A stretch of 59,841 nt of DNA from Bacteroidetes bacterium GWB2_32_14 (GTDB taxonomy: Bacteria; Bacteroidota; Bacteroidia; Bacteroidales; UBA12077): the NCBI GenBank assembly GCA_001768235.1, contig MENK01000004.1, positions 1-59,841 on the forward strand, written 5' to 3'. The notes beneath the pieces are model-generated. The model had not been told where the DNA came from, did no database searches, and saw nothing but the letters and a program-made list of their open reading frames with translations. Shown in pieces: positions 1 to 59,841 of this stretch. Position numbers and translations under genes: made by a program. Numbering within the stretch: the first letter of the stretch is position 1; the number at the start of each line of letters is the position of its first letter.

Positions 1-130
1 CTTTTTCGAACTGAGGGTTCTGGTTATAAACTTCCTCGATTGATTCTAAAACTTCTCTGACAGCTTGAAGATACTCAATTTCTCCAGGATGTTTTTTCTC
101 TAGCTGATTAATTAATTTATCTACGTTCAT
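1..130 (-). CDS. gdhA: NADP-type glutamate dehydrogenase, N-terminal fragment
   Basis: Only the first 43 codons are in the window; the gene runs off the left edge. The translation begins MNVDKLINQLEKKHPGE and continues with a segment ending in NQNPQFEK. This matches the N-terminal helical region of bacterial hexameric glutamate dehydrogenases, which make glutamate from 2-oxoglutarate and ammonia in the cytoplasm. No catalytic residue is visible in this fragment, so the call rests on N-terminal similarity alone. The ATG at 130 is the only in-frame methionine. Upstream lies a relic-like repeat element rather than another gene. Confidence 0.7.
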   Translation of the reverse strand, partial: MNVDKLINQLEKKHPGEIEYLQAVREVLESIEEVYNQNPQFEK

Positions 131-309
131 GTTACATTTGTTTTTTGTTAAACAATTAACTTGTTTTATTAAGCTTTAAAAAATTTTTGGCAAAAGTATA
201 GTTTAATATTTATATAAACCAAAAAAAGTGATACGATAAAACATGATTAATAACACATTTTACGAAAATAGAGTTCAGTGATAAATAATTATAGATTCTT
301 TAACACTAT

Positions 310-559
310 TGTCCGGTAAAATTGAAACCAATAAAGATATCGTAACGATGTTGCTTCACAAATTCTATAATGTATTTATCTGCAAATATATAGCAACTAC
401 GTTGCTAATATAAATACTGCGTAGCACCTGCCTGCCGCAGGCTGGGTAAAATCTTTGTAGAATTAAATAGTAATAAAAATAAAGCCACTTAGTGGCGAAA
501 TCTAAGAAAAGGCTTAATATTATTCATATTTCGGGGTTTAGTAAAGTTTTAATCGGACA
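310..559. repeat. MITE-like or decayed insertion element, about 250 bp
   Basis: The gene-free stretch 131-612 holds an element bounded by an inverted terminal sequence. The left end reads TGTCCGGTAAAA at 310, and the complement of the right end reads TGTCCGATTAAA, ending at 559. Inside are several small hairpins: TAGCAACTACGTTGCTA near 392-408, a palindrome containing CCTGCCTGCCGCAGG near 429-443, and GCCACTTAGTGGC at 483-495. The motif ATCTTTGTAGAA follows the second. Such hairpin-plus-tag arrays are common in the leader regions of Bacteroidota transposons. There is no coding sequence and no clear target-site duplication, so it is probably a non-autonomous or decayed copy. Confidence 0.45.
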
Positions 560-612
560 CCAATGATTCTTTAAATAAAATTAAAAATAACTGATGGTTA
601 AAAATGTACCAT

Positions 613-1098
613 TTAAGAGAGGGAATAAACAAGCGCATTTATTTGTTTCTGAGATAAAGAAGTGATACTTATGGGCGGATATTTCGCGATTCCTTTTTTT
701 GTTTTGGTAAATAATATGATTTCTGTTTTTTGCCCGAGAAATGATTTTTTTAATTTGAATCCGCTAAAATTGCTTTTAAGTATTTCTATTGCATTTCGTT
801 TTTTATTAAAAGGGTTAAGTGAAACGTAATGAAAAATAAATTTTAATCCTTCGTCGGTATAATGAATATAGTTATAATCGAGGATATAATAATAAGCAAT
901 ATATATACAATAAAGAATTGAAGCAATTATCGCGACTAGTATTTTATTAATATCTTTTAAATAAATTTCAAAAATGGAAGTAAATGCAATTATTGAAATC
1001 AGGGTACCAAAGCTTACGATTAAAATATACCGCCTGATATTGTATTTAATAATTGTATTCCTGTTATTTATTGTCATTGATAATATATTTTGCTGCAA
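613..1098 (-). CDS. Hypothetical two-helix membrane protein, PH-like
   Basis: This is a 161-residue protein with two adjacent hydrophobic segments (about residues 24-45 and 54-74) near the N-terminus. They are followed by a soluble beta-rich stretch containing YTDEGLKFIFHYVSLNPF. That organisation resembles small bacterial membrane proteins carrying a PH-like domain after a transmembrane hairpin. No enzymatic motif is visible. A second in-frame ATG lies 7 codons downstream. It is divergent from aroB with about 130 bp between them. The codon range is very AT-rich but like the neighbours. Function unknown; I infer only inner-membrane location. Confidence 0.6.
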   Translation of the reverse strand: MQQNILSMTINNRNTIIKYNIRRYILIVSFGTLISIIAFTSIFEIYLKDINKILVAIIASILYCIYIAYYYILDYNYIHYTDEGLKFIFHYVSLNPFNKKRNAIEILKSNFSGFKLKKSFLGQKTEIILFTKTKKGIAKYPPISITSLSQKQINALVYSLS

Positions 1099-1224
1099 AT
1101 CAAAAACCTTTGTAAATATAATTAACTTTATACTTATTTGCTGTTAATTAATTAATTTTTGATTCAAATTTGGTTACTTTTATTACGTTCAATAAATTTA
1201 CAAAAACATCTCATTATAAATTTC

Positions 1225-2292
1225 ATGCAATTATCTACAGAATATTCACATATTTTTATTACATCTGAAATTGAAAAAAGCTTATTGAAAATCATAACTG
1301 ATTTAAATCCGGGGAAGATTTTTTTTCTTGTTGATGAAAACTCACGACAATATTGTTTGCCAGTATTAAATAATACTGATATTATTAAAGATATTGAAAT
1401 AATTGAGATTGAGAGCGGAGAAAAAAACAAATCTATTAATACAGTAACTTTTGTTTGGGAACAATTAAGTAAAAGAGGAGCAGACCGTTCGTCTTTGTTA
1501 ATCAATTTTGGTGGTGGAATAGTTTGTGATTTAGGAGGATTCGCGGCATCAACATTTAAAAGAGGAATTTCATTTATAAATATTCCCACAACATTATTAT
1601 CGCAGGTAGATGCTTCGGTTGGCGGTAAAACAGGAATAAACTTCCTGGAGCTTAAAAATGAAATAGGTGTATTTAATCATCCCAGGTATATTTTGATAAA
1701 CAGTATCTTTCTAAAAACACTTGACAACGAAAATGTATTGTCGGGATGGGCAGAGATGCTGAAAAATTCATTAATCTATAGCAGGGCCGACTGGGACAAT
1801 TTAAAAGGATATAAAATTCAAAATATAAATTACAAAAGTTTAAACGAACTTATTTCCCGATCTATAACCATTAAAAATTACTTTGTCGAAAAAGATCCAA
1901 CCGAGAAGGGGATACGTAAAGCACTCAATTTTGGACATACTTTCGGGCATGCTTTCGAGAGTTTATTCATGAATACTACAAACGAGATACTACACGGAAC
2001 AGCCGTTGCTCATGGTATTGTTTGCGAGTTGTACCTTTCGAATAAAAAGTGCTTATTCCCTGATGATGAGTTTAATGATTCTGTAAACTATTTCATTAAT
2101 ATTTATGGCAAACTTAAAATTGATGGGTCGGATTTTGGGAAGATATATGAATTAATTACTCACGATAAAAAGAATGAAGGAAAAGATATTAATATAACGT
2201 TGCTAAGGGATTTTGGTGATGTGGAAATTAATAAAAAATGTACGCGTAATGAAATTATCGAAGTTTTAAACTGGTACCGGGAGCTGTCTTAA
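1225..2292 (+). CDS. aroB: 3-dehydroquinate synthase
   Basis: AroB converts DAHP to 3-dehydroquinate, the second step of the shikimate pathway, using NAD and a divalent metal. The nucleotide-binding glycine motif GGGIVCDLGGFAAST lies near residue 95. The segment PTTLLSQVDASVGGKTGIN and the metal-binding GHTFGHAFE near 235-243 are intact. An open frame extends upstream to a TTG at 1159, but that would add an atypical tail. The ATG at 1225 gives 355 residues, the usual family length, and starts MQLSTEYSH. Only 4 bp separate it from aroA, so the two are very probably co-transcribed. Confidence 0.93.
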   Translation: MQLSTEYSHIFITSEIEKSLLKIITDLNPGKIFFLVDENSRQYCLPVLNNTDIIKDIEIIEIESGEKNKSINTVTFVWEQLSKRGADRSSLLINFGGGIVCDLGGFAASTFKRGISFINIPTTLLSQVDASVGGKTGINFLELKNEIGVFNHPRYILINSIFLKTLDNENVLSGWAEMLKNSLIYSRADWDNLKGYKIQNINYKSLNELISRSITIKNYFVEKDPTEKGIRKALNFGHTFGHAFESLFMNTTNEILHGTAVAHGIVCELYLSNKKCLFPDDEFNDSVNYFINIYGKLKIDGSDFGKIYELITHDKKNEGKDINITLLRDFGDVEINKKCTRNEIIEVLNWYRELS

Positions 2293-2296
2293 TATC

Positions 2297-3526
2297 ATGA
2301 TTTGTACAATAAAGAAAAACAATAAAAAGCTTCAGGGCTTTATTTCTCTTCCGTCATCAAAAAGTCTTTCGAACAGGATTTTGATTATTAAAGCATTATG
2401 CCCCGTGGAATTTAAAATTCACAATCTGTCAACAAGCGATGACACATTGGTTTTGCAGGATGCAATAAACAATTTAAATAACACGGTTTTTGATATTGGT
2501 GCTGCAGGAACAGCCATGCGTTTTTTAACGGCTTATTTTTCATTGTTAAAGGGCGAACGGGTAATTACAGGCAGTGAAAGAATGAAACAAAGGCCAATAA
2601 GTGAGCTTGTTGATATATTACGTGAATTTGGTGCGCGCATTGAATATGCCGAAAACGATGGATTTCCTCCATTAAAAATAATTGGAAATAAGTTGCAGGC
2701 GAAAGCATTAAGTATAAGAGGTGATATCAGCAGCCAGTTTATAAGTGCTCTATTGCTTATTGCACCATATCTTGATGGGCATTTTAGCCTGACCATAGAT
2801 CAGAAGATACTTTCTAAAGAATATATCAGGATGACAATTAAGCTGATGGAAATTTATGGGGCAGATATTGTTTGGAAAGACAGAACCATACATGTTAATA
2901 AAGGACAATATAACCCGGTTGATATGCATATTGAATCAGACTGGTCATCAGCATCGTATTGGTTCGAAATGGTGTCGCTTTCAAAGAATTCAGAGGTCGA
3001 TTTAATCGGGCTTCAGGAAGAAAGCCTTCAGGGTGATTCGGTTTTACCTAAACTTTTTAATAACCTGGGTGTTGAAACAACGTTTACCAAATCGGGACTA
3101 AAGTTAAAATCGCGGCCCACGGAATGTATTTTTTTTGAATATGATTTTATTGATTGCCCTGATTTAGCTCAAACACTCGTTGTTACATTAGTAGCTAAAA
3201 ATATTCCTTTTAAAATAACCGGGCTTGATAATTTGTCGATAAAAGAAACGGATCGTATCCAGGCATTAATCAACGAATTTAAAAAATTAGGAATATCATT
3301 AAACCAAGAAATGAGTAATGGATTGAGTTGGGCAGGAAATGAAAATATAAACATGCCCGAAAATCACATTATACAAACCTATGATGATCATCGTATGGCA
3401 ATGGCATTTGCTCCATTAGCATTATCGGGTTTTCCGGTTTCAATTAATAATTACCAAGTTGTTTCAAAATCATATCCCGAATTTTGGAACGATTTGAAAG
3501 AAACGGGTTTTGATGTGGTAGTCTAA
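2297..3526 (+). CDS. aroA: 3-phosphoshikimate 1-carboxyvinyltransferase (EPSP synthase)
   Basis: EPSP synthase adds enolpyruvate from PEP to shikimate-3-phosphate, the penultimate step towards chorismate. Length is 409 residues, slightly short for the family and typical of Bacteroidota. Visible motifs are SLSNRILIIKAL near the N-terminus, GAAGTAMRFLTA near residue 70, DISSQFISALLL in the middle, KETDRIQAL near 315 and YDDHRMAMAFA near 361. The N-terminal SLPSSKSLSNR contains the substrate-binding lysine and serine. It forms a pair with aroB. Its stop codon overlaps the stop of the convergent aminotransferase by 4 bp, leaving no room for a dedicated terminator. Confidence 0.94.
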   Translation: MICTIKKNNKKLQGFISLPSSKSLSNRILIIKALCPVEFKIHNLSTSDDTLVLQDAINNLNNTVFDIGAAGTAMRFLTAYFSLLKGERVITGSERMKQRPISELVDILREFGARIEYAENDGFPPLKIIGNKLQAKALSIRGDISSQFISALLLIAPYLDGHFSLTIDQKILSKEYIRMTIKLMEIYGADIVWKDRTIHVNKGQYNPVDMHIESDWSSASYWFEMVSLSKNSEVDLIGLQEESLQGDSVLPKLFNNLGVETTFTKSGLKLKSRPTECIFFEYDFIDCPDLAQTLVVTLVAKNIPFKITGLDNLSIKETDRIQALINEFKKLGISLNQEMSNGLSWAGNENINMPENHIIQTYDDHRMAMAFAPLALSGFPVSINNYQVVSKSYPEFWNDLKETGFDVVV

Positions 3527-4662
3527 TCCTTAAAAAAAGCTTTTATTCGTTCAATCCCTTCAACTATCTCGTTTTTATCACGGGCAATATTTATCCTGAT
3601 ATAGCTTTTTGCTTTTTCGGAGAAATGCTCACCCGGGATTACTGCTACCTTTTGTTCGTCGTATAAATCTATAGCAAATTTAAATCCGTCAGTATAACTA
3701 TCTGGTAATTCTGCCCAAACAAAATAACCTCCCTTTGTCTTTGGAACAAAAAATCCCAGTTTTGATAATTCGGTTGATACAAGTAAATAATTTTCAGTTA
3801 ACAGGTTTCTTATCGACTGAATATAATCATCTCCAAAATTGCTGGCTTTCAGGTATTGTGCAATTGCAACCTGTAATACAGAAGGGGCACACAACCCAAT
3901 GTAATCATGAATTGATTTTATTTTATCCATGTGGTCGTGGTGTGCAATTAAATAACCTACACGCCATCCTGTTATCGATAATATTTTTGAGAAACTATTC
4001 GTGTAAAAAATATTAGGATTAAACTTCTCGAGCGGGATGTAAGGTTTTTTGTCATAATACAATTCCCTGTAAACAGAATCGAGAACAAGGTATATTTCGA
4101 GCTCAACGCAAAGTTTTACAAGCTCAGTCATATCTTTTTTACTCCAGATTTTTCCATAAGGATTACCCGGCGAACCGACAAAAATTACCTGTACATTTTG
4201 GTTTTCGCAAACAGATTTTAGTTCGTCAAAATCTATAGAACCATCATCTTCGAAAGCAAAAGATACAAATTTCTTATTAAAAATACCGGGTAAATACTTG
4301 TAGCTTTCATATACCGGGTCGAAAGCGAGTGCAGAAAAAGGGCCGTTTATCTCGTTGCAAAAATAGGTAAATAATAATGATAAGGCTTCTGTAGCACCTT
4401 GTACAATAAGAAAATTATCTTTTGTAAATGGAAAGTCATCCTGGTATTTATGATAAAGTAAATTAAGTAAATCGTGATTCCCGTTTCCCGGGGCATATTG
4501 GTGAATATTTTTTCCGGAAACATCACTTAAAACGCGTGTAAGTTCTTTGGGTGGCTGGAATCCTGGTATGCCCTGTGCAAAGTTAATCCCTCCGTGGGTT
4601 TTAACTTTGTTGCTCATAAAACTGATGTATGAACCTTTCGGTTTTTGATATTTATTTTGCAT
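3523..4662 (-). CDS. PLP-dependent aminotransferase, class I/II
   Basis: A fold-type I aminotransferase of 379 residues. The start MQNKYQKPKG at 4662 is chosen because the longer open frame reads through the end of the upstream transporter gene. FAQGIPGFQPP near the N-terminus, SPGNPYGKIW, and the PLP-lysine context NSFSKILSITGWRVGY (about residue 225) are intact. The C-terminal SYIRINIAR carries the carboxylate-binding arginine. The FAQGIPGF variant recalls the methionine/kynurenine aminotransferase (YbdL-like) branch, but substrate cannot be fixed from sequence. Its start overlaps the transporter stop by 11 bp, indicating translational coupling. Confidence 0.85.
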   Translation of the reverse strand: MQNKYQKPKGSYISFMSNKVKTHGGINFAQGIPGFQPPKELTRVLSDVSGKNIHQYAPGNGNHDLLNLLYHKYQDDFPFTKDNFLIVQGATEALSLLFTYFCNEINGPFSALAFDPVYESYKYLPGIFNKKFVSFAFEDDGSIDFDELKSVCENQNVQVIFVGSPGNPYGKIWSKKDMTELVKLCVELEIYLVLDSVYRELYYDKKPYIPLEKFNPNIFYTNSFSKILSITGWRVGYLIAHHDHMDKIKSIHDYIGLCAPSVLQVAIAQYLKASNFGDDYIQSIRNLLTENYLLVSTELSKLGFFVPKTKGGYFVWAELPDSYTDGFKFAIDLYDEQKVAVIPGEHFSEKAKSYIRINIARDKNEIVEGIERIKAFFKD

Positions 4663-5599
4663 TTTTATTTTTTTTACATTCATCGTCGATGTTTCCACGC
4701 GAAACACCAAATTTTTCTTTTTCAATATTCCCGGTAGGTTCTGTATGAACCATAACATCGTATATATTCTCGATACGTTCCATGATTTTTATCTCAACTT
4801 CCCGGGCAATTCGATGGCCTTCAAATATGGATTTGTTTCCATCTACTTCAATATCGAGTGCAATGGTGTACATGTTGGAATGGCGCCGGATTCTTACTTT
4901 ATGCGGATTTGATGCACCTTCAATATCTTCTACAGCATCAAAAATTTTATAATAGAGATTGGTATCATCTATACCATCCATTAGCTCACGGCTTGTTTCC
5001 ATAAAAATTCCGAAAGCAATTTTCATAATCCAAATACTTACTGCCAGGGCTGTTATTAAATCGAGAACGGGTAAATGGAGAACTTGTGTAAAAACTAATC
5101 CCGTGAGAACCGATGATGATATTAAAATATCATTTCGCATATTCTTGGCATTTGCAATTAACATGTTACTTTGAATCTTTCTTCCAACATGAAATTGATA
5201 AATAGCCATAATTGCTTTAGAAACAATAGAAAATATAGTTACATATATGGCAATAAACGATGGCATTTCATGGGGCACGTTTTTTATAATACTTGTTATT
5301 GTTGATAAAAACAATTGTGCTCCTGCAAAAAAGATAACAAAACTTAATGCTTTTGTTGCTACAGCTTCTGCCCGGTTATAACCATAAGCAAACCTGTAGT
5401 TGGGGGGTTTATTCATTATTCGGGCTGCAATAAGTGTTATAAAATAGGTAACCACATCAGTTGCAGTATCAATACCATCACCAATTACAGCCATGCTTCC
5501 CGATATAAAGCCGATTACGATTTTAAGAATTGCCAGTATGGTATTCCCAATAATTCCAATCCAGGATGCTGTTTTAATTTCTTTTGTTCGTTCCTTCAT
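4652..5599 (-). CDS. Cation diffusion facilitator (CDF) transporter
   Basis: This 315-residue protein has the CDF pattern: about six hydrophobic segments, then a cytoplasmic C-terminal domain with the sequence RRHSNMYTIALDIEVDGN. CDF proteins export divalent metals by proton antiport. The transmembrane-2 metal site reads GDGIDTATDV, keeping two aspartates. The transmembrane-5 site reads NMRND where zinc transporters such as YiiP have HxxxD, so the histidine is replaced by asparagine. This suggests iron or manganese rather than zinc; that is inference. A TATCTTTG promoter-like box lies just upstream. It is the first gene of a pair with the aminotransferase. Confidence 0.85.
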   Translation of the reverse strand: MKERTKEIKTASWIGIIGNTILAILKIVIGFISGSMAVIGDGIDTATDVVTYFITLIAARIMNKPPNYRFAYGYNRAEAVATKALSFVIFFAGAQLFLSTITSIIKNVPHEMPSFIAIYVTIFSIVSKAIMAIYQFHVGRKIQSNMLIANAKNMRNDILISSSVLTGLVFTQVLHLPVLDLITALAVSIWIMKIAFGIFMETSRELMDGIDDTNLYYKIFDAVEDIEGASNPHKVRIRRHSNMYTIALDIEVDGNKSIFEGHRIAREVEIKIMERIENIYDVMVHTEPTGNIEKEKFGVSRGNIDDECKKNKNAK

Positions 5600-5621
5600 A
5601 AAATTTGATAAGGTATTATTG

Positions 5622-5629
5622 CAAAGATA
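5622..5629 (-). promoter_or_regulatory. Bacteroidota-type -7 box for the CDF transporter
   Basis: On the minus strand the sequence reads TATCTTTG, a perfect match to the Bacteroidota -7 element TAnnTTTG, about 23 bp before the start codon at 5599. No convincing -33 TTG was found at the usual spacing. It would drive the transporter-aminotransferase pair. Confidence 0.5.
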
Positions 5630-5660
5630 AATGAAAAATTAACGAGAGCGTTAATGATGA

Positions 5661-6497
5661 TTAAAATGTAATATCAAAATATCTGCTTACAACATCGTAA
5701 AATGAACTTTCCTGGTTACTTTTACATACCATGTATTTTAGTTTTAAATCTTCCGGGGCATTCGATACAATATATCCTTTTGCAGTAAAATCAAGCATGT
5801 CAATATCGTTATAATCGTTTCCGATGCTTATTGTTTTTGACTGATTTATTTTTATTTTATTACATAACCATTCAACTGCATTTCCTTTTGAAACTGTTTC
5901 AGGGAAAATTTCCATCCAGATTGATTTGCCATCTAAAGGAGATGTGGTACGAATTATTTTAAGATCAGTAAATTTTTGTTTCATTTCTTCAAATAACTCA
6001 ATATTGTCGGGGAGTACAGCAAGTATCTGGCAGGCATTCCTGTATTCTTCAGTTGAAGGATCTAACTGTAAAGCAAAATCATTATAAACGGTTATCCTGT
6101 GCTCAAAATCGAGATTTGATTTTGATGCTTTAAAGTATTTAAAATTATGATTACCCGGAATTTCTTCATGAATCATAAAATCAATTTCGTGTCCGATTAA
6201 GATTTTTGATATTTCTTTAACTTCACTGCCACGAATGTATTGAGAATAAAGCAACTGTCTTTTTTTCCAATCATAAATTCCTGCTCCGGATGAAAAAATT
6301 AAATAATCGATAGGGAAATTACTTTTTAATACAGAATTTACAGAAAAAAAATTTCGCCCCGTGGCAATTACCCTGGTAACATTCTTTTCGCCAAGCCAGA
6401 ATAAACTTCTCATATCGGGTAAACTAACTTCTTTTTTATCGTTAAAAAGTGTGCCGTCAAGATCGGTAATAACCATTTCCCACTTTTGGTTTGCCAT
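5661..6497 (-). CDS. Cof-type HAD-IIB family phosphatase
   Basis: A 278-residue haloacid-dehalogenase superfamily hydrolase. Motif I is ITDLDGTLFND at the N-terminus with the nucleophilic aspartate and acid/base aspartate. Motif II is the threonine in VIATGRNFF. Motif III/IV is the lysine of SKGNAVEWL followed by SIGNDYNDIDML. The large cap between motifs II and III places it in the Cof/IIB class, which dephosphorylates sugar phosphates or cofactors such as PLP or FMN; the substrate is not predictable. The start MANQKWEMVITDLDG at 6497 is preferred to a longer frame. It follows the methyltransferase-like gene by 16 bp and is probably co-transcribed. Confidence 0.85.
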   Translation of the reverse strand: MANQKWEMVITDLDGTLFNDKKEVSLPDMRSLFWLGEKNVTRVIATGRNFFSVNSVLKSNFPIDYLIFSSGAGIYDWKKRQLLYSQYIRGSEVKEISKILIGHEIDFMIHEEIPGNHNFKYFKASKSNLDFEHRITVYNDFALQLDPSTEEYRNACQILAVLPDNIELFEEMKQKFTDLKIIRTTSPLDGKSIWMEIFPETVSKGNAVEWLCNKIKINQSKTISIGNDYNDIDMLDFTAKGYIVSNAPEDLKLKYMVCKSNQESSFYDVVSRYFDITF

Positions 6498-6513
6498 ATA
6501 AATTTTATTGAAT

Positions 6514-7332
6514 TTATAAATCAATAGCAATTACATTCAGGTATGTTTTAGTGTCATCCCTGTATGTCATTGAAGTGTCAAATTTCCAATTCCATTTTTT
6601 TGAAAAGTTTCCTGCTGGTAAATTTAAAAAAATAAGAGGATTTACACCGATAAGTTTATTTTCTTCATCATAAAGTTCTTCTTCATAATCGCATATCAGG
6701 CACGATTTATTTTTAGGCAAACTGTTCAGGTGCGATTGCTGAATTGTAGCTGAAAGTTCGGTTATCTCGTTTTCAGAATAATGGTTAAATCTTTTAGCAT
6801 AATCAGTAATTATGATGTTAAGTTGGCTTAAAATATTTAAGGAAATCACGAAATCGACATCTGAAGAAATTGGAAATGAAAAGCTTTTTGATTCGGGAAA
6901 GAACTTTTTTACAAAGTTCTTTTTATTTGAATTTAGAGTATGGTATGCCAAATCAATTAATCCCCCGGTAATATCTGCTTGTATAAAGTGAACATTTGTA
7001 ATGTGTTTTAATTTTTTCTGAATTTGTTTGGGATGATAAATATCAACAAGAATAACATCTTCAAATTCTCTGGCAAGTTCGTTTACGGGGCAATCGAGTA
7101 ACCAACCGCTGCCCAATACCATTGCTTTTCCTTTTTTTTTCAACTTCGATGATTCTAAAATAAAACGTTTGCTGTTTTCGAGATGAATATTCCAACCTGG
7201 CATTTCTCTTTGATATCTTCGTATAATGCCCTGCTGATCGGAAATATATTCCATCTTTCGCAGCATGATACTTTTGCTTAAATTGTTTAATAATTTTTTT
7301 ACAGGCATCTTTTTATCTTTTGAGAGAAACAT
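6514..7332 (-). CDS. SAM-methyltransferase-like protein of unknown function
   Basis: A 272-residue protein with a Rossmann-like nucleotide-binding core: AMVLGSGWLLDCP near residue 70, then VILVDIYHPKQI with an acidic residue at the end of strand 2, then NVHFIQADITGGL. This is the order seen in class I SAM-dependent methyltransferases (motif I, the post-I acid, then the adenine loop). The N-terminal 60 residues are basic and helical. I do not recognise a specific family or substrate. An alternative start is the methionine at residue 9. It sits 63 bp from the divergent M3 peptidase and upstream of the HAD phosphatase. Confidence 0.6.
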   Translation of the reverse strand: MFLSKDKKMPVKKLLNNLSKSIMLRKMEYISDQQGIIRRYQREMPGWNIHLENSKRFILESSKLKKKGKAMVLGSGWLLDCPVNELAREFEDVILVDIYHPKQIQKKLKHITNVHFIQADITGGLIDLAYHTLNSNKKNFVKKFFPESKSFSFPISSDVDFVISLNILSQLNIIITDYAKRFNHYSENEITELSATIQQSHLNSLPKNKSCLICDYEEELYDEENKLIGVNPLIFLNLPAGNFSKKWNWKFDTSMTYRDDTKTYLNVIAIDL

Positions 7333-7362
7333 GATTTTTTTAAAACCCTAAATTAAAAATAG

Positions 7363-7370
7363 TAATTTTG
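7363..7370 (+). promoter_or_regulatory. Bacteroidota-type -7 box for the M3 peptidase
   Basis: TAATTTTG matches the TAnnTTTG consensus, 25 bp before the start codon at 7396. A T-run lies about 20 bp upstream in place of a clear -33 TTG. Confidence 0.45.
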
Positions 7371-7395
7371 GAAGCCAACAAAATTTACCTGTTAA

Positions 7396-9471
7396 ATGAA
7401 AAAAAATAAAATTTTAAACTATTTGGGTTGTGTAATGTTCATTATACCTGTGTTTAACTCATGTACAAATAAAGAAAATAGTATGCAAAATCCTTTTTTT
7501 ACCGAACATAACCAGGAAATAAACTTTAAGGTTATTACAAAAGACGATGTAACCGAAGCAACAAAAATTGCCGTGGAAACATCAAAGTCAGACTTGCAAA
7601 AAATATATGCCGTTGATTCAAACCAGCGTAACTTTGAAAATACGATGCTGGAACTTGATAATATGTATAACCGTTTGGTAAAAGTAAATGAAGTAATTTC
7701 ACTTTTGGCCTATGTTCATCCAAACGATGAAATCCGGAACGAATGTTTAAACAGCATAACCGAACTCGGAAAATATTTTAACGAGATTGCTCTAAGTGAA
7801 GAGCTTTACAACGCGGTAAAAGATTATTCTAAAACCAGTGAAGCAAAAAGTCTGGATAGTTTTAAAAAGAAATATTTAACAGAAACCGTTGAAGAATTTG
7901 AACGCAATGGTTTTGCTTTACCAAAAGAGAAACGGGGCGAACTAAAAATAATACAGGATAAATTATCAGATTTGGGTATTCAGTTTGAATCGAATATTAG
8001 CTCTTACCAGGATTCTCTTATTGTTACTGAAGAACAGGTAAACGGGTTGCCCGATGATTATAAAAAGGAATATAAAACGGCAGATGGTAATTATAAAATC
8101 AGCTTAGAATATCCATCATTTGTGCCTTTTATGAAATATTCAACTTCAGATGAAGCAAGAAAAGAACTTTCGAGAAAATATAAAAATAAAGCAGCCGATA
8201 AAAATTTAGATATCCTTAAACAGATTCTGATTGAACGCGAGAAAATGGCCAGGCTATTAGGTTATACTACCTATGCCGAATACCGGACGGAAAACCGGAT
8301 GGCCAAAAATCCAAAAAATGTGTGGGAATTTGAAACAGAACTTCAGAAAAAAGTTCGAAAAAAAGCAGAAATTGATTATTCTGAGTTAATCGAAATTAAA
8401 AGGAAATATAAAAAAGATGAATCAATAAATTCTATTGAATCATGGGAAGCATCTTTTTACGACAATATTCTTTTAAAAGAAAAATACGAACTCGATAACC
8501 AGAGACTAAAAGAATATTTCGAAGTTAATCATGTTATCGATGGCCTTTTCCAGATTACTCAACATCTTTATGGACTTACTTTTGTAGAGATTAAAAACCC
8601 GAATGTATGGCACGATGATGTTCGTTGTTTCGAAGTAAAAGAAAATGAAGAAATGATAGCGCGGTTTTATCTCGATTTGTATCCACGGCCTAATAAATAT
8701 GGACATGCGGCTATGTTTGGAATGTTCCCGGGCAAAAGAATTGGAAATGAATACCAATTGCCTACAGCAAGCCTTGTTTGTAATTTCCCAAAAGCAACCG
8801 GCGAAATGCCGGCTTTAATGCTTCATGATGATGTAGTTACTTTTTTCCATGAATTCGGGCATTTGATGCACGATTTATTAACTAAATCAGAATTGTATGC
8901 ACAGTCAGGTACAAATGTTGCCAGAGATTTTGTTGAAATGCCCTCGCAAATATTTGAGAATTGGGCATGGGACTATGATGCTCTTAAACTTTTTGCAAAA
9001 CATTATAAAACAAACGAAATATTACCGAAAGAACTTCATGATAAGATGATTGCCAGCAGAAATGTTGGTTCGGGATTATACACTTTGCAACAAATATTTT
9101 ATGGTACTCTTGATTTAACGTATCACGATAAGTATGATCCCAATGGTGCAAAATCAACAACAGATGTTGTTAAAGAACTCCAAAACGAAATAACTTTTTA
9201 TAAATACCAGGACGATACTTATTTCGAAGCAGGGTTTGGCCATTTAAACGGGTATGCAGCCGGATATTACAGTTACTTGTGGGCAAAGGTTTTTTCGGAA
9301 GATATGTTTTCGGTTTTCAGGCAGAATGGGGTTATGGATAAAGAAACAGGGATAAGGCTCCGAAAAACGGTTCTCGAAAAAGGATCAACCCGGGATGAAC
9401 TGGAAATTGTAAAAGAGTTTTTAGGAAGAGAACCTGGCCAGGAAGCATTCTTAAAATCGATAGGCCTTTAA
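7396..9471 (+). CDS. M3 family oligopeptidase, lipoprotein
   Basis: A 691-residue zinc metallopeptidase of the thimet oligopeptidase/Dcp family, which cleaves short peptides. The active site HEFGH is at residues 485-489 within FFHEFGHLMHDL, and the downstream EMPSQIFENW supplies the third zinc ligand. The N-terminus carries a type II signal peptide, with a hydrophobic stretch ending in FNSC, so the mature protein is probably lipid-anchored on the periplasmic side. It is monocistronic, with its own promoter-like box and a hairpin terminator just after the stop. Whether it is a dipeptidyl carboxypeptidase or an oligopeptidase A type is not resolved. Confidence 0.9.
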   Translation: MKKNKILNYLGCVMFIIPVFNSCTNKENSMQNPFFTEHNQEINFKVITKDDVTEATKIAVETSKSDLQKIYAVDSNQRNFENTMLELDNMYNRLVKVNEVISLLAYVHPNDEIRNECLNSITELGKYFNEIALSEELYNAVKDYSKTSEAKSLDSFKKKYLTETVEEFERNGFALPKEKRGELKIIQDKLSDLGIQFESNISSYQDSLIVTEEQVNGLPDDYKKEYKTADGNYKISLEYPSFVPFMKYSTSDEARKELSRKYKNKAADKNLDILKQILIEREKMARLLGYTTYAEYRTENRMAKNPKNVWEFETELQKKVRKKAEIDYSELIEIKRKYKKDESINSIESWEASFYDNILLKEKYELDNQRLKEYFEVNHVIDGLFQITQHLYGLTFVEIKNPNVWHDDVRCFEVKENEEMIARFYLDLYPRPNKYGHAAMFGMFPGKRIGNEYQLPTASLVCNFPKATGEMPALMLHDDVVTFFHEFGHLMHDLLTKSELYAQSGTNVARDFVEMPSQIFENWAWDYDALKLFAKHYKTNEILPKELHDKMIASRNVGSGLYTLQQIFYGTLDLTYHDKYDPNGAKSTTDVVKELQNEITFYKYQDDTYFEAGFGHLNGYAAGYYSYLWAKVFSEDMFSVFRQNGVMDKETGIRLRKTVLEKGSTRDELEIVKEFLGREPGQEAFLKSIGL

Positions 9472-9482
9472 ATTAAAATACA

Positions 9483-9511
9483 GGCTACTTATTTTTAAGT
9501 AGTCTTTTTTT
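9483..9511 (+). terminator. Rho-independent terminator after the M3 peptidase
   Basis: GGCTACTTA, a TTTT loop and TAAGTAGTC form a 9-bp stem followed by a run of seven T. The hairpin overlaps the last codons of the convergent tadA gene. Confidence 0.75.
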
Positions 9512-9940
9512 CTTAAAAAATTCGATTAAAAGATTGCTGCATTCATTTTCCATAATCCCTTTTATTATTTGGGTTTTGGGATGTAATAATTCGGAGTTGG
9601 TTGTTGTATATCCTCTTTTTTGGTCTGATGCTCCATAAACAATTTTACTTAATTGCGACCAGTATAAAGCTCCTGCACACATAACACATGGCTCAAGAGT
9701 TACGTAAAGAGTGCAATCAACTAAATATTTCCCGCCTAAAGCATTTGCTGCTGAAGTAATAGCTTGCATTTCGGCATGAGCTGTAACATCATTAAGCGTT
9801 TCGGTTAAGTTATGTGCACGGGCAACAATCTGGTTTTTTGAAACAATGACCGCCCCTATTGGGATTTCATCTTTGGCTAAGGCTTTCTGCGCCTCTTTCA
9901 GCGCTTCTTTCATGAAAAACTCATCGGTAAATAAATCCAT
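9485..9940 (-). CDS. tadA: tRNA-specific adenosine deaminase (TadA-like)
   Basis: A 151-residue cytidine-deaminase-fold enzyme that is expected to convert A34 to inosine in tRNA-Arg(ACG). Zinc-binding and catalytic motifs are present: HAEMQAI near residue 54 and PCVMCAGAL near 83. EIPIGAVIVSKNQIVARAHN is the standard TadA N-terminal strand region. The start MDLFTDEFFMKEA at 9940 gives the usual length; a longer frame adds 14 residues that cross the promoter-like box. A guanine deaminase is a weaker alternative, as these share the fold. It is convergent with the M3 gene. Confidence 0.85.
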   Translation of the reverse strand: MDLFTDEFFMKEALKEAQKALAKDEIPIGAVIVSKNQIVARAHNLTETLNDVTAHAEMQAITSAANALGGKYLVDCTLYVTLEPCVMCAGALYWSQLSKIVYGASDQKRGYTTTNSELLHPKTQIIKGIMENECSNLLIEFFKKKRLLKNK

Positions 9941-9956
9941 GTATTCAAAGTTTCTC

Positions 9957-9964
9957 CAAAGATA
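9957..9964 (-). promoter_or_regulatory. Bacteroidota-type -7 box for tadA
   Basis: The minus strand reads TATCTTTG, a perfect TAnnTTTG match, with TTTTG about 15-16 bp upstream. The start codon at 9940 follows within about 17 bp, which also supports the shorter tadA start. Confidence 0.5.
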
Positions 9965-10086
9965 TTGATTTATGAGATTCAAAAGCGGAATGAATTTATA
10001 TTTTCATTGAATCAAGTTTTTAAAACAGAAATAATATTTTAATTTCGCAAATCGAACAAACGAATAAATCTATAAAATAATAAGAT

Positions 10087-12273
10087 ATGTACAGAACACA
10101 TACCTGTGGTGAACTTAGAATAAATCATGTTAGCCAGAGAGTAACTTTAAGCGGATGGGTACAAACAATTCGTAATCTTGGCGGGATGACCTTTATTGCT
10201 TTACGCGATCGGTACGGGATAACCCAACTGGTATTCGATGAAAATACACCAAAGAACCTTTTCCCGATTCTTGAAGGTTTGGGCCGCGAATGCGTTATCA
10301 AAGTCTCGGGAATAGTAATTGAGCGCAGCAGCAAAAATCCAAAAATGGATACCGGCGATATTGAAATTAGTGTGTCAGAACTAGCACTACTTAATAAATC
10401 GGAAATTCCTCCATTTACTATTGAAGATGATACCGATGGAGGGGATGAGCTTAGGATGAAATACAGGTATCTTGATTTAAGAAGAAACCCGGTTCGAAAA
10501 AACCTCGAACTACGACATAAAATGGGGCAGGAGATTCGTAAATTTTTGGATGGTGAAAATTTTATTGAAATAGAAACTCCTTATTTAGTGAATTCAACAC
10601 CCGAGGGGGCAAGAGACTTTCTGGTTCCTTCGAGAATGAATCCGGGAGAGTTTTATGCATTACCTCAATCGCCTCAAACATTAAAACAACTTCTAATGGT
10701 TTCGGGGTTTGACCGTTATTTTCAGGTTGTAAAATGTTTTCGCGACGAAGATTTGCGTGCCGATCGTCAGCCCGAGTTTACCCAAATCGATTGCGAAATG
10801 TCTTTTGTTGATCAGGATGATATACTGAACATATTCGAACGACTGGCAAAACATTTATTTTATTCTATAAAAGGAATAACCTTTAGTGAATCGTTTCCCC
10901 GAATTACGTATGAAGATGCCATGAAATATTATGGTTCTGATAAACCGGATTTGCGTTTTGGTATGCGATTTTATGAATTGACTGATAAAGTTAAAGGAAA
11001 AGGTTTTGTTGTATTCGATAGTGTTGAATATATTGGTGGGTTTTGTGCTAAAGGATGTGCCGAATATTCGCGCAAACAACTCGACGAGCTTACAGCTTTT
11101 GTTCAACGCCCGCAGGTTGGAGCCAAAGGATTGGTTTATGTTAAATGCAATATGGATGGTACATTTAAATCGTCGGTTGACAAATTTTATTCACCTGAAG
11201 ATTTAAAATCCTGGGCAGAATACATGGAAGCTCAGCCGGGTGATTTATTACTTGTTCTTGCCGGGAAAGAATCGAATACTTTAACCGCATTAAATAGTTT
11301 ACGCCTTGAAATGGGCGACCAGTTGGGATTACGCGATAAAGATAAATTTGCTCCCTGTTGGGTAGTTGATTTCCCATTGTTGGAATGGGATGAAGAAGAA
11401 AAAAGATATTTTGCAATGCACCACCCGTTTACATCGCCAAAAACAGAAGATATTCAGTACTTCGAAACGGATCCGGGAAAGATGCATGCCAACGCGTACG
11501 ATTTTGTTATTAACGGGGTTGAAATTGGTGGTGGCTCAATTCGTATTTTTAACAGCGAACTGCAACAGAAAATGTTCTCGGCACTTGGAATTTCAAAAGA
11601 AGAAGCAGAAATAAAATTCGGGTTTTTATTAAATGCATTCAAATTTGGTGCTCCGCCACATGGTGGTATAGCATTTGGTTTCGACCGTTGGGCAAGCGTG
11701 TTTGGTGGTTCAGAATCAATCCGTGATTTTATAGCATTTCCTAAAAATAATTCGGGGCGTGATATTATGCTCGATACACCGGGTAAAATTGATAAAAAAC
11801 AACTCGATGAGCTGAATTTAAAAGTAGATGAAAAAATTGAAAGCAATATAAAAACATTGGTTGTAGATGATGACTATTCTGTTAATTTGTATGACGTTAC
11901 TTCAATATCATGTGTATTATCAGATGTTACATATTTTAGAGAACCTTTGATAGGACCTGTAAGGATTAACAATATTCGTTCATTTTTAATTAAAGAATAT
12001 TATCTTGAAACTAAGAACAAAATTCAAAATAATAATTTACATAAAATTACTAAATTCTTTTGTAAAGTTGGAGCCATAAAAAAAGTTAAAGCAGGGGGAT
12101 TAGATTTATATAAGATGTCAAATGATTATAAAGTAATGCAGAAATTTACAGAAGGATATTTTCCCAAGGACTTATATTATCCAATTAAAAAATATATAAA
12201 TGGATTATATTTTAAAAATGATTATTTTATTGATAATTTTAGAGTTGAAAGTAAAATTAAAATAGAAAAATAA
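10087..12273 (+). CDS. aspS: Aspartyl-tRNA synthetase with C-terminal extension
   Basis: A class II synthetase that charges tRNA-Asp. The OB-fold anticodon domain ([20 protein letters not shown]) starts near residue 20. Class II motifs follow: [20 protein letters not shown], the motif 2 region [19 protein letters not shown], and motif 3 GIAFGFDRW near residue 530. The bacterial GAD insertion is present. The usual enzyme ends around residue 581, after [12 protein letters not shown]. Here the frame continues for about 147 more residues (582-728), rich in Lys, Asn, Ile and Tyr and more AT-rich than the catalytic part. That tail contains [19 protein letters not shown], which could be a small winged-helix-like fold. 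A terminator follows directly. Confidence 0.93.
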
Positions 12274-12289
12274 ATATTATTTCAAATGA

Positions 12290-12315
12290 AAAAAGGCTGC
12301 AAACGCAGCCTTTTT
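12290..12315. terminator. Bidirectional terminator between aspS and the convergent gene
   Basis: AAAAAGGCTGC, a four-base loop and GCAGCCTTTTT form an 11-bp perfect stem with A and T tails on either side. It can serve aspS on the plus strand and the convergent secreted-protein gene on the minus strand. Confidence 0.85.
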
Positions 12316-12335
12316 GCTTAATATATTGATTCTGG

Positions 12336-13289
12336 TTATATTTTTTTATCAGTTGTAAACCTGAAGGTGTTTACAATGTTCCACTGATTCGAAGCTCTGT
12401 CGAATGTGTATTCAACTTTTTCAATCATGTAGTTTTGTTCATTGTAGGTTGCAGTAAACCTGTTAAAGTTAGCCCAGTTATTTTTCGATATATCATATTT
12501 CTTTTCAATATACTCAACCTGGTTTCCTTTTTTGTCATAAATCAATTCCATTTCTATAGCCTCTAACCAGTTTTTCATGTTTTGGCTCCAGGTATAACGG
12601 GTTTCTCTTACTTTATCGCCTTTTCCGTTATAATCCATGCTGTATCTGCCTTCGGTTTTCCATTCCCCGTTTATGTATGAATCAGCGATTACGTTGGTTG
12701 GTGGTGAAAATGGATTGTCAAATTCCATGATGAAACGTTTGTGGTTATCCCAGTTTTTGGTTATTCCATTATAAAGGCTTATAACTACTGTGTTTTCATC
12801 TCCGTTGTCGTTGTATTTTATTAAATACTTCATCACATTAAACCATTCGTTTGTAGGCCGTTTCCATTCCTGGAACAAGATTTCTTCTTTTTTATTGCCT
12901 TTGTAAACCGTACTTCTTAATTGAGCATTTACCCAATTGTTGAATCCTTTGTCCCATGTTTGAGTAATTTCTTCAATTTCATTTCCTCTTTCATCATAAG
13001 AGTAATTAACTTTTAGGTAATTAGCCCAGGTTTTACTGTCAAGTTGGTACGTTTGAACAAAATTCTCGATAGGATCGTTTTTTTGGTTAAATCTCCTGAC
13101 TTCTCGCTGGAAATAAACCCATGAATTTGTTGTTTCATCGAGTTGGAAAGTGTAAAGTGTGTCTGCATTAGCCCAGTTCATTTTTGACTTGTTGTCATCG
13201 GGTATTTCTGACTTTGGTTGGGCGTTTACGTTAAGCACCATAAAAATGGATACCATTACCCCGATTAAAATTTTAATTCTTGTTTTCAT
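12336..13289 (-). CDS. Secreted protein with Trp-containing tandem repeats
   Basis: A 317-residue protein with a classical signal peptide (MKTRIKILIG through VLNVNAQ) when started at 13289. The mature part consists of about six degenerate repeats of roughly 40-45 residues. Each has an aromatic beta strand, a YDxxGN turn and an NNW motif; examples are SYDERGNEIEEITQTWD and IYDKKGNQVEYIEKKYD. The repeats resemble DUF3836/RHS-like beta strands in secreted Bacteroidota proteins. No C-terminal sorting domain of the Por type is obvious. No enzymatic function can be proposed. It is convergent with aspS and shares its terminator. Confidence 0.65.
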   Translation of the reverse strand: MKTRIKILIGVMVSIFMVLNVNAQPKSEIPDDNKSKMNWANADTLYTFQLDETTNSWVYFQREVRRFNQKNDPIENFVQTYQLDSKTWANYLKVNYSYDERGNEIEEITQTWDKGFNNWVNAQLRSTVYKGNKKEEILFQEWKRPTNEWFNVMKYLIKYNDNGDENTVVISLYNGITKNWDNHKRFIMEFDNPFSPPTNVIADSYINGEWKTEGRYSMDYNGKGDKVRETRYTWSQNMKNWLEAIEMELIYDKKGNQVEYIEKKYDISKNNWANFNRFTATYNEQNYMIEKVEYTFDRASNQWNIVNTFRFTTDKKI

Positions 13290-13426
13290 AGCTGTATTTT
13301 TTAAGTTGTACATTCTGTTTTTTGTTTTCTATATTTAAGATGCATACATCTTAAAATACCCTATAGAATATTTTTAAATTAATTTAATAAATTGTAAATC
13401 AGGAAATAAGAGCAATATAAAATAAA

Positions 13427-13451
13427 AAAACTGCTTTTAAAAGCAGTTTTT
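13427..13451 (-). terminator. Terminator after the FtsX-type permease
   Basis: On the minus strand AAAAACTGCTTTT and AAAAGCAGTTTTT form a near-continuous palindrome ending in a T-run, about 25 bp after the permease stop at 13476. Confidence 0.7.
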
Positions 13452-13475
13452 GAATATTCCCAAGATGAATTTTTA

Positions 13476-15857
13476 TTATTCATACCTTAAAGAATCCGTA
13501 GGATTACTCCTTGCAGCCTTATATGCCTGATAGAAAATTGTAGATAAAGCAATAAACAATGATATAATTGCTGCATATAAAAATAGATCCGGTGTAATTT
13601 TAATACTAAAAGCAAATGTTTGCAACCATTTATTCATTCCGTAATAAGCAATAGGTATAGCAATTATATTTGCAACTAAAACCCATTTTATGAATTCTTT
13701 TGATAGTAATAATATAATATTTGAAGCTGTAGAACCAAGAACTTTACGGATACCAATTTCTTTAGTACGACTTTCGGCAATATAGGCAGCTAATCCAAAA
13801 AGCCCAAGAATAGCAATAATTATTGCAATAATTGAAAAATAAATAAAAAATTGTCCAAGCCTTTTGTCGGATTTGTATAAATTATCAATATGATCATCAA
13901 TGAAAGTGAATTCATATGGCACCTCTGGTGCAAATTCTTTAAAAGTTTGTTCAATTATTTTTAGTGTGTTTAAAAAATTTTCAGGTTGAATTTTAATATT
14001 TATTGTCCTGTGCCAATCTTCATTCCAACATAACCCTTGTGGCCCAATTGCATCATGTAAGGATCTGTAATGAAAGTTTTTTACTACGCCAATTACTTCA
14101 CATTCTTTACTGGGAAGTGCAGTTAAATACCATTCATTTCTGTGAAAAACTGTGCCTGCTGCTTTTCCTAACTCTAATCCTCCGGCTTTTACTGCCTCCT
14201 CATTTAGAATAATTTTTTGCTTCTGATCACCAGGATTATCAAATGATATATTTCTTCCTTCAATCAGCTCAATTTCATATAAACCAAGAAATGATGGATC
14301 AATTGAATGCAATTGAATGCTTGTTGCTTCACCATCACTGTTAAAGTCGAAACTTTCAGTATTGCCCATTGTACCAATTATTCCAGCACTATATGAAACA
14401 TTAATAATCTCAGGATGATTTAGAAGTTTTTGTTTAAATGCCTCTTTTTGTTTAGTTATACCAGGGTTTAATCGAATAGCAAGGATTTGTTCCTTTTTGA
14501 ATCCCATATCTGCATTTTTTAAGAAATTTAGCTGCTTTTGAACAGTTATAGTCGATATTATTAATGCTACTGAAATAGTAAATTGTAAAATAATTAATAA
14601 ACGTCTTAATATAACTGCACTTTTTCCTTTTGTTTTTTCACCTTTTAATACTTTAATAGGTGAAAATGCTGTTAAATAAAAAGCGGGATAAATACCAGAC
14701 AGTACTCCGGTAATTAAAATGCCACAAATCGAAATTGCAAAAAACCACGGGTTTACATAATCTATTAAGGATAGATTCTTCTGTATTAATGAATTATAGA
14801 ATGGTAAAAATAATTGCACCAGGGTTATTGCAAGTAAATACGAAATAAAAGTTATTAAAATAGACTCCGAAAGAAATTGAGTTATTAATTGATGCTTATA
14901 ACCTCCATGGACTTTTCTTATTCCTACTTCTGTTGCTCTTTTTGACGCTTTTGCTGTAGCCAGATTAATAAAATTAATGCACGCAATTAGTATAATGAAT
15001 ATTCCGATTGCAAAAAATAATTTAACAGTGTTTCTGTTTCCATGAACTGTGCCGAAATCGGATTTAGTCTGATCCGCAAAATAAACATCTTTTAAAGGCC
15101 TTATTGTCAAATCTAGCTTCTCTTCTTTTAAATCGTTGCCCCATAATTCTGTAAATTTAGCCTCCAATTTTGTTTCCAGATTTTTATTATCAAAACTAGC
15201 TGGCAAAAGAAAATAAGTTTGAAACTGCCATGTACCATAGCTATGTAAATATTCGGCCCCGTTCATTACACCTAAAATATTAAAAGGGATTAGAATGTCT
15301 ATTTGTAAATGAAAATTTGAAAAATCTTTGATTACTCCGGTTACAACCAAATCCAAATCACGCTGTGTTTTAAGGATTTTATTAATTGGATTTTCATTTC
15401 CAAAGAATATTTTTGCCATTTTTTCGGTTAAAATCACAGAATTTGGAGTTTGAAAGGAGGTGTTTTTATCTCCTAAAATAAATTCTGCAGTAAATACATT
15501 AAAGAATGAAGAGTCGGCTAACATAGCATTAGGTACATTGTATGTTGTTATATCGTTTTTTAAAACATAATTACCTAAAGCTTTAAATCGCACAACTTGT
15601 TCTATTTCTGGAAACCATTGTTGTGCATCTGGCCCCATTGCTGAAGGAAGATGTACCCATTCAGCATCTCCGACTTCAAAACGATAAATCCTATCGTAAT
15701 TAGCATTGAATTTATCAAACGAATATTCATCTTGCACAAAAAGCATTATTAATATAAACAATGCAATTCCAATTGAAAGGCCTATAAAATTAATAATGGA
15801 ATACCCAATGTTTCTTGAGATGTTCCTTATAGCTGTTATTAAATAATTCCTGAACAT
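13476..15857 (-). CDS. MacB/FtsX-type ABC transporter permease, stand-alone
   Basis: A 793-residue permease with the duplicated layout common in Bacteroidota. It has an N-terminal membrane helix (residues about 18-42), a MacB periplasmic core domain and three helices of a first FtsX domain containing ATKASKRATEVGIRKVHGG. A second helix, core domain and FtsX domain follow, with the cognate motif AESRTKEIGIRKVLGS. This family couples ATP hydrolysis to extrusion or to mechanical signalling, but no ATPase gene lies beside it, so it must use one encoded elsewhere. It is divergent from a sigma-54 response regulator, and a sigma-54-like site lies in its leader. Confidence 0.88.
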   Translation of the reverse strand: MFRNYLITAIRNISRNIGYSIINFIGLSIGIALFILIMLFVQDEYSFDKFNANYDRIYRFEVGDAEWVHLPSAMGPDAQQWFPEIEQVVRFKALGNYVLKNDITTYNVPNAMLADSSFFNVFTAEFILGDKNTSFQTPNSVILTEKMAKIFFGNENPINKILKTQRDLDLVVTGVIKDFSNFHLQIDILIPFNILGVMNGAEYLHSYGTWQFQTYFLLPASFDNKNLETKLEAKFTELWGNDLKEEKLDLTIRPLKDVYFADQTKSDFGTVHGNRNTVKLFFAIGIFIILIACINFINLATAKASKRATEVGIRKVHGGYKHQLITQFLSESILITFISYLLAITLVQLFLPFYNSLIQKNLSLIDYVNPWFFAISICGILITGVLSGIYPAFYLTAFSPIKVLKGEKTKGKSAVILRRLLIILQFTISVALIISTITVQKQLNFLKNADMGFKKEQILAIRLNPGITKQKEAFKQKLLNHPEIINVSYSAGIIGTMGNTESFDFNSDGEATSIQLHSIDPSFLGLYEIELIEGRNISFDNPGDQKQKIILNEEAVKAGGLELGKAAGTVFHRNEWYLTALPSKECEVIGVVKNFHYRSLHDAIGPQGLCWNEDWHRTINIKIQPENFLNTLKIIEQTFKEFAPEVPYEFTFIDDHIDNLYKSDKRLGQFFIYFSIIAIIIAILGLFGLAAYIAESRTKEIGIRKVLGSTASNIILLLSKEFIKWVLVANIIAIPIAYYGMNKWLQTFAFSIKITPDLFLYAAIISLFIALSTIFYQAYKAARSNPTDSLRYE

Positions 15858-15887
15858 ACTTTTGTAAGTTTTATTTTTTTATGCATA

Positions 15888-15903
15888 AGATAAAATTGTA
15901 CCA
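15888..15903 (-). promoter_or_regulatory. Possible sigma-54 promoter for the permease
   Basis: The minus strand reads TGGTACAATTTTATCT. It keeps the -24 GG and AC of the TGGCAC-N5-TTGC consensus, but the -12 half is weak (TATCT). It lies 31 bp upstream of the permease start. The presence of a divergent sigma-54 activator makes it worth noting. Confidence 0.3.
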
Positions 15904-15976
15904 AAACTCATAAAGGATGCATTTTCAGTAAGATAGCGTTTATTTAAATTTTTGATTTGTAAATTTTGTTTCAAAA

Positions 15977-15992
15977 TGGCACACTTGTTTGT
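15977..15992 (+). promoter_or_regulatory. Possible sigma-54 promoter for the response regulator operon
   Basis: TGGCACACTTGTTTGT has a perfect -24 half (TGGCAC) and a near -12 half (TTTGT in place of TTGCA) at the right spacing. It is 54 bp before the start codon at 16046, which leaves room for a leader of about 40 nt. It suggests autoregulation by the NtrC-type protein. Confidence 0.45.
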
Positions 15993-16045
15993 ATCATATT
16001 GAACCGATTCATATATTTGATTACCAATTTTATCTGGGTAACAGA

Positions 16046-17413
16046 ATGAATAAGACCATTGGAAATATATTAATTATTGATGATGATAAAGATGTTTTAA
16101 CAACTTGCCGAATGGTGTTAAAACAAGTTTTTTCAAAAATCGACACTTTAAGTGATCCCTCATTTATACCAAATATTTTAAACGATTATGATTATGATGT
16201 GATTATTCTGGATATGAATTTTAAACCAGGTGTTACAGATGGCACCGAAGGTTTGTTCTGGTTAAAAAAAATACTCTCGATTAACTCCAATGCTTGTGTG
16301 CTAATGAATACGGCTTATGGGGATATAAAACTTGCTGTTGAAGCAATGAAAATTGGTGCGGTTGATTTTATTGTTAAACCCTGGGAAAGGGAAGTGTTTA
16401 TTGCATCGGTTCAATCTGTTTTTAATTTGAGCAAATCGAAAAAACAAATTCATAAATTAGAAAATACTCAGAAAGTTTTATGTAATGATATTAATAAAGA
16501 GTTTTCTCAAATAATTAGCAAATCAAAATCAATGAAACCCATATTTTCTATTATTGAAAAGGTTTCTAAAACCGATGCTAATGTTATTATATTAGGCGAA
16601 AACGGAACAGGAAAAGAGTTAATTGCCCGCGAAATTCATAGAAAATCAACTCGTGCTGATAAACCTTTTATAAATGTTGATTTAGGTTCGTTAACAGAGA
16701 CATTGTTTGAATCAGAATTGTTTGGACACACAAAAGGAGCATTTACCGATGCCGGGGAAGATAAAGCCGGGAGGTTTGAAATAGCATCTGAAGGAACTTT
16801 ATTCCTTGACGAAATAGGAAATCTTCCCTTAAATCTTCAATCGAAATTATTGTCGGCAATTCAGAATAGAACAATTACACGGGTTGGATCAAATAAAAAT
16901 ATTGACATAAATATTCGTTTAATTTGTGCTACGAATAGAGATTTATATTCAATGGTTGAAAATGGAGAATTCAGGCAGGATTTATTGTACCGGGTAAACA
17001 CGGTTGAAATAAACCTTCCTCCATTACGATCACGGTATGATGATATTCCAGTATTGGTTAATCATTTTTTGCAAAAATTTTCTAATAAGTATAATAAAAG
17101 GGGACTAAAAGTTTTACCGGAATGTTATTTGGCATTAAAGGAATACTTATGGCCGGGTAATATCAGAGAGCTGCAGCATTTGGTTGAAAGAGCAGTAATT
17201 ATGTCTGAAGGTAAATACATAACAGAAGATGATTTTGCATTGAAAAAATCAAGTATGAATTATACTTCCGGTTCATTAAATATTGATGAATTAGAAAAGC
17301 AGGCTATAATAAATGCTTTAAATAAATGCAACAGAAATCTTTCAAAAGCAGCAGAAGAATTAGGAATGGGTCGTAGCACCTTATACAGAAAAATGGGAAA
17401 ATATGGAATTTAA
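16046..17413 (+). CDS. Sigma-54-dependent response regulator, NtrC family
   Basis: A 455-residue activator with three domains. The receiver has acidic IIDDDKD and phospho-acceptor D56 in VIILDMNF. The AAA+ domain has Walker A GENGTGKE and Walker B LFLDEIG. A Fis-type helix-turn-helix is at the C-terminus (NLSKAAEELGMGRSTLYRKM). The sigma-54 contact loop reads GAFTDA instead of GAFTGA, a variant I believe is frequent in Bacteroidota. The longer open frame from 15989 runs through the putative promoter, so MNKTIGNILIIDDD at 16046 is taken as start. It overlaps the kinase gene by 11 bp. Likely targets are its own operon and the divergent permease. Confidence 0.92.
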   Translation: MNKTIGNILIIDDDKDVLTTCRMVLKQVFSKIDTLSDPSFIPNILNDYDYDVIILDMNFKPGVTDGTEGLFWLKKILSINSNACVLMNTAYGDIKLAVEAMKIGAVDFIVKPWEREVFIASVQSVFNLSKSKKQIHKLENTQKVLCNDINKEFSQIISKSKSMKPIFSIIEKVSKTDANVIILGENGTGKELIAREIHRKSTRADKPFINVDLGSLTETLFESELFGHTKGAFTDAGEDKAGRFEIASEGTLFLDEIGNLPLNLQSKLLSAIQNRTITRVGSNKNIDINIRLICATNRDLYSMVENGEFRQDLLYRVNTVEINLPPLRSRYDDIPVLVNHFLQKFSNKYNKRGLKVLPECYLALKEYLWPGNIRELQHLVERAVIMSEGKYITEDDFALKKSSMNYTSGSLNIDELEKQAIINALNKCNRNLSKAAEELGMGRSTLYRKMGKYGI

Positions 17414-18743
17414 AACGTTCAGGTATTATACCTTGTTATATTTGCTATGTATAATTGCATTATCAATTGCCGGGGTAATTATTTTATTAGAAAAATATTA
17501 CTGGCTGGTATCATTCTGGGTTTTTATTTTTGACATTTTTCTTGTTCTCTCTTTTTTAAAATATATACAGAAAGAACATCGTAAGCTGGCTTATTTTTTA
17601 TCATCTATAAGCCAGAATGATTTTACAATTCCTCATTCAACGAATTATTCTGACAAAGAAATTGATAATGCGTTTAGAAAATTATCGGATATTGTAAAAT
17701 CGTTGAGAGATGAAGCAGAAATAAACTATCAGTATTTGCAAATGATAATTAACCAGGTTGATGTTGTTATAATTTGTGCTGATGTGAATAATGAAATTGT
17801 GCTTTCAAATAATGCTGCAAATCAGCTTTTTGGAAAAACAAAATTGAAAAGCATAAACTCTTTATCAAAAATAGACCCCGGATTACCGGGAATATTAAAT
17901 GAATTAAAGTTAAATGAGAAAAAGTTAATCCGCTTAAACCAATCAGGAATAATAAACAGCTATTCCGTTCAGGTAGCTGAATTTAAAATAGTACAAGAGA
18001 ATTACAGGTTGTTCACAATAAACAATGTTCAGAGCGAATTGGAACAAAATGAAATTGAATCGTGGCAAAAGCTTACACGGGTGATTACCCACGAAATTAT
18101 GAACTCGGCAATTCCAATATCAAATTTATCGGGACTAGTATATTCACAATTATATAATAAAGATGGCATATTCATTGAAAGCAAAAATGAAGAACAAAAA
18201 AATGATATAAAAGAAAGCCTTCAAACAATTAGCAACAGGAGCAGGGCGTTAGCCGATTTTGTTCGGGCAACAAAAAACTTCACCAAAATGCCTAAACCGG
18301 AATTAGAAAATGTTTTGGTAAGCACGATTATTAAAAGAGTTACATCTTTATTAAAACATAAAATAAAAGAATCACATATTGATATTACTTATTCATGTTT
18401 ACCAGAAGATATATCTATATTGGCAGATAAATCTCTGATTGAGCAGGCTCTTATTAATATTTTATTGAATGCTGTTGAAGCGCTGGAAAATATTTCTAAT
18501 CCTCAAATAAATATACAGGTTTATTCTAATGAAAAAAATCAAACATTAATTTCAATATCTGATAATGCGAAGGGTATTAAAAAAGAAATTCTTGAAAATA
18601 TTTTTGTCCCGTTTTATACTACAAAAAGAAATGGTTCGGGAATCGGACTAAGTCTTTCCAAACATATTATGCTTTTACATAAAGGAAATTTGACAGTAAA
18701 ATCTGTACCAGGAGAAGGATCTACTATTACATTTATTTTTTAA
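17403..18743 (+). CDS. Sensor histidine kinase of the NtrB-like type
   Basis: A 446-residue membrane kinase. Two hydrophobic helices (about residues 8-29 and 32-53) with almost no periplasmic loop are followed by a HAMP-like linker and a PAS-type region (QMIINQVDVVIICADVNNEI). The dimerisation segment RVITHEIMNSAIPISNL carries phospho-acceptor H230. The ATPase domain has the N box NILLNAVEAL, the G1 box SDNAKGI and GSGIGLSLSKHIM. The lack of an extracellular domain suggests that it senses a membrane or cytoplasmic cue. It is translated from an ATG overlapping the end of the response regulator, its evident partner. Confidence 0.92.
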   Translation: MEFKTFRYYTLLYLLCIIALSIAGVIILLEKYYWLVSFWVFIFDIFLVLSFLKYIQKEHRKLAYFLSSISQNDFTIPHSTNYSDKEIDNAFRKLSDIVKSLRDEAEINYQYLQMIINQVDVVIICADVNNEIVLSNNAANQLFGKTKLKSINSLSKIDPGLPGILNELKLNEKKLIRLNQSGIINSYSVQVAEFKIVQENYRLFTINNVQSELEQNEIESWQKLTRVITHEIMNSAIPISNLSGLVYSQLYNKDGIFIESKNEEQKNDIKESLQTISNRSRALADFVRATKNFTKMPKPELENVLVSTIIKRVTSLLKHKIKESHIDITYSCLPEDISILADKSLIEQALINILLNAVEALENISNPQINIQVYSNEKNQTLISISDNAKGIKKEILENIFVPFYTTKRNGSGIGLSLSKHIMLLHKGNLTVKSVPGEGSTITFIF

Positions 18744-18864
18744 CTTTTATATAGTTACTTATTTTCAGGTGAATAACTTGAACGATAATTGTTGAAAACT
18801 TCGTCGTGTGTAAAGTTGTAATTAATAGATTTAAATATAACTTCACAGCTTTAAAACTACGAAA

Positions 18865-19170
18865 ATGCTTACAATAAATCAGGAAGACAACAAGTATATT
18901 GTTTCATTTAATAATGTTTCCAGGCTGAATATTATTAATTCGGTTGAAATTGAAAACCAGTTGCTTGATTTGACGAATAAACAGGGTAGTAATTTAGTAT
19001 TGAACCTGTCGGAGATAAAATTTATCGATAGCGCCGGCTTTGAATCCCTGCTAAAGGTTTACCGTTCAGCCAAAATGAATAATACTTCATTAAAGCTTTC
19101 GAATGTTTCTGCCGAAGCGAATGAATTATTAAAACTGGTTGAGCTGGATAAAGTTTTTGAACTGGCTTAA
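18865..19170 (+). CDS. STAS-domain protein (anti-sigma factor antagonist type)
   Basis: A 101-residue single STAS domain. It has the alternating strand-helix pattern and the phosphorylatable serine S56 in IDSAGFESLLKV, the position used in SpoIIAA/RsbV. Such proteins take part in partner-switching regulation of sigma factors or enzymes, but no anti-sigma kinase or PP2C phosphatase is nearby. It lies 121 bp after the kinase gene with no terminator seen, so read-through is possible. Its stop overlaps the miaB stop in a shared TTAA. Confidence 0.85.
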   Translation: MLTINQEDNKYIVSFNNVSRLNIINSVEIENQLLDLTNKQGSNLVLNLSEIKFIDSAGFESLLKVYRSAKMNNTSLKLSNVSAEANELLKLVELDKVFELA

Positions 19171-20522
19171 TTGATTTTTTTGCTTGTTGGCTCACCAATT
19201 AATGTGGCCGATGTACAATCAATAATTTCAACATCAACATAATCGCCAATAGTATGATTTAATCGGGGAAAAACAACAACCTTGTTTTGTGATGTTCGTC
19301 CAAACAAGTAATCTTTCGATTTCTTTGAGAATCCTTCAACCAGTACTTCAAATGTTTTCCCCAGATCTTCTTTTTTACTTTTTTCTGAAAGTTCGTTTTG
19401 TAAATCGATAATCTCGGTTAACCTTTGAGTTTTAATACTTTCCTGGATATCGTCTTTTAAATGACGGGCTGCATATGTATTTGGCCTTTCGGAGTATTTA
19501 AACATGTATGCAAAATCATAATTCACTTCTTTCATTAAGTTAATTGTATCGGCATGATCTTGTTCGGTTTCTCCAGGAAAACCAGTCATTATATCTGTTG
19601 AAACAGCACAGTCAGGGATAATTTGTTTAATAGCATTAATCCTGTTTAGATACCATTCACGCGAATATCCTCGTTTCATTCGTTCTAAAACCCGGGTACT
19701 TCCCGACTGAGCAGGTAAATGAATATGTTTACAGATATTTTTATATTTCGACATGGTGTAAAGTACCTCATCCGACATATCTTTGGGATGAGATGTTGAG
19801 AAGCGTACTCTCAGCTTATCGCTTATTTGAGCTACCATTTCAAGGAGTTGCGAGAAGCTTACTTTATCACTCTTATCAGGTTTCCAATTGTATGAATCGA
19901 CATTCTGGCCTATTAAAGTAACCTCCTTATATCCTTGTTTCTGTAAATCTTCAATTTCTTTTAAGATTGATTTTGGATCACGGCTGCGTTCAGCTCCACG
20001 AACATAAGGCACAATACAGTATGAACACATGTTGTTGCAACCACGCATAATAGATACAAATGCAGAAATATGGTTTTTGTCCAACCTCACAGGACTGATA
20101 TCGGCATAGGTTTCTTCGCGTGACAAGATTACATTTACTGCTTTTTGTCCTGTTCCTGCATTTTCTAATAACCGGGGTAACTCCCTGTAAGCATCAGGCC
20201 CTACAACAATATCAACGGCCTTTTCTTCTTCAATGAGTTTTTCTTTTAACCTTTCGGCCATACAACCAATAACACCAATTGTTAGCCGGGGGTTCTTTTT
20301 CTTTATTTGCCTGAAAACATCCAGCCTGCCCCAAACCCGCTGTTCGGCATTTTCTCGAATAGAACAGGTATTTACTAAAATTACATCAGCAGACTGTATA
20401 TCATCGGTTTTTTCATACCCGCTTTCATTTAATATAGATACCACTATTTCGCTGTCGGCCACGTTCATTTGGCAGCCATAGGTTTCAATATATATTTTGG
20501 TCGATATATCTTGTTTTTCCAT
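19167..20522 (-). CDS. miaB: tRNA-2-methylthio-N6-dimethylallyladenosine synthase
   Basis: A radical SAM methylthiotransferase that adds the ms2 group to i6A37 in tRNA. It has 451 residues and two iron-sulfur clusters. The N-terminal cluster is C17, C53 and C87 (in TYGCQMN, NTCSIREN and GVIGCMAE). The radical SAM cluster is C162, C166 and C169 in RGCNNMCSYCIVPYVRG. A C-terminal TRAM domain follows (LFGRTSQNKVVVF). YVRGAERSR favours MiaB over RimO or MtaB. The start MEKQDISTKIYIETYGC is standard. A TAAATTTG promoter box lies 24 bp upstream. Confidence 0.93.
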   Translation of the reverse strand: MEKQDISTKIYIETYGCQMNVADSEIVVSILNESGYEKTDDIQSADVILVNTCSIRENAEQRVWGRLDVFRQIKKKNPRLTIGVIGCMAERLKEKLIEEEKAVDIVVGPDAYRELPRLLENAGTGQKAVNVILSREETYADISPVRLDKNHISAFVSIMRGCNNMCSYCIVPYVRGAERSRDPKSILKEIEDLQKQGYKEVTLIGQNVDSYNWKPDKSDKVSFSQLLEMVAQISDKLRVRFSTSHPKDMSDEVLYTMSKYKNICKHIHLPAQSGSTRVLERMKRGYSREWYLNRINAIKQIIPDCAVSTDIMTGFPGETEQDHADTINLMKEVNYDFAYMFKYSERPNTYAARHLKDDIQESIKTQRLTEIIDLQNELSEKSKKEDLGKTFEVLVEGFSKKSKDYLFGRTSQNKVVVFPRLNHTIGDYVDVEIIDCTSATLIGEPTSKKIN

Positions 20523-20545
20523 CTCTTGATTAATAAATAAGTGTA

Positions 20546-20553
20546 CAAATTTA
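20546..20553 (-). promoter_or_regulatory. Bacteroidota-type -7 box for miaB
   Basis: The minus strand reads TAAATTTG, a perfect TAnnTTTG match, about 24 bp upstream of the miaB start at 20522. Confidence 0.5.
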
Positions 20554-20778
20554 TTTAAAAATTAACAGCGAATAAATCGAAAATTTTTTAATTGACCAAA
20601 AAAAGGAATAATAGTTTTAAAACCGTGTGCTTATTAATGTTTTGGGGTTGTGTTATTTAACATTTTTATAATTATGAAAATTAAATTAATTGGAATTCTA
20701 TTTTAAAAGTTTTTATTTAATCTTTACCTTTAATTAATTTTACAATCAATTTTAAAGATTAATTTAAATAATAACTAT

Positions 20779-21528
20779 ATGTCAGGTCATAGCAAGTGGT
20801 CGAAAATAAAGAGAAAAAAAGGTGCACTCGATGCCAAACGATCAAAAATGTTTTCAAGTGTTGTTAAAGAAATTACCATTGCAGTAAAAGAAGGGGGCAG
20901 TGCCGACCCGGAATCAAATTCGCGATTGCGTTTGGCAATAAACAATGCCAAGGGTGTTAATATGCCAAAAGAAAACATCGACAGGGCAATCAGTAAAGCC
21001 GATAAAGAAGGTGCAAATCTCGAAGAAGTTATTTACGAAGGCTATGCACCAAACGGAATAGCTTTAGTTATTGAATGTTTAACCGACAATACAAATCGAT
21101 CTGTTAGTTTTGTTCGTTCTGTTTTTAATAAATACAACAGCAATTTAGGTAAAACAGGTTCGTTAAGTTTTCTTTTTGAATCAAAGGGTGTTTTTACCAT
21201 TCCCTTATCTGATAAAATAAACATGGATGACTTTGAACTTGAAATAATTGATGCCGGGGCACAGGATTTCGAAGTTGATGACTCGGTTATCACCATTACA
21301 ACTGCAAAAGAAGATTTTGGCAATATGCAGAAGAAACTCGATTCAATGGGTATTCAAATACAACATGCATCATTACAACGAATCCCAAACGAAACAAAGA
21401 TTATCGAAGCCGATGCAGCGCTTAGGGTACTGAAAATGATTGATGCTTTTGAAGAAATTGAAGATGTACAAAATGTATTTCATAATCTCGAACTTACTGA
21501 CGAAATTGCCGCGGCAATGGAAGAATAA
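20779..21528 (+). CDS. YebC/PmpR-family protein
   Basis: A 249-residue member of the YebC family with the hallmark N-terminus MSGHSKWSKIKRKKGALDAKR. It also has the conserved PKENIDRAISKA and YEGYAPNGIALVIE. Family members act as DNA-binding regulators or as translation factors that help ribosomes at proline stretches; sequence alone does not decide which. The three-domain length is normal. About 250 bp of AT-rich sequence without an evident gene precedes it. No operon partner is apparent. Confidence 0.92.
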   Translation: MSGHSKWSKIKRKKGALDAKRSKMFSSVVKEITIAVKEGGSADPESNSRLRLAINNAKGVNMPKENIDRAISKADKEGANLEEVIYEGYAPNGIALVIECLTDNTNRSVSFVRSVFNKYNSNLGKTGSLSFLFESKGVFTIPLSDKINMDDFELEIIDAGAQDFEVDDSVITITTAKEDFGNMQKKLDSMGIQIQHASLQRIPNETKIIEADAALRVLKMIDAFEEIEDVQNVFHNLELTDEIAAAMEE

Positions 21529-21643
21529 TATAGTTGTTAGAATTTAGTATCACAAGTATGCCGTGAGATACAAGAATCGGGATAACGATCGTCATAAATC
21601 TCAGGTTTAAATATTTTGTATATTTAGCCAAACTTTTTAATCT

Positions 21644-23131
21644 GTGAAAAAATATATTTTAGCCCTTGATCAGGGTACATCCAGTTCGAGAACCCTCCTT
21701 TTTGACAGGGATATGAATATTATAGGTTCTGAACAGGAAGAGTTTCGCCAGTTTTATCCTCATGCCGGCTGGGTTGAACACGATCCCCTCGATATTTGGG
21801 ATACTCAAATACAAACTGCACGAAAATTAATTAAAAAGTTAAGTATTGATCCTGCTGAGATTGAATCAATAGGAATAGCGAACCAACGCGAAACAGTTGT
21901 TGTATGGGATAAAAAAACAGGAATTCCTGTTTACAATGCAATTGTATGGCAGGATAAGCGTACTGCAGATAATTGTCAAAACCTGAAAGAACAGGGTTGG
22001 AGCGATTACATAAAACAAAATACAGGTTTAGTTATTGATTCTTATTTTTCTGCTACAAAAATTCAGTGGATTTTAGAAAATGTTGAAGGAGTTAAAGACC
22101 GGGCTTTAAAAGGAGAACTGTTGGCCGGAACTGTTGATACCTGGTTGGTTTGGAAACTCTCGGGGGGAAAGTTACATATTACCGATTATTCCAATGCATC
22201 ACGAACACTTTTATTTAATATTAGGGAATTAAAATGGGATACTCGATTACTCGGGCTTTTCGAAGTCCCTTTGTGCTTATTACCCGGGGTTAAAATGTCG
22301 TCCGAAGTTTATGGAGTTTCAAACAAATCAATATTTGGGATAGAAATTTTGATAGCAGGAATCGCGGGAGACCAGCAAGCCGCGTTATTTGGCCAGGCAT
22401 GTGTTCATGAGGGAATGGCAAAAAATACCTATGGCACAGGGTGTTTTATGCTCATGAATACAGGAAAAAACATTGTTGAATCAAAATCGGGTTTGCTTAC
22501 GACCATTGCATGGGGCATTGATGGCGAAATAAAATATGCACTCGAAGGAAGTGTTTTTATTGCGGGCGCTGCAATAAAATGGCTTCGTGATGCTCTAAAA
22601 CTTATTCAATCGGCTTCCGAAACTGAAAAAATTGCAAATGAAGTCAAAGATACTGAAGAAATTTATGTTGTCCCTGCATTCTCGGGATTGGGAGCTCCCT
22701 ACTGGGATATGTATGCACGTGGTGCAATCCTGGGGCTTACACAGGGCGTAACAGATAAACATATAGTAAGAGCTACCTTGGAATCGTTGGCATATCAAAC
22801 AATGGATGTTTTAAAAGCTATGGAAAATGATTCCGGAATTGAACTGAAAACCCTAAATGTCGATGGTGGTGCTTCTGCAAATAACTTTCTCTTACAGTTC
22901 CAGTCCGATATTTTAAATGTTGAAGTTGTACGTCCTGTAAATATTGAAACAACAGCTTTAGGCGCAGCCTGTTTGGCCGGAATGGCTTCAAAATTCTGGA
23001 CAGTTGATGAAATTATGAACAGAAGAAAAATAGATCGTACTTTTTCTCCGTTTATGATTGAACAAAAAAGAACAAAACTGTACAATGGATGGAAAAAGGC
23101 TGTTGAAAAAGCCATGAACTGGCAACAGTAA
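21644..23131 (+). CDS. glpK: Glycerol kinase
   Basis: Phosphorylates glycerol to glycerol-3-phosphate in the cytoplasm, feeding glycolysis and phospholipid synthesis. It is a 495-residue FGGY kinase. It has [17 protein letters not shown] at the N-terminus, [14 protein letters not shown], the substrate segment [23 protein letters not shown], and the FGGY signature region [15 protein letters not shown]. The start codon is GTG (21644) with no in-frame ATG nearby. The usual partners glpF and glpD are absent from the window, so it appears to be a lone gene. Confidence 0.94.
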
Positions 23132-23181
23132 ATAAAATAATAGGTACGGTATTTGTTTCTAAACAGGCAAAAATCTAAAAA

Positions 23182-23634
23182 ATGAAAAATAAATCAGTAA
23201 TACTTTTAATCTCCGTACTTATATTTTTTTCCGGATGTAATGCTTATAAATCAATAGAAATAGGCGAGATAAAAGATTTCAAGTTTAAAGGATTAACAGA
23301 TAATATTGTAACCCTGGATCTTAATATACCAATTAAAAATCTGAATGCATTCAACCTGAAAGTAAAATCGATGGATCTTGATATTTCGGTTAATGGAAAG
23401 TATATAGGAAAAATGACAAATCCATCAAAAATTATTATACCTAAAAATCTTGATGGCATTCAAATCTTTCCGGTACAGATTGAAGTAAAAAATATTCTGG
23501 CAAGTTCAATGACATTTTATAAATTGAAAAATGCTAAAAATATTGAAATTCAAATCGAAGGGAAAATTAAAGTAAAAGCTTTATTGCATTCCAAAACTAT
23601 TGTTGTTTCGGAGAAAAGAAATGTTGATATTTAA
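23182..23634 (+). CDS. LEA14-like lipoprotein
   Basis: A 150-residue protein with a lipoprotein signal peptide ending in FFSGC. The body is a water-stress/LEA type 2 like beta-sandwich: LNIPIKNLNAFNLKVKSMD followed by SVNGKYIGKM and PVQIEVKN. Such proteins are found in the envelope of many Bacteroidota with no defined function. It sits 50 bp after glpK, and a promoter-like box separates it from the SPOR-domain gene. Confidence 0.65.
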   Translation: MKNKSVILLISVLIFFSGCNAYKSIEIGEIKDFKFKGLTDNIVTLDLNIPIKNLNAFNLKVKSMDLDISVNGKYIGKMTNPSKIIIPKNLDGIQIFPVQIEVKNILASSMTFYKLKNAKNIEIQIEGKIKVKALLHSKTIVVSEKRNVDI

Positions 23635-23682
23635 CAATGGTTTATTTGAAAGCAAACATCACCAAAAAATAAAAAAAAAGCG

Positions 23683-23690
23683 TAATTTTG
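23683..23690 (+). promoter_or_regulatory. Bacteroidota-type -7 box before the SPOR gene
   Basis: TAATTTTG followed by CAGC is a perfect TAnnTTTG match, 23 bp before the start codon at 23713. A -33 element is not clear. Confidence 0.5.
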
Positions 23691-23712
23691 CAGCGTAATT
23701 CTTCAAAGCAAC

Positions 23713-24195
23713 ATGAAAAACCAAATACGATTTATTGCTATTTTTTATTGCGTAGTTGCTTTTAATAGCGGAATTTTTGCCCAGGGCAACACATCATATC
23801 GCTACTATTCTTATGATATTCTGAAAAATATTCAGGAAAATGAGGCCGGCAAAGGAACGATTACTATAAACCAGGATTTAAGAATTAATCAACTGGTAAA
23901 CAAACATATCGATCAAAATAAAGAGCAAAATGGGATACAGGGATACAGAATCCGGATTTTTTCAGATTTAGGAAATACTGCCAGAGATAAATCACAGGAG
24001 ATGAATGCTAAGTTTAACGAGCTATTTCCACGGATACCTGTTTATAGAGAGTACGATAGTCCCTATTTTAAAGTATATGCAGGAGATTATAGAACGAAAA
24101 ACGATGCCCTGAAAGATTTTATCCATATTCATAAAGTATTTCCCGCGGCATTTATTGTCCCGGCAAAAATAAATTTACCAAAAATAGAAGACTAA
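23713..24195 (+). CDS. Secreted SPOR-domain protein
   Basis: A 160-residue exported protein with a signal peptide ending near FAQG. The C-terminal 80 residues form a SPOR domain, from GYRIRIFSDLGNTARDKS through FKVYAGDYRTKNDALKDF to AFIVPAKI. SPOR domains bind denuded septal peptidoglycan, so a role at the cell wall is likely. The region before the domain contains GTITINQDLRINQLVNKHI, common to short SPOR proteins of Bacteroidota. It lies only a few bases upstream of the transketolase genes and probably shares their transcript. Confidence 0.8.
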   Translation: MKNQIRFIAIFYCVVAFNSGIFAQGNTSYRYYSYDILKNIQENEAGKGTITINQDLRINQLVNKHIDQNKEQNGIQGYRIRIFSDLGNTARDKSQEMNAKFNELFPRIPVYREYDSPYFKVYAGDYRTKNDALKDFIHIHKVFPAAFIVPAKINLPKIED

Positions 24196-24208
24196 ACCCA
24201 ACGTGTTA

Positions 24209-25054
24209 ATGCCTGCTGTTAAAGATATAAATGAACTAAAAAAAATATCTTTTAAAATTCGGAAAGATATAATCACCAGTCTGACCGAAGCAGGATCAGG
24301 GCACCTGGGAGGATCGTTAGGATTAGCAGATATTTTTACCTGTATCTATTTTAATATTTTAAATCATAAACCCGAAAATCCCGGCTGGGAAGATCGGGAT
24401 CGCCTGATACTTTCAATAGGCCATGTTGCACCGGTTTTTTATACTTCATTAGCTCATTCAGGATATTTTAATCCGTCAGAACTTAAATCTTTACGAAAAC
24501 TGGGTTCCCGATTGCAGGGACACCCGGGGAAAGAACATGGATTACCCGGGATTGAACTTTCGGCAGGATCTCTTGGACAGGGCCTATCTGTAGCTGTCGG
24601 ACTTGCCCTGACAGCTAAAATGGATTCTAAAAACTGGATGGTTTTCTCGATACATGGTGATGGCGAAATGCAGGAAGGTTCAATATGGGAAGCAGCTATG
24701 AGTGCATCGCATTATAAACTAAATAATTTAATTGCACTTGTTGATAGAAACTCTGTTCAGATTGACGGGCAAACATCGGATGTTATGGAAATTGAACCTT
24801 TGGCCGATAAGTTTAAATCGTTTGGCTGGAATGTTATTCATTGCGACGGGCATGATCATGAAAATATTATTGAATCCTATTCAAAAGCAATACTTTTTAA
24901 AAATAAACCAACTGTAATAATTGCAAAAACAAGCATGGGGAAAGGTGTCCGGAGTATTGAAAATGATTATAGCTGGCACGGAAGAGTCCCGTCGCGAGAA
25001 CAAGCAGTTAAGTTTATTAAAGAATTAGAAGATTTTTACGAAATAAAAAACTGA
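24209..25054 (+). CDS. Transketolase, N-terminal (TPP-binding) subunit
   Basis: A 281-residue protein that corresponds to the first half of transketolase. It has AGSGHLGGSLGLADIF, the TPP/metal-binding region HGDGEMQEGSIWEAAM, LIALVDRNSVQIDG, and the terminal KTSMGKGVRSIEND. It transfers two-carbon units in the pentose phosphate pathway together with the next gene. A GTG two codons upstream (24203) is an alternative start. The TGA stop and the next ATG share one base, so the two halves are translationally coupled. Confidence 0.92.
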   Translation: MPAVKDINELKKISFKIRKDIITSLTEAGSGHLGGSLGLADIFTCIYFNILNHKPENPGWEDRDRLILSIGHVAPVFYTSLAHSGYFNPSELKSLRKLGSRLQGHPGKEHGLPGIELSAGSLGQGLSVAVGLALTAKMDSKNWMVFSIHGDGEMQEGSIWEAAMSASHYKLNNLIALVDRNSVQIDGQTSDVMEIEPLADKFKSFGWNVIHCDGHDHENIIESYSKAILFKNKPTVIIAKTSMGKGVRSIENDYSWHGRVPSREQAVKFIKELEDFYEIKN

Positions 25055-26007
25055 TGTTTATCTCAAGGCAATTAAAGGCAACACGTTTTGGATTTGGCGA
25101 AGGGCTTAAAGTTCTTGGCCAAAAGAATACTCAAATTGTGGCTTTGGGTGCTGATATAACGTCTTCGGTAAGTATGAATTTCTTTAAGGAAGCTTTTCCT
25201 GATCGGTTTTTCTCTATGGGAATAGCTGAACAAAATGTTGTCGGAGTTGCAACCGGTTTGGCTTTGGGAGGTAAAATTCCATTTGTTGCAACGTATGGTG
25301 TTTTTGCTGCACTTCGTACAACCGACCAGATTCGTGTTTCTGTTTGTTACAATAATCTCCCCGTAAAAATCGGGGGTGCCCATGCAGGTATTTCTGTTGG
25401 CCCCGATGGGGCTACACATCAGGCTCTCGAAGATATTGCCATTATGCGCGTATTACCCAATATGACTGTTTTATCTCCCTGCGATGCCACTCAAACAAAA
25501 TTGGCAACAATTGCTTCTGTTGAACAGGTTAAAGGCCCTGCATATATTCGATTTGGCCGTGAGCCTGTTCCTGATTTTACTTCCGAAGAAATGATATTTG
25601 AAGTGGGAAAAGGACAAACTTTTAAAGAAGGAACTGATATTACAATTATTGCAACCGGGCATATCGTTTGGGAAGCTTTACAAGCGGCATATCAACTCGA
25701 AAAGCAAAATATAAACGCCCGTGTTATTAATATACACACGATTAAACCTGTTGATAAGGATATTATTATAAAAGCTGCACGAGAAACCGGTTTAATAATT
25801 ACAGCTGAAGAACATCAGATTATTGGCGGATTAGGTAGTGCAGTTGCCGAAGTTCTTGTTAAATTTGCACCGGTTCCTGTTCAAATGATTGGAATGAACG
25901 ATCGGTTTGGTGAGTCGGGACAACCCGATGAACTATTAGAAAAATATGGAATGAAAGCAGAACATATAATAAGTGCTGCAATAGAATTATTGAAAAAATA
26001 CAAATGA
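25054..26007 (+). CDS. Transketolase, C-terminal (pyrimidine-binding) subunit
   Basis: A 317-residue protein with the pyrimidine-binding and C-terminal domains. GADITSSVSMNFFKEAF comes first, then the catalytic glutamate in GIAEQNVVGVATGLALGG, YIRFGREPVP, and the C-terminal ITAEEHQIIGGLGSAVAE. It completes the split transketolase with the preceding gene. Split forms are found in many anaerobes and archaea. A DXPS-like enzyme is excluded by the domain order and lengths. The PurF-like gene follows after 17 bp. Confidence 0.92.
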   Translation: MFISRQLKATRFGFGEGLKVLGQKNTQIVALGADITSSVSMNFFKEAFPDRFFSMGIAEQNVVGVATGLALGGKIPFVATYGVFAALRTTDQIRVSVCYNNLPVKIGGAHAGISVGPDGATHQALEDIAIMRVLPNMTVLSPCDATQTKLATIASVEQVKGPAYIRFGREPVPDFTSEEMIFEVGKGQTFKEGTDITIIATGHIVWEALQAAYQLEKQNINARVINIHTIKPVDKDIIIKAARETGLIITAEEHQIIGGLGSAVAEVLVKFAPVPVQMIGMNDRFGESGQPDELLEKYGMKAEHIISAAIELLKKYK

Positions 26008-26024
26008 ATATATAAACCAGGATA

Positions 26025-27926
26025 ATGAGCGATCAAATAAAACATGAATGTGGTATAGCTTTAATAAGACTGTTAAAACCACTTGAATATTATCAGTCGA
26101 AGTATGGTTCGTGGATGTATGGCTTGCATAAGTTATATTTATTAATGGAGAAACAGCATAATCGCGGACAGGACGGAGCTGGCCTGGCTACATTAAAACT
26201 GAATCCCGTTCCGGGTAGAAAATATATTCATCGTTTTCGCTCAAACGGGGCTACTCCTATTAAAGAAGTATTCGCCGAGGTAAACTCGTATCACGATAAG
26301 GTGATGCAAAAAAATCCTGAATTATTAAACGACCCGGTTTGGGCAAAAGAAAATTTACCTTCTGCTGCAAGTATATACATGGGGCATTTGCGATATGGTA
26401 CTTTTGGTGGTCGCGATATTGAATTCGTTCAGCCATTAATGCGCGAGAATAACTGGAAATCAAGAAACCTTATTTTGGCCGGGAATTTTAACATGACTAA
26501 TGTTGACGAACTTTTTAAAGCTTTAATAGATCTTGGGCAACATCCAAAAGAATATTCTGATACAGTTACTGTACTTGAAAAAGTGGGCCATTTTCTGGAT
26601 GAGGAAAACCAGTTGCTTTTCCGCCAGTATAAAAACGAAGGCTTATCGAACAAGGAAATTTCAGATTTTATTGCAAAGAATCTTGATGTAAAGAAAATAT
26701 TGCAAGAGGCCAGCAGAGATTGGGATGGTGGTTATGCCATGGTTGGAGTAGTTGGCCATGGTGATGCTTTTGTGACACGCGACCCCTGGGGTATTCGGCC
26801 TGCGTTCTATTATCATGACGACGAAATTGTTGTTGTTGCTTCTGAGCGCCCGGTAATTCAAACAGTAATGAATGTAAAAGCAAATAAAATCCACGAGATA
26901 AATCCGGGTGAAGCGTTAATAATTAAAAATGACGGACGTGTTACTTCCGAAGAAATAAGGGTTCCTCAGAAAAGAAGCTCCTGTTCTTTTGAACGGATAT
27001 ATTTCTCCCGTGGCAGCGATATGGATATATACCAGGAACGAAAACAACTGGGTCGATTACTAGTTCCTTCCATTTTAAAAGCCATAAAGTATGATATTGA
27101 AAATACAGTATTTTCATTTATCCCGAATACTGCCGAAACAGCTTTTTATGGAATGGTAGATGGATTAAAAAATCATTTATTACAGGAGCAGAGAAAAGAA
27201 ATCCTTGCTTTGGGAGATAAACTGAACGAAAAAGAATTCGACCGTATCATGTCAGAAAAAATTCGTGTCGAAAAAATAGCTGTAAAAGACATCAAACTTC
27301 GAACATTTATAACCCAGGATAAAGGCAGAAATGATTTGGTTAATCATGTTTACGATATTACTTATGGGACAATCCGCGAGGGATTAGATAACCTGGTTAT
27401 TATTGATGATTCTATTGTCAGGGGAACAACCTTGCGTGAAAGTATTTTAAGAATTCTGGACAGGCTAAAACCAAAGAAAATCATCATAGTTTCTTCTTCG
27501 CCACAAATCAGGTACCCCGATTGCTATGGTATTGATATGGCTAAGCTGGCTGATTTTGTAGCTTTCAGGGCAGCTATTGATTTACTTAAAGAAAGTGGGA
27601 AAGAGCATATTATTAACGACGTGTATAAAAAATCGAAAGCCCAGGAAAACCTTCCTAAAGAAGAGATAGTCAATTTTGTTAAAGAAATTTATAAACCATT
27701 TACACCGGAAGATATATCATTAAAAATAGCAGAATTACTCAAATCAAAAGAAGTAAAGGCAGATGTTGAAATTGTTTTTCAATCAATAGAAGATTTGCAT
27801 GCTGCCTGCCCACAGAATACAGGCGATTGGTACTTTACCGGGAAATACCCTACCCCGGGAGGAAATAAAGTAGCAAATAAATCATTTATAAATTTTATTG
27901 AAGGGAAAAATCAAAGAGCGTACTAA
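26025..27926 (+). CDS. Amidophosphoribosyltransferase-like protein, long form
   Basis: A 633-residue protein with an N-terminal class II glutamine amidotransferase domain. Cys9 in MSDQIKHECGIAL is the probable nucleophile after propeptide removal, and EKQHNRGQDGAGLA follows. The C-terminal phosphoribosyltransferase domain carries the PRPP loop VIIDDSIVRGTTLRESI. PurF makes phosphoribosylamine in purine synthesis. This protein is about 130-150 residues longer than standard PurF, with extra segments in both halves, so it may be the main enzyme or a paralogue of a conventional PurF elsewhere. It is last in the run after the transketolase genes, ending at a strong terminator. Confidence 0.85.
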   Translation: MSDQIKHECGIALIRLLKPLEYYQSKYGSWMYGLHKLYLLMEKQHNRGQDGAGLATLKLNPVPGRKYIHRFRSNGATPIKEVFAEVNSYHDKVMQKNPELLNDPVWAKENLPSAASIYMGHLRYGTFGGRDIEFVQPLMRENNWKSRNLILAGNFNMTNVDELFKALIDLGQHPKEYSDTVTVLEKVGHFLDEENQLLFRQYKNEGLSNKEISDFIAKNLDVKKILQEASRDWDGGYAMVGVVGHGDAFVTRDPWGIRPAFYYHDDEIVVVASERPVIQTVMNVKANKIHEINPGEALIIKNDGRVTSEEIRVPQKRSSCSFERIYFSRGSDMDIYQERKQLGRLLVPSILKAIKYDIENTVFSFIPNTAETAFYGMVDGLKNHLLQEQRKEILALGDKLNEKEFDRIMSEKIRVEKIAVKDIKLRTFITQDKGRNDLVNHVYDITYGTIREGLDNLVIIDDSIVRGTTLRESILRILDRLKPKKIIIVSSSPQIRYPDCYGIDMAKLADFVAFRAAIDLLKESGKEHIINDVYKKSKAQENLPKEEIVNFVKEIYKPFTPEDISLKIAELLKSKEVKADVEIVFQSIEDLHAACPQNTGDWYFTGKYPTPGGNKVANKSFINFIEGKNQRAY

Positions 27927-27939
27927 CTAATTGTTAAAC

Positions 27940-27967
27940 ATAAGGGGCTTTTAATACAGCCCCTTAT
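27940..27967 (+). terminator. Terminator after the PurF-like gene
   Basis: ATAAGGGGCT and AGCCCCTTAT form a 10-bp perfect stem with an 8-nt loop, followed by ATTTTG. It lies between convergent genes and may work in both directions. Confidence 0.75.
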
Positions 27968-28000
27968 ATTTTGTACTAAAGTGTTTTAATTCCTCTGCAA

Positions 28001-28969
28001 CTATTTTTTATGTTTGAATTTATTAAGGAATTTATTTCTGATATAGGTTGTAATATGTCTTTCCTTTTTAACAGGAAAAATATCGTTAATGGTAATCATG
28101 ATACCCGATTCCTCAACTCCGCCAAAAGTATCATTGATAGCTGTCCCGAAAAATTTCATCGATGGTGAAAGATTCATGTATGCATTAATCAGGGGTGGAA
28201 TATTCAGGTTAAATTCACGAACTTTCTTTTGAAGAATCCTGTAGTTTTCTTTATAGTCTTTACCTGTAAAGATGGATTTCATTTTTACTTCGTCAATATT
28301 TAATGTTAATGGTTTTTTAGGTATAACCTGTTTTTCTTTATCCGGAAACTGGCTGTTCAGAAAATATATAATCATGTTACGTGCTTCTTCATTGAAATGA
28401 GGATACATGGTTACTTTCCCGAAGTAATATTTTATCTGCGGATTTTCAATAACTAAAGCACCTAATCCGTCCCAAAGATTATCCAATGCAAATAATGCCT
28501 TACGTCCGGCAGATGCTGACTGAAATTTTGGTTGAATAAACGATCGCCCCAGTTCAATCATGTATGGTAAATAGTTTTTGCTGAATTCTTCAGAAAATTC
28601 AAATAGTTTTGATGTTGCAAGATTGTTTGGATCGCTATTCTGATTGCATACATGAAAACGGTAACCTCCCACAATTTCCTTATCTTCCGGATCCCATGAA
28701 ATCAGTTGCTCGTATGGCTCATCCTGTGTATCAAACTTGTCAATATCAATATCCTTGCCTGTACCACCACCGGCATTTCGAAAAGTAAGTTCTCTCAGCC
28801 GGCCTATTTCAAGCATTACATTTGGAGAATTATGATGATTGATAATATACAACTCATTCCCTCCATTATTTGTTTTTCTAAGAAATTTATCTGTAGTTAA
28901 TTCAGCTTCAATTAATTTCTTATCTATAGGGTTTATTATTTCTTTCATTCTTTCTGAAAATTTAATCAT
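28001..28969 (-). CDS. glsB: GNAT-fold N-acyltransferase, GlsB-like (glycine lipid synthesis)
   Basis: A 322-residue OlsB/hemolysin-type acyltransferase with ELTFRNAGGGTGKDIDIDKFD, YEQLISWDPEDKEIVGGYR, and MIELGRSFIQPKFQS. In Bacteroides, GlsB N-acylates glycine with a 3-hydroxy fatty acid, and GlsA then O-acylates the product to form glycine lipids. The neighbouring PlsC-type gene 32 bp upstream in the same orientation fits that pair exactly. An ornithine-lipid function is the main alternative. The protein is probably a peripheral inner-membrane enzyme. It ends near the PurF terminator. Confidence 0.75.
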   Translation of the reverse strand: MIKFSERMKEIINPIDKKLIEAELTTDKFLRKTNNGGNELYIINHHNSPNVMLEIGRLRELTFRNAGGGTGKDIDIDKFDTQDEPYEQLISWDPEDKEIVGGYRFHVCNQNSDPNNLATSKLFEFSEEFSKNYLPYMIELGRSFIQPKFQSASAGRKALFALDNLWDGLGALVIENPQIKYYFGKVTMYPHFNEEARNMIIYFLNSQFPDKEKQVIPKKPLTLNIDEVKMKSIFTGKDYKENYRILQKKVREFNLNIPPLINAYMNLSPSMKFFGTAINDTFGGVEESGIMITINDIFPVKKERHITTYIRNKFLNKFKHKK

Positions 28970-29001
28970 GTAAATTTAGAAAATTATTTTCTATAAAAGG
29001 A

Positions 29002-29829
29002 TTAACAAAACGCTCTCGAATTATCGGTCTTCAAATTATATACATGTGATTTTACTTTTTGAGCCCATTCGTAAGGACTTAACGACTTGTCAAAAACAGT
29101 ATAAGAAACAGGTTTCCCGAACGTAAGAGTAATGGTTTTTCCTTTTTGCCTGAACATTTCATCCGGTAAATAAAACATTTCCAGATTGGCCTTAATGCCT
29201 AATTTAGTCCGAATGCTCGAAAGATTATAAAAGAATTTTGAATTTTTCCCTTCAATAAACACGGGAATAACATCGCGCTTATGTTGAACGGCCTTTGTTA
29301 TAAAGCTTTTCATCCATTCCAGGTCGGTTATTTTACCATTTATTTTTCTGGAACACATTCCTGCAGGAAAGTTTAATACCTGCAAATCTGATTTGTAAAT
29401 TTCTTCTATTCGTTTTACATATTCTACGGATTGTTTTCCATGTTTATTTACCGGGGCAAATATGGGCTCAAGGTTTTTCAGGTTCATTAAAATATCATTT
29501 ACAAGGAATTGAAGTGATGGATGTTTTTCACCAACAACTTTTGCAAAAACCAAGCCGTCGAAACCTCCTAACGGGTGATTTGCAACAAAAATAAATCTGC
29601 CATTTGCCGGTATATTTTCTATTCCTTTTACTACTATTTGAACTTTAAAATGATCAATAATTGCATTTACAAAATCTAATCCCATTTTATCCCCCAGGAT
29701 TGGTAATGCATCATTAATTTCTTTTTGATGAACTACATGTTCAATATATCTGTATATGAACCCAGGGATAAGTTTTGCTACTTTGGGGTTCTTTTCCTTA
29801 AAAATCTCCCTGATATTTATTTTTTCCAT
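29002..29829 (-). CDS. glsA: PlsC-type O-acyltransferase, GlsA-like (glycine lipid synthesis)
   Basis: A 275-residue lysophospholipid acyltransferase relative. The acyltransferase motif is ANHPLGGFDGLVF, a stretched HxxxxD typical of the GlsA/hemolysin-fused branch. The second motif is NFPAGMCSRK, where canonical enzymes have EGTR, and VIPVFIEGKNSKFFYNL is the fourth. It precedes the GlsB-like gene on the same strand, so the two likely form a glycine lipid operon. Glycine lipids are membrane components and precursors of flavolipin-like compounds. The function is inferred from pairing and motif form. Confidence 0.72.
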   Translation of the reverse strand: MEKINIREIFKEKNPKVAKLIPGFIYRYIEHVVHQKEINDALPILGDKMGLDFVNAIIDHFKVQIVVKGIENIPANGRFIFVANHPLGGFDGLVFAKVVGEKHPSLQFLVNDILMNLKNLEPIFAPVNKHGKQSVEYVKRIEEIYKSDLQVLNFPAGMCSRKINGKITDLEWMKSFITKAVQHKRDVIPVFIEGKNSKFFYNLSSIRTKLGIKANLEMFYLPDEMFRQKGKTITLTFGKPVSYTVFDKSLSPYEWAQKVKSHVYNLKTDNSRAFC

Positions 29830-29956
29830 AATAAAAATGTCTTTCCAAAATTCTTTCCAAAATAAAACAAATATTTTTTAAAAAATTAAACTAACCTGAA
29901 AATTCAGAATATTTATACTTTCTAAATTAGTCGGTGGTTATTGAACACCTTTATTT

Positions 29957-30202
29957 ATGATTGTTTTGGAGATTTTTAATTTGAATCGTGTTGCCCTGAT
30001 TGCTCATAAAGAAATAGAAGATATGTTTTGGGAAGCAAAGAATAAAGCCGCCGCAGCTAAATTTCTTTACCTCGATGAGAAACTCCCTGTCAGGGAAATA
30101 TTGAAATCGCTGTTAGCGGTTCGTTGTTTGATGTGTTTCTTAAATGTCAACTACTTTCTTGACAGTATTCCAATTTCTTGTCGTAATGTTTTTCCCGAAT
30201 AG
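29957..30202 (+). pseudogene. Possible truncated ORF at the edge of the cassette island
   Basis: An 81-codon plus-strand frame. The first 50 residues look protein-like (EIEDMFWEAKNKAAAAKF, then YLDEKLPVREIL). The frame then crosses a CTGTTAGCGG motif at 30110-30119 and runs antisense into the DUF1697 gene, where the composition is no longer protein-like. It could be the 5' remnant of a gene cut by arrival of the island, or chance. I do not recognise the family. Confidence 0.25.
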
Positions 30203-30673
30203 CTTTTCCAGGTCGTCCATTCCTTTTCGGGTGTTCGTGGCCGTAAGGTCCAAAACACTCAAAATTGTTTTATTTTGGATGGAAATGATTTTAAACGTTT
30301 TGTCCTCTGAAAAATATGGTACGGTTAACTCGATTTCAGGAGTGTTTTTTAAAAATGAAACATAGAGACGGATATCTTTATGGACATTTATTGTTACAAA
30401 AGGGTTTTCGTTTACCAAGTCAGAGATTTCCTTTCGGGTTCTTAAAATCACAGGAACAGGAAATCCAAACGATTGTGAAAGAAAACGTTCTATCTTGTGT
30501 TCCAGTTCCTGGATATTTGTCTGTTTTGCTTCAAACACAAAGTTTCCAGTGTTCAACAAAGTTCTTACATTATCACAACCTATTTCAGCCAATTTATCAC
30601 GTAGTTCTGCCATTGGCACTTTATGGTGTCCACCAACATTAATACCCCTGAGAAATCCTGTTAATGTCATCAT
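30140..30673 (-). CDS. DUF1697 family protein
   Basis: A 177-residue cytoplasmic protein of the DUF1697 family. It shows the typical start TLTGFLRGINVGGHHKVPM, then ELRDKLAEIGCDNVRTLLNTGN, and a C-terminal NTRKGMDDLEKLFGKNITTRNW. The open frame extends 44 codons upstream through a cassette repeat, so the start is set at the first of two adjacent ATGs (30673/30670). The function of the family is unknown; it often sits among mobile accessory genes. Here it is the most distal recognised cargo of a minus-strand cassette series. Confidence 0.8.
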   Translation of the reverse strand: MMTLTGFLRGINVGGHHKVPMAELRDKLAEIGCDNVRTLLNTGNFVFEAKQTNIQELEHKIERFLSQSFGFPVPVILRTRKEISDLVNENPFVTINVHKDIRLYVSFLKNTPEIELTVPYFSEDKTFKIISIQNKTILSVLDLTATNTRKGMDDLEKLFGKNITTRNWNTVKKVVDI

Positions 30674-30717
30674 ACAATCATTTTTATCAAATAAGCATAA
30701 GTTTGTGTCTAAAATAT

Positions 30718-30846
30718 AACGATCCCGGCATAGGAAAAGTGTGGGAATTTTGCCCGGTGTTTCTGTTCGCCCATTATAAAGTTTAAAGATAGTTAAAAAT
30801 GCCAAAAAAACCGCTGAACCCCGCCTAAAATGTGAGCCAATGCTAG
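30718..30846 (-). repeat. Cassette-boundary repeat B
   Basis: About 130 bp between DUF1697 and HepT. It carries the family core CGCCCATTATAAAGTTTAAA and the GAACCCCGCCTAAAATGTGA segment also seen, with changes, in the repeats at 32894, 33826 and 34728. The arms are imperfectly complementary. It belongs to the attC-like series of the island. Confidence 0.55.
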
Positions 30847-30860
30847 GTTTTGTGCCGCTT

Positions 30861-31211
30861 TTAGCTTTCGATTTCTAAAATGTCTTTTATTTGGCTTAGA
30901 TTTTCAGGAAGATAATTTGATACAATATCCCAAACAATTTCATAGTCAACACCAAAATATTCATGAATAGCTTTGTTTCTCATTCTATACATTTCATCCC
31001 AAGGTACAGAAGAATATTTTTCTCTGATATTTATTGGAATTTTATTTGAAGCTTCCCCAATAATTTCAAGGTTTCTAATAACTGCATCAACTGTCTTGTC
31101 ATCGTTTTTAAAGTCATCAAAATTATACGAATTTGTATAATTTAGTATTTTTGATATTGATTCAACAATATCTTCGATAAAATGTATATAAGTCCTTTCA
31201 GATTTTTTCAC
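30861..31211 (-). CDS. HepT-like ribonuclease toxin
   Basis: A 116-residue all-helical HEPN protein. The catalytic Rx4-6H motif is R78-NKAI-H83 with the following Tyr (RNKAIHEYFG). HepT is an RNase whose activity is blocked by adenylylation by its MntA partner. The start is a GTG overlapping the MntA stop by 4 bp, so translation is coupled and the partner is made first. It is one cargo unit of the island. Confidence 0.85.
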   Translation of the reverse strand: MKKSERTYIHFIEDIVESISKILNYTNSYNFDDFKNDDKTVDAVIRNLEIIGEASNKIPINIREKYSSVPWDEMYRMRNKAIHEYFGVDYEIVWDIVSNYLPENLSQIKDILEIES

Positions 31212-31498
31212 AAAAATAATGTTTGATTTATAATTCTATCTTTTAGTTGTTTTTTCAAAGCTTTCCTTGTCACAAGGTCCACTTTTCTATTAAAAATATC
31301 TTCCAGGTACTTTTCAAGTGTAAAAAATTTCCACCCAATGGGTTTTTCAAATTCAACCAGAATGTCTATATCACTATCTTCATTTTGCTCATTATCAGAA
31401 TAAGAACCAAACAAACCAATTTCCTTCACATTATAATCTCTGTATAAGACTGGTTTCAATTCAGTTAATTTGCTTAATATTTCATTCTTTGTCAACAT
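31208..31498 (-). CDS. MntA-like nucleotidyltransferase antitoxin
   Basis: A 96-residue minimal nucleotidyltransferase with GLFGSYSDNEQNEDSDIDIL: the G31-S32 motif and the two metal-binding aspartates D43 and D45. It adenylylates HepT at the Tyr of its active motif, neutralising the toxin (type VII system). The start at 31498 is preferred; a longer frame reads through a cassette repeat. It forms an operon with HepT. Confidence 0.85.
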   Translation of the reverse strand: MLTKNEILSKLTELKPVLYRDYNVKEIGLFGSYSDNEQNEDSDIDILVEFEKPIGWKFFTLEKYLEDIFNRKVDLVTRKALKKQLKDRIINQTLFL

Positions 31499-31561
31499 GT
31501 GAGCAATATACAAAAAAATGTTTATATAAGTATTTTTTGTCCGAAAAAAGGGGGCATTAAA

Positions 31562-31631
31562 CCTAACGATGGCGGTATGAAACGCTCGAAAACCCACTGA
31601 AACCGACATGTTTTATGACCGCTTGTTAGCG
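31562..31631 (-). repeat. Cassette-boundary repeat C, 70 bp palindrome
   Basis: The left edge CCTAACGATGGCGGTATGAA and the right edge ATGACCGCTTGTTAGCGG are imperfect complements: CTAAC with GGCGGT against ACCGC with GTTAG. The size and CTAAC/GTTAG ends resemble integron attC sites, although the bases after GTT do not fit the canonical RRRY. Confidence 0.6.
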
Positions 31632-31686
31632 GTAGTTCTTATTTGTTCAGTGTTTTTATTTCGTTTGTAATACATTCCTGCTATTC

Positions 31687-32133
31687 CTATAAATCCTTTT
31701 TAAGATAAATCATATCAACAAGTTGTATGTCGCCATCGAAAATAGGGTGGTCGTAATTGTCTGTAAAAAAATTCTTTACCCGATATGATTTTTCAAATCC
31801 ACAACTTTCATAAAACGACAAGATTGTCGGCGTTTCGCCTGTCCCGACAAGCATTGTTTTGTAGTCGTTTTTGTAGAAATCAAAAATGAAATTTATCAAT
31901 GCTCTGCCGTACCCTTTGCCTTGATATTTCTCGTATGTCGCTATGTTTTTCAACTCGCAGGTTTCGCTATTTATCGGCACTACAACGCAAACACTTTTCA
32001 AATCATAGTCATATAAAGCAAACAAGTCTCCACTCGGCAAATACTTGTCAATCATATTTTCCTGCTCGTCTGCCAACAACAATAAGTCAAGGAACTGTTT
32101 CTTATTTTCGATAATTTTTTCTATTTTCAACAT
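31687..32133 (-). CDS. GNAT family N-acetyltransferase
   Basis: A 148-residue single GNAT domain. The acetyl-CoA pyrophosphate loop is [15 protein letters not shown], preceded by the strand [11 protein letters not shown] and followed by [20 protein letters not shown]. The acceptor is unknown. It is a lone cargo gene in the island, with repeat C downstream. About 285 bp of AT-rich sequence separates it from the upstream NTF2-like gene. Confidence 0.85.
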
Positions 32134-32339
32134 ATCTCTGTTGTTTCCTAATTTGTCAAGTTTTATTTTCCGTAGTATCGCCCTGGCTAAGCGGAATATG
32201 TATTAAAAATTAAAAAATGCTAAGCGTCATTTACTCGCTCTCGCTTATGAGAAAAGTTGTAATGGCGCTTTCTTTATTCGGGCAACTTGCCTTGTCGGCA
32301 GGCAGGTTTGTAATTGCCATTATTTTAGAAAAACTAAAA

Positions 32340-32360
32340 AGCTGAATTGCAAATTCAGCT
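32340..32360 (-). terminator. Terminator after the NTF2-like gene
   Basis: On the minus strand AGCTGAATT, a TGC loop and AATTCAGCT form a perfect 9-bp stem followed by TTTTTAGTTTTT. The rest of 32134-32418 holds no gene. It contains a CCTGCCTGCC-type palindrome (about 32286-32307) but no clear boundary repeat of the series. Confidence 0.7.
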
Positions 32361-32418
32361 TAGTACAGGGAATGTTAATATTTTATTCATAAACAATCAA
32401 AAAGTTGAGAAAGTGAAA

Positions 32419-32811
32419 TTAATCAACAGAGGGTTTAGTCAACGACCAATGACTGTGGATGATTTTCCACTCGTTATTTTCTTCAAGCCGATACACTTCT
32501 GTACAATTCTCTTTCCAGAGCGTTTCGCCTGAGTATGAATGCAGGTTGTAGGTTAGAACGGCCATAGTACTGGTTGATTGTACAACGGGATTTATCATTT
32601 CGAATTTATCCATTTTTACTTTTCCCCGCATGCTTTCATACAACTCTTTTACCTTGTCCCAACCGTCAAGTCGCCTTTCATGTGCAGGGTCGAAATAAGT
32701 AAAGTCCTTTGAATAAAGTTCGAGATAGGGGGATGGATTACCATTGTGCCACGCATCAAGAGCCGCTGTCTCCAAAGCAATGATTGTTTCTGTAATAGTA
32801 AGCTTATCCAT
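32419..32811 (-). CDS. NTF2-like (SnoaL/DUF4440-type) protein
   Basis: A 130-residue cone-shaped NTF2-like fold. It has an N-terminal helix with LETAALDAWHNGN, then YLELYSKDFTYFDPA, and C-terminal antiparallel strands ending EWKIIHSHWS. Such proteins include polyketide cyclases, isomerases and binding proteins; the residues visible do not pick one. It is a single-gene cargo unit with its own terminator, with a cassette repeat upstream. Confidence 0.75.
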   Translation of the reverse strand: MDKLTITETIIALETAALDAWHNGNPSPYLELYSKDFTYFDPAHERRLDGWDKVKELYESMRGKVKMDKFEMINPVVQSTSTMAVLTYNLHSYSGETLWKENCTEVYRLEENNEWKIIHSHWSLTKPSVD

Positions 32812-32893
32812 GATATTTTATATTGAATTGATAATTATTTTGTTTTGAGATTAATATTGCACAATTTGTCATTTAGGGCGCATTTTGCATGAT

Positions 32894-33029
32894 GCACAAC
32901 GGTCTTTGGCCACGTTTTGTGCGGGTTTTCGCCATTCATAGCTATCCGTTAATAAAGTTTAAAAGTAGTAAAAATGTTTGAGTATTCCTTCACCCCGCAT
33001 AAAATGTGAAGCGCTGTTTTAGCCTGTGC
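32894..33029 (-). repeat. Cassette-boundary repeat E
   Basis: About 136 bp with ends GCACAACGG and CCTGTGC. Inner arms TTTTGTGCGGGTTTTCGCC and CACCCCGCATAAAATGTGA pair imperfectly. The core TAATAAAGTTTAAAAGTAGT is shared with repeats B and F. Confidence 0.55.
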
Positions 33030-33049
33030 CAAAACCCCATCAAGAGTTT

Positions 33050-33220
33050 TTATTTGCCTGTCAATACCTTTTTGGCAGTCCTTTTTAGTTTTAGCGATTT
33101 CTGTTTCTTCAATTCCTTTTTCTTTCTAAAGAATTCACTTAAAGCTTTTTCTTCAGAACTTGACAAAGGTTCTTGACTTCCAATAAAATCTACATCCAGT
33201 TCTTTTTTCCTTGTTTTCAT
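33050..33220 (-). CDS. Small basic 56-residue protein, partner of the GNAT-like gene
   Basis: This short gene encodes 56 residues starting MKTRKKELDVDFIGSQEPLS and ending in a very basic tail (KKKELKKQKSLKLKRTAKK). Its ATG shares one base with the TAA of the upstream gene, so the two are translationally coupled. The acidic/aliphatic head DVDFIGSQ and lysine-rich tail suggest a binding partner or antitoxin-like peptide. I do not recognise a named family. Confidence that it is real comes from the tight coupling and sensible composition. Confidence 0.6.
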   Translation of the reverse strand: MKTRKKELDVDFIGSQEPLSSSEEKALSEFFRKKKELKKQKSLKLKRTAKKVLTGK

Positions 33221-33753
33221 TAATTATTGGTTTTAAAGTATTTGTCAATCAGTTTCAGTGCAGCTTGTGTTTCAATTATCATTAATCTTCCACCAAAATG
33301 GAATGCACCCAAAGTTTCTTCATAGTGTTTAATAAGTTGGGTTTTTGCAATAAATGCTAAATTTCCGTCGTGTCCTCTTTGAAATGATAGTTTACATGCA
33401 AACGCAACTAAATTTCCTGGTACACCTGCATACATTTTTATTTTTCCTTTGTTAAATGGTGCGCTTTCAATTAAATGCATATAAACATGGTCAGATTTAA
33501 CTTGTACACTTAATAAACCTTGAATAATATTCGGATTATTTACAATGGTAAGTTTATAAACTTCTCTTTCAGGTTGTTTAAATTCAGTCAACCAATTAAA
33601 AACCCAACCATTTTTCTTTGTAGTTACTTTAAGGTCAGCTTGTGTAACAATAGAAACTTCAGTCGGGAAACTATCTCCTGTTACAATATTTTCAATTGAA
33701 TGGGTAAGTTTGTCAACAATGAAGTCTAATTCTATTTCTTTCCTTTTGGCCAT
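33220..33753 (-). CDS. GNAT-fold-like protein of unknown function
   Basis: A 177-residue protein starting MAKRKEIELDFIVDKLTHS. The second half follows acetyltransferase topology: HLIESAPFNKGK, then YAGVPGNLVAFACKLSFQRG, which aligns with the acetyl-CoA-binding loop and helix. FIAKTQLIKHYEETLGA comes near the end. The acetyl-CoA loop itself (Q/RxxGxG/A) is degenerate, so catalysis is uncertain. Together with the coupled 56-residue gene it forms a two-gene cargo unit bracketed by repeats, reminiscent of toxin-antitoxin modules; this is inference. Confidence 0.7.
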   Translation of the reverse strand: MAKRKEIELDFIVDKLTHSIENIVTGDSFPTEVSIVTQADLKVTTKKNGWVFNWLTEFKQPEREVYKLTIVNNPNIIQGLLSVQVKSDHVYMHLIESAPFNKGKIKMYAGVPGNLVAFACKLSFQRGHDGNLAFIAKTQLIKHYEETLGAFHFGGRLMIIETQAALKLIDKYFKTNN

Positions 33754-33825
33754 ACTACAAATATACTAAAAAAGCTTTAAGTTTTCCCAAAAAAGTAGTG
33801 TTTCATGGCTATTTTTGGTATTGGC

Positions 33826-33960
33826 TACAATGGTCCGCAGCTAGGTTTTGTGCGGGTTTTCGCCCGGCGTTCCAATCAGCCCATTGTAAAGTTTAAAAAT
33901 AGTAAAAAATGTTTGCAAAACAAGAAACCCCGCATGTTTTGTGATGCCGGGCTGGGTATA
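33826..33960 (-). repeat. Cassette-boundary repeat F
   Basis: About 135 bp. Inner arms GGTTTTGTGCGGGTTTTCGC and AAACCCCGCATGTTTTGTGA pair imperfectly. The core CAGCCCATTGTAAAGTTTAA is shared with repeats B and G. It lies between HigA and the GNAT-like gene. Confidence 0.6.
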
Positions 33961-33971
33961 GTTGCATAGTC

Positions 33972-34286
33972 CTAAGCTATTTCCAAATTTGTATCTTGGT
34001 TAAATTCAATAGTCATTTTCACTTTAGCTTTCAATGCGTCAAAAACTTTCAAAATAGTTGAGAACCTAACATCTTTTGCATTTGTTTCAATTTTCGAGAT
34101 TTGTGCTTTCTGCACACCAACCAATTCTCCCAATTGTTCTTGTGTCAAATGTTGTTCCTTTCTGGCCTTTTTAATCATCTCACCCATGATGTCAAGCTTC
34201 AATTCAAATTCGAATTGCTCTCTTTCTTTTGAACCTTTTTTCCCAACGTACTGGTCAGTCAATTCTTCTAATGTATATTTTTTCAT
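33972..34286 (-). CDS. HigA-type antitoxin, XRE-family helix-turn-helix
   Basis: A 104-residue DNA-binding protein. The helix-turn-helix is KEQHLTQEQLGELVGVQKA followed by QISKIETN, in residues about 38-70. It is expected to bind and neutralise the toxin encoded just upstream and to repress their shared promoter. It begins 5 bp after the toxin stop. The toxin-first order is the HigBA arrangement. Confidence 0.85.
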   Translation of the reverse strand: MKKYTLEELTDQYVGKKGSKEREQFEFELKLDIMGEMIKKARKEQHLTQEQLGELVGVQKAQISKIETNAKDVRFSTILKVFDALKAKVKMTIEFNQDTNLEIA

Positions 34287-34291
34287 TTCTT

Positions 34292-34627
34292 TTAGTTTTT
34301 ATGTTTTAAATAGTCTTTTCTAATTTGCTCTGCTCTATCAATCTCATTCTTTGGTGTCTTCTGTGTTTTCTTAATGAATCCATGAGTGGCAACAACTAAA
34401 GTAGCTTTTGAGTCGTCTTTGTCCCAAAATGCTAATAGCCTGATTTGTCTTGTCAGGTATTTTGTTCTGAATTCCCATATTTCGCCAGATAATTTTTTAA
34501 ATAATTCAGGGTCATTTACCTCCCTGGATTTCCAAATATTAAAAAATACCTTTTCTCGTGTTTTACTGTCAAGTTTGTCTAAGAACTCTTTTGCAAATTC
34601 AAGAAAGACTATTGAATATTTAATCAT
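34292..34627 (-). CDS. HigB/RelE-type toxin (phage Gp49-like)
   Basis: A 111-residue RelE-superfamily protein with FAKEFLDKLDSKTREKVFFN, then LSGEIWEFRTKYLTRQIRLL and the terminal strand ATLVVATHGFIKKTQKTP. This matches the Gp49/HigB branch of ribosome-dependent mRNA endonucleases. The final KKTQKTPKNEIDRAE helix is typical of this branch. It precedes HigA in one operon. Confidence 0.85.
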   Translation of the reverse strand: MIKYSIVFLEFAKEFLDKLDSKTREKVFFNIWKSREVNDPELFKKLSGEIWEFRTKYLTRQIRLLAFWDKDDSKATLVVATHGFIKKTQKTPKNEIDRAEQIRKDYLKHKN

Positions 34628-34727
34628 TTAGTTTTTTACAAAGATACAAATATTTCCTTAAAAGGAAACAAGTGTCGAAAAAAGTTTGGAATAGCGTCAT
34701 TATTTTTCGAAGTCACATGCAATTATA

Positions 34728-34859
34728 CCCAACGGTCTTGCGGTACGAAGCGGTGGGGATTTTACCCAGCGTTCCAGTCCGCCCATTGAAAAAGTAAAGT
34801 TAAATTTAAAATGTCAAAAAATCGCTGAAACCCGCATTTTTTCTGATGCCTTGTTAGGG
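34728..34859 (-). repeat. Cassette-boundary repeat G
   Basis: About 132 bp with ends CCCAACGGTC and CTTGTTAGGG. It carries CCAGCGTTCCAGTCCGCCCA and GAAACCCGCATTTTTTCTGA, closely similar to repeats B and F. It lies between the MazF-like gene and HigB. Confidence 0.6.
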
Positions 34860-34896
34860 GCTGGCGTTTATTATATCTTTTTACATTTAAAGTTGG

Positions 34897-35274
34897 TTAA
34901 CGATCCCAAATTGGCGCATTCAACAAAATCGGTAGTTCGTCAGGCATATTGCTCTCAATAAATCTAATTCCTTCAGGTGACAATTTTCCAATTATTTTAT
35001 CTTCATTGATCCAATCATTCAATTTTATAAAAGAGTTGTCAATTACTAAGTGGCTATTTCTAAATTGAAAACTATATGGTTTGTTATTACTATCAACAGG
35101 AAGGAAATGAGATGATTGCATTAACAAATTTTTACCAGTAGGTTTTGAACTCAGAATACAAGCTTTAAATCTATCATTATCGATTGATTCAATAAAAACA
35201 ATTGGATGAAAATGTCTTTCTGTGTCTTTAGCGAAAAAAATGTCTCCTTTTGTCATAATCATATTTTTTTTCAA
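34897..35274 (-). CDS. MazF/PemK-like fold protein, orphan
   Basis: A 125-residue protein. The N-terminal half (TKGDIFFAKDTERHFHPIVF, then RFKACILSSKPTGKN) has the small-barrel pattern of PemK/MazF proteins: a KGDIFF strand, a HPxVF strand and a strand ending in LSS. No antitoxin gene is adjacent. Residues needed for RNA cleavage cannot be assigned with certainty. A methionine at residue 5 or 7 is an alternative start. It is a single-gene cargo unit between repeats G and H. Confidence 0.5.
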   Translation of the reverse strand: MKKNMIMTKGDIFFAKDTERHFHPIVFIESIDNDRFKACILSSKPTGKNLLMQSSHFLPVDSNNKPYSFQFRNSHLVIDNSFIKLNDWINEDKIIGKLSPEGIRFIESNMPDELPILLNAPIWDR

Positions 35275-35306
35275 TCTTTTGTGTGCTGTGTGTTTTTGCG
35301 CTTATC

Positions 35307-35437
35307 CCTAACGTATCGCGTATTTGTTGTGTTTGGGAGTTTGAAACTACTTTCTTATCCCACGATAGTAAAATTACCAAAAAGCGTTAAGAACTTCAAA
35401 TGCGTCATCAGCCCAAATACAATAAATACGCTGTTAG
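35307..35437 (-). repeat. Cassette-boundary repeat H
   Basis: The left arm CTAACGTATCGCGTATTTGT plus GTTTGGG and the right arm CCCAAATACAATAAATACGC plus TGTTAG are imperfect complements over about 28 bp, separated by about 70 bp. It shares the CTAAC/GTTAG ends with repeat C. It lies directly after the prenyltransferase-like gene, marking the upstream limit of the repeat series. Confidence 0.65.
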
Positions 35438-35453
35438 CAGCAGTTGAATTCAA

Positions 35454-36101
35454 TTAACCGCCAAATCGTCTTTTTCTGTATAGAAATTTTGCAAATACAT
35501 TTTCCATATCTTTAATTGTTAAGTCTGGAAAGTATTTACGGTAAAAAAATAATTCCGCAAAAGAAGATTGTAGCGGTAAAAAATCACTAAGCCGCCCTAT
35601 TACACCTGTTCTAATGATTAAATCTAAATCTTCTTTTACCCAAAAACCGTCCTTAATGCTATGAGGATTTGTTTTGAAAGAATTATATATTTCTTCCACT
35701 GGGTCATATGCTATTAATATGTTTATAATAAGATCAGTATTCGTTTTTGTACTTTCAACTAAACCGGTAATTGCTCTCACAAAATCTTCGTTTTTTATGT
35801 GATAAAGATTACCCACAACGTTTACTTTAAATTTGTATTTTTCTAAAAGTGCAGGTAATAGTTGTGAAGATAAATAGACCTGAGAAGATAAAAATTCATT
35901 TATGTTTGCCTCGCTTCTATTTTGTATGTTTTTCAAACTGCTCAAATATGCACTCACACTTTTTACATTGTTTGAAAAGGAAAAATCTATAACTTCCGTT
36001 AATTTTTCCATGGAAATGAAATATCCTTTTACTGAGCTAATTTTATTTTTTTTAGCCCATCTTCTTGAACCATCTGGAATAATACCTATATGATTAATCA
36101 T
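35454..36101 (-). CDS. Divergent cis-prenyltransferase (UppS-like)
   Basis: A 215-residue relative of undecaprenyl diphosphate synthase. The catalytic aspartate D10 is in HIGIIPDGSRRWAKKN, where the canonical motif is MDGNGRWA, so the asparagine is lost but Asp, Arg and Trp remain. The C-terminal substrate motif reads DLIIRTGVIGRLSDFLPLQS, then FAELFF, keeping RTG, RLS and the metal-binding Glu. The protein is shorter than housekeeping UppS (about 240-250). It starts 5 bp after the TIR-like gene and is almost certainly co-transcribed with it, which argues for a specialised rather than cell-wall role. Confidence 0.8.
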   Translation of the reverse strand: MINHIGIIPDGSRRWAKKNKISSVKGYFISMEKLTEVIDFSFSNNVKSVSAYLSSLKNIQNRSEANINEFLSSQVYLSSQLLPALLEKYKFKVNVVGNLYHIKNEDFVRAITGLVESTKTNTDLIINILIAYDPVEEIYNSFKTNPHSIKDGFWVKEDLDLIIRTGVIGRLSDFLPLQSSFAELFFYRKYFPDLTIKDMENVFAKFLYRKRRFGG

Positions 36102-36106
36102 TGCAT

Positions 36107-37144
36107 TTAATTTTTATTATTTATTTCAGTAACAGATATTTTCTCACAATTCTCATGAAAATATTTCAAATGGTTATCCCAATAATTTTGCATCATCTCT
36201 CCTCTCATATGCACACAAAAATTAATTGTACTGGTAGGAGACAGAATTATTCCTTCAATTGCTCTGTCTTGATTTTTAAATTTGAATAATAAGACGGGAG
36301 CAAGATTTTCGTTTTTCTTTGACTTGCGAAATGGTAAAATTTTTCTATTCTCATACAAATTATGCAAGGTTTCTGTATGTTTATTTATCAAAGAAGTATC
36401 GTTTTTTATTTCACCTTTTGTTTTTTCCATATTGGTTACATGGTAGAGTTTTTTGCTTTTTTCCATACAACTAAAAATATTGTTTATAAATTCTTCCTCA
36501 TCCTTATCTCCTTGTTCATAGCCCAAGATTAAAGAACTGGTCTTTTGAAAAAGGATAATCTCATCAATAATATCTATTTCTTTCATTATAGAATTTGCAA
36601 TTTTATAGTGTTCTCTTGGCGTAGAATAATAGCCAAGTATTGTATTAACTTTGCTTGGTTTTACTATTTCTATTGCAGATTTTATTTTTAAGCAAGCGTC
36701 TTGAACAATTTCTTCTAATTTTTCATTATCAGAACCCTTTGTTTCTTTGTATTCATATTGTGCTAAGGTAACTCCTAGAACATCAGACGGAATGATAAAT
36801 TTTTCACAATCTGACGGACTAACAACAAAAACTTTATCTCTGTTCAACTTCCCTGTAAATAGTCCATATTCAAAAATTACATTTGAACGAACCTCAAAAA
36901 ATGCTTCTTCACCAATCATTTTTATATCGTCAGGCGAAAAGATGAATATTGCAAAATCATATTTTTCATCTGCCGCCATAAATAATGTTTCAATAAAAGT
37001 TTTGTTAAGACTAAATACATTTTGATTCCAAACTTTTATATGAAAACCTTTTTTAGGAGAATTCATTAAGGAATTCAATGTCGCTTGAACTGCATTTGCA
37101 ATATTCAAAGATTGTGTTGACGAACCGATAAAAATTTTCTTCAT
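36107..37144 (-). CDS. TIR-like nucleotide-binding protein with C-terminal sensor-like domain
   Basis: A 345-residue protein. Residues 1-150 form a TIR-like domain of the predicted nucleotide-binding class (PF10137, as in CBASS Cap12). It has MKKIFIGSSTQSLNIANAVQ, FAIFIFSPDD, and SNVIFEYGLFTGKLNRDKVF with the likely catalytic Glu92. Residues about 170-345 form a mixed domain I do not recognise, ending HMRGEMMQNYWDNHLKYF. TIR domains of this class degrade NAD or bind cyclic nucleotides in anti-phage defence. No cyclic-nucleotide synthase lies nearby; the only partner is the UppS-like gene 5 bp downstream. Confidence 0.8.
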   Translation of the reverse strand: MKKIFIGSSTQSLNIANAVQATLNSLMNSPKKGFHIKVWNQNVFSLNKTFIETLFMAADEKYDFAIFIFSPDDIKMIGEEAFFEVRSNVIFEYGLFTGKLNRDKVFVVSPSDCEKFIIPSDVLGVTLAQYEYKETKGSDNEKLEEIVQDACLKIKSAIEIVKPSKVNTILGYYSTPREHYKIANSIMKEIDIIDEIILFQKTSSLILGYEQGDKDEEEFINNIFSCMEKSKKLYHVTNMEKTKGEIKNDTSLINKHTETLHNLYENRKILPFRKSKKNENLAPVLLFKFKNQDRAIEGIILSPTSTINFCVHMRGEMMQNYWDNHLKYFHENCEKISVTEINNKN

Positions 37145-37614
37145 TTTATATATTATTAATTATAGGCAATTTTCTTTATTCTGCCGTAACTCTGTCCTTC
37201 AATTGCAGCCAACTCCTTTATAACATTAGTTTTGTTGTATATCTATGGGTGATAAAATACTATAATAAATTAAGCTTAAAAATAATAAAAATTTACACGA
37301 ATATAAAATATCCATTAGAGCCATATCCTAAATTGCAAATTCGGTACTTCTTTATGTATTCCTGGCATTATCAAGTGTATTTTTTGTAACTTCTTTTGTA
37401 ATTGGCACGAACAATACTAGGCAATCATATTTTACCTTACCAATACAACCTTAAAAAGGAAATCCTGAAATTTTAACATTTCGTTTGTCGCTTTTCTACT
37501 TACGGGTTGTCACTTTTTAACTTACGAACCACAGTAAAAACGGGCTTTTTAGGAACTCTTTTTTATTTTTTCAAGAAAATGAATGTGAACAGATGATAAA
37601 AAGTTATTAACAAA
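37145..37614. other. Gene-free AT-rich region between island and dcw cluster
   Basis: About 470 bp with no credible frame on either strand. It must contain the promoter of the minus-strand TIR operon and the upstream part of the mraZ control region. No CTAAC/GTTAG palindrome of the cassette type was found, so the array appears to end at the TIR operon. A short direct repeat (ACTTACG at about 37498 and 37522) is the only pattern noticed. Confidence 0.5.
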
Positions 37615-37654
37615 GTGGTAAAAAATGGGATAAAGTGGTAGAATGTGGGAAATT
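37615..37654 (+). promoter_or_regulatory. MraZ box: four 10-bp repeats
   Basis: The units GTGGT, ATGGG, GTGGT and GTGGG start at 37615, 37625, 37635 and 37645, an exact 10-bp period. MraZ binds tandem TGGG/GTGG repeats upstream of its own gene and regulates the dcw operon. A weak -7-like TATATTTT follows at about 37659. The mraZ start is at 37689. Confidence 0.85.
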
Positions 37655-37688
37655 TTTGTATATTTTTACAAGTTAAATAAGGGTAGTA

Positions 37689-38156
37689 ATGACAACATTC
37701 ATTGGAGATTATAATTGCAAGGTTGATGAGAAAGGCAGGGTTACCTTTCCGTCAATGCTTAAAAAGCAGATGAATTCTGCTTCCGGTGAGCGTTTTGTTG
37801 TTAAAACCGATATTTTCGAAAAATGCCTTATTCTTTTCCCGATGGAAGAATGGGAAAGACAAAATGCGATTATCAGGAGCAAAATAAATCCCTACAATAA
37901 AGAACATAACAAATTCTTACGAAATTTTTATAAAGGTTCTGCCGAAGTTATTCTCGACAGTAACAATCGCCTGCTTATACCCAAACGATTGCTCGATTTG
38001 GCAAACATTTCTAAAGAAGCAATTTTGGCCGGGCAGGATGGTAAAATTGAAATCTGGTCGAAAGATTTGTACGATGCAATGGCTGAAAATCAGGATGACT
38101 TTGCTGAATTGGCCGAAAAAATTATGGGAGGGAATATTAATAAGGAAATGGAATAA
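37689..38156 (+). CDS. mraZ: Transcriptional regulator MraZ
   Basis: A 155-residue protein of two tandem AbrB-like swapped-hairpin repeats. The first is FIGDYNCKVDEKGRVTFPS and the second is YKGSAEVILDSNNRLLIPKR. MraZ forms a ring that binds the 10-bp-spaced boxes seen directly upstream and controls the division and cell wall cluster. It is the first gene of dcw; rsmH begins 5 bp after its stop. Confidence 0.94.
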   Translation: MTTFIGDYNCKVDEKGRVTFPSMLKKQMNSASGERFVVKTDIFEKCLILFPMEEWERQNAIIRSKINPYNKEHNKFLRNFYKGSAEVILDSNNRLLIPKRLLDLANISKEAILAGQDGKIEIWSKDLYDAMAENQDDFAELAEKIMGGNINKEME

Positions 38157-38161
38157 AGAAA

Positions 38162-39058
38162 ATGAGTTATCACACACCGGTTCTGTTAAAAGAAAGTGTT
38201 GATGGCTTAAATATAAAGCCGAATGGGATTTATGTCGATGTTACTTTTGGCGGCGGCGGACATTCAAGAGAAATCTTAAAACATCTTAAAACAGGTAAAC
38301 TTGTTGCTTTTGATCAGGACGATGATGCATTGCAAAATCAGATTCATGATAAGCGATTTTTGTTTGCACATCATAATTTCAGGTTCTTAAAGAATTTTTT
38401 GAAATATTATAAAATCGACCAGGTTGATGGAATCATTGCCGATCTCGGTGTGTCATCTCATCATTTCGATCAACCCGAAAGAGGGTTCTCTTTTCGATTC
38501 GATGGAAAGTTGGATATGAGAATGAATCAGCAAGCCAGGTTCTCGGCTGCCGATATTTTAAATAATTACGAGGAAGCTGAAATAGCGAAAATATTTTGGG
38601 AATATGGCGAATTGCAAAACAGCAGGAAATTAGCTCATGCAATAGTTTCGGGTCGCTCAGGTAAAAAACTGGTTGAAATAAAAGATTTGGTTGATTTATT
38701 AATGCCATTTCTGCCCAAACATGCTGAGCATAAATTCCTGGCTAAAGTATTTCAGGCTTTACGAATAGAAGTAAACAGAGAGATTGAATTTTTGCAAAAC
38801 ATGCTGCTTCAAACAACTGATGTGATTAAACCCGGTGGACGACTGGTAGTTTTAACCTATCACTCGCTCGAGGACAGGGTGGTAAAAAACTTTATAAAAA
38901 CTGGGAAATTCGAAGGAGAAGCAGAAAAAGATTTCTATGGAAACTTCAAAGTCCCGTTTATTGCTGTTAATAGAAAAGTAATTATCCCCGGTGATAAGGA
39001 AATTAATGAAAATAACAGGGCACGTAGTGCTAAATTAAGAATAGCCGAGAAAGTATAA
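38162..39058 (+). CDS. rsmH: 16S rRNA (cytosine-1402-N4) methyltransferase
   Basis: RsmH (MraW) methylates C1402 in the ribosomal P site. It has 298 residues. SYHTPVLLKESVDGLN starts the protein, VDVTFGGGGHSREIL is the SAM-binding loop, DGIIADLGVSSHHFD and the RGFSFRFDGKLDMRMN segment follow. VLTYHSLEDRVVKNF is near the C-terminus. It is in its usual place between mraZ and ftsL, and its stop overlaps the next ATG by one base. Confidence 0.95.
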   Translation: MSYHTPVLLKESVDGLNIKPNGIYVDVTFGGGGHSREILKHLKTGKLVAFDQDDDALQNQIHDKRFLFAHHNFRFLKNFLKYYKIDQVDGIIADLGVSSHHFDQPERGFSFRFDGKLDMRMNQQARFSAADILNNYEEAEIAKIFWEYGELQNSRKLAHAIVSGRSGKKLVEIKDLVDLLMPFLPKHAEHKFLAKVFQALRIEVNREIEFLQNMLLQTTDVIKPGGRLVVLTYHSLEDRVVKNFIKTGKFEGEAEKDFYGNFKVPFIAVNRKVIIPGDKEINENNRARSAKLRIAEKV

Positions 39059-39432
39059 TGAAAGAGAAAACAGAAAATATTGAGTTTATTGAAGAGAAAA
39101 AGGATAAGAAAGAACATAGAAAAGGTTCTGTGAAAGATATTCTCGATGGGTCAATATTAACAAATGATTGGGTGGTAAGGCAATTACCCTACATTGTTTT
39201 TTTGGTAATTCTGGCTTTTATATATATCGGGAACCGCTATCACGCAGAAAAGATTGTTCGCACAAATATTACAATGCAAAAAGAAATTAACGATTTGAGA
39301 GCAGAAGCAATTACAACATCAGCGGAGCTCATGTTTATAAGCAAACAATCAGAAGTTATTAAAAGAATAAAAAAGAACGGCCTTGATTTGGAAGAGTCGG
39401 TTGTGCCACCAAAAAAGATAATTATAAAATAA
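39058..39432 (+). CDS. ftsL: FtsL-like division protein
   Basis: A 124-residue single-pass membrane protein: a charged cytoplasmic N-terminus of about 45 residues, a membrane helix (LPYIVFLVILAFIYIGNRY), then a coiled coil (EKIVRTNITMQKEINDLRAE). This layout, with position between rsmH and ftsI, identifies FtsL. FtsL sequence is poorly conserved, so the call leans on topology and synteny. It would act with FtsB and FtsQ to activate FtsW-FtsI. Its start overlaps rsmH. Confidence 0.8.
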   Translation: MKEKTENIEFIEEKKDKKEHRKGSVKDILDGSILTNDWVVRQLPYIVFLVILAFIYIGNRYHAEKIVRTNITMQKEINDLRAEAITTSAELMFISKQSEVIKRIKKNGLDLEESVVPPKKIIIK

Positions 39433-39441
39433 ATACAGACA

Positions 39442-41571
39442 ATGCCTTTAAAAAAGGAAATAGTATGGAGAGTCGGGGTAGTGTATGCTTTTATGCTTAT
39501 ACTCGGCCTCGTTATACTTGCCAAAGTTCTGTATTTACAAATTATTGAAGGGAATAAATGGAAAGAAAAGGCTCAAAGTTTAACATTAAAGGATATTACT
39601 ATAGAATCGAACAGAGGTGATATTCTGGCACACGACGGCAGATTGCTGGCAAGTTCAGTTCCTTATTATGAAATCCGGATGGATACAAGAAGCTCCGGGT
39701 TAGATAGTTATACGTTTAATCATAAAATCGATTCATTGGCATTGTGTATGTCAAGATTGTTTGGTGATAAATCTCCATCAGCATATAGAAATGAAATTGT
39801 TAAAGCCCGTAGAAATGGTGAACGGTTTCATTTAATTAAACGAAGAGTGAATTATATTCAGCTGAAGCAAATGAAGAAATTCCCCATTTTTCGTTTAGGT
39901 GCAAATAAAGGTGGTTTTATTCCTGTTCAAACCAATCTCCGGATTCAGCCTCATGTCAGCCTTGCTTCAAGAACTATTGGCTATATCTCTCAGAGTGAAA
40001 GAGGAAATGTTGTTGGTATCGAAGGAGCATTTGACGAACAACTCAAGGGTGTTAAGGGTATCCGGTTGATGCAGAAGTTACAGGGTAATGTCTGGATGCC
40101 TGTTAACGATGGAAACGAGGTTGAACCTAAAGACGGAATGGATGTGCTCACCACGATTGATGTTAATATTCAGGATGTGGCCGAGAGTGCATTGCGCAGG
40201 CAGCTTTCTAAAAATGAAGCTCATCATGGTACTGCAATTCTTATGGAAGTAAAAACTGGTGAAATAAGGGCGATTGCTAATCTTGAAAGAAACAGTGCAG
40301 GTGAATACAAAGAAACATATAACTATGCTATTGGTGAAAGCACTGAACCCGGATCGACATTTAAGCTGGCTTCTATGATTGCTGCTCTCGAAGATGGATA
40401 TGTTGATTTAGACGATACTATCAATACGGGCAAAGGTGAAGTTACTTATTACGATAAAAAACTTACGGATACAAAAGAAGGGGGATATGGTGTACTTACG
40501 GTTAAGGAAATATTTGAACTGTCATCGAATGTTGGAATTTCAAAAATAATAACAAGAAATTATAAAGGTAAGGAAGCAAAGTTTATCAATCGCTTATATA
40601 GAATGAATCTGAACGAAAAATTAGGAATTGATATTAAAGGTGAAGGTAAACCCGAAATTAAATTCCCGGGAGATAAATTGTGGTCGGGTGTTTCTTTGCC
40701 AATGATGTCAATTGGTTATGAAGTCAGGATGACCCCGTTGCAGATCCTTTCATTGTATAATGCTGTTGCAAATAATGGAAGAATGGTTCGCCCAAGACTT
40801 GTAAAATCAATAATGTATCACGGGAATGTGGTTGAAACATTCGATACCGAAATTATCAATTCATCCATTTGCTCACGCTCAACACTTAAAAAAGTAAGAT
40901 CAATGCTCGAAGGAGTAGTTGAGAATGGTACAGCGAGCAACTTAAAGAATAATACCTATAAGATTGCAGGTAAAACGGGTACTGCACAGATTGCAAACAG
41001 GAAGTTAGGGTACACCGACAGATCAAAAATTAGCTATCAGGCATCTTTTGTTGGTTATTTCCCGGCAGATAATCCCAGGTATTCATGCATTGTTGTCGTG
41101 AACTCTCCTTCGCGGGATGTGTATTATGGAAATATTGTTGCAGGCCCTGTATTTAAGGAAATAGCCGATAAGGTTTATGCAACAAGCTTCGAAATGCATG
41201 AAAATCTTGATGATATGGAAGATATAGCTGATGATAAAGAAAAAATTCCATATACCAAAAACAGCTATAGAAAAGAAATAAAGTACGTGTTAAAAGAACT
41301 TGATATTGATTATGACGAAGGGAAGGTTGCCTCTGATTGGGTTGCCACGAGCAGGAAAGAAGAAGAAATTATTTTAAGTAATCGTAAGGTCACAGATAAA
41401 CTTATGCCAAATGTGGTAGGAATGGGTTTAAAAGATGCATTGTTTCTGCTCGAAAATGCAGGATTAAAAGTAGAGTTTCATGGTAAGGGAAGTGTGGTTC
41501 AACAATCAATCCCTTCGGGTTCCAGAATTAGCAGAGGCCAGTATGTTTCTATACAAATGTCGATGAGTTAA
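39442..41571 (+). CDS. ftsI: Division transpeptidase FtsI (class B PBP) with PASTA domain
   Basis: A 709-residue penicillin-binding protein that cross-links septal peptidoglycan. It has one N-terminal membrane helix (about 10-30) and a pedestal domain with SNRGDILAHDGRLLASSV. The transpeptidase has S305-TFK-K308 (EPGSTFKLAS), SSN (ELSSNVGIS) and K511-TGT. A single PASTA domain occupies about 645-709 (LMPNVVGMGLKDALFLLENA). The PASTA tail is usual in Bacteroidota FtsI and in SpoVD. It sits between ftsL and murE. Confidence 0.94.
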   Translation: MPLKKEIVWRVGVVYAFMLILGLVILAKVLYLQIIEGNKWKEKAQSLTLKDITIESNRGDILAHDGRLLASSVPYYEIRMDTRSSGLDSYTFNHKIDSLALCMSRLFGDKSPSAYRNEIVKARRNGERFHLIKRRVNYIQLKQMKKFPIFRLGANKGGFIPVQTNLRIQPHVSLASRTIGYISQSERGNVVGIEGAFDEQLKGVKGIRLMQKLQGNVWMPVNDGNEVEPKDGMDVLTTIDVNIQDVAESALRRQLSKNEAHHGTAILMEVKTGEIRAIANLERNSAGEYKETYNYAIGESTEPGSTFKLASMIAALEDGYVDLDDTINTGKGEVTYYDKKLTDTKEGGYGVLTVKEIFELSSNVGISKIITRNYKGKEAKFINRLYRMNLNEKLGIDIKGEGKPEIKFPGDKLWSGVSLPMMSIGYEVRMTPLQILSLYNAVANNGRMVRPRLVKSIMYHGNVVETFDTEIINSSICSRSTLKKVRSMLEGVVENGTASNLKNNTYKIAGKTGTAQIANRKLGYTDRSKISYQASFVGYFPADNPRYSCIVVVNSPSRDVYYGNIVAGPVFKEIADKVYATSFEMHENLDDMEDIADDKEKIPYTKNSYRKEIKYVLKELDIDYDEGKVASDWVATSRKEEEIILSNRKVTDKLMPNVVGMGLKDALFLLENAGLKVEFHGKGSVVQQSIPSGSRISRGQYVSIQMSMS

Positions 41572-41586
41572 AGTTGAAATAGAAAA

Positions 41587-43050
41587 ATGAAAATTTTAAG
41601 CGAAATAGTAAATTCAGTTCAGGTTTTAAATTCAATTGGCAACATTGAAATAGTGGTTACTTCAATCGAGTTTGATTCAAGAAAAGTAACCCGTCAGAGT
41701 TTATTTATTGCCGTAAAAGGAACTATCTCCGATGGACATCAATATATTGATAAAGCAATAGAAAATGGAGCAATAGCAATTGTTTGTGAAACTTTACCAG
41801 AGAAAATCAACAATCAAATCACATATGTTTTGGTTGAAAATTCAGAAAAAGCGTTAGGGCTGATTTCATCTGCATTTTACAATAAGCCATCATCAAAATT
41901 AAAACTTGTTGGCGTAACGGGTACAAATGGGAAAACAACTACAGCAACATTATTATACAACCTAGTAAAGAAGTTAGGTTTTAAAGCAGGATTATTATCC
42001 ACTGTACGGAATTATATCGATGATTCTGCGATTGAAGCTACTCACACAACTCCTGATGCTGTTCAGATAAATAAATTGTTGAATAAAATGGTTGAAGCAG
42101 GCTGTGAATACTGTTTTATGGAAGTAAGTTCTCATGCCATTGACCAGGAGCGGGTTGCCGGCTTGCATTTTGCAGGAGGGTTATTTACAAACATCACGCA
42201 CGATCATTTAGACTATCACAAAACCTTTGCAGAGTATATAAAAGCCAAAAAGAAGTTTTTTGACGGGCTAAGTTCGGGAAGCTTTGCTTTAGTGAATGAT
42301 GATGATAAAAATGGTAAGGTGATGGTGCAAAATACCAAAGCAAAAGTTAAAACATTTGCTGTTTTAACATCGGCTGATTTTAAAGCACGAATAATCGAGA
42401 GCCATTTCGAAGGATCGATGCTGAATATTGATAATGCCGATGTTTGGACCTATTTCGTTGGTAAGTTTAATGCATCCAATTTACTATGTGTTTACGCAAC
42501 GGCGGTATTACTTGGCTTTGAGAAAAATGATGTGCTCACTGCATTAAGTGAATTAAAACCTGTTGAAGGGAGATTCGAAACTATTCGATCACAAAACGGG
42601 ATAACGGCAATTATTGATTATGCTCATACACCCGATGCATTACAAAATGTGTTGAATGCAATCAATCAAATACGAAAAGATAATCAGCAGTTAATTACTG
42701 TAGTTGGTGCAGGTGGCGACAGGGATAAGACGAAACGCCCCGAAATGGCTCGAATTGCAGTTAATAATTGCGATATACTTATTCTTACATCAGATAATCC
42801 AAGATCAGAAGAACCAGATTCTATTCTTGAAGATATGAAAACCGGTATTGATAATGAAAATAGAAAAAAAATGCTGGCTATAATCGATCGAAAAGAAGCT
42901 ATACGAACAGCTTGTTTACTTGCAAAAATTGGTGATATCATTCTTATTGCAGGCAAAGGGCACGAAACGTATCAGGAAATTAAGGGTGTTAAGCATCATT
43001 TCGATGATCGTGAAATAACAAAACAGATTTTAAACGAACTCTATAATTAA
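41587..43050 (+). CDS. murE: UDP-MurNAc-tripeptide synthetase MurE
   Basis: A 487-residue Mur ligase that adds the third residue to UDP-MurNAc-L-Ala-D-Glu. The ATP loop is [21 protein letters not shown]-like N-terminal [15 protein letters not shown], the carbamylated lysine region and the specificity motif DNPRSEEP are present. DNPR indicates meso-diaminopimelate as substrate, consistent with Bacteroidota peptidoglycan. It lies between ftsI and mraY with gaps of 15 and 7 bp. Confidence 0.95.
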
Positions 43051-43057
43051 ACAGGTT

Positions 43058-44308
43058 ATGTTGTATTATCTTTTTGCATATTTAGAAAAATTTGATATCC
43101 CCGGGGCAGGGATGTTCCAATATATTTCATTCAGGTCGTCATTAACAATAATAACGTCATTAATCATTTCTCTTGTTTTTGGGAAACGAATAATCAATTA
43201 TTTACGCAAACAACAAATTGGTGAAGATATTCGCGATTTGGGGCTTGAAGGACAGATGAGTAAAAAGGGAACTCCGACTATGGGAGGCATAATCATCCTG
43301 GCATCTATAATTATTCCAACTTTACTTTTTGGCGATATATTGAATATTTATGTAATTCTTATGCTTATAACTACTATTTGGCTAGGCTTTATTGGGTTTG
43401 CGGATGATTACATAAAAACATTCAGGAAAAATAAAAAAGGATTGGCCGGAAGGTTCAAAATTTTAGGACAGGTAGGATTGGGTTTAATTGTTGGATTGAC
43501 GTTGTTTTTAAGTGATGATGTTGTTGTTCGCGAAAAGATTTCAGATAAACCAATAGCAGAAACTGTTCAAACTGTTGAAAATTCTGACTATTCGGGTAAT
43601 ACTACGCGGGTTTTAACAAGAGATGTTAAATCTACTAAAACAACGATACCCTTTTTTAAAGATAACGAGTTTGATTATGCTTACCTGGTTTCTTTCCTGG
43701 GTGAACATAAGCAGAAATTTGCCTGGGTAGTATTTGTAATTTTTGCAATATTAATAGTAACAGCGGTTTCGAATGGAGCCAACCTTACCGATGGTTTAGA
43801 CGGATTAGCTACCGGTACTTCTGCAATTATTGGAACAACACTGGGTATTCTTGCATACTTGTCGGGAAATATTGTTTATGCCGATTACTTAAACATAATG
43901 TATATTCCTGATACAGGGGAATTGGTTGTTTATATGAGTGCATTTATTGGAGCTACAATTGGCTTTATGTGGTATAACTCATATCCTGCACAGGTATTTA
44001 TGGGCGATACAGGAAGTTTGTCGTTAGGAGGTATAATTGCTGTTTTTGCAATTATTATTCGTAAAGAGCTTTTAATACCGATTCTTTGCGGGATTTTTTT
44101 CGTGGAAAGTATTTCTGTTATGCTGCAGGTAACTTATTTTAAATATACAAAACGCAAATACGGTGAAGGACAAAGGATCTTTAAAATGGCTCCTTTGCAT
44201 CACCATTATCAGTTAAAAGGTTATCCTGAACCCAAAATTGTAATGAGATTTATTATTGTAGGTATTATGCTTGCCGTTGTAACTATTGTAACATTAAAAA
44301 TCAGGTAA
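43058..44308 (+). CDS. mraY: Phospho-MurNAc-pentapeptide transferase MraY
   Basis: A 416-residue polytopic membrane enzyme that makes lipid I from undecaprenyl phosphate. It contains [13 protein letters not shown], the aspartate-rich [24 protein letters not shown] and [17 protein letters not shown]. Compared with about 360 residues in proteobacteria, it has an extra soluble segment of about 60 residues around 160-220 ([19 protein letters not shown]), which is usual for the phylum. It lies between murE and murD. Confidence 0.95.
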
Positions 44309-44315
44309 AACAAAA

Positions 44316-45650
44316 ATGAATAAACGAATAATCATATTAGGTGCCGGTGAAAGTGGAGTAGGTTCTGCTGTTCTTGCTAAAAAGAACGGCGCTGATGTTT
44401 TTGTTTCTGATTTTGGCAAAATAAACGATAAGTACAAACAAAAACTGAATGATTACAGCATTGAGTGGGAAGAAGGAAAACATACACAGGAAAAAATATT
44501 AAATGCCGACGAAATAATTAAAAGTCCCGGCATTCCTGAAAAAGTCGAAATCATTCAATTGGCAATACAAAAAGGAATTCCTGTAATTTCTGAAATCGAG
44601 TATGCTTCAAGATACTGCAATGCTTATAAAATTTGTATTACCGGGAGTAATGGAAAAACAACTACCACGACACTTTTGTATTACATACTTAAAAATGCCG
44701 GGCTAAACGTGGGAATAGCAGGAAATGTTGGCCAAAGCTGGGCTTTACAGGTGGCTGAATGCAATTACGATTATTATGTTATCGAGTTAAGTAGTTTTCA
44801 GCTCGATGGAATGTACAATTTCAAAGCTGATATAGCTATTCTTATGAATATTACACCCGATCATCTGGACAGGTATAATGGAATGCAGGATTATACCAAT
44901 TCTAAAATGAGAATTGTACAAAATCAAACTCCGGGTGAATATTTTATTTATTGTGCCGACGATGAAATAACAAGAAATGAAGTAGAAAAAAGAACGATTC
45001 AATCCAAAAAGCTCCCGTTCTCCATTCGGGATAAGTACACAGAAGGAGCATTCAAAGAAAATGAACAATTAGTAATTATATATAATAATAACGAGTTTAC
45101 TATGTCAATACTAGATCTCGCTTTAAAAGGGCAGCATAATACATACAATTCTATGGCTGCCGGAATTGCTTCCCAGGTGCTTAAAATCAGAAAAGAAATT
45201 ATTCGCGAAAGCCTGAGTAATTTCCAGGGTGTTGAGCACAGGCTGGAACATGTGCTTAAAGTACATGGCATTGAGTTTATTAACGACTCAAAAGCAACAA
45301 ATGTGAATTCTACCTGGTATGCCCTGGAGAGTATGCCAAATGATACAATTTGGATTGTAGGTGGTGTTGATAAGGGAAACGATTATTCGTCACTTGAAGA
45401 ATTGGTAAAGAAAAAAGTAAAAGCAATAATTTGTTTAGGCAGGGACAATGCCAAAATTCATAATGCTTTTAGCCACATTGTTGATACAATTGTTGATACG
45501 CAATCGGCTTCGGAAGCAGTGAAAACAGCATACTATCTTGCCCGAAAAGGAGATACAGTTCTCTTGTCGCCCGCGTGTGCAAGTTTCGATCTGTTTGAAA
45601 ATTACGAAGATCGTGGCCGTAAATTTAAACAAGCTGTTAAAGATTTATAA
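44316..45650 (+). CDS. murD: UDP-MurNAc-L-alanine:D-glutamate ligase MurD
   Basis: A 444-residue Mur ligase with an N-terminal Rossmann domain (IIILGAGESGVGSAVLAKKN), ATP loop ITGSNGKTTTTTLLYY and NITPDHLDRY. The C-terminal region has INDSKATNVNSTWYAL and LLSPACASFDLFENYEDRG. It adds D-glutamate to UDP-MurNAc-L-Ala. It normally precedes ftsW directly; here a mobile-looking small gene begins just 5 bp after its stop. Confidence 0.95.
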   Translation: MNKRIIILGAGESGVGSAVLAKKNGADVFVSDFGKINDKYKQKLNDYSIEWEEGKHTQEKILNADEIIKSPGIPEKVEIIQLAIQKGIPVISEIEYASRYCNAYKICITGSNGKTTTTTLLYYILKNAGLNVGIAGNVGQSWALQVAECNYDYYVIELSSFQLDGMYNFKADIAILMNITPDHLDRYNGMQDYTNSKMRIVQNQTPGEYFIYCADDEITRNEVEKRTIQSKKLPFSIRDKYTEGAFKENEQLVIIYNNNEFTMSILDLALKGQHNTYNSMAAGIASQVLKIRKEIIRESLSNFQGVEHRLEHVLKVHGIEFINDSKATNVNSTWYALESMPNDTIWIVGGVDKGNDYSSLEELVKKKVKAIICLGRDNAKIHNAFSHIVDTIVDTQSASEAVKTAYYLARKGDTVLLSPACASFDLFENYEDRGRKFKQAVKDL

Positions 45651-45655
45651 TAAAA

Positions 45656-46107
45656 GTGCCTAACTTGCCTGCCTTGGGCAGGAGTGAACTAAAGTTTGAA
45701 TTGCCTAAAGTTATTAAAATGGACAACAAGGAGTTTAGCAAACAATTAGAAAAGAGGACAAAGAATTTTGCAATATCAATAATTAAGCTGTCGGTATTAT
45801 TACCTAATACTCATGAAAGTAAAGTAATAAAACATCAAATTACAAAATCAGGAACAAGCATTGGAGCAAATTATAGAGAAGCAAACAGATCAAGAAGTAA
45901 AGCTGATTTTAAAAATAAAATTAAAATATGTGAAAGTGAAGCAAGTGAAACAGTTTATTGGCTAGAGATAATTTTGGATTTAAATTATTATGATATAGAG
46001 AAAGTTCAATTTATTTTAAATGAAGCTAATGAAATACTTGCAATTTTTACATCAATTGGAAAAACATTAAAACTTTAGGCATTTTAGGCATTCTGAAATT
46101 TAGGCAC
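45656..46107 (+). mobile_element. Putative four-helix-bundle cassette with nested inverted repeats
   Basis: The element starts GTGCCTAA (45656-45663) and ends TTAGGCAC (46100-46107), a perfect 8-bp inverted repeat. A second, inner pair is TGCCTAAAGTT (45702-45712) and AACTTTAGGCA (46071-46081), perfect over 11 bp. Between them is a single S23-family gene, and a CCTGCC-type palindrome lies at about 45667-45682. It fills the gap between murD and ftsW. Confidence 0.6.
45719..46078 (+). CDS. Four-helix bundle protein (S23 / 23S rRNA IVP family)
   Basis: A 119-residue protein started at MDNKEFSKQLEKRTKNFA (45719); the longer frame reads through the inverted repeat. It shows the family pattern: an N-terminal helix, KHQITKSGTSIGANYREANR, then SRSKADFKNKIKICESEASE and WLEIILDL. 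These proteins are encoded in intervening sequences of 23S rRNA and at scattered intergenic places, and their function is unknown. Here it interrupts the dcw operon without breaking a gene and lies on the operon strand. Confidence 0.85.
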   Translation: MDNKEFSKQLEKRTKNFAISIIKLSVLLPNTHESKVIKHQITKSGTSIGANYREANRSRSKADFKNKIKICESEASETVYWLEIILDLNYYDIEKVQFILNEANEILAIFTSIGKTLKL

Positions 46108-46128
46108 TAAAAAATATAAGTAAAAAAA

Positions 46129-47346
46129 ATGAATATGCGATTGAAAGAAGTATTATCTAAATACTTTAAAGGCGATGGGGTTGTGTGGGGAGTAATTTTT
46201 GCTCTTTCGGTATTTTCGTTGCTTGCGGTTTATAGCTCAACAGGAACGCTCGCGTATAAATATCAGGAAGGGAACACGCTTTACTACTTCTTTAAACATT
46301 TTGTATTACTTGCTTTTGGTATTGCAATTATATATGTTACTCATTTAGTTCCATTTAAATATTATTCCCGCTTATCGCAGTTCTTCCTTTATTTATCGAT
46401 TTTTTTACTTGCTGTAACATTGGTTTTAGGTACCAGTCTTAATCAGGCAACTCGTTGGTTGACATTACCGGTTATTGGGTTAACCATTCAAACCTCCGAT
46501 TTTGCTAAACTTGCATTAATCATGTATTTGGCAAGAGTGTTATCATTAAGGCAGGACAAGATTGATGAGTTTAAGGATGTTGTAATTTCACTTGTAATAC
46601 CTGTTGTAATTGTTTGCGGGCTCATTATGCCAGCAAACTTATCTACTGCCTTAATATTGTTTTTTACTTCATTCGTATTGATGTTTATTGGAAGAGTAAA
46701 AATAAAATATCTTTTATCTATAGGATTAATAGGTATTCTGGCTGTATCGCTTGTTGTTGGAGGAGTACTTATTTCAGGAAAAAAAGGGCGGGTATCAACA
46801 TGGCAAAATCGTATTGAGCACTTTGTCAGTGGCGAGAGCGAAGAAAATTATCAGGCTGAACAAAGTAAGATTGCTATTGCCTCAGGTGGAATTTTCGGAA
46901 AAGGCCCTGGTAATAGTACACAACGAAATTTCTTGCCACATCCGTATTCCGATTTTATTTATGCAATAATTATTGAAGAGTATGGATTTATTGGAGGTGT
47001 AGTTGTCTTGTTTTTATATCTGTTTTTATTATATCGGGCAGGAGTAATTGTCCGGAAGACAACCCGAACTTTTGCAGCATTTCTTTCAATAGGATTGGCT
47101 ATAAGCCTTACATTTCAGGCAATGATTAATATGGGTGTGGCTGCAAGTCTTTTTCCTGTTACCGGACAAACATTGCCATTGGTTAGTATGGGTGGTTCAT
47201 CCATATTATTTACTGGTATAGCATTTGGAATTATTCTTAGTGTAAGCAGAAGCCTTGAAATTGAAAAAGAAACCGCGGCAGAAAAAAACGGAGAAAACAA
47301 AACGGATAGCCAAAATCAAACTGAAGATGAATCAGACGATGAGTAA
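46129..47346 (+). CDS. ftsW: Septal peptidoglycan polymerase FtsW
   Basis: A 405-residue SEDS-family glycosyltransferase with about ten membrane helices. AVYSSTGTLAYKYQEGN occurs after helix 1, and GKGPGNSTQRNFLPHPYSDF with the following IIEEYGFIGG carries the SEDS signature region. PVTGQTLPLVSMGGSSILF is near the C-terminus. It polymerises glycan strands with FtsI at the septum. The C-terminal tail is charged (EKETAAEKNGENKTDSQNQ). The end overlaps the chosen murG start by 8 bp. Confidence 0.95.
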   Translation: MNMRLKEVLSKYFKGDGVVWGVIFALSVFSLLAVYSSTGTLAYKYQEGNTLYYFFKHFVLLAFGIAIIYVTHLVPFKYYSRLSQFFLYLSIFLLAVTLVLGTSLNQATRWLTLPVIGLTIQTSDFAKLALIMYLARVLSLRQDKIDEFKDVVISLVIPVVIVCGLIMPANLSTALILFFTSFVLMFIGRVKIKYLLSIGLIGILAVSLVVGGVLISGKKGRVSTWQNRIEHFVSGESEENYQAEQSKIAIASGGIFGKGPGNSTQRNFLPHPYSDFIYAIIIEEYGFIGGVVVLFLYLFLLYRAGVIVRKTTRTFAAFLSIGLAISLTFQAMINMGVAASLFPVTGQTLPLVSMGGSSILFTGIAFGIILSVSRSLEIEKETAAEKNGENKTDSQNQTEDESDDE

Positions 47347-48433
47347 AAATATTATCATAAGTGGTGGTGGTACGGGAGGACATGTTTTTCCCGCAATTTC
47401 CATTGCTAATGCCATAAAGGAGATTGATCCTGAATGTGCTATTTTATTTGTTGGTGCCCAGGGAAAAATTGAAATGGAAAAAGTGCCTGCTGCAGGATAT
47501 AAAATAATTGGTTTGCCTGTTGCCGGTTTACAACGAAAACTTACAGTTAAAAATTTAACTTTCATTTTTAAATTAGTACGAAGTTTAAAGATATCAAAGA
47601 ATATAATTAATGAATTTAAACCTGATGTAGTTGTTGGTGTTGGTGGTTATGCCAGTGGCCCGGTTTTATTTATTGCCAATCGAAAAAGAATTCCTACAGT
47701 TATACAGGAACAAAATTCATATGCTGGATTAACGAATAAAATTTTAGCAAAAAAATCCAAGGTAATTTGTGTTGCATACGAAGGCATGGAAAAATATTTT
47801 CCAAAAGAAAAAATTATACTCACGGGTAACCCGGTAAGGCAGGACTTACTTAATAAAATAACTAACAGGGATGAGGCGCTGAGTTATTTTAACTTGAAAA
47901 ATAAAAAAACAATTGTAATTATTGGAGGAAGTCTTGGTGCAGGAACAATAAATAAAAGTGTTATTAAAGATTTACAAAAAATAGGTGATAGTAATTGTCA
48001 GGTTTTATGGCAAACAGGCAGGTATTATTATAAAGATGTCTTAAAAGCTTACGAAGATTCAGGAGTAAATAATATCAAAGTGCTTGATTTTGTTACCCGG
48101 ATGGATTTAGCTTATGCGTGTGCCGATGTTATTATTTCGAGGGCAGGTGCAGGAACCATTTCGGAGTTATGCCTTGTTGGAAAACCGGTAATCCTTGTTC
48201 CATCACCAAATGTGGCCGAAGATCATCAGACAAAAAATGCATTAGCCCTTGTAAATAAAAATGCTGCTATTTTGATTCGTGATACAGATGCTGTTGAAAA
48301 TTTGATAGATAACGCATTAATACTTATAAATGATGAAGCTAAAAAATCAGAATTATCAATTCATATTTCAAAACTGGCTTTAAAAGATTCAGCAAAAAAT
48401 ATTGCCGTGGAAGTTTTAAAATTAATTCAGTAA
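47339..48433 (+). CDS. murG: UDP-GlcNAc:lipid I GlcNAc transferase MurG
   Basis: A 364-residue GT28 enzyme that converts lipid I to lipid II at the inner leaflet. It has the N-terminal ISGGGTGGHVFPAISIANA, the G-loop GVGGYASGPVL, IQEQNSYAGLTNK and the UDP-GlcNAc site SRAGAGTISEL. The start is placed at MSKNIIISGGG (47339). An ATG four codons upstream is also possible. The longer open frame is merely the overlap with ftsW. Confidence 0.95.
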   Translation: MSKNIIISGGGTGGHVFPAISIANAIKEIDPECAILFVGAQGKIEMEKVPAAGYKIIGLPVAGLQRKLTVKNLTFIFKLVRSLKISKNIINEFKPDVVVGVGGYASGPVLFIANRKRIPTVIQEQNSYAGLTNKILAKKSKVICVAYEGMEKYFPKEKIILTGNPVRQDLLNKITNRDEALSYFNLKNKKTIVIIGGSLGAGTINKSVIKDLQKIGDSNCQVLWQTGRYYYKDVLKAYEDSGVNNIKVLDFVTRMDLAYACADVIISRAGAGTISELCLVGKPVILVPSPNVAEDHQTKNALALVNKNAAILIRDTDAVENLIDNALILINDEAKKSELSIHISKLALKDSAKNIAVEVLKLIQ

Positions 48434-48438
48434 TAAAA

Positions 48439-49809
48439 ATGGATTTAGGTAAAATACATAATGTTTATTTTATTGGTATCGGGGGAATTGGCATGAGTGC
48501 TATTGCCCGCTACTTTAATAAAATGGGTAAACATGTTGCCGGATACGATAAAGTATCAAAACCTTTAACCAATGAATTGATTCATGAAGGAATCCTGGTT
48601 CATTTCGACGATGATGTTCAACAAATTCCTTCTCAGTTTAAAAATAAAGAGAATACTCTTGTTGTTTATACCCCGGCTATTCCTAAAAATCACAAAGGAA
48701 TGAGTTTTTTTATGAGCCAGGGATTTGAATTGAAGAAACGTTCCGAAGTATTAGGAATGCTAACCGCTGCAAATAGGAGTATAGCTGTTGCAGGTACACA
48801 TGGAAAAACAACGGTGAGTACAATGATTGCCCATCTTATGCGTCAGTCAAGAATTGGGTGTAATGCATTTTTGGGTGGAATATCAAAAAATTATAAAACC
48901 AACCTTCTGGTTGATCCGGATAGCAAATACATGGTGGTAGAAGCTGATGAATTCGACCGTTCATTCTTGAAATTATTCCCTCAAAAAGCAGTTGTAACCG
49001 CTGTCGATGCTGACCATCTTGATATTTATGAAACCAAGGCAAATGTTGAAGAGTCTTTCAGGCAATTTATTCAGCAAATGAATACAGGAGGCACTTTACT
49101 TATTAAGCAGGGTCTAAAATTTAAGTTGCCCGAAAGAAACGATCTCAAGGTTTATACCTATTCAATAAAAGAGAAAGCTGATTTTTTTGCTGAAAATATT
49201 CGAATAGAAAATGGATTATACAGGTTCGATTTTGTGGGCATAGATATTCGAATAAATGATTTAAAATTAGGAATCCCGGGATTGTTAAATGTCGAAAATG
49301 CAGTTGCTGCAATTGCTATCGCTTATTTGTCGGGGGTAAAAGACGACGAAATTGCTAATTCACTTGAGAAATTCAAAGGCATACAACGTAGATTTGATTA
49401 CCAGATTTTACGTGATGACTTAGTATATATCGACGATTATGCACATCACCCCGAAGAATTGAAAGCAGTTATATCATCTACTAAAGAATTATTTAAAGGC
49501 AAAAAGATTACCGGAATTTTTCAGCCGCATCTTTTTACACGTACCCGCGATTTTGCTACAGAATTTGCAGAAAGTCTCAGTCTTTTAGATGAATTGATAC
49601 TTCTTGATATTTATCCTGCACGCGAATTGCCAATTGCCGGAGTAACATCTGAAATTATTTTTAAAAATGTTACCTGTAAAAGTAAATTGTTGTGTTCGAA
49701 AAGTGAATTGCCGGGAGTATTAAAGACTAAAAAGTTTGAAGTTCTTATGACTTTGGGTGCCGGAGATATTGATGAATTTGTTGAACCAATAAAAAAAATG
49801 TTTTCGTGA
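48439..49809 (+). CDS. murC: UDP-MurNAc:L-alanine ligase MurC
   Basis: A 456-residue Mur ligase that adds L-alanine to UDP-MurNAc. The N-terminal nucleotide domain is YFIGIGGIGMSAIARYF, the ATP loop is VAGTHGKTTVSTMIAH near residue 120, with EADEFDRSFL, AVDADHLDIYE and the C-terminal IDDYAHHPEELKAVI. Mpl-type recycling ligase is excluded by the length and dcw context. It sits between murG and ftsQ. Confidence 0.95.
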   Translation: MDLGKIHNVYFIGIGGIGMSAIARYFNKMGKHVAGYDKVSKPLTNELIHEGILVHFDDDVQQIPSQFKNKENTLVVYTPAIPKNHKGMSFFMSQGFELKKRSEVLGMLTAANRSIAVAGTHGKTTVSTMIAHLMRQSRIGCNAFLGGISKNYKTNLLVDPDSKYMVVEADEFDRSFLKLFPQKAVVTAVDADHLDIYETKANVEESFRQFIQQMNTGGTLLIKQGLKFKLPERNDLKVYTYSIKEKADFFAENIRIENGLYRFDFVGIDIRINDLKLGIPGLLNVENAVAAIAIAYLSGVKDDEIANSLEKFKGIQRRFDYQILRDDLVYIDDYAHHPEELKAVISSTKELFKGKKITGIFQPHLFTRTRDFATEFAESLSLLDELILLDIYPARELPIAGVTSEIIFKNVTCKSKLLCSKSELPGVLKTKKFEVLMTLGAGDIDEFVEPIKKMFS

Positions 49810-49817
49810 GCTGAACT

Positions 49818-50612
49818 ATGAAAATTATTAAAAACATAATCATCTGGGTATTATTAATTGCTTATGTAATAGCAGCAATGAGCTTTGTTACCGAACAACG
49901 TAAAAAAATTGTATGTAACGATATTAAAGTGTTTGTTGTTGATGCAAAGTATAATGCCTTTATTACACAATCCGATATAAAAGATTTATTAAATAAACCG
50001 GGGAACACTGTCTTGGGAGACCCTATAAACATTATCAATACAAAAGAAATTGAAGATGTCATTCAGAAAAATTCGTCGGTTAAAAAGGCCGAAGTTTATG
50101 TTACAATTAACGGGGATGTCAGAATTGATGTGGATCAACGAAATCCAATAGTTCGGGTTATTAATAAAAGAAAACAAAGTTATTATATTGATGATGAAGG
50201 TACCAAGATGCCTTTATCACGCAAATATTCATCGCATGTACTTATAGCAAACGGCCATATTGTTGAACATTTTGAAGTAAATAAATTTAATGGTTTTGTT
50301 TGTGAGAAAAGAGAAGAAAACCCGAACAGGAACTACATTATCTGCGATTTATTTACTTTAAGTAAATTTATTTATAACGACGATTTCTGGCGCTCACAAA
50401 TCGAACAGGTATATGTTAACGATGCAAACGAATTCGAGCTTATTCCCCGTGTAGGCGCTCACCTGATATTATTTGGCAACATAGAGAATTACGAGATAAA
50501 GTTCAGAAACCTGAAAGCATTTTATGAGCAGGGTTTAAATAATGTAGGATGGAACAAATACGAAAAGATTAATTTAAAATACGAAAATCAGATAATTTGT
50601 ACTAAAAGATAA
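49818..50612 (+). CDS. ftsQ: Cell division protein FtsQ
   Basis: A 264-residue bitopic membrane protein. It has a short cytoplasmic N-terminus, one helix (IIIWVLLIAYVIAAMSF) and a periplasmic part with a POTRA-like segment. VKKAEVYVTINGDVRIDVDQ and NPIVRVINKRKQSYYIDDEG are the POTRA/beta-domain transition seen in FtsQ. It links early and late division proteins through FtsL-FtsB. It occupies the standard place between murC and ftsA. Confidence 0.9.
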   Translation: MKIIKNIIIWVLLIAYVIAAMSFVTEQRKKIVCNDIKVFVVDAKYNAFITQSDIKDLLNKPGNTVLGDPINIINTKEIEDVIQKNSSVKKAEVYVTINGDVRIDVDQRNPIVRVINKRKQSYYIDDEGTKMPLSRKYSSHVLIANGHIVEHFEVNKFNGFVCEKREENPNRNYIICDLFTLSKFIYNDDFWRSQIEQVYVNDANEFELIPRVGAHLILFGNIENYEIKFRNLKAFYEQGLNNVGWNKYEKINLKYENQIICTKR

Positions 50613-50660
50613 ATAATAAAATAACTATAAAAGAATCAATTACATTAAAAATATAGATGT

Positions 50661-52004
50661 ATGAAACCGAAAACAGATTTTGTTGCAGCAATCGACATAG
50701 GAACAACAAAGATTGTAGCCATTGTCGGCAGGAAAAAAGAAAATGGCAAGATCGAAATTCTTGGATTAAGCAAGACCCCTTCAAAAGGAGTTAAACGCGG
50801 AATCGTTCTGAATATCGAAGAAGCAGTTAACTCTATCCAAAAAACAGTTGAAGATATTCAATTTACAATTGGCGATAATATCTCGGATGTTTTTGTAGGC
50901 ATTGCCGGCCAGCATATTAAAAGCATTAAAAACAGGGGATATATCAATCGCAACTCCTACGACGATATAATAACAAAAGCCGATATCGATGCCCTTATCC
51001 AGGATATGTACAAAATACCTATCGATGTTGGTGAAGAAATTATTCATGTGCTGCCACAAAACTTTATTGTAGATAACGAAACCGGAGTTAAAAACCCGGT
51101 TGGTATGTATGGTAAGCGGGTTGAAGCTAACTTCCAGATTGTTGTTGGACAAATTGCATCAGCACGTAATATTGGCAGTTGTATAACTAAAGCAGGATTG
51201 CATTTAAACCAGCTTATTCTGGAGCCTCTTGCTTCATCCGAAGCTGTTTTAACTCCCGATGAGAAAGAAGCTGGTGTGGCACTCGTTGATATTGGTGGTG
51301 GTACTACCGATATTGCTGTTTATTACGACGATATTATAAGGCATACAGCTGTTATTCCATTAGGTGGCGACGTGATTACAAACGATATTAAAGAAGGTTG
51401 TTCCATATTACAGCGTCAGGCCGAGTTGTTGAAAATTCAGTATGGCTCAGCTTTGGGCGATTTAGCAAAAGACGAAGAAGTAGTTTCTATTCCCGGTATC
51501 AGTGGCCGCGAACCTAAAGAGATTTCGTGTAAAAGCCTTGCGTATATTATTCAGTCAAGAATGGAAGAGATTCTTAATGTGGTAATTTACGAGATTGAAA
51601 ACTCGGGATATTTCGAAAAACTTAGCGCCGGCATAGTTATTACAGGTGGTGGTGCTTTATTAAAGCATTTACCTGCTTTAGTTAAATTCAAAACAGGACT
51701 GGATGTTCGGGTTGGTTATCCTACCGAAAATCTGGCTTCTGATACAATAAATGAAGTTAACCATCCCATGTATGCAACAGGTGTTGGCCTTATTTTAAAA
51801 GGATATGAATACCTTGAAAAAAACAACTCTAAAAAACAGGCCGTAACAAAAGTTCAGGAAAAACCTGTAAAACAAGAAATTGAATTTGAAGAGGAAAAAA
51901 TAGTTGTTAAAGCAGATGAAAATACCAACGATAAACCGGGTTTGTTTAATAACCTGAAAAAGGTGTTTACAGATATTTTCGATGAAGATGGGGCAGAAAT
52001 GTAA
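50661..52004 (+). CDS. ftsA: Cell division protein FtsA
   Basis: A 447-residue actin-like protein that anchors FtsZ to the membrane. It has the phosphate-1 motif FVAAIDIGTTKIVAIVG, the 1C domain, phosphate-2 VALVDIGGGTTDIAVYYDD and adenosine motif VITGGGALLKHLPALV. A linker rich in Lys and Glu precedes the C-terminal amphipathic helix LFNNLKKVFTDIFDED, the membrane-targeting sequence. It is followed by ftsZ after 54 bp. Confidence 0.95.
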   Translation: MKPKTDFVAAIDIGTTKIVAIVGRKKENGKIEILGLSKTPSKGVKRGIVLNIEEAVNSIQKTVEDIQFTIGDNISDVFVGIAGQHIKSIKNRGYINRNSYDDIITKADIDALIQDMYKIPIDVGEEIIHVLPQNFIVDNETGVKNPVGMYGKRVEANFQIVVGQIASARNIGSCITKAGLHLNQLILEPLASSEAVLTPDEKEAGVALVDIGGGTTDIAVYYDDIIRHTAVIPLGGDVITNDIKEGCSILQRQAELLKIQYGSALGDLAKDEEVVSIPGISGREPKEISCKSLAYIIQSRMEEILNVVIYEIENSGYFEKLSAGIVITGGGALLKHLPALVKFKTGLDVRVGYPTENLASDTINEVNHPMYATGVGLILKGYEYLEKNNSKKQAVTKVQEKPVKQEIEFEEEKIVVKADENTNDKPGLFNNLKKVFTDIFDEDGAEM

Positions 52005-52058
52005 TTTAAATCATCTCGTATAATTTTAGGTATATAATAAACAGTAAAAATAAAAAGC

Positions 52059-53528
52059 ATGATTGAAGAATTAATAAACTTTGATTTACCTCAGGACCGA
52101 TCATCCATTATAAAAGTAATTGGTGTTGGTGGCGGAGGTAGTAATGCTGTCAATCACATGTTCCGTAATGGCATTAAAGATGTAAACTTTGTTGTCTGTA
52201 ATACCGATGCACAGGCTCTTCTTAACAGCCCGGTATCCGTAAAAATTCAACTTGGCGAATCGTTAACCGAAGGCCGTGGTGCGGGTAATAAACCCGAAAT
52301 TGGCCGTCAGGCTGCAATCGAGAATATCGACGATGTTATTGATGTGCTCAATAAGAATACAAAAATGGTATTTATCACTGCCGGTATGGGTGGGGGAACA
52401 GGAACGGGTGCTGCCCCTGTTATTGCTAAAGCAGCAAAGGAACTTGGCTTGCTTACTGTTGCTATAGTTACCATTCCTTTCCGATTCGAGGGCGATAAAA
52501 GAATAAACCAGGCCATTGAAGGAATTAACGAGATTGAAAAATATGTTGATTCTCTTTTAGTTATAAATAACGAACGTTTACGACAGGTTTGCGGAAATCT
52601 TAAATTTTCTGAAGCGTTCTCGTATGCCGATAATGTATTAGCAACTGCCGCAAAAGGTATTGCCGAAATAATTACTGTTCCGGGGTACATTAATGTTGAT
52701 TTTGCCGACGTGGAAACAGTACTTTCGAAAAGTGGTGTGGCACTTATGGGTACAGGAATGGCCGAAGGGGAGAATCGTGCCATTAAAGCGGTACAACAAG
52801 CTCTGGCTTCGCCATTGTTAAACGACAACGATATTAAGGGAACTGAAAATATGTTGCTAAATATCACTTTTGGGTCAAACGAAATTACTATGGACGAAAT
52901 TGGCGAAATTGCCGATTATGTAAATAGCGAAGTGGGTTCAAGCCCCAATATTATCTGGGGTACAGGTTACGACGAAAAACTTGGCGAGCAAATCAGCATT
53001 ACCATTATTGCAACAGGCTTTAAAAGCAATAGTATTCCTGAGCTTTATGCCAAGAAAACCGAGAAAACAACAATTACCTTACTTGACTCGGGTACCATTG
53101 AGAGAAAAAAATCTCCTGTTATGAAATTTGAAAAAGAACCAATTATTCAAAAAGATTCAAGTTTAGATTTTTCACAACGAACACTCGATTTCGATATTCG
53201 AAGTACCAGGGAAAAGGACTCATTCATTGTTTTGCAGAATCCACAGTCTGAAACGGAAGTGATTATTGAAACAAAAAAATCGGATATTCAGAAAAAACTA
53301 AAGGAAGCTCATGAAAAGAATAAGGAACATCGAATGGATGTCTCTAAAGTGAATGAAAACCTTGATGAGATTGAAAATGAACCTGCATATAAACGAAAAA
53401 ACCTTAAAATTGAACAGCCACTTTATTCTCAGGACTCCAAAGTTTCAAGGTATTCGCTCGAAGATGATGATGAAATTACAACCCGTTTAAATACGAATAA
53501 CTCGTACTTACACGATAATGTCGATTAA
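52059..53528 (+). CDS. ftsZ: Cell division GTPase FtsZ
   Basis: A 489-residue tubulin homologue that forms the division ring. The GTP-binding motifs are VGGGGSNAVNHM, NTDAQALLNS and the tubulin signature GMGGGTGTGAAPVIA. The synergy loop and NVDFADVETVL follow. The C-terminal 150 residues are a long charged linker with EPAYKRKNLKIE, which resembles the conserved C-terminal peptide that binds FtsA, then a further tail of about 35 residues ending SSYLHDNVD-like sequence (NNSYLHDNVD). Confidence 0.96.
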   Translation: MIEELINFDLPQDRSSIIKVIGVGGGGSNAVNHMFRNGIKDVNFVVCNTDAQALLNSPVSVKIQLGESLTEGRGAGNKPEIGRQAAIENIDDVIDVLNKNTKMVFITAGMGGGTGTGAAPVIAKAAKELGLLTVAIVTIPFRFEGDKRINQAIEGINEIEKYVDSLLVINNERLRQVCGNLKFSEAFSYADNVLATAAKGIAEIITVPGYINVDFADVETVLSKSGVALMGTGMAEGENRAIKAVQQALASPLLNDNDIKGTENMLLNITFGSNEITMDEIGEIADYVNSEVGSSPNIIWGTGYDEKLGEQISITIIATGFKSNSIPELYAKKTEKTTITLLDSGTIERKKSPVMKFEKEPIIQKDSSLDFSQRTLDFDIRSTREKDSFIVLQNPQSETEVIIETKKSDIQKKLKEAHEKNKEHRMDVSKVNENLDEIENEPAYKRKNLKIEQPLYSQDSKVSRYSLEDDDEITTRLNTNNSYLHDNVD

Positions 53529-53551
53529 AAATAGTTTTACCAGAATAAAAA

Positions 53552-54013
53552 ATGAAAGCTATGAGTTTAACAATAAAAATTGATCAGGATATTAAAACGG
53601 CAATGCTGGCCCGCGAAAAAGAAAAACTGGAAGCATTACGCGCTGTGAAATCTGCATTATTACTTGCCAGAACCGAAAAAGGGGCTACTGAAGAAATTTC
53701 CGTGGATACAGAGATTAAACTTCTTCAGAAATTAGTAAAACAAAGAAAAGACTCTGCAGCTATTTACCAGCAACAAAACCGCAAGGATTTAGCCGACAAA
53801 GAACTTTTTGAAGTTAGTATTATTGAAAAATACCTGCCCGAACAAATGAGCGACGAAGAATTAACAGAAATTATTAAATCAATAATCGGCCAAACCGGGG
53901 CTAAAGGAATGGCCGATATGGGTAAAGTAATGGGCATGGCTTCGAAGCAACTTGCAGGTAAAGCTGAAGGAAAAGCTATTGCCGATAAAGTTAAAGCATT
54001 GCTAAATGGTTAA
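53552..54013 (+). CDS. GatB/YqeY domain-containing protein
   Basis: A 153-residue YqeY family protein, nearly all helical. It has MLAREKEKLEALRAVKSALL, EEISVDTEIKLLQKLVKQRK and the tail-domain region GAKGMADMGKVMGMASKQLA, which matches the GatB tRNA-binding tail. The function is unproven; a link with tRNA-dependent amidation is guessed from homology. It lies 23 bp after ftsZ, as in many Bacteroidota, and is the last gene of the cluster. A second ATG occurs at codon 4. Confidence 0.9.
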   Translation: MKAMSLTIKIDQDIKTAMLAREKEKLEALRAVKSALLLARTEKGATEEISVDTEIKLLQKLVKQRKDSAAIYQQQNRKDLADKELFEVSIIEKYLPEQMSDEELTEIIKSIIGQTGAKGMADMGKVMGMASKQLAGKAEGKAIADKVKALLNG

Positions 54014-54099
54014 TTGTATATTGTTTTGATTTTATAAATACTGCAATTTAATTGTGGACTGGTTTTTGTAAGCTCAGTTAAATTCGAAATATTTAACTT

Positions 54100-54786
54100 A
54101 TGACGTATATAAAAATCAGTTTAATTGTCCAGTTGGTAATCGTTTCATTTTATTCTTCTGCCCAGGATTTTGACGAGAAAGCATATAATCGCGACCTAAG
54201 CCTGAATTATGGCATTTACCCCGCGTTAATTTCAGATGCTAATCAATCGAACCTGGCTGGCACAATGGTTAGCGCACAGGGAGCATATTTCTTTTATAAT
54301 AACACGGGAATTAGAACAGGCTTAACTTTTATTACCGATATGGAAGGAACAGATGCTTTTATCACCATACCTATAATGTTTGCATACAGAACAAAAACCA
54401 ACAGGGATTTTTATTTAGGCTCAAACATTGATTCTTTTGGTGATTTAATCTTTCAACTCATTTTAGGATTAATTCCCAAACAGGCAGAATACCATGTTGG
54501 TATGAATATAGGGTATATCGATCCTGATAACAATATAGGTTTATCAGGTTATAACGATGGTACTTATTTTGAAGAAGGTTACAAGGTTAATCAGCGCTTT
54601 ACTTCTTCTGTTGATGCAGGATTAAGACTAACTTACCGGATTTACAGGTTTGGAATTGTGCTGTCGCCCTCTGTAAGTTATATGTTTACCAATAACTTTG
54701 AATATTATTCCGAATTAGATAACAACAGCAGCTTTAATCCCAATTGGTTCATGAATCTTACTCTTGGATTGTCTTACAGGTTTTAA
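54100..54786 (+). CDS. Putative outer-membrane beta-barrel protein
   Basis: A 228-residue exported protein: a signal peptide cleaved near YSSAQ, then repeated amphipathic beta strands with aromatic girdles (QGAYFFYNNTGIRTGLTF, then GLRLTYRIYRFGIVLSPSV). It ends LTLGLSYRF with a terminal phenylalanine, as in outer-membrane barrels. Strand count suggests an eight-stranded barrel of the OmpA/PorT-like type. No specific family is recognised. It is 87 bp after the dcw cluster and probably separately transcribed. Confidence 0.65.
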   Translation: MTYIKISLIVQLVIVSFYSSAQDFDEKAYNRDLSLNYGIYPALISDANQSNLAGTMVSAQGAYFFYNNTGIRTGLTFITDMEGTDAFITIPIMFAYRTKTNRDFYLGSNIDSFGDLIFQLILGLIPKQAEYHVGMNIGYIDPDNNIGLSGYNDGTYFEEGYKVNQRFTSSVDAGLRLTYRIYRFGIVLSPSVSYMFTNNFEYYSELDNNSSFNPNWFMNLTLGLSYRF

Positions 54787-54878
54787 ATTCTCAGGGAGCT
54801 TTTTTACTTGTGATTTAATATTGTTAGTTTCTTTTTATAGATTTGAGAAGAAATTCAATATAGGTAAATTACACATTG

Positions 54879-56273
54879 ATGAAGAAAGTACTTTTAATTA
54901 ACTCGAATCTCGAAAATATTCCATATCCCGTTGCCCCTTTAGGATTGGCTTTGCTGGCATCTTCGCTGCAAAATAAATACGAGGTAAAAGTTTTTGATTT
55001 TGCATTTAATTCAACCGAAAGCCTGGTACAATTTATTAAAGATTTTAATCCCGATTATATTGGTATTGGCCTTCGTAATATCGATAATGTTACCATGCGC
55101 CGTACAAAATGGTATATTGATGATATTCGTGAAAAAATTGTAAAACCAATACAGGAAAACTTTACTATTCCAATAATCCTGGGAGGAAGCGGGTTTAGTA
55201 TTGCTCCAAAAGAATTACTCGATTTTTTTTCAATTGAATATGGAGTTGTTGGCGAAGGGGAAAAGACATTTGCTGAGTTGCTGGAAGTACTTGAGCAAAA
55301 TAAGAATCCTGAAATTATAAATAATGTTCTAACAAGAAAAGGAGGAGTAAAGAAATTTACATTCCCCGATGAAGGATTGCTCATACTCCCGAAAGCAAAT
55401 GTGGATTTATTTATTGATTTTCTTCCTTATCTTCAACGCAGCAGCTACCCTGTTCAAACTAAAAGAGGATGCGCATTTAATTGTATTTATTGTTCTTATC
55501 CAAGAATTGAAGGTAAAAAATACCGTTTGCGGCCTGTAACCGATATTGTTGATGAAATTCAGAATGTGAATCTTAGATTCCCCGGAGTTACCTTCGAAAT
55601 AGTCGATTCAACATTTAACTCACCCTTAAAACATGCCATAGCCATTTGTGATGAGATTATTAAACGGGAGTTAAGAATTAAAATTCGTACTATGGGTGTA
55701 AACCCCGGGCTTGTTACAGGTGAGCTTATTCAAAAAATGAAGCTGGCAGGTTTCTCTCAGATTGATTGCACTCCTGAAACGGCATCAGATATGTTATTGA
55801 AAAAACTAAACAAGAATTTTAATAAGAACAAACTTGTTGAATGTGCCAAAATTATTAAGAATCAGGACATGCCGACCATGTGGTTTTTCATGTTTGGATT
55901 ACCCGGCGAAACAGAAGAAACCATTAATGAAACATTCGATTTTATCGACAGGCATATTCCAAAACACGATATGGTTCATGTTACTGAAGGAATACGAATA
56001 ATTCCTCAAACCGAATTATACGATATTGCATTAAATGAGGGAGTAATTTCAGGGAACGAGAATGTTATTGATCCGATGTTTTATGTAAGTCCGACAATTG
56101 GAAAAGCTAAATTAACCGGGATTTTAGCAAGCAAAGTGGATGAGCGTAATAACGTGGTGAACTCAATTGATTCAGCTCCTTCGCCCGAATTGTTAAAACA
56201 GGCAATTCAATTCAGGCAGGAAAACAATATTGATGAACCGATGTTCAGAACATTACTAAAACTGACAAAATAA
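54879..56273 (+). CDS. B12-binding-domain radical SAM protein
   Basis: A 464-residue protein. The N-terminal 140 residues form a cobalamin-binding-like Rossmann fold (PVAPLGLALLASSLQNKYEV, then IILGGSGFSI) and lack the DxHxxG motif, so cobalamin may not be bound through histidine. The radical SAM cluster is RGCAFNCIYCSYPRIEG, and the C-terminal half contains WFFMFGLPGETEETINETF. Family members carry out methylations and other radical reactions; the substrate here is unknown. The ATG at 54879 is used. A strong terminator follows. Confidence 0.82.
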   Translation: MKKVLLINSNLENIPYPVAPLGLALLASSLQNKYEVKVFDFAFNSTESLVQFIKDFNPDYIGIGLRNIDNVTMRRTKWYIDDIREKIVKPIQENFTIPIILGGSGFSIAPKELLDFFSIEYGVVGEGEKTFAELLEVLEQNKNPEIINNVLTRKGGVKKFTFPDEGLLILPKANVDLFIDFLPYLQRSSYPVQTKRGCAFNCIYCSYPRIEGKKYRLRPVTDIVDEIQNVNLRFPGVTFEIVDSTFNSPLKHAIAICDEIIKRELRIKIRTMGVNPGLVTGELIQKMKLAGFSQIDCTPETASDMLLKKLNKNFNKNKLVECAKIIKNQDMPTMWFFMFGLPGETEETINETFDFIDRHIPKHDMVHVTEGIRIIPQTELYDIALNEGVISGNENVIDPMFYVSPTIGKAKLTGILASKVDERNNVVNSIDSAPSPELLKQAIQFRQENNIDEPMFRTLLKLTK

Positions 56274-56301
56274 AAACAGGGGATTAATATCCCCTGTTTT
56301 T
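56272..56301. terminator. Bidirectional terminator between radical SAM and PPIase genes
   Basis: AAAAACAGGGGA, a TTAATA loop and TCCCCTGTTTTT form a perfect 12-bp stem with A/T tails. It serves both convergent genes. Confidence 0.88.
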
Positions 56302-56322
56302 ATATAATTCTATTGTTAAATA

Positions 56323-58440
56323 CTAATAAAACTTAGCTCTTTTGTCAACAATGTTCGAAGCTTCTTTTAAGGCTTCAAATGCCTCGTAATTTGCCCTGTT
56401 TTGTAATTGGTTTGTTGTTAAACTTTTTTGCATAGCAGAGTTAGTCGCATTGTTTTCCTTTATATTTTTTACTTCAATTACGAAAACACCTATATTTCCT
56501 TTAATAGGAGCAGATAATTTATTTGCGGCCATATTCGTTGCTACTGCAACCAACTTAGGTTCAACGCCTGTATTGGGAACAGAGTAGGTTTTGAAACTGA
56601 TATCGTTTGCTTCCTGAACAGGTGTGTTTAAAACTTGTGCTAACGTATAAATTGTACCCGATTGAGACATTTTGCTTTTTATTTGTTCAGAAAGTATTTC
56701 TGCTTTTTTCTCCCGGCGAACCTGTACAGTTAATTGTGCTTTAACTTGTTCGAATGGTGCAATTCCTTCTTCTTTAATTTCAGATACAAAACCAATAACA
56801 AACCGGTCGCCCAACTCAAATATTGGATTGTTTCCTGATTTAACTATCTCGTGTAAATCAGCCTGGTAAACCGAGCGGATTAATTCTCTTGGATATTCTA
56901 ATCCTGCAATTTGCTGATCTCCTTCCTGGATATTGTTAGCTACTCGTTTAACAAGTTTTTGGTTATCTATTGCTTTGGTAAATTTTTCATAAGTAATATT
57001 TGTCCCTGCAAACTGGCTGGCTTGCGCGTATGTTTGTTGAACAGTTTCTGAGCTGGCTTCAAGTTTTCTGGCCAGAACAGCAAGTTTAACCTTTTTAATC
57101 TCGGGACTTTTTGCAGTCACTTCTACAATATGTAAACCATAATTGGTTGCAACCAATTTAATTTTACCCACCTTGGAATTAAAACAAGTGTCGCTGAATG
57201 GAGAAACCATTTCATTTGCTCTGAACCAGCCTAAATCGCCACCTTTTTCGTTTGCAGCTTTGTCCGATGAGTTTTCTATTGCAAGAGTTGCAAAGCTTGC
57301 TCCTTTTTCAAGAAGGCCTTTTAAACTGTCGGCTAAAGCATATAGCTGGCTGTAGTTAACATCCTGCTGAGATGGTTGTATTAAAATATGCCTGGCTCTT
57401 ACTGAATCCGGAACATTTTTTACTTCAGAAACTTTTGCAAGTTTATATGCTTCATCATCGAAATAAGGGCCAAAAAGAGCTCCTTCTTTTTCTTCGAATA
57501 ATGGCCTTAAATTCTCTGGTAATTCATCTTCTTTGTAAAAGCTGTTATCGAATGATAAATCGCTGTTCAAACTTATAAATTCTTTATCGTTTTCAGTTTT
57601 TGCAAAATCTTCAGAAATTGAACTTATCCAGTTTTCAGCAGCTTTACGATCTGATTCTGATGGTACAACATCAAATGTAATATATTCAATGCTGCGTGAT
57701 GCAGTTTGTTTAAATTCTGATTCATGATTATCGTAATAATCTTTTAAATCAGCAGTTGAAATTTTAACCAAGCTGTCGGATACTGTAGTGTATGGACTTA
57801 AAATAAAATTAATATCAACTTTTTTGCCTGAATTTTTCATTTCTGCATTTGCTTCTGCAGTTGTAGCAAATAACCCTTTTTTAATAAGGTTTGTATATTT
57901 CGAAAACATACGATCTTGTACCAGTTGGTCTTCAATAAATAACCAGTATGTTTTTTGCTGCCCGGTTGGGTCCTGATCGTAAGATTTTAGGAAACGAATA
58001 ATTTGAAGTGTATTTACCTGCCCGGTTTCGGGATTGGTAAAAAGTCTTTGAATAATAGGATGAATATTTGTACCCTGAACCATATCCCATAGTTCCTGGC
58101 TGCTGACATCTATACCCAATTCTTTATATTCATCTTCGAGAACATATTCACGAATCATTTGTTGCCATGTTTGCTCACGAATTTGCATCATCGAGGCTTC
58201 ATCAATTGTTGATTGCCCTGATGTAAATTTTGTAATTTCGGTGATATCATTTATTTCTTTTTGGTATTTCTGATAAGGTATTGACTTACCTGAAATTTCT
58301 GCAATTTCAAATTGAGAACTTGAAAATAATGTTCTTCCTGAATTTAAAAAATCACCTAAAATAAATGCAAGCAGTGCAATACCTATTATCACTGCAACTA
58401 ATACCCCTGCGCGGTTTCTTATTTTCTCTAATGTTGCCAT
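56323..58440 (-). CDS. SurA/PpiD-type peptidylprolyl isomerase
   Basis: A 705-residue envelope chaperone. One N-terminal membrane helix (about residues 12-33) anchors it in the inner membrane, as in PpiD. A SurA_N-like region follows. A parvulin (PPIC) domain spans about residues 345-440: VRARHILIQPSQQDVN, KGGDLGWFRANEMV and YGLHIVEVT. The C-terminal 250 residues are a second chaperone-like domain. It helps outer-membrane proteins fold. In many Bacteroidota it follows lptC; here a short membrane-protein gene and 221 bp lie between, with its own promoter-like box. Confidence 0.88.
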   Translation of the reverse strand: MATLEKIRNRAGVLVAVIIGIALLAFILGDFLNSGRTLFSSSQFEIAEISGKSIPYQKYQKEINDITEITKFTSGQSTIDEASMMQIREQTWQQMIREYVLEDEYKELGIDVSSQELWDMVQGTNIHPIIQRLFTNPETGQVNTLQIIRFLKSYDQDPTGQQKTYWLFIEDQLVQDRMFSKYTNLIKKGLFATTAEANAEMKNSGKKVDINFILSPYTTVSDSLVKISTADLKDYYDNHESEFKQTASRSIEYITFDVVPSESDRKAAENWISSISEDFAKTENDKEFISLNSDLSFDNSFYKEDELPENLRPLFEEKEGALFGPYFDDEAYKLAKVSEVKNVPDSVRARHILIQPSQQDVNYSQLYALADSLKGLLEKGASFATLAIENSSDKAANEKGGDLGWFRANEMVSPFSDTCFNSKVGKIKLVATNYGLHIVEVTAKSPEIKKVKLAVLARKLEASSETVQQTYAQASQFAGTNITYEKFTKAIDNQKLVKRVANNIQEGDQQIAGLEYPRELIRSVYQADLHEIVKSGNNPIFELGDRFVIGFVSEIKEEGIAPFEQVKAQLTVQVRREKKAEILSEQIKSKMSQSGTIYTLAQVLNTPVQEANDISFKTYSVPNTGVEPKLVAVATNMAANKLSAPIKGNIGVFVIEVKNIKENNATNSAMQKSLTTNQLQNRANYEAFEALKEASNIVDKRAKFY

Positions 58441-58529
58441 CGATTTATTTATTTATCTTTAAAAATTAAAGTTTCGAATATAACTATTTTATTCGTTTTT
58501 TTAGTTGTTTTTGTAAAAATTATGAATCG

Positions 58530-58537
58530 CAAATTTA
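58530..58537 (-). promoter_or_regulatory. Bacteroidota-type -7 box for the PPIase
   Basis: The minus strand reads TAAATTTG, a perfect TAnnTTTG match, about 90 bp upstream of the start codon at 58440. It implies a leader of about 80 nt. Confidence 0.45.
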
Positions 58538-58661
58538 CTATTTTATAAATATCTTTATAATGAAAAACGAAAAATTATATTATTGATTTATTAATCTCTG
58601 GCTGAGCATGAAATTTAGGATTATTAAGACTACGTATTGGAAGCAATGTAAATCCAATTTC

Positions 58662-58868
58662 TTATTCTCTTTTTTTAGTCTCGGAATTTTTTTGATTTCT
58701 TAAATACCGTCGTAAGAGAAACATTAAAAAGGCTAATACTGCAAAGATAAAGAAAGGATAACTTTTTACTATACCCTCGTAGAGGGTTTGGTGAATTCCT
58801 GTAAAAAGGCAAATTGCAGAAGTTATCAGCCACAATACTTCTAATGCCCGGGATGATTTATTTTTCAT
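58662..58868 (-). CDS. Small two-helix membrane protein
   Basis: A 68-residue protein with two hydrophobic helices (about residues 10-25 and 36-53) and a basic, charged C-terminus (RYLRNQKNSETKKRE). No motif gives a function. Its start overlaps the lptC stop by 11 bp, so it is translated as part of the LptC operon. A role in the envelope is inferred from that link only. Confidence 0.65.
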   Translation of the reverse strand: MKNKSSRALEVLWLITSAICLFTGIHQTLYEGIVKSYPFFIFAVLAFLMFLLRRYLRNQKNSETKKRE

Positions 58869-59454
58869 TACTTACTTTAATTGTGCCTGATGTTTGGTTA
58901 ATTTTCCAACCAGTCATATCCTGGTTTGCTTCAAATCCTTTTCCATGAATAATGCCATCTTTGTTAACAATCCGGACAAAACGGTCGGATGTAATTTTTT
59001 CTGTATTTTGATCCCAAACCAGGTATTCTGTATTTAGTGTATCTCCTTCGCTATTAACAGCTACAACATCATGCTCGGCTACCCAGATTTTAGTTTTCTC
59101 GTTATAAATCGCGTAGTTGGAGCGTATAAAAGAATTTGGTTTTTGAGTAGAGTCAAAAAATTGAACATACATCCCTTTTGGAAACTCAGAATAGGGCTCT
59201 TCAATGGTAAGATACCTGTTTATTTCAGGTGATTTAATAATGACTTTGGTCAGGGCAAGCTCACTATAAATTATTTCTGCATTTGTAACCGATTGGGATG
59301 GTACATTGATCTGGGTTGTAACAGTATTTATTTTTTCTATATCGTTGCTTTGGCAGGAGCTAAAAAGCAAAATAATCCCTGAAATAACAGGAATTATTCT
59401 GCTTTTAAAAAATAATAAATGAATATTATCTTGATCTGACAGTAGTAACTTCAT
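58858..59454 (-). CDS. lptC: LPS export periplasmic protein LptC
   Basis: A 198-residue LptC-family protein. After an N-terminal hydrophobic segment containing IILLFSSC (possible lipoprotein box), the beta-jellyroll follows, with YSEFPKGMYVQFFDSTQ and AIYNEKTKIWVAEHDVVAV. GDTLNTEYLVWDQNTEKITS and DGIIHGKGFEANQDMTGWKI are characteristic of LptC/OstA-type sequences. It passes LPS from LptBFG to LptA. Its only ATG lies within the 3' end of the upstream TPR gene, overlapping by 29 bp, so a later non-ATG start is possible. Confidence 0.82.
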   Translation of the reverse strand: MKLLLSDQDNIHLLFFKSRIIPVISGIILLFSSCQSNDIEKINTVTTQINVPSQSVTNAEIIYSELALTKVIIKSPEINRYLTIEEPYSEFPKGMYVQFFDSTQKPNSFIRSNYAIYNEKTKIWVAEHDVVAVNSEGDTLNTEYLVWDQNTEKITSDRFVRIVNKDGIIHGKGFEANQDMTGWKINQTSGTIKVSNEK

Positions 59455-59840
59455 TTATCCAGCACTTAATTGTATAACTGTCGCCATTCTTTAACCCGTA
59501 AAAGAAAATAGTTTCTGTATCGGGGAAATGGGGTTTGTAAGCTTCAATATATTGATTTGCATCATCAGTAAGGGTTGCATCAACAGCTTTTGCCTGCGCG
59601 AATTTGTCAACAGCAGCCCAATAAACAGATTTTTGCTCAAATTCATCTTCACTGCATGATTTACTTGCAGCTGCATATATATGGCCTAATAATAAGTAAG
59701 GATAACCACTGTTAGGGTCATTTTCAATAGCTTTTAACGCGTATGTTTTTGCTAACGGGTAATTTTCCTGTCTCCTGGTTACATCCGCTAATTCAATGTA
59801 ATATTTTGCTTTAATCGTATTCTCGCTTTGTAATTCAATT
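59426..59840 (-). CDS. Tetratricopeptide-like protein, C-terminal fragment
   Basis: The window ends inside this minus-strand gene; 137 codons are visible. The sequence contains a TPR-like helical pair, YYIELADVTRRQENYPLAK followed by TYALKAIENDPNSGYPYLLL, then FAQAKAVDATLTDDANQYIE. The C-terminal NGDSYTIKCWINEVTTVRSR ends at the TAA at 59426-59428. TPR proteins upstream of lptC are common in Bacteroidota. The role is unknown; the overlap with lptC shows that it is in the same operon. Confidence 0.75.
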   Translation of the reverse strand, partial: IELQSENTIKAKYYIELADVTRRQENYPLAKTYALKAIENDPNSGYPYLLLGHIYAAASKSCSEDEFEQKSVYWAAVDKFAQAKAVDATLTDDANQYIEAYKPHFPDTETIFFYGLKNGDSYTIKCWINEVTTVRSR

Positions 59841-59841
59841 G

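Follow-up and report, generated by a model that had tools for sequence, protein, structure and literature searches.

A TIR-type effector gene paired with a short cis-prenyltransferase-fold gene in a Bacteroidota genome: a rare two-gene module and candidate immune system

In the window analyzed here, a stretch of 59,841 nucleotides from Bacteroidetes bacterium GWB2_32_14 (contig MENK01000004.1), a gene for a TIR-like protein is closely followed by one for a short homologue of UppS, raising the question of what an effector-like protein and a cis-prenyltransferase fold might do together. Both genes lie on the minus strand (35454-37144) and are transcribed in the order effector, then UppS-like: the first (36107..37144) encodes a 345-amino acid effector-like protein and is separated by 5 bp (36102..36106) from the second (35454..36101), which encodes a 215-amino acid short cis-prenyltransferase-fold protein, the same genes and spacing that the original prediction had described. 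Its assignment of the first protein to the PF10137 type of TIR effectors was likewise borne out, as PF10137, the sole Pfam match, covers residues 3-131 (36752..37138, minus strand; 88.3 bits against a cut-off of 24.7, E 4.9e-25) and the TIR effector models (best E 2.1e-35) and PycTIR models of PADLOC both match. Glu92 (codon 36869-36871), which the prediction had singled out, lies within NVIFEYG and is a candidate catalytic Glu of the TIR-NADase type. Among PDB sequences the effector is closest to CD-NTase-associated protein 12 (Cap12; 9lmq, E 2.6e-20, query residues 3-173), and the NCBIfam Cap12 equivalog models score 110.4 and 85.2 bits, under their 450-bit cut-offs. Hydropathy analysis found no transmembrane stretch in either window protein.

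The surroundings of the pair were defined by comparison with relatives and a Pfam scan. The distance from an acyltransferase gene to mraZ is about 230-273 bp in G673 and G589 (same genus) and G735 (same family), versus 7.86 kb in the window (29830..37688), and none of the window's insert genes was found in the stretches examined of these genomes. As the site is nearly empty in three relatives, the pair belongs to an accessory insert of roughly 7.6 kb. This agrees with the accessory island rich in toxin-antitoxin modules that had been proposed, since the insert holds, by Pfam, a HepT/MNT pair (30861-31609) and a Gp49/HTH pair (33972-34627), together with further small genes. It adjoins mraZ-rsmH-ftsL-ftsI, where the names ftsL and ftsI are our assumption from gene position, and both pair genes have a G+C content of 0.29 versus 0.35 for the following dcw stretch. 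Two other insert proteins, of 177 (33220-33753) and 125 amino acids (34897-35274), lack Pfam matches at E 0.001, and the smaller resembles, by eye, a type II toxin relative. A fourth relative, G490, carries 8.9 kb of other sequence upstream of mraZ, with no acyltransferase gene there, and the site looks like an insertion hotspot in the window's genus; its sequence (L176 1-8870) encodes a radical SAM/SPASM protein, a TPR protein with a DUF2971 match and a MORN-repeat protein. Neither a CD-NTase nor a Pycsar cyclase, both said beforehand to be absent, was found when ten neighbouring proteins were scanned with Pfam, the only nucleotidyltransferase among them being the minimal one (PF01909) beside HepT. 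Toxin-antitoxin-type genes apart, Pfam and PADLOC showed no known defence system next to the pair.

The second protein matches PF01255 over residues 8-214 (profile positions 1-219 of 219; 120.9 bits against a cut-off of 27, E 7.4e-35), while PADLOC gave no match to it at E values up to 1. All of the motifs by which it had been described as a divergent UppS are present on the minus strand, namely DGSRRW, RTG (35604-35612) and RLS (35586-35594), as is Asp10 (codon 36072-36074). The original prediction had left room for a housekeeping role should this be the organism's only UppS; it is not, because a canonical UppS scoring 288.6 bits, versus 118.7 for the pair's copy, is encoded elsewhere in the genome, and a housekeeping function for the UppS-like gene was therefore rejected.

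We then scanned genome contigs, using three aligned short UppS sequences as the query, and took the best 80 of 519 relatives, reading the neighbourhoods in 20 of these 80 loci and screening all loci with a profile of the effector C-terminus. This revealed three loci among the best 80 of 519 in which a gene for a 322-324-amino acid effector lies directly upstream of a short UppS gene; the possibility that the pair is unique to the window genome was thus rejected. The upstream effector genes in L120 (an Oscillospiraceae MAG) and L061 (a Bacteroidales MAG) were found by an ORF search with the window effector, and that in L058 (a Bacillota MAG) by reading the locus. The effector comes first in all four genomes, with a gap of 5 bp in the window and of 15 and 12 bp in L120 and L061, respectively, and an overlap of 11 bp in L058 if its effector start is placed at 1318 by homology. 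As the UppS-like protein led us to all three further cases, the association is conditional on it. Two PF01255 genes, scoring 247-291 and 114-123 bits, occur in each of six locus genomes (L120, L061, L081, L058, L048 and L059). Directly upstream of the L061 effector (806-2109) are a ThsB-type TIR gene (PF08937, E 6.8e-19) and a gene for a 225-amino acid, possibly membrane-bound protein with no Pfam match over the cut-off. Other short UppS genes have different neighbours: in L081 (a Lachnospira MAG) the gene overlaps a DUF4062 gene whose product lacks the shared C-terminus described below, and in L050-L053, L056 and L081 it lies downstream of related GT2 glycosyltransferase genes, several of these loci seemingly being polysaccharide loci.

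What the four effectors have in common is their C-terminal half. A profile built from the three C-termini of L058, L061 and L120, with the window left out, matched the window effector at E 4.4e-11, defining a domain of about residues 165-345 (36110..36652, minus strand; alignments A5 and A7) with an invariant block, IIL.Q.TS.L.LG (36521-36559, minus strand). The same profile had no other match in 5,858 ORFs outside the pair loci and, among TIR relatives, none in L004-L015. Neither Pfam nor the PDB gave a convincing sequence match for this domain, consistent with its original description as an unknown C-terminal domain, nor was there a sequence match to STING or another cyclic-nucleotide receptor, the predicted model of the window effector being of too low quality for a fold comparison; its similarity to Cap12 ends near residue 173-175. 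The N-termini of the L058, L061 and L120 effectors match no convincing Pfam family, PF13271 included. In the predicted fold of the L120 N-terminus (mean pLDDT 66), a Rossmann-like sheet can be aligned to receiver domains, to TIR-STING and to nucleoside deoxyribosyltransferases, and the candidate catalytic Glu lies within (R/D)EC.IA; we infer a TIR-class head that sequence profiles do not show, with the proviso that receiver domains match the fold as well. The original prediction, which uniqueness to this genome would have refuted, is supported in part, by an effector-like first gene, an accessory position and the recurrence of the pair, including in another phylum, through the shared C-terminal domain; the other heads have no convincing PF10137 match. 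Because the three effectors share this domain with the window protein but carry a different N-terminus, the conserved unit, judged from these sequences, consists of a new C-terminal domain and a short UppS, the head being exchangeable.

The unit is sparsely distributed. The C-terminal profile matched none of 248 other genomes from the phylum of L120's genome, none of 196 others from its order (a draw that seems to overlap the phylum draw, as G1183 is in both) and none of 323 other genomes of the window's order. The full window effector has matches in 12 of 394 other genomes of its phylum, none extending beyond residue 193, and a weak match in one of nine further genomes of its genus (E 4.4e-4, residues 58-117). 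When 392 further genomes of the order were searched, two proved to carry a short UppS paralogue that clearly outscores the rest (126 and 114 bits, against 67 for the next), with no TIR gene beside either in the 3.6 kb read, and profile A1 detected no short UppS clear of canonical copies in 394 other genomes of the class. Among mobile elements, the L120 C-terminal domain had no match in plasmids or phages and the four-row C-terminal profile none in viral contigs, where no relative of the window effector or its UppS-like partner was confirmed; plasmid and phage matches of the window and L058 UppS-like proteins were all below 60% identity, and at most 31% among the matches listed. The four-row UppS profile identified eight viral loci, and in five of them (L159 and L161-L164) no effector of the window kind was seen by eye beside the UppS gene. 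In two of these IMG/VR contigs the UppS homologue has canonical motifs (L159 4998-5597 and L161 4980-5648) and lies within an apparent structural gene cluster, and such contigs suggest that phages touch the carrier-lipid pathway; gene 102 of Streptomyces phage Gilgamesh is also a UppS match, at 27% identity. On the reading that we favour, set out below, the pair would be a rare, mobile two-gene module of immune type.

To place the UppS-like partners, a 35-row tree was built in which canonical and archaeal UppS were sampled alongside. The effector partners fall in one group (support 97/88), apart from canonical and archaeal UppS, that also contains nine Bacteroidota DGGRRW proteins, L081, the Chloroflexota proteins L048 and L059 and one Streptomyces biosynthetic protein; in the DGGRRW proteins the R200 and E213 equivalents are replaced. 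The partners from L058, L061 and L120 group as one clade (100/99) and the window copy is placed beside L048/L059 (89/73), while a single clade of all four partners is not rejected (p-AU 0.279). In view of this placement and p-AU value, the module may have acquired its short UppS on a single occasion or repeatedly.

Residues were compared using E. coli UppS as the numbering reference, with L029 omitted from the alignment owing to a stop within the stretch taken; the roles in pocket and catalysis on which our reading relies are those that we take these residues to have in the E. coli enzyme. The equivalents of D26, R30, S71, N74, R77, R194, R200 and S202 are kept in all four effector partners, and His43 is replaced by Tyr in all four, the window copy also having Ser for Asn28. 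The E213 equivalent is Glu in the window copy only, being Thr or Ala in the other three, and the C-terminal RxG is present in the partners from the window and from L120 and absent from those of L061 and L058. In a study of the human complex, RxG contributes to both substrate sites, and NgBR/Nus1 is described as a pseudo-cis-prenyltransferase partnering DHDDS (PMC7573591). The pattern in the partners fits substrate binding that has been kept while catalysis fades, by analogy with the inactive NgBR subunit, and the loss of the E213 equivalent in three of four partners and of RxG in two makes a binding or sensing role likelier than ordinary synthesis. Of the lipid roles that the original prediction offered for the partner, making or sensing a signal or monitoring the carrier lipid, these losses point to binding more than to signal production. 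The window copy, having retained both, may be an active enzyme.

The reading that we rank first, although tentatively, is that of an immune module of two genes and NADase type, in which an isoprenoid-binding, ligand-sensing UppS-like partner would gate the effector. It draws on the order and tight spacing shared by four genomes, on the C-terminal domain common to effectors with varied heads and the match of the window head to the Cap12/PycTIR class, on the separate canonical UppS in all four pair genomes and the low-G+C accessory insert, and on pocket residues that are kept where the E213 equivalent and RxG have been lost. The UppS-like protein would bind an isoprenoid diphosphate, a polyprenyl carrier or, in the manner of NgBR with DHDDS, the host UppS, and would restrain or trigger the effector by way of the C-terminal domain; once infection upsets carrier-lipid or cell-wall metabolism, the TIR head would assemble and hydrolyse NAD+, and the infected cell would halt before phage release. 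We infer NAD+ depletion as the output, isoprenoid or host-UppS binding as the input and defence as the role. Counting against this reading are the possible enzyme activity of the window copy, the other three N-termini, which sequence does not identify as TIR, the conditional nature of the association, the loose grouping of the window UppS with the other partners and the presence of toxin-antitoxin-type genes as the sole known defence-like neighbours by Pfam or PADLOC.

Ranked second, and rather unlikely in our estimate, is an isoprenoid second-messenger system analogous to CBASS, in which the UppS-like enzyme would make a short or modified prenyl diphosphate, or prenylate a small molecule, and the C-terminal domain would be the receptor. 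The window copy would suit such a role, as it keeps every listed equivalent from D26 to S202 as well as E213 and RxG, and cyclolavandulyl diphosphate synthase (5ygj) is among the best PDB matches of the protein (residues 6-215). It resembles this enzyme and the Rv1086-type short-chain cis-prenyltransferases in length and in full-length similarity, and a Streptomyces plasmid relative lies among biosynthetic genes, without an annotated TIR gene nearby in the one record examined. An enzyme making a messenger sits poorly, however, with the missing E213 equivalent and RxG in the other partners and with Tyr for His43 in all four. The third-ranked reading, an unlikely one, is a toxin-antitoxin-like pair serving element maintenance or general stress, in which the UppS-like protein would be a plain, ligand-free inhibitor of the effector; the two-gene layout with near-overlap, the toxin-antitoxin-type neighbours in the insert and the decay of catalytic residues in some partners suit it, but a mere inhibitor would not need the pocket residues that all four partners conserve. 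Least likely, and very improbable, is chance adjacency, with the TIR effector next to a short UppS that serves glycan or lipid metabolism, for although the shared C-terminal domain occurs in just three of the best 80 loci (519 relatives) and the loci listed above have a GT2 glycosyltransferase upstream, the same gene order and C-terminal domain recur at four loci from two phyla, which strains it.

Compared with known systems, the immune-module reading has clear relatives and clear departures. The window head is of the same Pfam class as Cap12 (TIR-STING) of CBASS and PycTIR of Pycsar, which are also its best PDB sequence matches, but the pair differs from CBASS in having no CD-NTase, and from Pycsar in having no nucleotide cyclase, among the ten neighbours scanned, and its similarity to Cap12 stops, as noted, near residue 173-175. 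A 2026 report describes DUF4062 proteins as TIR-like NADases forming the Swarozyc defence system (PMC13174449). The pair is like Swarozyc in combining a TIR-like head with an auxiliary C-terminal domain, and the L081 DUF4062 gene adjoins a short UppS; unlike Swarozyc, the window head is PF10137 rather than DUF4062, L081 alone among L058, L061, L120 and L081 matching PF13271, and the terms prenyl, undecaprenyl and UPPS are not mentioned in the available text of that paper (PMC13174449). To NgBR/Nus1 the UppS-like protein is comparable as a cis-prenyltransferase fold that is possibly inactive and would act as a partner protein (PMC7573591), but it is bacterial, adjoins a TIR effector and has no transmembrane stretch by hydropathy. 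In the open-licence literature, from which subscription papers are mostly missing, no pairing of a TIR protein with a UppS homologue was apparent from title or abstract start among the matches listed. We regard the pair as a candidate variant of TIR-effector immune systems; should the isoprenoid link hold, there is a fair chance that it represents a new class.

Such a class, which we regard as possible but doubtful, would comprise a sensor or signal maker of cis-prenyltransferase fold in place of a nucleotide cyclase, an isoprenoid or carrier-lipid alarm ligand and a new C-terminal receptor domain on interchangeable TIR-class NADase heads. To our knowledge, lipid-carrier metabolism is read by no described defence system. 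If this interpretation is correct, antiviral NADase effectors would be tied to lipid-carrier metabolism, one set of non-housekeeping short UppS homologues would gain a function, and there would be a new receptor-like domain to seek.
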